The notes under the pieces are model-generated. The model ran no database searches, had not been told where the DNA came from, and saw only the letters and a list, made by a program, of their open reading frames with translations. A stretch of DNA of 33,229 nucleotides from Desulfuromonas sp. (GTDB lineage Bacteria > Desulfobacterota > Desulfuromonadia > Desulfuromonadales > BM515): positions 16,636 to 49,864 of the forward strand of contig PKUF01000007.1 of NCBI GenBank assembly GCA_002869635.1. The letters are read 5' to 3'. Shown here piece after piece: positions 1 to 33,229 of the stretch (position 1 is its first letter; each line of letters starts with the position of its first letter). Position numbers and translations under genes: made by a program.

Positions 1-2
1 CC

Positions 3-1058
3 GTCGCTCCGCGTCTGCTTGCGTGGTACGCAACGCAAGGACGGAGCCTCCCTTGGCGCTGTATCCGCGACCCCTACCGAATCTGGCTGTCAGAAGTAAT
101 GCTGCAGCAGACCACCGTCGCCACCGCTCTCCCTTTCTTCGAACGCTTCATCGCTCGTTTTCCCACCGTCAGCACCCTCGCCGATGCCGCCATCGATGAG
201 GTGATCGCCCTCTGGGCCGGACTCGGCTACTATCGTCGAGCGCATCACCTCCACACCGCTGCCATAATCGTGCGCGACCAACACGCTGGCCGCGTCCCTG
301 ACGACCTTGATGCTCTGCTCGCACTACCGGGAATCGGTCGCTCCACCGCCGGCGCCATCCTCGCCCTTGCCTTTGACCGTCCCTTCCCGATCCTCGACGG
401 CAACGTCCGTCGCATCCTCTGCCGCCTCTTCGCCTTTAGCGAGAACCCTCGCAACAGCCGCGGCGAAAAGCAGCTCTGGCGCTGGGCTGAACAACTGACG
501 CCGCAAAAAGATCCACACGACTACACCCAAGCTATCATGGATCTCGGCGCCACAATCTGCACCCCGCGCGCTCCCAATTGCACCCTCTGTCCCTTATCAA
601 CACTCTGCCTTGCCTACCAACAAGGGATCGCGGAGGCACTCCCGATCTCGCCCCCCCGTAAGACTGTCCCTCTGCGTCGTCAACTTGCCCTGCTTGTTGA
701 ACATGAGGGCAACCTGCTCTTGCAGCAGCGTCCGTCCCGAGGTCTTCTTCCCGGGCTCTGGGAATTCCCCGGCACCGACCTTATCGCGGCACTCCCTCCG
801 GCCCAGCAGGCCGCAAATTTCCTTGGTCAGCTCGGGGGCAAGGAGCAACTTCTTCCCTTAGGAAGAATCTCCCACACCTATTCCCACTTCAAACTTGAGC
901 TGCACATCTTTTTAACTCAGGTAAACTCCTCCTCCCTTTTGACACCACAACGCTTCTGGATCCCTCGAAACTCTCTCGCCGAAGCGCCCTTGCACGGAGC
1001 CCATCGCAAGGCGTGCAAACTCCTTCCTCCCCCTGGATCAACGGTGGAAGATGTGTAA
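3..1058 (+). CDS. mutY: A/G-specific adenine glycosylase MutY, 5'-truncated by the window edge
   Basis: Frame is open from base 3 (VAPRLLAWYATQGRSLPWRCIRDPYRIWLSEVMLQQTTV), so the listed start at 99 is internal. HhH region LPGIGRSTAGAILALAFDRPFPILDGNV, FeS motif CTPRAPNCTLCPLSTLC, C-terminal NUDIX-like domain (QQRPSRGLLPGLWEFPG). Confidence 0.95.
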   Translation, partial: VAPRLLAWYATQGRSLPWRCIRDPYRIWLSEVMLQQTTVATALPFFERFIARFPTVSTLADAAIDEVIALWAGLGYYRRAHHLHTAAIIVRDQHAGRVPDDLDALLALPGIGRSTAGAILALAFDRPFPILDGNVRRILCRLFAFSENPRNSRGEKQLWRWAEQLTPQKDPHDYTQAIMDLGATICTPRAPNCTLCPLSTLCLAYQQGIAEALPISPPRKTVPLRRQLALLVEHEGNLLLQQRPSRGLLPGLWEFPGTDLIAALPPAQQAANFLGQLGGKEQLLPLGRISHTYSHFKLELHIFLTQVNSSSLLTPQRFWIPRNSLAEAPLHGAHRKACKLLPPPGSTVEDV

Positions 1059-1101
1059 TTACACAGTGCATTTCCCCTGACGGTATGGTAGCTTTGCCGT
1101 T

Positions 1102-2481
1102 ATGCGCCTGACTCTTAAACAACAGATCATCCTCGCTCCAGCGACGGTTCTGCTCATCTTGAGTCTTCTCCTTGGCTTTCTCCAGTACACCTTCTGGGAC
1201 CTCTCCCAGAAACGACAGCAGGCCAAGGAGCTTAAAAGCACATTCATCGCTCTGGCTGAAGCCGAACTGGCGATTCAACGCTACTACCCACTGGTCCTGA
1301 ACAGCCGCAAAGGGGTGGTTGATGCGCGAACTCTTGAGGAGATGACCATGCTCTATGCTCATCTTGAAGGAGCCATCAACCGGATTGTCGAAATCCAACC
1401 CCTCCCCACGGAAGCCCGACAAGCCTTGACCCAGTCAGTCAGCGATCTCGATCCAGACATCGAGATCAACCTTGATCGCTTCCTCAACGCCTTATCAAAA
1501 CTGCGGCCCGAGATGAGCAAACTCTCGGAGCTGATTCAACAACGCCGAGAGACACTGCGTAATATTCATGATGAAGATATTGACGAAATCGTCTATCAAA
1601 GCGCGCTGGTTTCGATCGTCGTTCTCGGCTCGGCAATTCTTCTCGGAATTTTCCTCTCTCTCACCTTCGCTCGGCGAATCCTCAGACGGATCGGGGCTCT
1701 TTCCTCCTGCGCCGCCCAGATCATAAAGGGAGAACTCACACCCCCTCCGGCCCCGGAGAAGATCCGCGACGAACTTGACGAACTCGGTCTCGCCATCAAT
1801 CATATGACGAATCGCCTGATCCACGTGGTCAGTGCCGAGAAATTGCTTGAAGGAGCCGAAGAGGAGAGGCGACGAATCGCCATGGACCTGCACGACCAGA
1901 CGCTTTCAGACCTCGCCTCGATTCTGCGCGGCCTGCAGCAGCTGCAGCAACTCCCCGAAGCAGAGCAGCAGGCCCGTGAGCTCGAAACAGAGTTGCATCG
2001 TGCGATCGGCGGACTGCGGGGCGTGATGGACAACCTCCACCCTCAGACTCTCGACATCCTCGGTCTTGCCGCCGCCATCGAATCGTATGTCACTCGGCAC
2101 CTGCAAAAGCCGGAGCTCCCCGAATGCCACCTCTATATCTCACCGGCGGCCGAAGAACTCTCACTGCCGAAGCTGGCAAGTCTGACCTTCTATCGCATCG
2201 CCCTTGAGGCGATGCACAATGTCATCAAACACGCCGGCGGCAGCCGCTATGAAATTACTCTAGAGCGCCGCGAATCCGACCTCCTCCTCTCGGTGGAAGA
2301 CAATGGTCGCGGTTTTAACCCCACCGCAACCCCGAAAACCGGCCGCGGCCTCAACAATATTCGGGAGCGAGCCCGCACCATCGGCGCCAGCGTCACTTGG
2401 AGCCGTTCCCGCTTCACCAGTGGAACCCGTTTCGAACTTCTCTTGCCGCTCGCCATCGAAGCGAGCGCCGATAAGGACTGA
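1102..2481 (+). CDS. Membrane sensor histidine kinase, NarX/HisKA_3-like
   Basis: Two hydrophobic segments, HAMP-like region, H-box RRRIAMDLHDQTLSDLASILRGL, HATPase motifs EAMHNVIKHAGG and VEDNGRGFNP. Confidence 0.9.
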   Translation: MRLTLKQQIILAPATVLLILSLLLGFLQYTFWDLSQKRQQAKELKSTFIALAEAELAIQRYYPLVLNSRKGVVDARTLEEMTMLYAHLEGAINRIVEIQPLPTEARQALTQSVSDLDPDIEINLDRFLNALSKLRPEMSKLSELIQQRRETLRNIHDEDIDEIVYQSALVSIVVLGSAILLGIFLSLTFARRILRRIGALSSCAAQIIKGELTPPPAPEKIRDELDELGLAINHMTNRLIHVVSAEKLLEGAEEERRRIAMDLHDQTLSDLASILRGLQQLQQLPEAEQQARELETELHRAIGGLRGVMDNLHPQTLDILGLAAAIESYVTRHLQKPELPECHLYISPAAEELSLPKLASLTFYRIALEAMHNVIKHAGGSRYEITLERRESDLLLSVEDNGRGFNPTATPKTGRGLNNIRERARTIGASVTWSRSRFTSGTRFELLLPLAIEASADKD

Positions 2482-2486
2482 GTATC

Positions 2487-3239
2487 ATGGAGAACGCCAC
2501 GATCCTCATCGCCGAAGACAATCCTAAGGATTTCGAGTTTCTTGAGCAGATCTTTCGCACCATCGCTCCCGATGCCAAGATCGAGCGAGCTCAAAACGGC
2601 CTGCTCGCCCTTGAAAAGGGACTCGCCTCCGAAGTGCCGTTGGTGGTCAGCGATATTCAGATGCCCGAGCTTAACGGTATCGACTTTGCCAAAGAGCTCT
2701 GGGAGCGACGTCCTCAGGCTCGTATCATTCTCTGGAGTCAGCACAAAGACGAGATGTATGTTCGAGCGTTGGCCCGCATCGTTCCACCCGAAACGGTCTA
2801 CGGCTACGTCCTCAAATCGAATGCCAAGGAACGTATCGCCTCGGCGATCCAAACCGTTCTCTTCGATGACCAGTGTTGGATCGATCCCGAAGTCCGCAAG
2901 GTGCAGGGACGCACCGGGCACGCCCAGACCGCCCTCTCCGACATCGAATATGAAGCTCTGATTGATATCACTCTCGGCCTTACCGACAATCTCATCGCCC
3001 AACGCCGCTACCTCTCACGCCGTGGGGTTCAAAGCCGCCTCAACTCCCTCTACACCAAACTCGGCCTCGATCAAGAACAGTTCCAAAGTGAGAAGGTCGG
3101 TGACGCCTTCAACCTTCGTAACCGTGCCGTCTCCGTCGCTCTTGCCCGCGGACTGATCAACGCCTTTGAGCTCGAGCACGAGGAGAGCGAATTTCAAATT
3201 TGGCTCAAACGCTTCAAAGGAAGTCAGAAGATTAAATAG
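2487..3239 (+). CDS. Response regulator with REC domain and LuxR-like C-terminal region
   Basis: [38 protein letters not shown]-terminal region resembles an HTH ([30 protein letters not shown]). Starts 5 bp after the kinase gene. Confidence 0.85.
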
Positions 3240-3265
3240 TCACAACTCTCTGCGGAGATCGATCT

Positions 3266-4315
3266 ATGTTTCCCCTACGCCCCAAAATCGCCGCCATGGC
3301 TGGCTATGTCCCTGGCTTTCAGCCCCCCGATGGCGAAAGTTGGATAAAGCTCAACACCAACGAAAATCCATACCCCCCTTCACCCAAGGTCCGCGAGGCA
3401 ATCCTCGCCGAACTCGGGGACGGGGCGGTTCTACGCAAATATCCTGACCCCTCAAGCCAGACGGCGAGAAAAACCGCCGCCGCGCTCTATGGTGTTGATC
3501 CAGCTTGGGTGATCATGGCCAACGGTTCGGATGAACTGCTCAACAACCTGATCCGCGCTTTTGCCGGCGAAGGGGAAGAGGTGGCCTACGTCCACCCCTC
3601 CTACTCTTACTACGCCACCCTCGCCGAGATTCAAGGGGCAAACATCCGCACATTCGGCCTCACCCCCGACCATAAATTGGCCGACTTTCCCACGGTCTAC
3701 GAGGGGAAGATTTTCTTTCTCACCACTCCCAACGCCCCTCTCGGGTTCGCCTTCTCTCTTGAGAAGATCGCCGACCTCGCCGACCGCTGCCGCGGCATGC
3801 TGGTGGTTGACGAAGCGTACGTCGATTTTGCCGATCACAGCGCCCTGCCGCTGCTGCAGAAACACGAGAACCTGATCATCACCCGCACTCTTTCCAAAAG
3901 CTATTCCCTCGCTGGGATGCGGCTTGGTCTCGCCCTCGCCCGCCCTGAGGTGGTCGCCGCCCTCGACAAGATCCGCGACCACTACCACCTCGACCGTCTT
4001 GCCCTCGCCGCCGCCAGCGCCGCGCTGGAAGATCAGGCCTGTCTGCAACAAACGGTCACAACGATTCGTGCTACCCGCGAGCGTTTCAGCGCCGCCTTGC
4101 GCCAGATCGGTTACACGGTCATCCCCTCGCAAGGGAACTTCGTTTTCGCCTCCCCCCCCGATGGTGACGGCAAACGGGTTTACGACGCCCTCTTCTCCCG
4201 TAAGATTCTCGTGCGCTATTTTAGCGACCCGGCCCTGAAACACGGTCTGCGTATCACCATCGGTACCGACACCGAGATGGATGCCGCCTTTGAGGCGTTG
4301 CGACAGATCGGTTGA
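3266..4315 (+). CDS. hisC: Histidinol-phosphate aminotransferase
   Basis: [55 protein letters not shown] motifs. Confidence 0.92.
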
Positions 4316-4334
4316 TTCTGGATTTCATCACCCC

Positions 4335-5054
4335 ATGACCACGCTTCGAACCACGATTTTTTGGGCCGGGCTCATCCCCTGGACCCTTTTTGTCATTATC
4401 ACCGGCACCCCTCTGTCACTGATCAACCCCGACTGGATGCACAACTACTGCCGTATCTGGGCCCGCCTGCTACTGGTGCTGGCGGGGGTACGCCTCAGCG
4501 TAAAGGGGCGCGAGCACCTCCCTCAGGGGGAGCCGCTCATTTTCATGCCCAACCACCAGAGCACCTTTGACATCCTTGCTCTCTTCATCGCCCTACCGGT
4601 GCAGTTTCGCTGGATTGCCAAAGAGGAACTCTTTCATATCCCCTTCTTCGGCTTCGCCATGCGCCGTGCCGGCTACATCTCCATCGACCGCGGCGACCGT
4701 AAAAAAGCGATTAAAAGTATGGATGTCGCAGCTCAGCGCATCGCAGCCGGGACCTCGGTGATCATCTTCCCGGAGGGGACACGCTCCGAGGATGGAAAAC
4801 TGCTGCCGCTGAAAAAGGGGGGATTTGTTCTCGCTCTCAAATCGGGAGTCTCGATCCTCCCGATGGCGATCGAGGGGAGTTGCAAGGTCAATCCCAAACA
4901 CTCGTTGCGTCTCTACGGAGGGGAGATTCACGTGACCTTGCAGCCTGCCATCCCGACCGCCGACCTGCCGATGAGCGAGCGCGATCGGCTTATGGAAGAA
5001 GTTCGCACATCACTGGCGTCCGTTCTTGGTCCTCCCGCGAAGGAGAGTCGATGA
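4335..5054 (+). CDS. plsC: 1-acyl-sn-glycerol-3-phosphate acyltransferase (PlsC family)
   Basis: NHQSTFD (HX4D), FPEGTRSEDGKLLPLKKG. ATG at 4335 (MTTLRTTIFWAG) is in frame with the longer ORF starting at 4281. Confidence 0.9.
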   Translation: MTTLRTTIFWAGLIPWTLFVIITGTPLSLINPDWMHNYCRIWARLLLVLAGVRLSVKGREHLPQGEPLIFMPNHQSTFDILALFIALPVQFRWIAKEELFHIPFFGFAMRRAGYISIDRGDRKKAIKSMDVAAQRIAAGTSVIIFPEGTRSEDGKLLPLKKGGFVLALKSGVSILPMAIEGSCKVNPKHSLRLYGGEIHVTLQPAIPTADLPMSERDRLMEEVRTSLASVLGPPAKESR

Positions 5055-6748
5055 GCGAGGAGACACACCCTTTAACCCCGCTTCACGGCGAGGACAGAAT
5101 TCGCATCTTGCCGCTGGGGGGACTTGGTGAGATCGGCCTCAACCTGATGGTGGTCGAATGCAACGGAGCCTTGGTTCTCATCGACTGCGGTCTGATGTTC
5201 CCTGAGGCCTATATGCCAGGGATTGACCTTGTCATCCCTGACGTCTCGGTTCTTGAGGCGCGTCGCGACGACATCCGCGCAATCCTGCTGACCCACGGGC
5301 ACGAAGACCACATCGGAGCGATCCCTTTTCTACTTGAGCGCCTCGGCTTCCCGCCGATCTACGGCACCGCCCTGACCCTCGGCCTGCTGCGGGGGAAACT
5401 GGAGGAGCACCATCTCCTTTCGCGAACAACCCTCGAGACGCTGACGCCACGCCAGTGCATCGATCTTACCCCCTTTACGGTAGAATTTTTCCGGGTGACC
5501 CACTCCATCGCTGACGGGGTCGGAATCGCTCTACGCACCCCGGCGGGGCTGATCGTCCACAGCGGCGACTTCAAGCTCGACCCAACCCCCATCGACGGTG
5601 AGATCACCGACCTCGCTCGCCTGGCCACCTACGGCGAAGAGGGGGTGCTGCTGCTCATGGCCGACTCAACCAACGTCGAACGAGAAGGGCACACCCTCTC
5701 GGAGCGGATGGTCGGCGAGGCGTTGCAACAGCTCGTTGGATCCGCCTCCGGGCGGATTCTCGTCGCCACCTTCGCCTCGAACATCCACCGTATCCAACAG
5801 ATCCTCAATGCGGCGGTACAGGCCGGACGCTGGGTCCACGTTAGCGGGCGCAGTATGCTCACCAACATTGCCATCGCCCGGCAACTCGGCTACCTCCGTG
5901 CTCCCGACGGACTCTTCGTTGATCAGGCTCAGATGCGTGACCTGCCTCGGGAGCACCTGCTGGTACTCACCACCGGCAGCCAAGGCGAACCTCTCTCAGC
6001 CCTCTCGCGCATCGCCATGGACGACCACAAACAGATCAAAATCACTCCCGGCGACACGGTGATCCTCTCCTCAAAATTTATCCCCGGCAACGAGCGGGCA
6101 ATCACCGACCTGATCAACCTCCTTTACCGCCGCGGGGCCGAGGTCCATTACGAGACGACGAGCGAGATCCACGTCTCCGGTCACGCCAGCCAGGAGGAAC
6201 TCAAGCTGGTTCACTCTCTGTTGCGACCACGCTACTTCGTTCCCGTGCACGGCGAATACCGCCATCTCGTTAAACACGCTCGCCTTGCCGAGACGATGGG
6301 CGTCGAAGAAGGAAACGCTGTCGTCCTCAACAATGGAGAACCTCTTATTCTCTCAAGAAACGGTTTGCGGCGTGAGGAGAGGGTCGAGGCGGGACGAATC
6401 TTCGTCGATGGCAAAGGGGTCGGCGATGTGGGGGTGATGGAGCTGCGTGACCGCCGGCACCTCGCCCAGCACGGTCTGGTCATGGTGCTCCTCGCCATCA
6501 ACCGCAGCAGTGGCGCCCTGTTGCATGGCCCTGAGCTCTTCAGCCGCGGCTTCGTCCCAGAAGAGGAGGGACAAGAAATTCTCGACGAGGCGGCAGTGGC
6601 GCTGCACGAGATGCTCGCCGAGCAGTCACTTTCTTTGTTGACCGATAGTGAAGAGCTGCGGGTTGAGGTGCGCAAGACCTTACGCCGCTTCTTCAACCGT
6701 CGCCTTGAGCGGCGACCGCTGATTCTTCCAATGATCCTTGAACTCTAA
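5051..6748 (+). CDS. rnj: Ribonuclease J, metallo-beta-lactamase/beta-CASP family
   Basis: LLTHGHEDHIGAIPF, HSGDFKLDPTPIDG, DSTNVEREGHT, VHVSGHASQEELKL, FVPVHGEYRHL. ATG at 5051 overlaps the plsC stop (ATGA). Confidence 0.93.
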   Translation: MSEETHPLTPLHGEDRIRILPLGGLGEIGLNLMVVECNGALVLIDCGLMFPEAYMPGIDLVIPDVSVLEARRDDIRAILLTHGHEDHIGAIPFLLERLGFPPIYGTALTLGLLRGKLEEHHLLSRTTLETLTPRQCIDLTPFTVEFFRVTHSIADGVGIALRTPAGLIVHSGDFKLDPTPIDGEITDLARLATYGEEGVLLLMADSTNVEREGHTLSERMVGEALQQLVGSASGRILVATFASNIHRIQQILNAAVQAGRWVHVSGRSMLTNIAIARQLGYLRAPDGLFVDQAQMRDLPREHLLVLTTGSQGEPLSALSRIAMDDHKQIKITPGDTVILSSKFIPGNERAITDLINLLYRRGAEVHYETTSEIHVSGHASQEELKLVHSLLRPRYFVPVHGEYRHLVKHARLAETMGVEEGNAVVLNNGEPLILSRNGLRREERVEAGRIFVDGKGVGDVGVMELRDRRHLAQHGLVMVLLAINRSSGALLHGPELFSRGFVPEEEGQEILDEAAVALHEMLAEQSLSLLTDSEELRVEVRKTLRRFFNRRLERRPLILPMILEL

Positions 6749-6772
6749 CGGCGAAGCACGCCGGAGATCGAC

Positions 6773-7567
6773 ATGACCTATTTTGAAGCGATTTTCCTCG
6801 GCGCCCTGCAGGGGGCGACTGAATTTCTTCCTGTCTCCTCCTCAGGACATCTTGCCATCGCCCAGCACCTGCTGCCGGACTTCTCGCAACCGGGTGTCTT
6901 CTTTGATGTTCTGCTCCATGTCGGGACGATGATCGCGGTCATCCTCTACTTTCACCGCGAACTGAAAAAACTTGCCACCGCCCCCTTCTCGAAAGCCGAG
7001 GACGCCCCCCTCTACCGCCGGCTGCTGCTGCTGCTGATTGCCGGATCGGTCCCGACCGCCATCATCGGTCTGACCTTCAAGGATTTCTTCGAGGGGCTCT
7101 TTGAGAACATTCCGGTGGTTGCGACGATGCTGCTGGTCACCGGAACTCTCCTCTTCGTCTCAGAACGGCTACACCGCGGGAACCGCAAAGAAGAGGAATT
7201 GACCCTGCGCGATGCGCTGTTGACTGGGCTGGTTCAGGGGTGCGCCATCATCCCCGGGATCTCCCGCTCCGGCTCAACCATTGCCGCGATGCTGCTGCGT
7301 GGCATCGATGGGGAGACGGCGGCTCGCTTCTCCTTTCTCCTCGCCCTGCCAGCGGTCTTTGGCGCCGCGATCTTATCGTTACGTCATCTTGATGCCGTCG
7401 CCAAAGAACAGCTCCCCCTTTATCTGACCGGGGCCGCTGTCGCTTTTATCGTCGGCCTGCTCTCGATCCATTTTCTCATGGCGGTCGTCCGTAAACGCCG
7501 CCTCATCGGCTTTGCCATCTACTGTTGGTTGGCCGGCAGTCTAATTCTGCTGTTCTCTCTCTTTTAG
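6773..7567 (+). CDS. uppP: Undecaprenyl-diphosphatase UppP/BacA
   Basis: LGALQGATEFLPVSSSGHLAIAQH, PGISRSGSTIAAMLLRG motifs. Confidence 0.95.
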   Translation: MTYFEAIFLGALQGATEFLPVSSSGHLAIAQHLLPDFSQPGVFFDVLLHVGTMIAVILYFHRELKKLATAPFSKAEDAPLYRRLLLLLIAGSVPTAIIGLTFKDFFEGLFENIPVVATMLLVTGTLLFVSERLHRGNRKEEELTLRDALLTGLVQGCAIIPGISRSGSTIAAMLLRGIDGETAARFSFLLALPAVFGAAILSLRHLDAVAKEQLPLYLTGAAVAFIVGLLSIHFLMAVVRKRRLIGFAIYCWLAGSLILLFSLF

Positions 7568-7621
7568 ACGGCCAGCTCTTCTCCTTGTCGCGCCTTCTCG
7601 GCTCGGCTATAGTAGGATCCC

Positions 7622-9925
7622 ATGAGTAACATATCAACCACAACTGCTCGCGAGAAGTTGCAGCGCGAGATTTTTGTCATCCTTTTGAGCGGGATCGGGC
7701 TCTTCTTACTGCTGGCCCTCTTCTCCTACTCGTCGACCGACCCATCGTTTAACAACAACTACGACCCGCAAAAGATCGCCAATCTTGGCGGTCGTATTGG
7801 CGCCTATCTCGCCGATGCACTGCTGCAGGGGTTTGGTCTTGCGGCGCTCCTCTTCCCCCTTTTTTTCTTTGCCAGCGCCCTGCGCCGCTTGCGCCAGCGT
7901 CGTCCTCCCCGCTTCACCCCTTTGCTTGCGACTCTGTTGCTCTTAAGCCTCGACGGGATCTTCGGACTCTGGCTTCAGAACGTCCAGTGGAGCGGTCACC
8001 CGCTCAACGGGGCGGGAGGACTGAGCGGCCGGCTTCTTGCCGACCTCATGCTTCCCTGGCTCAACCGTAGCGGTGCAACTCTCGTCCTTGCGATTTTTCT
8101 GCTGATCCTTCTCCCCTTGTTGACTGGTGTCTCGATCCCGGCTCTGGCCACCGCCGTTGGCCAGCGGCTTGTGACCAGTCTGGCCTCTCTGCGCCAGCGA
8201 CAGAAAAAAGAGAAAGCCGTCACGACGGAAAAACCTCAAAAATCCGCGCCCACTCCCACCACACCGATTCTCGATAAACAGTCGTCTAAAGATCCCCCGC
8301 CCTCCCCTCCAAAGCCGTCACCACCCCCGGCAAAGAAGAAAGAGAAGGCAAAGAAAACAACGCCGCCCAAACTCGACATTCAGGACCCTCCCGATACAAC
8401 GGGGAGTCGTCCCTCTCTCTCCCTGCTTAACCACGATGGTGAAGCGGCTCCCGACGTCGACAAGGCAGCACTACAACGCAACGCCGAGACGTTGAGCAAC
8501 AAGTTCCGCGACTTCAAGATCGACGGCGAGGTTGTGGCGGTCAAACCGGGACCAGTGGTCACCATGTACGAATTCGCCCCGGCGCCGGGGGTCAAGGTCA
8601 ACAAAATCGCCGGTCTCTCCGACGATCTGAGCATGGCCCTGCGGGCGCATTCGATCCGCATCGTCGCGCCGATCCCCGGACGCGGTGCGGTAGGAATTGA
8701 AATTCCCAACCCCGAACGCGAAACGGTCTGGCTCAAAGAGATCTTCGCCTCCGATGAATTCCAAAAGACCGGCGGCGCCTTGCCGATGGCTCTTGGCAAG
8801 GACATCTTCGGCAAGACCGTGGTCTCTGACCTTGCCAAGATGCCACACCTGCTCGTTGCCGGCTCGACCGGCAGCGGTAAGTCGGTTTCAATCAACACCA
8901 TGATCCTCTCACTCCTCTACCGCGCCTCACCTCAGGATGTGCGAATCATCATGGTTGACCCTAAAATGCTCGAGCTCTCCATCTACGAGGGAATCCCCCA
9001 CCTGCTGTTGCCAGTGGTGACCAACCCCAAAAAGGCGACCCTCGCTCTGAACTGGGCGGTGCGGGAGATGGAGCGCCGTTACAAATTAATGGCCGACAAA
9101 GGGGTTCGAAACATCGATGGCTACAACAAGCGCCTTGCCGATGAGGAGGCGGAGAAGTCACGCCGACGCGCCAACGATGAGGTCGTTCTCGAAGCCGCCC
9201 CCGATATCGACGAGGAGTTTCCCCCCTTCGCGCCTGAAGAGGGGGAAGAACTTGAGCATGGGCATCTCCCGTACATCGTCGTCATCGTCGACGAGCTTGC
9301 TGACTTGATGATGGTCGCCGGCCGTGACATCGAGGAGGCAATCGCCCGCCTCGCCCAGATGGCCCGCGCCGCCGGAATCCACCTGATCCTTGCGACTCAG
9401 CGTCCGAGCGTCGATGTCATTACCGGCCTGATCAAAGCGAACTTTCCCACCCGGATCTCCTTTAAAGTCTTCTCCCGCACCGACTCACGCACCATCCTCG
9501 ACCAGATGGGAGCCGAGAATCTCCTCGGCATGGGGGATATGCTCTTTCTCCCTCCCGGCACCGGCGCACTGCAGCGGGTTCACGGCGCCTTCGTCTCGGA
9601 AAAAGAGGTGCAGCGGGTGGTCGACTTCCTCAAGTTACAGGGGGAGCCGGAATACGATCCGAGCATCCTCACCCCGCCTGCCGGCGGCGAGGGCGGAGGC
9701 GACAACGACGACGAGGGGTATGATGAGAAGTGGGATGAAGCTCTTGCCGTCGTTGCTGAGACCCGTCAAGCTTCGGGGTCGATGCTCCAACGACGACTCG
9801 GCGTCGGCTACAACCGGGCGATGCGGATGATTGAGCGGATGGAGCAAGAGGGGATCGTCGGACCGGCACAAGGAAACAGTAAACCACGTGAGGTCTTCAT
9901 CGGTCGGATCCCACCAGCAGGATGA
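7622..9925 (+). CDS. ftsK: DNA translocase FtsK/SpoIIIE
   Basis: N-terminal TM segments, Pro/Lys-rich linker, Walker A AGSTGSGKSVSIN, Walker B VVIVDELADLMM, QRPSVDVITGLIKANFPTRISF, C-terminal winged-helix gamma domain. Confidence 0.95.
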   Translation: MSNISTTTAREKLQREIFVILLSGIGLFLLLALFSYSSTDPSFNNNYDPQKIANLGGRIGAYLADALLQGFGLAALLFPLFFFASALRRLRQRRPPRFTPLLATLLLLSLDGIFGLWLQNVQWSGHPLNGAGGLSGRLLADLMLPWLNRSGATLVLAIFLLILLPLLTGVSIPALATAVGQRLVTSLASLRQRQKKEKAVTTEKPQKSAPTPTTPILDKQSSKDPPPSPPKPSPPPAKKKEKAKKTTPPKLDIQDPPDTTGSRPSLSLLNHDGEAAPDVDKAALQRNAETLSNKFRDFKIDGEVVAVKPGPVVTMYEFAPAPGVKVNKIAGLSDDLSMALRAHSIRIVAPIPGRGAVGIEIPNPERETVWLKEIFASDEFQKTGGALPMALGKDIFGKTVVSDLAKMPHLLVAGSTGSGKSVSINTMILSLLYRASPQDVRIIMVDPKMLELSIYEGIPHLLLPVVTNPKKATLALNWAVREMERRYKLMADKGVRNIDGYNKRLADEEAEKSRRRANDEVVLEAAPDIDEEFPPFAPEEGEELEHGHLPYIVVIVDELADLMMVAGRDIEEAIARLAQMARAAGIHLILATQRPSVDVITGLIKANFPTRISFKVFSRTDSRTILDQMGAENLLGMGDMLFLPPGTGALQRVHGAFVSEKEVQRVVDFLKLQGEPEYDPSILTPPAGGEGGGDNDDEGYDEKWDEALAVVAETRQASGSMLQRRLGVGYNRAMRMIERMEQEGIVGPAQGNSKPREVFIGRIPPAG

Positions 9926-9930
9926 AGTGA

Positions 9931-9959
9931 TTGACTTTTTCAGAGCGCTATGATACCTC
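9931..9959 (+). promoter_or_regulatory. Candidate sigma70 promoter for the leader ORF and aminotransferase
   Basis: TTGACT (9931-9936), 17-nt spacer, TACCTC (9954-9959). The -10 is weak. Confidence 0.4.
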
Positions 9960-9982
9960 CATTCGACACGAGGAGATGAATC

Positions 9983-10099
9983 ATGACCATCTGTCAGCAG
10001 ACCATTGAGACCATCCCGAGCGCCGCACGAGCTAGCAGCGCGGCTGCAGCAGCAGCCGCAGCAATGTTGAGTGCCTGCTGCCCGGGAAGGAACTGTTAA
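9983..10099 (+). CDS. Small 38-aa ORF MTICQQTIETIPSAARASSAAAAAAAAMLSACCPGRNC; candidate Ala-rich leader peptide or small Cys-rich protein
   Basis: SD-like AGGAG at 9971-9975, ATG at 9983, TAA at 10097, hairpin-T tract follows. Below the length cut-off of the supplied ORF track. Confidence 0.65.
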   Translation: MTICQQTIETIPSAARASSAAAAAAAAMLSACCPGRNC

Positions 10100-10123
10100 G
10101 CTCCTTCGTTTTTCCAAAGTGAA

Positions 10124-10163
10124 AAAGGCCATGGGCAGAGCGCCCGTGGCCTTTATCTTTTTT
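10124..10163 (+). terminator. Intrinsic terminator between the small ORF and the aminotransferase gene
   Basis: AAAGGCCATGGGC / GCCCGTGGCCTTT (13-bp stem with one G-U) followed by ATCTTTTTT. Confidence 0.85.
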
Positions 10164-10201
10164 CGACAACGTGAACCACCATTCTCAACGGGGAGATCGA
10201 G

Positions 10202-11506
10202 ATGCGCAACAATATCGTCCATATCGGCGCCGGGGAACTGACCTACGAAATCCGCGCCATTGTCGATATCGCCGACAAACTCAAAGAACTCGGCATCAAG
10301 ACCAATATGGAGAACATCGGCGACCCGATCGCCAAGGGAGAAAAGATCCCCGAGTGGATGAAAAAGATCGTTGCCGATCTGGCCATGAAGGATTGCGCCT
10401 ACGGCTACTGTCCGACCCGGGGCGTCCTTGAGACCCGCGAGTTCCTCGCTGACCTGGTCAACAAGCGGGGCAAGACCCAGATCACCGCCGACGACATCCT
10501 CTTCTTCAACGGCCTCGGTGACGCCATCCAGAAGGTCTACGGCTTTTTACGTCGCGAAGCCCGGGTCATCGGCCCCTCCCCAACCTATTCGACCCACTCT
10601 TCGGGGGAAGCAGCCCACTGCGGACAGAAGCCGGTCTCTTACCGTCTCGACCCGGACAACAACTGGTACCCCGACCTCGACGATCTGCGCCTTTCGGTGA
10701 AGTACAACCCGGCGATCTCCGGAATCCTCATCATCAATCCGGACAATCCGACCGGTGCCGTCTATCCTGAGAGGATTTTACGCGAGATTATTTCAATCGC
10801 CAAAGAGTATGACCTCTTCATCATTTGTGACGAGATCTATCACAACATCGTCTATAACGGTCAGTCGACCAAGCCGATCTCCGACCTTATCGAAGATGTC
10901 CCGGCGATTGCCATGAAAGGGATCAGCAAGGAAGCCCCCTGGCCCGGCGCCCGCTGCGGCTGGATCGAGGTCTACAATGCTGACAAAGACCCAATCTTCG
11001 AACAATATATTTCGAGCATTCTTAATTCGAAGATGGTCGAAGTCTGTTCTACCACCCTGCCGCAAAAGGCGATTCCCCAACTTATGACCCACCCCGAGTA
11101 TCCCGCCTACCTTGAGGAGAGACGGGGCCGCTATGAGCGCTGCTCGAACATCGCCTACGATATTCTCAAAAAGATTCCCGGACTCAAAGTGAACCGAAGT
11201 AACGGCGCCTTCTACATGGCGGTCGCCTTCGACAAGGGTCGCCTGACGGATAAACAGAGTCTGCCGATTGCCAATCCCGAGGTCAAATCTCTGGTTGAGG
11301 GGTTGGTCAATCAACCCGGCTGCTCTCTCGACAAACGCTTCGTCTACTACCTGCTCGCTTCCACCGGGATCTGTACCGTTCCCCTCTCTTCCTTCTGCAC
11401 TCCGGAGCGCGGCTTTCGCATCACCCTACTGGAACGGGATGAGGCTGAATTCACGCAAATCTTCGAGTCGTTGGCGGCCAGTATCGGCGCTTACCTCGCT
11501 TCCTGA
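10202..11506 (+). CDS. Class I/II PLP-dependent aminotransferase (alanine/aspartate transaminase-like)
   Basis: YGYCPTRGVLETREFLA, IINPDNPTGAVYPERILREIISIAKEYDLFIICDEIYHNIVY, KGISKEAPWPGARCGWIE. Confidence 0.9.
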   Translation: MRNNIVHIGAGELTYEIRAIVDIADKLKELGIKTNMENIGDPIAKGEKIPEWMKKIVADLAMKDCAYGYCPTRGVLETREFLADLVNKRGKTQITADDILFFNGLGDAIQKVYGFLRREARVIGPSPTYSTHSSGEAAHCGQKPVSYRLDPDNNWYPDLDDLRLSVKYNPAISGILIINPDNPTGAVYPERILREIISIAKEYDLFIICDEIYHNIVYNGQSTKPISDLIEDVPAIAMKGISKEAPWPGARCGWIEVYNADKDPIFEQYISSILNSKMVEVCSTTLPQKAIPQLMTHPEYPAYLEERRGRYERCSNIAYDILKKIPGLKVNRSNGAFYMAVAFDKGRLTDKQSLPIANPEVKSLVEGLVNQPGCSLDKRFVYYLLASTGICTVPLSSFCTPERGFRITLLERDEAEFTQIFESLAASIGAYLAS

Positions 11507-11551
11507 CGTAAACGACGGGGCGGGCCTTGCGGCCCGCCCCGTCGTTTACGT
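11506..11551 (+). repeat. Perfect 21-bp inverted repeat with TTGC loop between the aminotransferase and gshA genes
   Basis: ACGTAAACGACGGGGCGGGCC-TTGC-GGCCCGCCCCGTCGTTTACGT. No T-tract follows, so it is not a canonical intrinsic terminator. Confidence 0.9.
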
Positions 11552-11566
11552 ATTAACGAACGTTTT

Positions 11567-12949
11567 ATGACAACTCTCTCTAAAGAGCACTTGAGCGCCC
11601 CAATCACGAACCGGCAGCAGCTTGTCGATTATCTCGCTGCTGGTGAACGCCCGCCGTCAGAATGGGGGATCGGACTCGAGACCGAAAAACTGGTGGTCGA
11701 CCGCCACAGCGGCGAAGCAGCCACTTATCCGCGCATTGCTGCCTTCATGAAGCGTCTTGAAGCGCTGGGGGGGTGGCGCGGCATCTATGACAACGACCAC
11801 CTGGTGGCCCTGATCGGCCCCGATTCCTCCATTACTCTTGAGCCGGGGGGACAACTTGAGCTTTCGGGCCGTCTCTGCCCTGATATGTACTGCTGCTGTC
11901 GTGACCTGAAGGAGCATGCCGAGCAGATCGCTGAAGCCGCCTCGCCACTTGACCTCGCTTTTCTTGGCCTTGGCGTACAGCCCTTTACCCCCCTGAACAA
12001 GATCGACTGGCTCCCCAAGGCCCGCTACGAAATTATGGGGCCTTACATGCAGCGTTGTGGCAGCATGGGACAACGGATGATGAAACAGTCGGCGGGCGTT
12101 CAGGTCAATCTTGATTTTTCCAGCGAAGAGGACTGCATCACCAAGATGAGGCTCGCCCTCTCGCTCGTTCCGGTCTTTTACGCCCTCTTTGCCAACTCTC
12201 CTTTTCTCGATGGTCAGGCAAGCGGCCTGCTCAGCAGCCGCGCCCTCATCTGGGAGAACACCGACCGCGACCGCACCGGCATCCTCCCCTTCCTCTTTCG
12301 TGACGATGCTGGCTACGACACCTATATCGATTACGCTCTCGATGTTCCAATGTATTTTCTCCATCGTCAGCAGCGCTACATCGACCTGACTCAGAGCCGC
12401 TTTACCTTTCGTCGCTTCCTCGCCGAAGGAGTCGACGGCGAGGTTGCTCTGCTCAGTGATTGGGATCTGCATCTCTCGACCCTCTTCCCTGAGGTGCGGC
12501 TGAGGCCGCAGATCGAGATCCGCTCCTTTGACAGCCTCCCCGACTGCTTAGCTCTGGCGCCCCCGGCGCTGCTCAAGGGGCTCTTCTACGACGAGAGTTC
12601 CTGTCGCGAAGCTCTCGCTCTCTTTGCCGACCAAGACGACGCCGAACGACATCGGCTTTATGGTGAAGCTCCCCGTCTTGGCCTTGAAACCCGCTGGAAG
12701 GATCAGACGCTACGCGACCTTGCCCTGCGCCTGCTCGCTCTTGCCCACGCCGGACTTAATCGGCAACGCCTTGAGGACGGCGGAGATGAAGGACGCTTTC
12801 TCGCCCCGGCCGAGGAGATCGCCTTAAGTGGCGAAACACTGGCGCAGCGCCTGCTTAAAAACTGGCCCCAAAAGCGTGAAGAACAGGTGGAGCGACTGAT
12901 CAAGCACTGCGGCTACGCTCCCCTCTTCTCACCCTCCGACTGCGCATAA
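11567..12949 (+). CDS. gshA: Glutamate--cysteine ligase (GCS2/plant-like family)
   Basis: GIGLETEKLVVD, GPDSSITLEPGGQLELSG, AGVQVNLDFSSEEDC, EIRSFDSLPDCLALAPPALLKGL. Confidence 0.9.
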   Translation: MTTLSKEHLSAPITNRQQLVDYLAAGERPPSEWGIGLETEKLVVDRHSGEAATYPRIAAFMKRLEALGGWRGIYDNDHLVALIGPDSSITLEPGGQLELSGRLCPDMYCCCRDLKEHAEQIAEAASPLDLAFLGLGVQPFTPLNKIDWLPKARYEIMGPYMQRCGSMGQRMMKQSAGVQVNLDFSSEEDCITKMRLALSLVPVFYALFANSPFLDGQASGLLSSRALIWENTDRDRTGILPFLFRDDAGYDTYIDYALDVPMYFLHRQQRYIDLTQSRFTFRRFLAEGVDGEVALLSDWDLHLSTLFPEVRLRPQIEIRSFDSLPDCLALAPPALLKGLFYDESSCREALALFADQDDAERHRLYGEAPRLGLETRWKDQTLRDLALRLLALAHAGLNRQRLEDGGDEGRFLAPAEEIALSGETLAQRLLKNWPQKREEQVERLIKHCGYAPLFSPSDCA

Positions 12950-13078
12950 GCACATCCTCTCTTCCGTGAGCCTCTCTTGTTTTTTGCGCAAAGCCCTCTT
13001 TTTTTATATATGCTCCTCTTTTAAGATCGAACCATAAGATTTGAACGATGATTCCTTCTTCCCACAAAGGAATTTTTT

Positions 13079-13115
13079 ACCGGTGACGGGTGCCTCCCCT
13101 GTCACCGGTTTTTTC
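13079..13115 (+). terminator. Intrinsic terminator
   Basis: ACCGGTGACGGG-TGCCTCC-CCTGTCACCGGT followed by TTTTTC. Confidence 0.8.
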
Positions 13116-14910
13116 AATGATCCTTCTCGACCAACAACCCTTCCAATTCGTCGATCAGCGTCGCCAGACAGTCGTAGCCCTTCTGCCAGAAATCAGGATC
13201 TGAAAGATTGACCCCGAGCGGCTCCAGCAACGTTTGCGGCGACGCCCCGCCACCTCCCTTGAGCAATCCTTCGTAGAGGGGGATGAAGGCTTCCCCTTCT
13301 TCGCGATAACGCTGAAAGAGGGCGAGGACGAGGAGCTCACCAAAGACATAAGAGTAGCAATAAAAGCGCGCATGAATGAAGTGGCTGATATAAGCCCAAC
13401 CCCAGCGGTAAGCAGGGATCATCGACACAGCCTCGCCAAAGAGCTGGGCATTCTCCTCCCACCAGAGATCACAGATCGCCTCGGGACTAAGGAGTCCGTC
13501 ACCACGCCGGGTGTGGATGGCAAGCTCGAAGCGGGTGAGCATATCCTGACGGAAGGTGGTGGCGATGATCTCCTCAATCTTGCTGCAGAGCAGGCCGATG
13601 CGCAGCTCCTGTTTCGGCTCATGGTCGAGCATGTGCCGGGTCAGCAGCATTTCGCCAAAAACGCTGGCGGTCTCAGCCAGCGGCAACGTCGGATGATAGT
13701 GCAAAAGCTGCTGCCCCTCTGCCAGTTGATAATGGATCGCGTGACCGAGTTCATGTGCCAGCGTTGAAAGATCGCGCAGAGTTCCGGTGTGGTTGAGCAG
13801 CACATACGGCGCCTCACCGGGCCACATCCCCATACAGTAAGCACCGGGGCTCTTGCCGGGGCGCGCCGGAACATCAACCCGACCACTTGTCACAAGGTCA
13901 TCAACCATCGCGACAAAAGAGGGTGAAAAAACGGCGAAGGCTTCCCGTACCTTCTCAAGTGCTGCGGTGAATGGATAGCGCGGCCCTTCGCTCCCCAGCG
14001 GGGCGTAGAGATCGCTATTTTTCATCGACTTAAGACCAAGCAGCTCTTTTTTTAGACGAAAATAGCGCTGAGCAAGGGGGCGATTCTGCTCCGTCACCGC
14101 CATCATCTGTGTCACCATGGCGCTTTCGGTCTCATTCTCAATCAAAGTCGGGGTCATCAGCTCCGGATAGCCGCGCAATTCAGCCTCTTGCCCATGATCA
14201 AGCAGCAGGTTGTTGAAGCAGGCAGTCAACGGAATCGCGAGGTCTGCGTGACCTTCGAGAAAGGTCGCAAAGGCCCGTTCACGCAGGGTCGCCTCGGGAT
14301 GGTAGAGCAGGGAGAGCAACTCCTCGCCACTGCAGAGACGCTCTTCGCTCTCCTCCGGCATGGTAAAAGAGAAGCTTAACGAAGAGGTCAACTCATCAAA
14401 GAGTTGGACAAATCCATCACGTCCCGAAAGGTTCTTACGACTCAGCGTCTGCTCCACCTCTTCAGAGCAGGCGTAAGGAATCTGCATTCTGATCTGGCGC
14501 AAGTAGTGTCCGTAACACTTCACCACTTTGCTCTGCAGCAGGGTTGCCAGTATCTCTTCGGGAATCTTCTGCAATTCCAGATCAAAGAATAGCGTCTCTT
14601 GCTCGATACGACTCCCCATTTCACGAACCTGCGCCAACAACGCCGCACTCTCGGCAACCCGGCTGTCGCAGGAAAAGAGAAGTTGAGCATAGAGCATCGG
14701 TTTGAGTGCCTGTTGATGAATCGCTTCGTAAGCCGACAAGGCCGCACCAAGCTCCTGCGCCTCAGTTTCTCCGGCAATGTTCCCGTGGAAGCGCGTGCGA
14801 AACGCGGTGGCACACTTTTGAGCCTGATTCAGATCCTTTTCCAACTGAGGATCGTCAACGCCGCGATAGAGGTGTTGTAAATTCCATTTCGGTTCGGCCT
14901 GATGCTCCAT
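13114..14910 (-). CDS. pepF: M3 family oligoendopeptidase F
   Basis: Zinc motif HELGHAIHYQLA, plus EMLLTRHML and RQDMLTRFELAIHTRRGDG. Confidence 0.92.
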   Translation of the reverse strand: MEHQAEPKWNLQHLYRGVDDPQLEKDLNQAQKCATAFRTRFHGNIAGETEAQELGAALSAYEAIHQQALKPMLYAQLLFSCDSRVAESAALLAQVREMGSRIEQETLFFDLELQKIPEEILATLLQSKVVKCYGHYLRQIRMQIPYACSEEVEQTLSRKNLSGRDGFVQLFDELTSSLSFSFTMPEESEERLCSGEELLSLLYHPEATLRERAFATFLEGHADLAIPLTACFNNLLLDHGQEAELRGYPELMTPTLIENETESAMVTQMMAVTEQNRPLAQRYFRLKKELLGLKSMKNSDLYAPLGSEGPRYPFTAALEKVREAFAVFSPSFVAMVDDLVTSGRVDVPARPGKSPGAYCMGMWPGEAPYVLLNHTGTLRDLSTLAHELGHAIHYQLAEGQQLLHYHPTLPLAETASVFGEMLLTRHMLDHEPKQELRIGLLCSKIEEIIATTFRQDMLTRFELAIHTRRGDGLLSPEAICDLWWEENAQLFGEAVSMIPAYRWGWAYISHFIHARFYCYSYVFGELLVLALFQRYREEGEAFIPLYEGLLKGGGGASPQTLLEPLGVNLSDPDFWQKGYDCLATLIDELEGLLVEKDH

Positions 14911-15011
14911 CGACTCTCTCCTGATTGCGGGGTACTGTAAACCTCACCCCCCATTGACAATTTCAATGTCGAAGCCTTAACCTCAGAAAGTCTCTTTCTT
15001 TTGAGGTGATC

Positions 15012-15995
15012 ATGTCTCTTTCGCTACGTCCGCTCACTCTGCGCAACTCGTTTCAGGCTGTCTTTCTTCTTTTTTACCTCTATCTCGGTCTGCGCTTCAA
15101 CCATTGGGTTGAACTTCTGCGCAGCGGTTCGCTCCCAAGCTTTCCGCGCCCGGCAGCAGTCGATGGATTTCTTCCCATCAGCGGCCTTGCCGGCCTGCGC
15201 CTCTGGCTCGAAGGGGGCGACCTTAACCCGATTCACCCGGCAGCGGTGCTGATCTTTGTCGCCGCCCTTGCGACCGCTCTGCTTCTCAAACGTGGCTTCT
15301 GCGCCTGGATCTGCCCGGTTTTTACCCTGAGTGAACCTCTCTGGCGGCTGGGACGTCGCCTCTTCGGCCGTAACTTTGCCCCCCCTTTCTGGCTTGATTT
15401 GCCGCTGCGGGGGCTCAAATATCTGCTCCTCGGTTTTTTTCTCTGGCAGCTCCTTTGGGGGATGCCCCTTGCCGGGCTGCGGCAGTTTCTCTACGCCCCC
15501 TACCATAAGCTTGCCGACGTGCGAATGCTCGAATTCTTTCTTCAACCCTCGGCGCTGCTGTTGGGGGTCCTCGCCTTTCTCACGCTGGCAAGCCTCTTTG
15601 TCCAGATGCCGTGGTGCCGTTATCTCTGCCCCTATGGTGCTCTTCTCGGGATCTTCTCTCTGCTTTCCCCGAGCCGGATCGCCAGACGTGAGGCCCATTG
15701 CATTCGCTGTGGCCACTGCTCAAACCGCTGCCCTGCGTGGCTGCCGGTGATGCAAAAAAAGCAGATCCGCTCCAGCGAGTGTTACGCCTGTCTCCACTGC
15801 GTCAGCAACTGTCCGGCCCCCGAGGCTCTGGCTTTGACTTGGGGCGGGAAATGGAACATTCCCCCTTGGCTCTTTGCACTGCTGTTGGTCAGCTGCTTTC
15901 TTTTGGCCGATCTTTACGGACGACTTAGCGGGCACTGGATCGGTTCCGTCTCACCTCAGGAAATCATGAACCTGCTACGACTCGCTCGCCCGTAG
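15012..15995 (+). CDS. NapH/CcoG-like membrane 4Fe-4S protein
   Basis: CAWICPVF and CRYLCPYG (CX3CP motifs), CIRCGHCSNRCP and CYACLHCVSNCP 4Fe-4S motifs, multiple TM segments. SD GAGGTGAT precedes the ATG. Confidence 0.85.
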   Translation: MSLSLRPLTLRNSFQAVFLLFYLYLGLRFNHWVELLRSGSLPSFPRPAAVDGFLPISGLAGLRLWLEGGDLNPIHPAAVLIFVAALATALLLKRGFCAWICPVFTLSEPLWRLGRRLFGRNFAPPFWLDLPLRGLKYLLLGFFLWQLLWGMPLAGLRQFLYAPYHKLADVRMLEFFLQPSALLLGVLAFLTLASLFVQMPWCRYLCPYGALLGIFSLLSPSRIARREAHCIRCGHCSNRCPAWLPVMQKKQIRSSECYACLHCVSNCPAPEALALTWGGKWNIPPWLFALLLVSCFLLADLYGRLSGHWIGSVSPQEIMNLLRLARP

Positions 15996-16088
15996 ACCGG
16001 AGAGCCCACTTTACCTTGCCGGCGTCCTGTGTTAGAAAGAACTTTCGGCGTGTAGACGCCATGTGTCCCATGAGCAAGGAGACGGCCC

Positions 16089-16598
16089 ATGAAAGTCGAT
16101 GATTTCTGTCGCAAGCTGGATGAACACCTCACGACGCGCGCCTCGGCGCCGGAGCGTTATGAAGTTGCTGCCAGTGCCCTCTGTCAGGCGTTTCGCCTTA
16201 AGGCAGACGAAGTGGCGCTCTTCACCGTCGACAGTGAGGCTGACGTACTTCGCTTTGTCTGGCCAACAAAGTTAACAGGGACCGGCACCATCCCCCTCTC
16301 CGGCAAGGACTCGCTGGCAATCCGTACCCTCACCGAGAAAAAAGCGATCGTCAATAACCGTTTCTCAAATACCTACCACGCCTCGATCTTTGAGCACATC
16401 AAGACCTGCCCCGAAGGAAACGCTCCCAATCCTATTCAAAGGATTATCAGCGCCCCGCTTGGTCAGGGAGAGGAGATGCATGGTGTCGTTCAGATCTCGC
16501 GCCGCGGCCCAAGCAGCAACGAAGCCGGTAATGACTTCACCAAGGACGAACTCGCCGCGCTGACGGCGATCACAACCGTCCTTTCACGCCACATCTGA
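16089..16598 (+). CDS. GAF domain-containing protein
   Basis: Single GAF-like fold pattern (DEVALFTVDSEADVLRFVWP ... SLAIRTLTEKKAIVNNRFSNTYHASIFE ... APLGQGEEMHGVVQISRRG). Confidence 0.75.
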   Translation: MKVDDFCRKLDEHLTTRASAPERYEVAASALCQAFRLKADEVALFTVDSEADVLRFVWPTKLTGTGTIPLSGKDSLAIRTLTEKKAIVNNRFSNTYHASIFEHIKTCPEGNAPNPIQRIISAPLGQGEEMHGVVQISRRGPSSNEAGNDFTKDELAALTAITTVLSRHI

Positions 16599-16644
16599 TG
16601 CGACAAAAAAGCCCCGTGCAAACGGGGCTTTTTTGTCGCATCAG
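16595..16644. terminator. Bidirectional terminator hairpin between convergent genes
   Basis: 23-bp perfect stem CTGATGCGACAAAAAAGCCCCGT-GCAA-ACGGGGCTTTTTTGTCGCATCAG. The GAF stop codon lies in the 5' arm. Confidence 0.9.
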
Positions 16645-16656
16645 CATAAACCTTTG

Positions 16657-18255
16657 TCATGGCTGAACCAACTCTCTTACCACAAGACGTCCCTTGCTGC
16701 CCCCAAAGAACCCTCCCCCCTTGATCTGCACGGCCAGAATCAATTCATCGGTACCGTCATTGTCTATATCGGCAAATTCGAAGTCACTTACCGGTCCATC
16801 TTCTTCGACCGTTTTCCATAGCGGACGTAACACAACACCATCCCAACGAAACGCCCGCAAGAGCCCGCTGGTCATATTACGTGCCCGACGCAGCTGCCGA
16901 TTGCCACTGTTGGCAATCGTCACTATCGTTCCATCAGCCAAGCGCTCAACCCGCGTAGGAAGATAGACATATCGGGTATGATCCGGCGATTGTAACGGCT
17001 GAGTTGGATCGTTGCGCTCAAAATAAATCTCACTCCCTCCAAGCTGCTCCTCATCAAGCCAAAGACGCTCTCCGGCACTGGAGAGAATCTCAAGATGATC
17101 AAGATGACTCAGATGGATGATCTCTCCTTTTGCGCTGACCGTCGCACTGCGTAGCGGCACCCCGTCACTTGCAGCAACAATCGGATCCCCGAGGTCGACT
17201 TCGCCGTCGACAACCCTTACCTGATGCCATCCTCCTAAATAGTCGACACCCTCACCGCCAATTTTTTGCGCCAGCAATTGCCGCCCCTTTCCTGGAACTG
17301 AGACGTTTTTGAAATACGCGCGTATCCCTTTTTCGCGCAATTTCAACATACCAGACTCAAAAACGTAGACTCGCGATGAAAGGTTCTCGGGGTAGGCTGC
17401 GGTAATATAAAGTTCGTCCTTCCCGTCCCGATCCAGGTCAGCGCTGTCGATCGCCATGGCGTTTAGGGCGGCGCCAAGACCAATCTCGGCGACAGCCTGC
17501 CACTCCCCCTTCGTGAGTCGGCCTACCTCAAGATGGTGCGAAAACAGAGCAACGCCCTCAAGGCGTCCGTCGCCATCAAGGTCGGCAACCGTCACACCAT
17601 GTATCGCCTCTTTACGAATGGGTCCATACCAGTGCTTTTTCGTTACAATACCGTCCCGTTTCGTTTTTTCCGTATCGATATGGCGAGAATTCTTAGGTCG
17701 GTTCAGGGGGTAACTTCTCAGCAGGGTCTTGGCGTTGCGAACTTCAATCCGTCCATCCACCCCCCTGAAGACAAGCCCTGTGTCAGGACATCCTATTTCC
17801 CAACGTAACGCTGAAAGGCTTTGTCGTAGTTCAGCAAAATCAGATTCGTATTCATTTTGGCTGTCACACCAGTAAGACTGTTGACCATCGTAAAGATGCA
17901 CAGGAGTTCCCGGCTCGATATTCAGCGTTGACTCAGAACGGGCATAGGAGAACTTCTCCTCGACCCGCGTCACCTGTAAAGAACCAATTATCTCATTTTG
18001 AAACCCGAGCGTCTCTTTACTCACGGGATGAACGATTGCCGCCCCCTGCCGAACAACCTGAACCGGATCTCCAGGGATGATCCCGCTCTCTCGTCCAAGA
18101 TCGAGGATAACCTCCTTCCCAGCCGTGCCGACAATCACCCCTTGACGGGGCGCAAAATCATTTGACAGCGTACTATCGTTCGCTTGTACCGGTGCCAAAC
18201 CGACGAAAAACATCATGCTGAAGACAAACACAATCAGTCGCTGTACCGCTATCAT
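16657..18255 (-). CDS. Exported FG-GAP/VCBS-repeat protein
   Basis: Signal peptide MIAVQRLIVFVFSMMFFVGLAPVQA; repeats VADLDGDGRLEG, DLDRDGKDEL, DIDNDGTDEL. Start placed at the ATG at 18255 rather than 18330, whose upstream part overlaps a terminator. Confidence 0.8.
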   Translation of the reverse strand: MIAVQRLIVFVFSMMFFVGLAPVQANDSTLSNDFAPRQGVIVGTAGKEVILDLGRESGIIPGDPVQVVRQGAAIVHPVSKETLGFQNEIIGSLQVTRVEEKFSYARSESTLNIEPGTPVHLYDGQQSYWCDSQNEYESDFAELRQSLSALRWEIGCPDTGLVFRGVDGRIEVRNAKTLLRSYPLNRPKNSRHIDTEKTKRDGIVTKKHWYGPIRKEAIHGVTVADLDGDGRLEGVALFSHHLEVGRLTKGEWQAVAEIGLGAALNAMAIDSADLDRDGKDELYITAAYPENLSSRVYVFESGMLKLREKGIRAYFKNVSVPGKGRQLLAQKIGGEGVDYLGGWHQVRVVDGEVDLGDPIVAASDGVPLRSATVSAKGEIIHLSHLDHLEILSSAGERLWLDEEQLGGSEIYFERNDPTQPLQSPDHTRYVYLPTRVERLADGTIVTIANSGNRQLRRARNMTSGLLRAFRWDGVVLRPLWKTVEEDGPVSDFEFADIDNDGTDELILAVQIKGGGFFGGSKGRLVVRELVQP

Positions 18256-18288
18256 CGTGACCTCTTCATGGACTCTGGGATACAGAAG

Positions 18289-18320
18289 TAAAAAAGGCCG
18301 GGCCCATAAAGGACCCGGCC
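18289..18320 (-). terminator. Intrinsic terminator downstream of the porin gene
   Basis: Minus strand GGCCGGGTCC-TTTAT-GGGCCCGGCC (one mismatch) followed by TTTTTTA. Confidence 0.85.
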
Positions 18321-18343
18321 GGAGAAACATACCGTTTCAGATT

Positions 18344-19573
18344 CTAGAATTTGTACATCAGGCCGGCGCCGGTCTTCCAAGCGTCGTCATCGCCGAGGTC
18401 GCTATCGGCCAACAGGTAGGCTGCACCGATGGTCGCAGTCAGCCCCTTGGTGATGGTATAATCGTAGTAGAGGTCGAGTTCCTGACCGTAGGTGATCGCT
18501 TTTGCCGCGGTGGTGTCAGCAGCCTGCTCAGCGTGAACCAGATAGGCACTGACCTTGCTGACATCATCAAGTTTCTGAACCGCACCCAGCTTCAGGTAGG
18601 TGTAGTTCTGGACATAAGGCGCAACCGCCCCGCCAATATTGTTCGAAGTCCCACCAGCACGGGTGTCGAACTTACCACCGGTAATGATCTCGGAAACCTG
18701 ATTGTAACCGCCGGTTGCACCCGACTGGGGCTGCTGCAGGGTCACAAACTCACCACCAGCATCCTCGTCACCGTAGGTCGCAACCTCAAGACTAAGTGTC
18801 GTGGCGTCCATCTGGTAGGTCCCTTTTGCCATAAGAGCAAAGGAACCGCCATCGGTGTTCCCCATTTCCCAATCGTTCATGACAGCAGTGAAGCTCACCC
18901 CGACATCGCCGATTTTCCCATCGACGTCAGCACCGACATAGAGGATGGTATTATCACCGAGGCCTTTGCCCTCGAGATAGTAGCCGAGATAGGGAGCCAC
19001 TGCAAATTCCCCGACCTTAAGATCGTACTTGGCTGCATAGAAATCCCCGTCATCAGCCTCATCGGTGGTGGTGTTCTCCTGAGTCTTCACCCAAAAAAGG
19101 CTTAACTTGTTGTCGGGAACCGCAGGGCAGTCCATGCTGACAGAAAGACCCGCAGCGTCATCGGCGATGATAAAACCACGACCGAGTTTGAAATACTGGG
19201 TTCCCGCCTTGACGTTAGCACCTGCCGCTTTGAAGTCGAGATAGAGATGCTTGACCTCAATTTGCCCTTTGGCATCAGAGCCCATGGTCCCGATCTCTTT
19301 ACCACCAGAACCACCATGCCCCCAGACATTGTCGGTCTCAATCTGGAAGACTGCCTTGACATCCTCGCTCGCCGCCATAGAAGTCTGCATACGGAAACGC
19401 TGATCCACCAGGGCATTGCTGCCACCAGCATCACTGTCAAAGTCATCGATGTTGTTAGAAGCGATACCACGAACATTGAGGAAACCGGAGACATCACCGG
19501 TCAGAGCGAAGGCGGGGCTCGCCAGAAGAGTCGTGGCCACGAGAGCCACCAGCCATTTTGCGTATTTTCTCAC
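18344..19573 (-). CDS. Outer-membrane porin
   Basis: Signal peptide VRKYAKWLVALVATTLLASPAFA, beta-rich body, C-terminal aromatic LMYKF. GTG start at 19573 preferred because AGGAGG sits 5 nt upstream; the ATG at 19588 is an alternative. Confidence 0.85.
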   Translation of the reverse strand: MRKYAKWLVALVATTLLASPAFALTGDVSGFLNVRGIASNNIDDFDSDAGGSNALVDQRFRMQTSMAASEDVKAVFQIETDNVWGHGGSGGKEIGTMGSDAKGQIEVKHLYLDFKAAGANVKAGTQYFKLGRGFIIADDAAGLSVSMDCPAVPDNKLSLFWVKTQENTTTDEADDGDFYAAKYDLKVGEFAVAPYLGYYLEGKGLGDNTILYVGADVDGKIGDVGVSFTAVMNDWEMGNTDGGSFALMAKGTYQMDATTLSLEVATYGDEDAGGEFVTLQQPQSGATGGYNQVSEIITGGKFDTRAGGTSNNIGGAVAPYVQNYTYLKLGAVQKLDDVSKVSAYLVHAEQAADTTAAKAITYGQELDLYYDYTITKGLTATIGAAYLLADSDLGDDDAWKTGAGLMYKF

Positions 19574-19679
19574 TTTTGCCTCCTGCATTGAAAAAAATGA
19601 TGTGACGTTTGACGGCTTTGCAGCCGCCACCGGGTGAACGTATCGGATATTCCGCTTACTTTTCGGGAGTAAATTCAAA

Positions 19680-19787
19680 TCAACAGGCGGGGCAGGTTAC
19701 CGTCTGTTTCCCCCCTTTGAGTTCGGCACAGTCCGACAGTGTGACGGCCAGAAAAACCACCAGCACAAAAGAGATCAACTTACGCAT
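19680..19787 (-). CDS. Small 35-aa exported or lipoprotein-like peptide MRKLISFVLVVFLAVTLSDCAELKGGKQTVTCPAC
   Basis: Strong SD GGAGGTGAG before the ATG at 19787, hydrophobic signal segment, Cys after LSD, terminal CPAC. Upstream of and co-oriented with the porin gene. Confidence 0.65.
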   Translation of the reverse strand: MRKLISFVLVVFLAVTLSDCAELKGGKQTVTCPAC

Positions 19788-20132
19788 CGTCTCACCTCCT
19801 CTCACCTGTTGTGTCCGCCCATCGGGCTGTGCGTCAAAAGACAGCCACGTCGAGTTTCATACAACTTCTTCAACTATGATGCCAAAAGTAAAACACTGAT
19901 CTACAAAACCCCAAGCCTTTAAATATAGGGCCTTTTCTTCTCGCCCCTTTCCCTCAAGAGGCTCCAGAAGCGCAGGCGAAAAGCCCTCGGGTGTTGAAAA
20001 TCAGCCACAATGTGAATTCTAACGTCATCAATCCACGCTCAAACTTAACAGGAGAACATTAAAACATCCCACGTTCCCTTTCAAGCAAAAACATGATTAC
20101 ATAGACGAGAGAGAGCCACCGCCGCGTATACA

Positions 20133-20666
20133 CTAGAGAGACGACTCAAGCAGCTTCTTGAGGGCATCACGACGAAGGAGACTTCCGTCATGCTCAATTT
20201 TCTGAGCCCGATCAATCAGGATGAGTCTCGGGATCGCATAGACATTATAGAGTCGCTGAACCCGTCCATCATCCATCACAACCATCCGCGAAAATGGTGG
20301 GGGGCTCTCCCCTTGAAGCTGTTTCACGGCGGCCAAGGTGTCCTGAAGGTAGACTTCGACAACATGCACTTCATTTTCAGCCAGATACGGCGCAAGGGCC
20401 TCGATTTCCCGACTCTGCTCCGTACAGCTGGCGCACCATGTTGTTCCGAGCTTGAGAAGAACAATCTCTCCACGCAACGATGAGAGGGTGAACGCCTCAC
20501 CCTTCAGGTCTGGGAGAGTAAAGTCCGCAGCGTCCTTCTCGGCGGCCGCGGCGTCATGCACCCACAAGCCAATCAGAAAAAAAATGACTGCGGGAATCAT
20601 GTGCACAACCACACCGCACCTTGACAAAAAAGACGCTGTTCTATTTTTAGACAAAAAAGTACTCAT
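20133..20666 (-). CDS. TlpA/redoxin-family periplasmic thiol-disulfide protein
   Basis: N-terminal hydrophobic segment, DFTLPDLKGEAFTLSSLRGEIVLLKLGTTWCASCTEQ (CXXC), YAIPRLILID. Confidence 0.85.
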   Translation of the reverse strand: MSTFLSKNRTASFLSRCGVVVHMIPAVIFFLIGLWVHDAAAAEKDAADFTLPDLKGEAFTLSSLRGEIVLLKLGTTWCASCTEQSREIEALAPYLAENEVHVVEVYLQDTLAAVKQLQGESPPPFSRMVVMDDGRVQRLYNVYAIPRLILIDRAQKIEHDGSLLRRDALKKLLESSL

Positions 20667-20690
20667 TTATAGAACACAGGTCAAGCAAAA

Positions 20691-21098
20691 TCAGACAACA
20701 CTTCTCTGGCAAAGCTCAGTCAGGACACCGCCACTCGCCTTAGGATGCAAAAAGGCGATCAGCGTGTGATGTGCTCCCCGTCGTGGCGCCTCGTCGATCA
20801 GCCGCACTCCTTCTTTTTTCAGTGCCGCCAGTGCCGCTTCAAGATCGTCGACTTCATAGGCGAGGTGGTGAACCCCTTCACCATTTTTGTCAAGAAACTT
20901 GGCCACCGGCGAATCGGGCGAGGTCGGCTCGAGAAGCTCAATTCGGCTCTCACCGATTTGCAGAAAAGCGACTTTGACCTTCTGCTCGACCACCTCTTCT
21001 GTCCCCTCTAAAACCATTCCGAGGGTATCGCGATAAAAGGGTATCCCCGCCTCGAGACTGCGCACGGCGATTCCGACATGATTCAGCTTCCGCGTCAT
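20691..21098 (-). CDS. mce: Methylmalonyl-CoA epimerase
   Basis: LNHVGIAVRSLEAGIPFYRDTLG, IELLEPTSPDSPVAKFLDKNGEGVHHLAYEVDD, HPKASGGVLTEL. Confidence 0.93.
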   Translation of the reverse strand: MTRKLNHVGIAVRSLEAGIPFYRDTLGMVLEGTEEVVEQKVKVAFLQIGESRIELLEPTSPDSPVAKFLDKNGEGVHHLAYEVDDLEAALAALKKEGVRLIDEAPRRGAHHTLIAFLHPKASGGVLTELCQRSVV

Positions 21099-21150
21099 GG
21101 ACCAACTCCTAGGGTATAAACCAATTTAACGACTCTGCAAGTCTGGGTAG

Positions 21151-21180
21151 AAAAAAAGGAGGGCTATGCCCTCCTTTTTT
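21151..21180. terminator. Intrinsic terminator between the mutase and epimerase genes
   Basis: AAAAAAGGAGGGC-TAT-GCCCTCCTTTTTT; abuts the mutase stop codon at 21180-21182. Confidence 0.85.
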
Positions 21181-22835
21181 CAAATCACCACCGTCTCTTG
21201 ATGTTCACCAAAGACATCGCGCATAACATCCGAAATCTCGCCGAGTGAAGCGTAGACCTTAACCGCGTCGAGGATATACGGCATGAGGTTGTCACTTCCC
21301 CTTGCCGCCTGACGCAGGGCTTCCAGTTTTGCCGCCACCGTTTCAGCATCACGCCCTTCTTTAACGGCCCTAAGTCCCTTTTTCTGGGCAATCTCGACTT
21401 CGGGCTTGATCTTGAGCAAATCCTTGGGAGGCTCTTCTTCAGTCGTAAACTGATTTACCCCAACAATGATCTGTTCATTGCTTTCGATCGATTTCTGATA
21501 GGCGTAAGCGCTATCCTGAATCTCTTTCTGCTGAAAACCACGACTGATCGCCTCAGGTGCTCCGCCAAGCTCATCAATCTTGGCGATATAAGCGAGGGCT
21601 TTCTCTTCAATCTGGTCGGTGAGACTCTCCACCATGAAGGAGCCGGCGAGGGGATCGATAGAGTCAGCCGCCCCCGATTCATAAGCAATCACCTGCTGAG
21701 TTCGCAGAGCAATACGGACGGAATCCTCGGTGGGAAGAGCCAACGCCTCGTCACGGCTGTTGGTGTGCAGTGACTGAGTTCCGCCAAGAACAGCGGCGAG
21801 AGCCTGGATGGTGACACGCATGATGTTGTTATCCGGCTGCTGAGCGGTCAGCGTGCACCCGGCCGTCTGGGTATGGAAGCGAAGCATCTGACTCTTCGGA
21901 TCTTTGGCGCCGAAGCGCTCTTTCATGATCTTTGCCCATATCCGACGAGCGGCGCGGAACTTGGCAACCTCTTCTAGCAGGTTGTTGTGGGCGTTAAAGA
22001 AGAAGGCGAGGCGTGGGGCAAACTCATCGACATCAAGCCCGGCCTTGATCGCCGCCTCAACATAAGCGACACCATCAGCAAGAGTAAAAGCGACTTCCTG
22101 TACGGCGCTGGAGCCAGCCTCACGAATATGATAACCGGAGATGGAGATGGTATTCCACTTGGGGACGCAATCTTTGCAATAGGCGAAGATATCGGTGATG
22201 ATCCGCATCGATTCGTTGGGCGGATAGATATAGGTCCCGCGCGCCATGTACTCTTTGAGGATATCGTTTTGGATCGTCCCCATCACCTTGTCGGAACTAA
22301 CCCCCTGCTTTTCGGCGACGGCGATATACATCGCCAGCAACACCGACGCGGTGGCATTGATGGTCATCGAGGTTGAGACCTTATCAAGCGGGATCTGATC
22401 GAAAAGGATCTCCATGTCGGCGAGGGTGTCTATGGCGACACCGACCTTGCCGACCTCACCGTCAGCCATAGCGCTGTCTGAGTCATACCCCATTTGGGTC
22501 GGCAGATCAAAGGCGACCGAGAGACCGGTCTGGCCGGCGCCGAGCAGATAGCGATAGCGCTCATTTGACTCTTTGGCGGTGCCGAAGCCGGCGTACTGCC
22601 GCATGGTCCAGAAACGACCACGGTACATGGTCGGCTGAACGCCACGCACAAAGGGGTAGGCGCCGGGAAATCCGAGCTTTTCCATGTAGTCGTCATTCGA
22701 CTTGAGCGGCGTAAAGACCCGCTCGAGTTCAATTCCCGAGGTGGTGTCAAACGACTCCCGCCGCTCAGGGGCCTTGCTGAGGACCTTCTTTAGAGGACCG
22801 TCTTCCCAACGCTTTTTCTCATCTTGAATGCTCAT
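21180..22835 (-). CDS. Methylmalonyl-CoA mutase large (catalytic) subunit without B12-binding domain
   Basis: [67 protein letters not shown] before the ATG at 22835. The protein ends after the TIM-barrel region. Confidence 0.93.
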
Positions 22836-22928
22836 CGCCAACTCCTTCTTTTTCGTCATAAGTCGTACATCTATCGCCTGACCGTCAGCGCGGCCACTGA
22901 GAAACAGCGTGGTTCCCCGTACGCCCCA

Positions 22929-23489
22929 TCAGCGCGTCACCACGGCGAGCACCCGCACTTCGTCACCATCCCGCGACAGGAGACGGTGCCGCAAGGCGGC
23001 GTCAAAATAGATGGCATCGCCCTCATCCAGTTCAAAGCGCTCCTCCTCGAGGATCACTTCGGCTTTGCCACCGATAATCAACAGGAACTCTTCCCCTTCA
23101 TGGTTGTAAAGAGTCTCTTCCCCGGCACGCTCGGAGACCGTCACCATGAACGGCTCCATTTTCTTGTTGCGTTTACGAAAAGAGAGCGCTTCATAGGTAT
23201 AGCCGTGGCCCGTTCCAGCCTTGGAGATCACCCGACTAACGACCCGCCTGTCATCTCGCTTGACGACCTCAAATTTGCGCTCCTCTTCATCCTCTTCAAA
23301 GAAGTGCCCCATCTTGACGTCGAAGAAGCGGGCAATCTTGGAGAGCGTGGCAATGGGTGGGGAGACGTTATTGTTCTCAATCTGAGAGATCAAAGCCGGA
23401 GAGAAACCGGTCTCGCGTGCCACATCCTGAAGCGTCAATTTTCGTGCCTTGCGCAGCTTCTTGATCTTGGCTCCGATATTGTACTCCAT
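22929..23489 (-). CDS. XRE-family HTH transcriptional regulator with C-terminal cupin domain
   Basis: IGAKIKKLRKARKLTLQDVARETGFSPALISQIENNNVSPPIATLSKIARFFDV; cupin ETLYNHEGEEFLLIIGGKAEVILEEERFELDEGDAIYFDAALRHRL. Confidence 0.92.
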   Translation of the reverse strand: MEYNIGAKIKKLRKARKLTLQDVARETGFSPALISQIENNNVSPPIATLSKIARFFDVKMGHFFEEDEEERKFEVVKRDDRRVVSRVISKAGTGHGYTYEALSFRKRNKKMEPFMVTVSERAGEETLYNHEGEEFLLIIGGKAEVILEEERFELDEGDAIYFDAALRHRLLSRDGDEVRVLAVVTR

Positions 23490-23501
23490 GGCTCACCTTT
23501 T

Positions 23502-23521
23502 AAAAATAGAAAGTAGTTTTA
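23502..23521 (-). promoter_or_regulatory. 20-bp shared element, copy 1 (leader of the XRE-cupin gene)
   Basis: Minus strand reads TAAAACTACTTTCTATTTTT, identical to plus strand 28567-28586. Confidence 0.75.
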
Positions 23522-23531
23522 GAAATGACAG

Positions 23532-23560
23532 GATATATCCTATAACGCACGAATTGTCAA
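23532..23560 (-). promoter_or_regulatory. Candidate sigma70 promoter of the XRE-cupin gene
   Basis: Minus strand TTGACA (23560-23555), 17-nt spacer, TATATC (23537-23532). Confidence 0.65.
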
Positions 23561-23576
23561 TGAAATTATTCATTTA

Positions 23577-23596
23577 GAATAAAGGCACCTTTATTC
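23577..23596. promoter_or_regulatory. Palindromic operator-like site upstream of the XRE promoter
   Basis: GAATAAAGG-CA-CCTTTATTC, perfect 9-bp arms. Confidence 0.5.
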
Positions 23597-23812
23597 AGAA
23601 TTAAATCTTTTCCGCTCTTTTTTGGCGTTTACAGCACTCTCTCAGCCACTCCGGCAAAGCCTCTAATATCATTCAACTTCCGTTCTACTCTTGCGGGTGG
23701 AGATCTTGAGAAGCAACGCCTTGACACACCCCACCCTCTATGCTAACCACAAATTCTCATAACAACGCCCCCCCCTCTTCCCTGCGCCTGGCGCAGCAAG
23801 GAGCCGAAAAGA

Positions 23813-24889
23813 ATGCACAAGAAGCTCTATATCCCCGGACCGGTCGAGATCAGTCGTGATGTTTTTGAAGCGATGATGCAGCCAATGGTTGGTCACCGCA
23901 TGAAGGAGTACGCAACGCTGCACCATGAGGTGACCGACGGCCTCAAGAAACTCCTCAACTGCAACGATCCCGTTTTCCTCTCCACCTCCAGCGCTTTCGG
24001 TGTTATGGAGGGGGCGGTACGAAATCTGGTCCAGAAGCGCTGCGCGAACTTTACGAACGGCGCCTTCAGTGGCAAATGGCACGATGTCACCCTACGCTGT
24101 GGCATCGAGGCGGACCGTTTCAGTGCCGAATGGGGAGAACCTATTACCCCCGAGATGGTCGACGTGGCCCTGGCCACTGGCAAATACGACGCCATGACGA
24201 TGGTCCACAATGAGACCTCTACCGGCGTCATGAGCCCACTGGCCGAGATCGCCGAGGTGATGCGACGCTACCCTGATGTCTCTTTTATCGTCGACACGGT
24301 CTCGTCGATGACAGCCGTCCCCCTTGACGTGACGGCGCTCGGCACCGACGTCTGTCTCGCCGGAGTCCAAAAGGCATTCGGCCTCCCACCGGGACTCGCC
24401 ATCTTCTCGGCCTCCCGCCGCGCTCTCGACAAAGCCCGTCGCACACCGGGGCGGGGCTACTATTTTGACTTTGAGGAATTTGAGAAAAACGACCTCAAAG
24501 ACAACACCCCGAGCACCCCCTGCATCAGCCTGATCTACGCCATGGCGCACCAACTACGCAAGATGTTCGACGAAGGGCTTGACAAGCGTTACGCTCGCCA
24601 CAGCCAGCTGGCCGAAAAAACCCAGCAGTGGATCCTCGACCAGGGGTTCTCTCTTTTTGCCGCCGAGGGCTGCCGTTCTCATACCCTGACCTGCGGCCGC
24701 AACGACGAGCGGACAGACCTTGAGAGCCTTAAAAAACTTGCCGCCGAGCGCGGCTATGCTCTCGACAATGGCTACGGCAAAATCAAGAACAGCACTTTTC
24801 GCATTCCGCACATGGCTGACTTCACCGCTGCCGACCTCGATGAACTTTTTGCCCTGCTTGAAGAACTTCTCCCTGCAGCACGCAGCTAG
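23813..24889 (+). CDS. Class V aminotransferase (alanine-glyoxylate/serine-pyruvate aminotransferase-like)
   Basis: IPGPVEISRDVFEAMMQPMVGHR, VHNETSTGVMSPL, FIVDTVSSMTAVPLDV, GVQKAFGLPPGLAIFSAS. Confidence 0.88.
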   Translation: MHKKLYIPGPVEISRDVFEAMMQPMVGHRMKEYATLHHEVTDGLKKLLNCNDPVFLSTSSAFGVMEGAVRNLVQKRCANFTNGAFSGKWHDVTLRCGIEADRFSAEWGEPITPEMVDVALATGKYDAMTMVHNETSTGVMSPLAEIAEVMRRYPDVSFIVDTVSSMTAVPLDVTALGTDVCLAGVQKAFGLPPGLAIFSASRRALDKARRTPGRGYYFDFEEFEKNDLKDNTPSTPCISLIYAMAHQLRKMFDEGLDKRYARHSQLAEKTQQWILDQGFSLFAAEGCRSHTLTCGRNDERTDLESLKKLAAERGYALDNGYGKIKNSTFRIPHMADFTAADLDELFALLEELLPAARS

Positions 24890-24899
24890 ACGTCCCACA

Positions 24900-24945
24900 A
24901 AAAAACAAGGCCCCGGTTCCTTCTGGAACCGGGGCCTTGTTTTTT
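24900..24945. terminator. Bidirectional terminator between the class V aminotransferase and glmS
   Basis: AAAAAACAAGGCCCCGGTTCC-TTCT-GGAACCGGGGCCTTGTTTTTT, 21-bp perfect stem. Confidence 0.92.
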
Positions 24946-24962
24946 ACGAAAAATGAGACGAA

Positions 24963-26792
24963 CTATTCGACCGTGACACTCTTGGCGAGATTCCGCGGCT
25001 GATCGACATCGGTCCCTTTGTGAACTGCGATATGGTAAGCGAGCAACTGCAGCGGGATCGAAGTAAGAATCGGCATCAGTTCATCGATGGTATCGGGAAG
25101 CAGGAGCAGAGCATCGACCTTCTCTTTGAGCTCCTGACGTGTTTGAGTGGTGATGGCGATCACCTTGCCCCCCCGAGCCCGTACCTCCTCCATGTTCGAT
25201 ACGACCTTTTCGTAGGTGTCGTTATCAGGAGCAAGAATAACCACCGGCAGTTGCTCATCAATCAGAGCGATGGGGCCGTGTTTCATCTCTCCAGCCGGAT
25301 ACCCCTCGGCATGAATATAGGAGATCTCTTTGAGCTTGAGGGCGCCCTCCAAAGCGATCGGATACTGATTTCCCCGACCGAGATAGAGAAAATCACTCGC
25401 CAACGCATAATCGCGGGCGATCTCTTCGCATGCCTTGTCAAGCTCAAGCGCCTCTTCAACTTGCCGTGGCAGAGCCAGTAGGGCGCCGGTCAGGCTTTGA
25501 CACTCCTGTGCCATAAGAGTTCCGCGCACACGCCCAAGCCGTAAGGCAAGGAGAAAGAGCGCAACCAACTGAGTGGTGAAGGCTTTGGTCGAAGCGACCC
25601 CGATCTCCGGTCCGGCATGGGTGTAGATCACCCCATCACTCTCCCGAGCGATGGAGGATTCAACAACATTACAGATCGCCACCGCCTTCCCCCCCTTGCC
25701 CCGCGCCTCGCGCAACGCCGCTAAGGTATCAGCGGTCTCGCCGCTCTGACTGATCAAAACGGTGAGGGTTTTGTCACTAACAATCGGATCGCGATAGCGG
25801 AACTCGCTGGCGATATCGACTTCTACGGGAATCCGCGCCAGCTTCTCGATCATGAATTTGCCAACCAGCCCCGCATGCCAAGAGGTACCGCATGCGACAA
25901 CAAAGAGCTTCTCAATCCCTTCAAGGTCCTCTTGCTCAAGCTCAAAGCCGCTGAGATAGACGTCGCTCTGGTCATCCACCACCCGCCCGGCAACAGTGTC
26001 AGCCAGGGCGCGGGGCTGCTCGTGGATCTCCTTAAGCATGAAGTGGCGATACCCGCCCTTCTCTGCCATCAGCGGGCTCCAGGTGATCGTCTTACTCTGC
26101 TTTTGCCGCTCTTTGCCGTCCAGATCGGTCACCCGCATTGCGGCGGGAGTAAAGATCGCCATCTCACCGTCGTCGAGAAAAACCATCTCACGGGTGTGGG
26201 AGAGCATCGCCGGGATATCGGAGGCGACGAAGTACTCCCCCTCTCCTTTACCGACCACCAGTGGCGAACCGAGCTTGGCGACCACCAGTGTATCGGGCTC
26301 ACAACAGCTAAGAATCGCCACCGCGTAAGCACCCCGCACCCGCGCCAGAGCTTGGCGTACCGCCGCTTCAAGTCCAGCTGTTTGCTTCGCGGTCTCCTCG
26401 ACCAGGTGGGCGATCACCTCGGTATCGGTTTCGGAGCGAAAGGTATGACCCTGCGCTTGCAACTCATCCTTCAGTTCAAGGTAATTCTCAATAATCCCGT
26501 TATGCACCACCACAAAATCACCCGCCTTGTGGGGGTGGGCATTGGTTTCCGAGGGACGGCCATGAGTCGCCCAGCGGGTATGACCGATCCCGCGACTTCC
26601 CGTCAGGGGAGCCTGTTGCAGCAGCGACTCTAGGTTGATCAGCTTCCCCTCCGCACGCCGGGTATGAATCTCCCCCGCTTCAAGGGTCGCAATCCCCGCC
26701 GAATCATAACCGCGATACTCGAGACGGCGCAGACCGTCGAGGATAATCGGAGAGGCCTGCTGCGGCCCGATGTAACCGACAATTCCACACAT
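24963..26792 (-). CDS. glmS: Glutamine--fructose-6-phosphate aminotransferase (isomerizing)
   Basis: [38 protein letters not shown] domains; C-terminal [15 protein letters not shown]. Confidence 0.97.
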
Positions 26793-26813
26793 GGCTTTTA
26801 CATCTTCCTATGG

Positions 26814-28208
26814 TTAGGATGAACTCTTCTTGCTGCGCTTTTTCCGTTTGGCCCACCCCTCAACCACCTTCTGTTCGCTGCGCGAGAGGGCCAGTGCGTC
26901 AGGGGGGACATCACGGGTGATGGTCGATCCGGCCCCGATAAGGCTGCCACGACCGATCCGCACCGGCGCCACAAATTGGGTATCACTGCCGACAAAGACA
27001 TGATCCTCAATCACCGTCTTGTACTTGTTGACCCCGTCGTAGTTGCAGGTGATGGTGCCACAGCCGATATTGACCTCGGCCCCGATCTCGGCATCCCCGA
27101 TATAGGTCAAGTGACTCGCCTTCGACCCAAAACCGATCTGTGCTTTTTTGGTCTCGACAAAATTGCCGATCTTGTTCTCGCCGGCAAGGACGGTCCCGGG
27201 TCGCAAATGCGCCATCGGTCCGATGTCGGTGGCATCTCCGACGCGACTCTCCTGCAGCACCGAACCACTTTTGATATGCACCCGCTCACCGATCTGACAG
27301 TCTCGAATGGTCACCCCAGGACCAATCTCACAGTCACGACCGATGGAGGTTCTTCCGTGGATATGAACTCCGGGGTGCAAAACCGTGTCGGGACTGATCG
27401 ACACAGTTGTATCAACATAGGTCGTCGCCGGATCGATTAATGTAACGCCATCGCGCATCAACTGCTGACTGACTCGCTGACGTAACAGGGCCGAAGCCTC
27501 AGCAAGTTGACCCCGGTCATTGATCCCCATCGCCTCGCAAGGAGCATCCATGACCACAGCGCAAACCCGCTTCCCCTCTTTACGGGCCAGCGCGACCACG
27601 TCAGTCAGGTAGTACTCCCCTTGCGCATTGTCACGTCCCACCCCCTCAAGGGCTGAGAAAACCCAAGGAGCGGAAAAAGCATAAATTCCGGTATTGATCT
27701 CACGAATCGCTTTTTGTGTCGCATCGGCATCCTTCTCCTCGACGATGCACGCAACATCCTCCCCCTCCCGGACGATCCGCCCGTAGCCGTGCGGGTTCTC
27801 CACCTCTGCGGTCAGAACAGTCACTGCCGCCCCGGCTTGATCGTGCTGAACGAGAAGCGCCTCAAGAGTCTCTCGCCGCAACAACGGGACATCGCCACAG
27901 AGAAGAAGTAGGGTTCCACTGAAGTCTTCAAGTGAAGACGCGGCACAAAGGAGAGCATGGCCGGTACCAAGCTGATCTTTCTGTTCAGCCAAACGAACGG
28001 ATGGCTGCGAGCAAGCCGCCGCCACCGACTCACGACCATGCCCCACGACCAGAACCTGAGGGTCACAACCGACCTCTTCGGCCCTCTGCAGGGGGTAGTG
28101 AAGCAACGGCTGCCCCAGCAACCGGTGCATGACCTTGGGGAGCCGTGACTTCATCCGGGTTCCTTTTCCCGCCGCCAGAATCACCGCGGCACGTTGTTGC
28201 TGCGCCAT
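26814..28208 (-). CDS. glmU: Bifunctional N-acetylglucosamine-1-P uridyltransferase / glucosamine-1-P acetyltransferase
   Basis: VILAAGKGTRMKSRLPKVMHRLLGQPLL; hexapeptide repeats; GDAEIGAEVNIGCGTITCNYDGVNKYKT. Confidence 0.97.
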   Translation of the reverse strand: MAQQQRAAVILAAGKGTRMKSRLPKVMHRLLGQPLLHYPLQRAEEVGCDPQVLVVGHGRESVAAACSQPSVRLAEQKDQLGTGHALLCAASSLEDFSGTLLLLCGDVPLLRRETLEALLVQHDQAGAAVTVLTAEVENPHGYGRIVREGEDVACIVEEKDADATQKAIREINTGIYAFSAPWVFSALEGVGRDNAQGEYYLTDVVALARKEGKRVCAVVMDAPCEAMGINDRGQLAEASALLRQRVSQQLMRDGVTLIDPATTYVDTTVSISPDTVLHPGVHIHGRTSIGRDCEIGPGVTIRDCQIGERVHIKSGSVLQESRVGDATDIGPMAHLRPGTVLAGENKIGNFVETKKAQIGFGSKASHLTYIGDAEIGAEVNIGCGTITCNYDGVNKYKTVIEDHVFVGSDTQFVAPVRIGRGSLIGAGSTITRDVPPDALALSRSEQKVVEGWAKRKKRSKKSSS

Positions 28209-28259
28209 AGAGCCTCCTTATTCTTCGGCAGAAACCTGCCTGCACTATCAAAACGACGC

Positions 28260-28288
28260 ATTATCCGAAATGGGGAGAAGGGAGTCAA
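28260..28288 (-). promoter_or_regulatory. Candidate sigma70 promoter of glmU-glmS
   Basis: Minus strand TTGACT (28288-28283), 17-nt spacer, GATAAT (28265-28260). Confidence 0.55.
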
Positions 28289-28332
28289 GATCGATCCCAG
28301 CCCTCCACCCTTTCACGGCGGCAGAAATATCA

Positions 28333-28345
28333 TTGGTCTGACCAA
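28333..28345. promoter_or_regulatory. 13-bp palindrome resembling FCD-type GntR (FadR/PdhR/LldR class) operators
   Basis: TTGGTC-T-GACCAA. Confidence 0.4.
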
Positions 28346-28529
28346 AAACAAAACATCAGTTTGGTAAAGAACACCCCCTAACAACCCCTTTCTACTTTTA
28401 TCACTTCGTTGAGTCGAATAATAAAAATTCTATTTATCACGGCTAAATATTTTTAATTACAAGAAAAATTCAGCCCTCCAAAAAGTTTCACTATAAATAA
28501 AGGTTTTTATCTATGGTAAACGATATTTA

Positions 28530-28558
28530 TTGACAATTTTCACCATTTCAGATATACG
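28530..28558 (+). promoter_or_regulatory. Candidate sigma70 promoter of the carboxylase operon
   Basis: TTGACA (28530-28535), 17-nt spacer, TATACG (28553-28558). Confidence 0.6.
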
Positions 28559-28566
28559 AACGCAAA

Positions 28567-28586
28567 TAAAACTACTTTCTATTTTT
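28567..28586 (+). promoter_or_regulatory. 20-bp shared element, copy 2 (leader of the carboxylase operon)
   Basis: TAAAACTACTTTCTATTTTT, identical to minus strand 23521-23502. Confidence 0.75.
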
Positions 28587-28814
28587 TATGCACGGATTGA
28601 AGCACGGAGGGCTCACACAGCGGGTCGCCTACAGGCCACCACTTCCTCTTCGCCACCGCAATGGCCGTCAACGCCTCGTATCCGCCGCAAGGCTCCCTCG
28701 AGACGAGAAAGTTCACGGTAGGTTTCCTTGCTTCACACCCTGTTTCGTCTACATCATCCGCCCTCTTTTCACAACAGGCGGGAATCGGTATCCATTTAAC
28801 CAAGGGAAGGCGCA

Positions 28815-30539
28815 ATGTCTAAAAAAGCAATCAAACCTTCACTGATCAACCCGTTCCACCCCCCAGAAAAGGTGGAATTTACTATCCCCGGGGAGATCTC
28901 CCGCACCACCGGCCCCTACGAAGAAGCGATGAAGGAAGGACACGACCTCATTCATCGTCCGATTCGTTCGGTCAGCGTGGCCCAGATTGAAAAACAACAC
29001 TTCAAAAAGCGGATGACCGTCTGGGAACGGATCAAAGTTCTCACCGACAACGACCCGAACATCCTCTTCCAGAACTGGGGGAAAAATCTCGACGGGGCCT
29101 CTTTGGTCACCGGCATCCTCAATGTCAACGGTCGCGACATCGCCCTTTACGGCCACGACTTTACCGTTCGCGCCGGCTCCATTGACGCCACCAACGGCAG
29201 CAAGCTCGCCAAACTTTTCAACATGGCCGGCGAAAAAGGGATCCCCGTCATCGGCATGAACGACTCGGCTGGCGCCTTCGTTCCCGCCGGGGTCGGCGGA
29301 CTCGACGGCTACGCTGAGGCCTTCACCGCCCTACGCAAGATCAGCGGGGTTGTCCCCTCGATCATGTGCATGTTCGGCTTCAACGCCGGCGGAGGCTCCT
29401 ACCTGCCGCGTCAGGGCTCTTTCGTCATCCAGCCGGCGGAGACCTTTTTCGGCCTGACCGGTCCCGGCGTCGTCAAGTCGGTTCTCGGTGAGGATATCAC
29501 CCCCGAGGAGCTCGGCGGACCGAAGGTTCACGGTGCCACCGGCGTCGCCGACCTTACCGTTGAAGACGAGACCGCGGCACTACGTAGTGCCCTGCATCTG
29601 CTTAGCTACCTGCCGGACAACAACGGCGTCGGTGCCCCCTTCCTGCCGACCAGCGATCCTCTGGAGCGCAAGACCTGGGAGATCAACACCCTGCTGAAAA
29701 AGGCCTTCAACTCGCCGACCGGGTTCAACACCCCCTTCGACGTTTCGATTATCATTCAGCAGATCTGCGATCACGGCGATTACTTCGAGCTGCAGCCGGA
29801 GCGCGCCCGCGAGGCGGTCACCGCCTTCGGACGCCTTGGCGGTCACGTTGTCGGCTTTGTCGCCAACAACTCGGCAGTCGCCTCGGGTCAGATCGACTGC
29901 GATTCGGCCCTCAAGATCTCCCGCTTCGTCCGCTTCTGCAATATCTACAACATCCCCCTGATTTTCATGGAGGACACCACCGGCTTCCTTCCCGGCCGAG
30001 AGCAGGAAGCCCGCGGCATCGTTCAGGCGGGTCGTTCGATGCTCGACTCCATCGTCGATGTCCGCACCCCGCGTATCCTGCTCATTCTGCGTAACGCCTT
30101 CGGCGGCGCCTACGCCTCGTACAACAACTACCCCACCGGTGCCGACCTCGTTCTCGCCCTGCCGACCACTCGCCTCGCCGTTATGGGCCCGGCCGGCAAA
30201 GAGTTTGTCTACAAAGACGAGCTGCGTAAGCTGCGTGCGACGGTCCCCGGGATGGTCAAGAGCGGCACAGAAGAGCGCGTCAAAGCCGGGATGGAAGGGG
30301 ACCTGGCGAAAAAGGATGCCGAGAAGGAAGCCGCCGAGTGGCTGCGCCTGCAGGAGGCCGAGCTCAACCTGCGCTACGAAAAAGAGCTGATGAACCCGAG
30401 AGAGGGTCTTGCCCTCGGCTCTATCTCCTCCATTGTCATGCCGACCGACCTGCGCAAGGTCCTCGGTGAGAACGTCGCCTTCCTCATGCGCCATTACAAA
30501 GCGGGCCCGATGGCCGGTCCTCAGCGCGAGTTTCATTGA
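28815..30539 (+). CDS. Acyl-CoA carboxylase carboxyltransferase subunit (PccB/AccD family)
   Basis: [96 protein letters not shown]. Confidence 0.9.
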
Positions 30540-30598
30540 TCAGGCGAATTGATTGATCATCCTGTGAACTGAAAAGATTTCATCTGGAGATAAAGCCC

Positions 30599-33229
30599 AT
30601 GGCACAGACAGTAGACAATTACCAGAACAACCCCCTGATCCACCGTGACCGCCGCCTCGGCGCCGCCGCTTCCGCGTGGGTCAGCTCCTTTAGCTGCGTC
30701 GCCCTCAAGCCGCTCATCGTCTGCCGCGGACCGATCCGCCTCGAGGCGATGACCGTCTACGAGGAAATGGGGATCAGCCACTACGGCATCCTCCTCTCGG
30801 AGAAGGATTCCATCGTCTACCCCAATGCTCTTTCACCCGAACTGCGCAAGCTCACCGATTCGACTCGGGTCCATCGGGTTCCCGATTACACCGGAGCGAG
30901 CAAAGAAGAGCGTATTGAGCGGATCGGCCAGATCATCCAGATCGCCAAAGACAACGGCTACAACGCCATCTTCGCCGGTTACGGCTTTATGGCCGAGGAT
31001 GACGAGTTCGTCGCCGCCATTGAAGATGCCGGTCTGAATTTCGTCGGCCCCTGCTCTCACACCCAGCGCAGCGCCGGCAAGAAGGACGAGGCAAAGCGGA
31101 CCGCCCTTTCTGTCAACGTCTCGGTCACCCCCGGCATCGATAACGTCACCGCCCGCACCCTGCTCAAGAAGCATCCGACCCGCGAGTCGCTTCTCGCCCT
31201 GGTCGATGCCGAAGGAATCGCGGTTGATAAGAAGATCCTCGACAACACGTCGATTGAGCTTGCTGCACTGGCCGATGTCATCCTTTTCGCATCTTACGAA
31301 AAAGGGATCGACCTCTTTTCCATCGAAGAGCTCTGCGCTCAAGTCGAGACCGAGTGCGCCGACATGTTCAAGAACTACCCCGGTGCCCGCATCCGCCTCA
31401 AGGCGATCGGCGGCGGCGGTGGCAAAGGGCAGCGTATCCTCGGCGCTTCGCTTCTGACCAAGAAGACGCCGAGCGACGCCGATGTGGCTAAAGCGGCCGC
31501 CGACGCCCCCGGCCTGGTACGAGAGATTCTGCAGGAAGTCAAGGCAAACGGGATCGGTGACAACAAGAACGTTCTGGTCGAGCTCAACATTGAGCAAACC
31601 CGTCACAACGAGATCCAGCTCCTCGGCAACGGGCAGTGGTGTATCGCTCTTGGCGGCCGCGACTGCTCGTTACAGATGCACGAGCAGAAACTGCTTGAAA
31701 TTTCTGTCACCCAGGAAATGCTCGGCGAAGAGATCACCAAGGCCGAGCAAGCGGGCCTTAAGGATCAGGCGGCAGCGCTCGCCACCGACCTTGAGGTCCT
31801 CAAGCGGATGGAAGCCGAGTCAGAGCGCTTCGGTGAAGCGGTCGGCCTCGACTCGGCCTCGACCTTTGAGTGTATCGTCGATCGTGATCGCCATTACTTC
31901 ATGGAGGTCAACACCCGCATCCAGGTCGAGCATCGGGTCACCGAGCTCGTCTATGCCCTCAAGTTCACCAACCCCGAGGACCCTGAAGACTTCTTCATCG
32001 TTGAATCGTTGGTCGAGGCGATGGCACTGCTCGCCATGCACAAAGAGCGCCTCCCCCGGCCTGAGCGGATCGCCCGTTTCGGCGCTGGCGCCGAAGCTCG
32101 TCTCAACGCCACCGACTGCTCCCTCTCACCGAGCGCTGGCGGCGTCATCCGCTACTGGTCTCCCCCCATCGATGGTGAGATTCGAGACGATCAGGGGATT
32201 TGCATCTCCAACCCCGACACCGGCCTCTTCATGCGTTACACTTTGGCCGGGGCGTATGACTCGAACATCGCCCTTTTGCTGACCAAAGGAGAAACCCGTC
32301 TCAACAGCTATGACCACTTGGCCAAGGTCCTGCGTAAAACCACCCTGCGTGGCACTGATCTGGCGACCAACCTCGAGTTCCACTACGGCTTGGTCAACTG
32401 GTTCATCGGCCAAAACGTCATGGCGAAGCCGACGACCCGTTTCGTTGTCCCGTATCTGACCCTGGTCGGCAAACTCAAGGAAGAATCTCAGAAGCTTGAC
32501 ATCGTCTATGCCTTCCTCGCCATGAAGAAGCGTTATGCTGGCCTCTACAGCGACAACCCGGAAGGGGCCAAAGCGATTTCGGCCGTCCTTGACCGCAAAG
32601 GGACGCTGCTGACCCGTCCGATGGAGCGGCTGCTCAACGATCCGCACCTCCTCTCCGGCTGGCTCAGCCTCAACCGCAAGAACTTCCGCATCGAAAACGG
32701 AAAGATCGTCTGGCTGCGCAATCCCTTGGTCATTGTCGAAGAGACCTACGACTTTCTCAACATGAACTGGGATCCGTCCGTTCCGGCCGCCGAGGTTATT
32801 TGGTCGCACGACAATGAACTGCTCCAGGCGGCCCTTCAATTCTACGCCGACCTGCGTGACACCTTCGGTTTCGACAAGGACGAGTTCGTCAAGCTCAATT
32901 CCCTGCTCGAAAAAGAGAAGCCTCAAGGTGATTTCGACGCCGAAACGTGGGCCGACATTCGTGCCGCCCACCTCGGGTTTGAGGCTGGCAACGAGCTTCT
33001 CGGCCTCCTCTTTCTCATCGCTGAGAAGACCGAATTCTATGACTTCTGCGTCGAGAAGGATCTTGAGGTCACCATCCCGGCCTACCTCAACGACCCTGAA
33101 CTGCAAGCGAAAATGAAAAAGGTTCTCGTACCGCCTCCGGCAACCAAAGCCGACGAGATCGTTACCCCCGGCGGCGGGATGTACTACGGTCAGGAAGCGC
33201 CTGGAATGCCTCCCTTCGTCACCGAGGGG
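30599..33229 (+). CDS. Biotin carboxylase-type subunit, 3'-truncated by the window edge
   Basis: Open frame from the ATG at 30599 (MAQTVDNYQNNPLIHRDRRLGAAASAW) to the window end. Conserved BC motifs IFAGYGFMAEDDEF, KAIGGGGGKGQR, NEIQLLGNGQ, GGRDCSLQMHEQKLLE, FMEVNTRIQVEHRVTEL. The end (VTPGGGMYYGQEAPGMPPFVTEG) looks like the start of a biotinyl-type domain. Absent from the ORF track because no stop is in the window. Confidence 0.88.
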   Translation, partial: MAQTVDNYQNNPLIHRDRRLGAAASAWVSSFSCVALKPLIVCRGPIRLEAMTVYEEMGISHYGILLSEKDSIVYPNALSPELRKLTDSTRVHRVPDYTGASKEERIERIGQIIQIAKDNGYNAIFAGYGFMAEDDEFVAAIEDAGLNFVGPCSHTQRSAGKKDEAKRTALSVNVSVTPGIDNVTARTLLKKHPTRESLLALVDAEGIAVDKKILDNTSIELAALADVILFASYEKGIDLFSIEELCAQVETECADMFKNYPGARIRLKAIGGGGGKGQRILGASLLTKKTPSDADVAKAAADAPGLVREILQEVKANGIGDNKNVLVELNIEQTRHNEIQLLGNGQWCIALGGRDCSLQMHEQKLLEISVTQEMLGEEITKAEQAGLKDQAAALATDLEVLKRMEAESERFGEAVGLDSASTFECIVDRDRHYFMEVNTRIQVEHRVTELVYALKFTNPEDPEDFFIVESLVEAMALLAMHKERLPRPERIARFGAGAEARLNATDCSLSPSAGGVIRYWSPPIDGEIRDDQGICISNPDTGLFMRYTLAGAYDSNIALLLTKGETRLNSYDHLAKVLRKTTLRGTDLATNLEFHYGLVNWFIGQNVMAKPTTRFVVPYLTLVGKLKEESQKLDIVYAFLAMKKRYAGLYSDNPEGAKAISAVLDRKGTLLTRPMERLLNDPHLLSGWLSLNRKNFRIENGKIVWLRNPLVIVEETYDFLNMNWDPSVPAAEVIWSHDNELLQAALQFYADLRDTFGFDKDEFVKLNSLLEKEKPQGDFDAETWADIRAAHLGFEAGNELLGLLFLIAEKTEFYDFCVEKDLEVTIPAYLNDPELQAKMKKVLVPPPATKADEIVTPGGGMYYGQEAPGMPPFVTEG

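Follow-up and report, generated by a model that had tools for sequence, protein, structure and literature searches.

Introduction

In the trp, his, leu, thr, ilv and phe attenuators (RF00513, RF00514, RF00512, RF00506), a leader open reading frame (ORF) contains consecutive codons for the amino acid produced by the regulated enzyme, the leader RNA forms the alternative pairings 1:2, 2:3 and 3:4 with an intrinsic terminator, and strand 2 lies within reach of a ribosome at the stop codon. The specificities named for ribosome-mediated attenuators are His, Leu, Thr, Trp, Ile/Val and Phe only (PMC3766115). T-box riboswitches (RF00230), which have been noted in Geobacter (PMC3766115), likewise monitor tRNA charging in front of amino acid genes, but they bind the tRNA directly without a leader peptide.

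Here, we analyzed a leader (9931-10163) in a 33,229-nt stretch of Desulfuromonas DNA, hereafter called the window. The element shares the codon-run ORF and the strand layout of the classic attenuators, whereas it differs from them in its alanine control, in showing no sequence match to their Rfam models and in its host, a member of the Desulfobacterota; unlike T-boxes, it has a leader ORF. The Rfam search returned no match here to the T-box model and none at the gathering score to the Trp, His, Leu and Thr leaders, and at a relaxed threshold of E ≤ 10 the hits were to unrelated families, none of which reached its gathering score. A literature search found no described alanine attenuator, in line with the preliminary description of this DNA, which was aware of none; this is weak evidence of absence, as subscription papers lay mostly outside the search. 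Given that neither the searched literature nor Rfam contained an alanine case, the specificity appears to be new, whereas the mechanism is a known one. Specifically, we propose with a probability of about 0.9 that it is a ribosome-mediated transcription attenuator sensing alanyl-tRNA supply. Within the searched literature, alanine had been missing among the amino acids that control their own synthesis in this way.

Layout of the Leader and the Downstream Gene

The features of the locus are listed in Table 1. The promoter-like sequence, the Shine-Dalgarno (SD) sequence, the Ala-rich ORF with eight consecutive Ala codons, the terminator after its stop codon and the following aminotransferase gene were all present as the preliminary description had stated, and so were the pairing segments that it quoted (10075-10081, 10078-10083 and 10133-10138). 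The leader peptide reads MTICQQTIETIPSAARASSAAAAAAAAMLSACCPGRNC, and an FtsK gene lies upstream of the leader. The promoter-like element was not called by a consensus sigma-70 scan, and its assignment therefore rests on conservation: a TTGACTT...TGTGATAACC counterpart, read by eye, is kept 5' of orthologous leaders.

Table 1. Coordinates of the leader elements and the downstream gene in the window.
Feature	Position	Strand	Basis or remark
Promoter-like element TTGACT-N17-TACCTC	9931-9959	+	By eye; TTGACT at 9931-9936
Shine-Dalgarno GAGGAG	9970-9975	+	7 nt 5' of leader ATG at 9983
Leader-peptide ORF, 38 codons, 12 Ala	9983-10099	+	ORF list; 82 orthologous leaders tabulated
Strand 1, best placement	10014-10029	+	MFE fold and family co-evolution; exact borders inferred
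Conserved block CGAGC-N7-GCGGC	10028-10044	+	N6/7 spacing in relatives; includes Arg codon, almost always CGA
Eight Ala control codons GCG GCT GCA GCA GCA GCC GCA GCA	10040-10063	+	Sequence
Strand 2 (GCCTGCTGCCCG)	10073-10084	+	Ends 15 nt before last base of stop codon
Strand 3, terminator 5' arm and loop	10128-10140	+	Partner of strand 2 (antiterminator) or strand 4
Strand 4, terminator 3' arm	10142-10154	+	Terminator call, column test
Intrinsic terminator, 13-bp stem, -24.1 kcal/mol, with T-run	10124-10163	+	Stem 10124-10154; 24 nt past stop codon
Class I aminotransferase gene	10202-11506	+	Starts 47 nt past terminator; NF005334/PRK06855

The leader RNA fold was more stable than 200/200 dinucleotide-preserving shuffles (z -3.9). 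The RNA can also form the hairpin that had been suggested within the Ala run (10040-10059). When a ribosome was placed in the Ala run of the window leader, the free RNA at 10060-10143 folded into the antiterminator with -26.1 kcal/mol, as compared with -24.1 kcal/mol for the terminator hairpin. The 2:3 pairing proposed earlier exists, and its helix can extend beyond the 6 bp given for it, to 7 contiguous pairs plus outer ones.

The downstream gene had been described as alanine-transaminase-like. Its product matched NF005334/PRK06855 with 748 bits (cut-off, 443), the next-best family was the alanine aminotransferase PRK08363, and the nearest solved structure was E. coli glutamate-pyruvate aminotransferase AlaA (4CVQ, E 2.3e-45). 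Family model and nearest structure agree with the earlier naming, and an alanine transaminase activity is predicted by this homology, so that the control amino acid would be the product of the enzyme; the enzyme in a second set of loci (see below) is AlaC-like.

Conservation of the Leader in Desulfuromonadia

We next compared the upstream DNA of the orthologous gene at 106 distinct loci. The occurrence of the Ala-codon ORF and the terminator at orthologous loci, a check that the preliminary description had proposed, was confirmed: in 82/106 loci, nearly all from Desulfuromonadia, a terminator followed a short ORF containing an Ala run, and the 5' arm of this terminator was usually GGCCATGG. 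At least two further loci (L082 and L127) match the layout and fell outside the 82 through the SD filter. Ala accounted for 31% of the residues in the 82 leaders vs 9.5% in the window genes. Among the remaining loci, 13 (L095-L097, L100-L106 and L108-L110) are titled as unclassified Deltaproteobacteria/Proteobacteria or as Desulfobacterota of other groups, and no such leader was seen in them.

When 37 leaders were used to build a covariance model, it matched 231/277 genomes of the class, from 80/82 genera, at E ≤ 0.01, and about 200 of these genomes, as counted from the table, still matched at E ≤ 1e-4. The same leader was found in 20 loci from families further removed within the class. Outside the class, the Ala leader precedes the same enzyme in L196, L197, L204 and L259. 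Weak matches outside the class (~1e-6 or worse) were, among those inspected, often plain terminators or other genes (e.g., L201, L203, L206 and L207); these were rejected. The strict GGCCATGG-type terminator pattern occurs essentially once per genome, at the transaminase locus, two others being L222 and L226. The window terminator falls outside this strict pattern, and a looser pattern matches exactly once in its genome. The conservation spans a bacterial class and provides a genetically simple case, which suggests a way in which these bacteria may monitor their supply of alanine.

The leader is dispensable, as it is absent in some members of the order (L024, L029, L042, L053, L061, L063 and L126). 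In leaderless relatives (L024, L029, L042, L061 and L063), the promoter-like element directly adjoins the gene, and in most of these five a palindrome centred on GTATAC (CTGTATACAG-like) lies farther 5', which is possibly an operator in place of the attenuator or belongs to a neighbouring gene. On the Geobacter side (L169-L188; e.g., L176 at ~150-175), the leader ATG is located ~8-10 nt past a -10-like box with no SD, and the leader peptide may there be translated from a leaderless transcript.

A Similar Leader Upstream of an AlaC-Like Gene

A covariance match led to a different aminotransferase gene in another order, which provides a second and independent case. Its product is AlaC-like, with the alanine transaminase PRK08175 as the best NCBIfam model at 515 bits, below the cut-off of 647. 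The Ala-run leader and the terminator were present in 11/11 readable close homologues (73-100% identity), one further close homologue, L233, being unreadable and outside the 11, and in 0/9 inspected distant homologues (47-52% identity). Most of L229-L240 carry tandem terminators, as the first one is followed, ahead of the AlaC-like gene, by another GC-rich hairpin and T-run.

Co-Evolution of the Pairing Strands

We then compared how well strand 2 pairs with the terminator arm of the same leader and with permuted arms, using 47 non-redundant leaders and 20,000 permutations. The mean energy was -18.1 kcal/mol with the own arm vs -15.7 kcal/mol with permuted arms (z -6.5, 0/20,000), relatedness by descent being not fully removed in this test. 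Strand 2 falls within the final codons of the leader ORF. In a column test on a sequence-only alignment, 33 two-sided cells were counted for the 2:3 pairing (shuffles, 4.6), and 98% of the 3:4 pairs were intact. The compensatory changes anticipated by the preliminary description were seen in both pairings. On the loop side, compensatory 2:3 changes were CTTCACTGCC:GGCAGTGAAG in L019, TTTTTCTGCC:GGCAGAGAAA in L022 and GAGCGGC:GCCGCTC in L016; these reach the terminator loop, indicating that 3:4 pairing cannot explain them.

When all region pairs were scanned, the top signals were arm 3 x arm 4 (z -6.3) and strand 2 x arm 3 (z -6.0). Weaker signals were obtained for strand 2 with arm 4 (z -3.7), the 5' leader (z -2.7), the N-terminal half (z -3.0) and the Ala motif (z -3.0), and the remaining region pairs were null. 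On our reading, the signal with arm 4 may be a by-product of the palindromic CCATGG. A local hairpin at the stop codon in the VHHP group was considered as another sink for strand 2 and rejected, as strand 2 and the spacer showed no co-evolution (z -0.7). The specificity of 2:3 did not reach significance in two subsets, the 20 Geobacter-side loci (p 0.16) and the 11 AlaC loci, in which the sequences are too similar for a decision. RNAalifold on the family found the terminator only, as is expected for alternative structures.

The pairing 1:2 also showed co-evolution when a wider strand 1 was used (z -3.4, p 0.0005). Strand 1 was located mainly 5' of the Ala run, as in L020, where CAGGCAACaaGGGCA pairs with TGCCCgTTGCCTG. 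From the proposed four-strand scheme, pairings 2:3 and 3:4 were thus retained, but the placement of strand 1 within the Ala codons (GCAGCAG, 10046-10052) was not, as relatives and the MFE fold favour ~10014-10029. In the window, the latter position is the more likely one, and the Ala run would then serve as an inner hairpin and the stall site.

Codon Usage in the Leader ORF

The Ala codons of the leaders differed from those of the adjacent gene. GCA and GCG together made up about 70% of the leader Ala codons (32% GCA, 36% GCG) vs 29% in the adjacent gene (8% GCA, 21% GCG; p 2e-13). As for Arg, the codon preceding the Ala run (10028-10030 in the window) was CGA in 63/66 leaders having Arg at that site, as compared with 14/165 Arg codons elsewhere in the leaders and ~10% of Arg codons in the window genes; five leaders have CAA in place of CGA. 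It is possible that the conserved CGA is a slow 'pacing' codon or a part of the RNA motif CGAGC-N6/7-GCGGC.

Proposed Mechanism and Alternative Explanations

In the proposed mechanism, a ribosome would translate the Ala-rich peptide while RNA polymerase transcribes the leader. With ample Ala-tRNA, the ribosome would reach the stop codon and cover strand 2, so that the 3:4 terminator forms and transcription stops before the transaminase gene. When Ala-tRNA is scarce, the ribosome would stall in the Ala run and cover strand 1, strands 2 and 3 would pair, no terminator would form and the alanine-transaminase gene would be transcribed; the gene is thus very probably turned on by low levels of charged Ala-tRNA. 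In the absence of a ribosome, 1:2 pairing would again favour termination. The locus has a leader ORF, predicted to be translated, that bears initiation signals and a control-codon run; it also has a terminator between ORF and gene, a 2:3 pairing that is mutually exclusive with 3:4 and shows compensatory change, and a 1:2 pairing. This layout, its conservation, the co-evolution of all three pairings (1:2, 2:3 and 3:4), the bias among the control codons and the occurrence of the leader before two different alanine transaminases are seen in the sequences, and from them we infer stalling, readthrough and the response to alanine. The interpretation as an alanine-responsive attenuator, first made from the window alone, is supported by these comparative sequence data.

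A nascent-RNA fold model of 75 leaders gave 10.1 expected 2:3 pairs for a ribosome stalled in the Ala run vs 6.0 without a ribosome (p 2e-12); the value of zero for a ribosome at the stop codon follows by construction, because the assumed footprint covers strand 2. In this model, the pre-emption of 2:3 by 1:2 holds only on average and has little effect in some leaders, such as those of the window and L041: the stall value for the window alone (8.2) was not above that without a ribosome (8.9), and the two values were nearly equal for L041.

Other explanations were weighed against attenuation. The SD, the conserved arrangement of start and stop codons and the conserved AxRAxxAAA core could indicate that the short ORF encodes a functional microprotein, is served by a promoter and a terminator of its own and has no link to transaminase control. 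However, the peptides are unalignable outside the core and range from 16 to 45 residues in length, strands 1 and 2 are kept as pairing partners and not as amino acids, and the upstream gene changes while the element stays with the transaminase, making such a gene very unlikely. Less probable still is an alanine-binding riboswitch, or a leader bound by another trans-acting factor, in which the Ala-rich ORF would be incidental. The nucleotide block CGAGC-N6/7-GCGGC is indeed conserved beyond the needs of the peptide, but the motif region folds no better than shuffles, no conserved fold is present besides the four strands (RNAalifold giving just the terminator), the Ala codons show control-codon bias, and a relevant Rfam match was not obtained.

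We consider it just as improbable that the terminator is an ordinary intergenic one and that the transaminase gene is driven from a promoter 3' of it, a possibility already raised in the preliminary description. Part of a promoter would fit into the gap at 10164-10201, and the upstream gene encodes FtsK; on the other hand, the scan called no plus-strand sigma-70-like site in the gap, though it misses the upstream element too, and a conserved promoter-like element stands before the leader and, in leaderless relatives, directly before the gene.

Related Leaders with Other Control Codons

Besides their bearing on attenuation by alanine, the collected leaders provide a strong comparative data set for the co-evolution of control codons, codon choice and RNA switching. 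L198, L199 and, less clearly, L200 encode Leu-rich leader peptides and have the same GGCCATGGGC terminator and a similar layout, with Leu instead of Ala as the control codons. The gene following the Leu leader in L199 and L200 is a predicted 2-isopropylmalate synthase gene, as named by eye. L205 has, in the region around 224-410, a leader, MMMNKNYYFWYFFTSVCPLADGG, whose control codons are for Phe, Tyr and Trp instead of Ala, and which is probably an aromatic attenuator. The Leu and aromatic leaders and the Ala leader have a similar GGCC[AG]TGGG terminator stem.

As a tentative reading, whose parts taken jointly we rate at clearly less than an even chance, these leaders would be built on one arrangement of the Desulfobacterota, in which the end of the ORF supplies a strand 2 that matches the GGCC[AG]TGG terminator and only the control codons are exchanged: Ala for the two alanine transaminases, Leu for isopropylmalate synthase and aromatic codons for DAHP synthase. 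The Ala version would add the near-invariant CGA as a pacing site, and the leader ORF of the Geobacter relatives would start almost at the 5' end of the transcript. In L205, the leader is followed by two GGCCGTGGG-type terminators and then by a predicted DAHP synthase gene, the name of which was read by eye.
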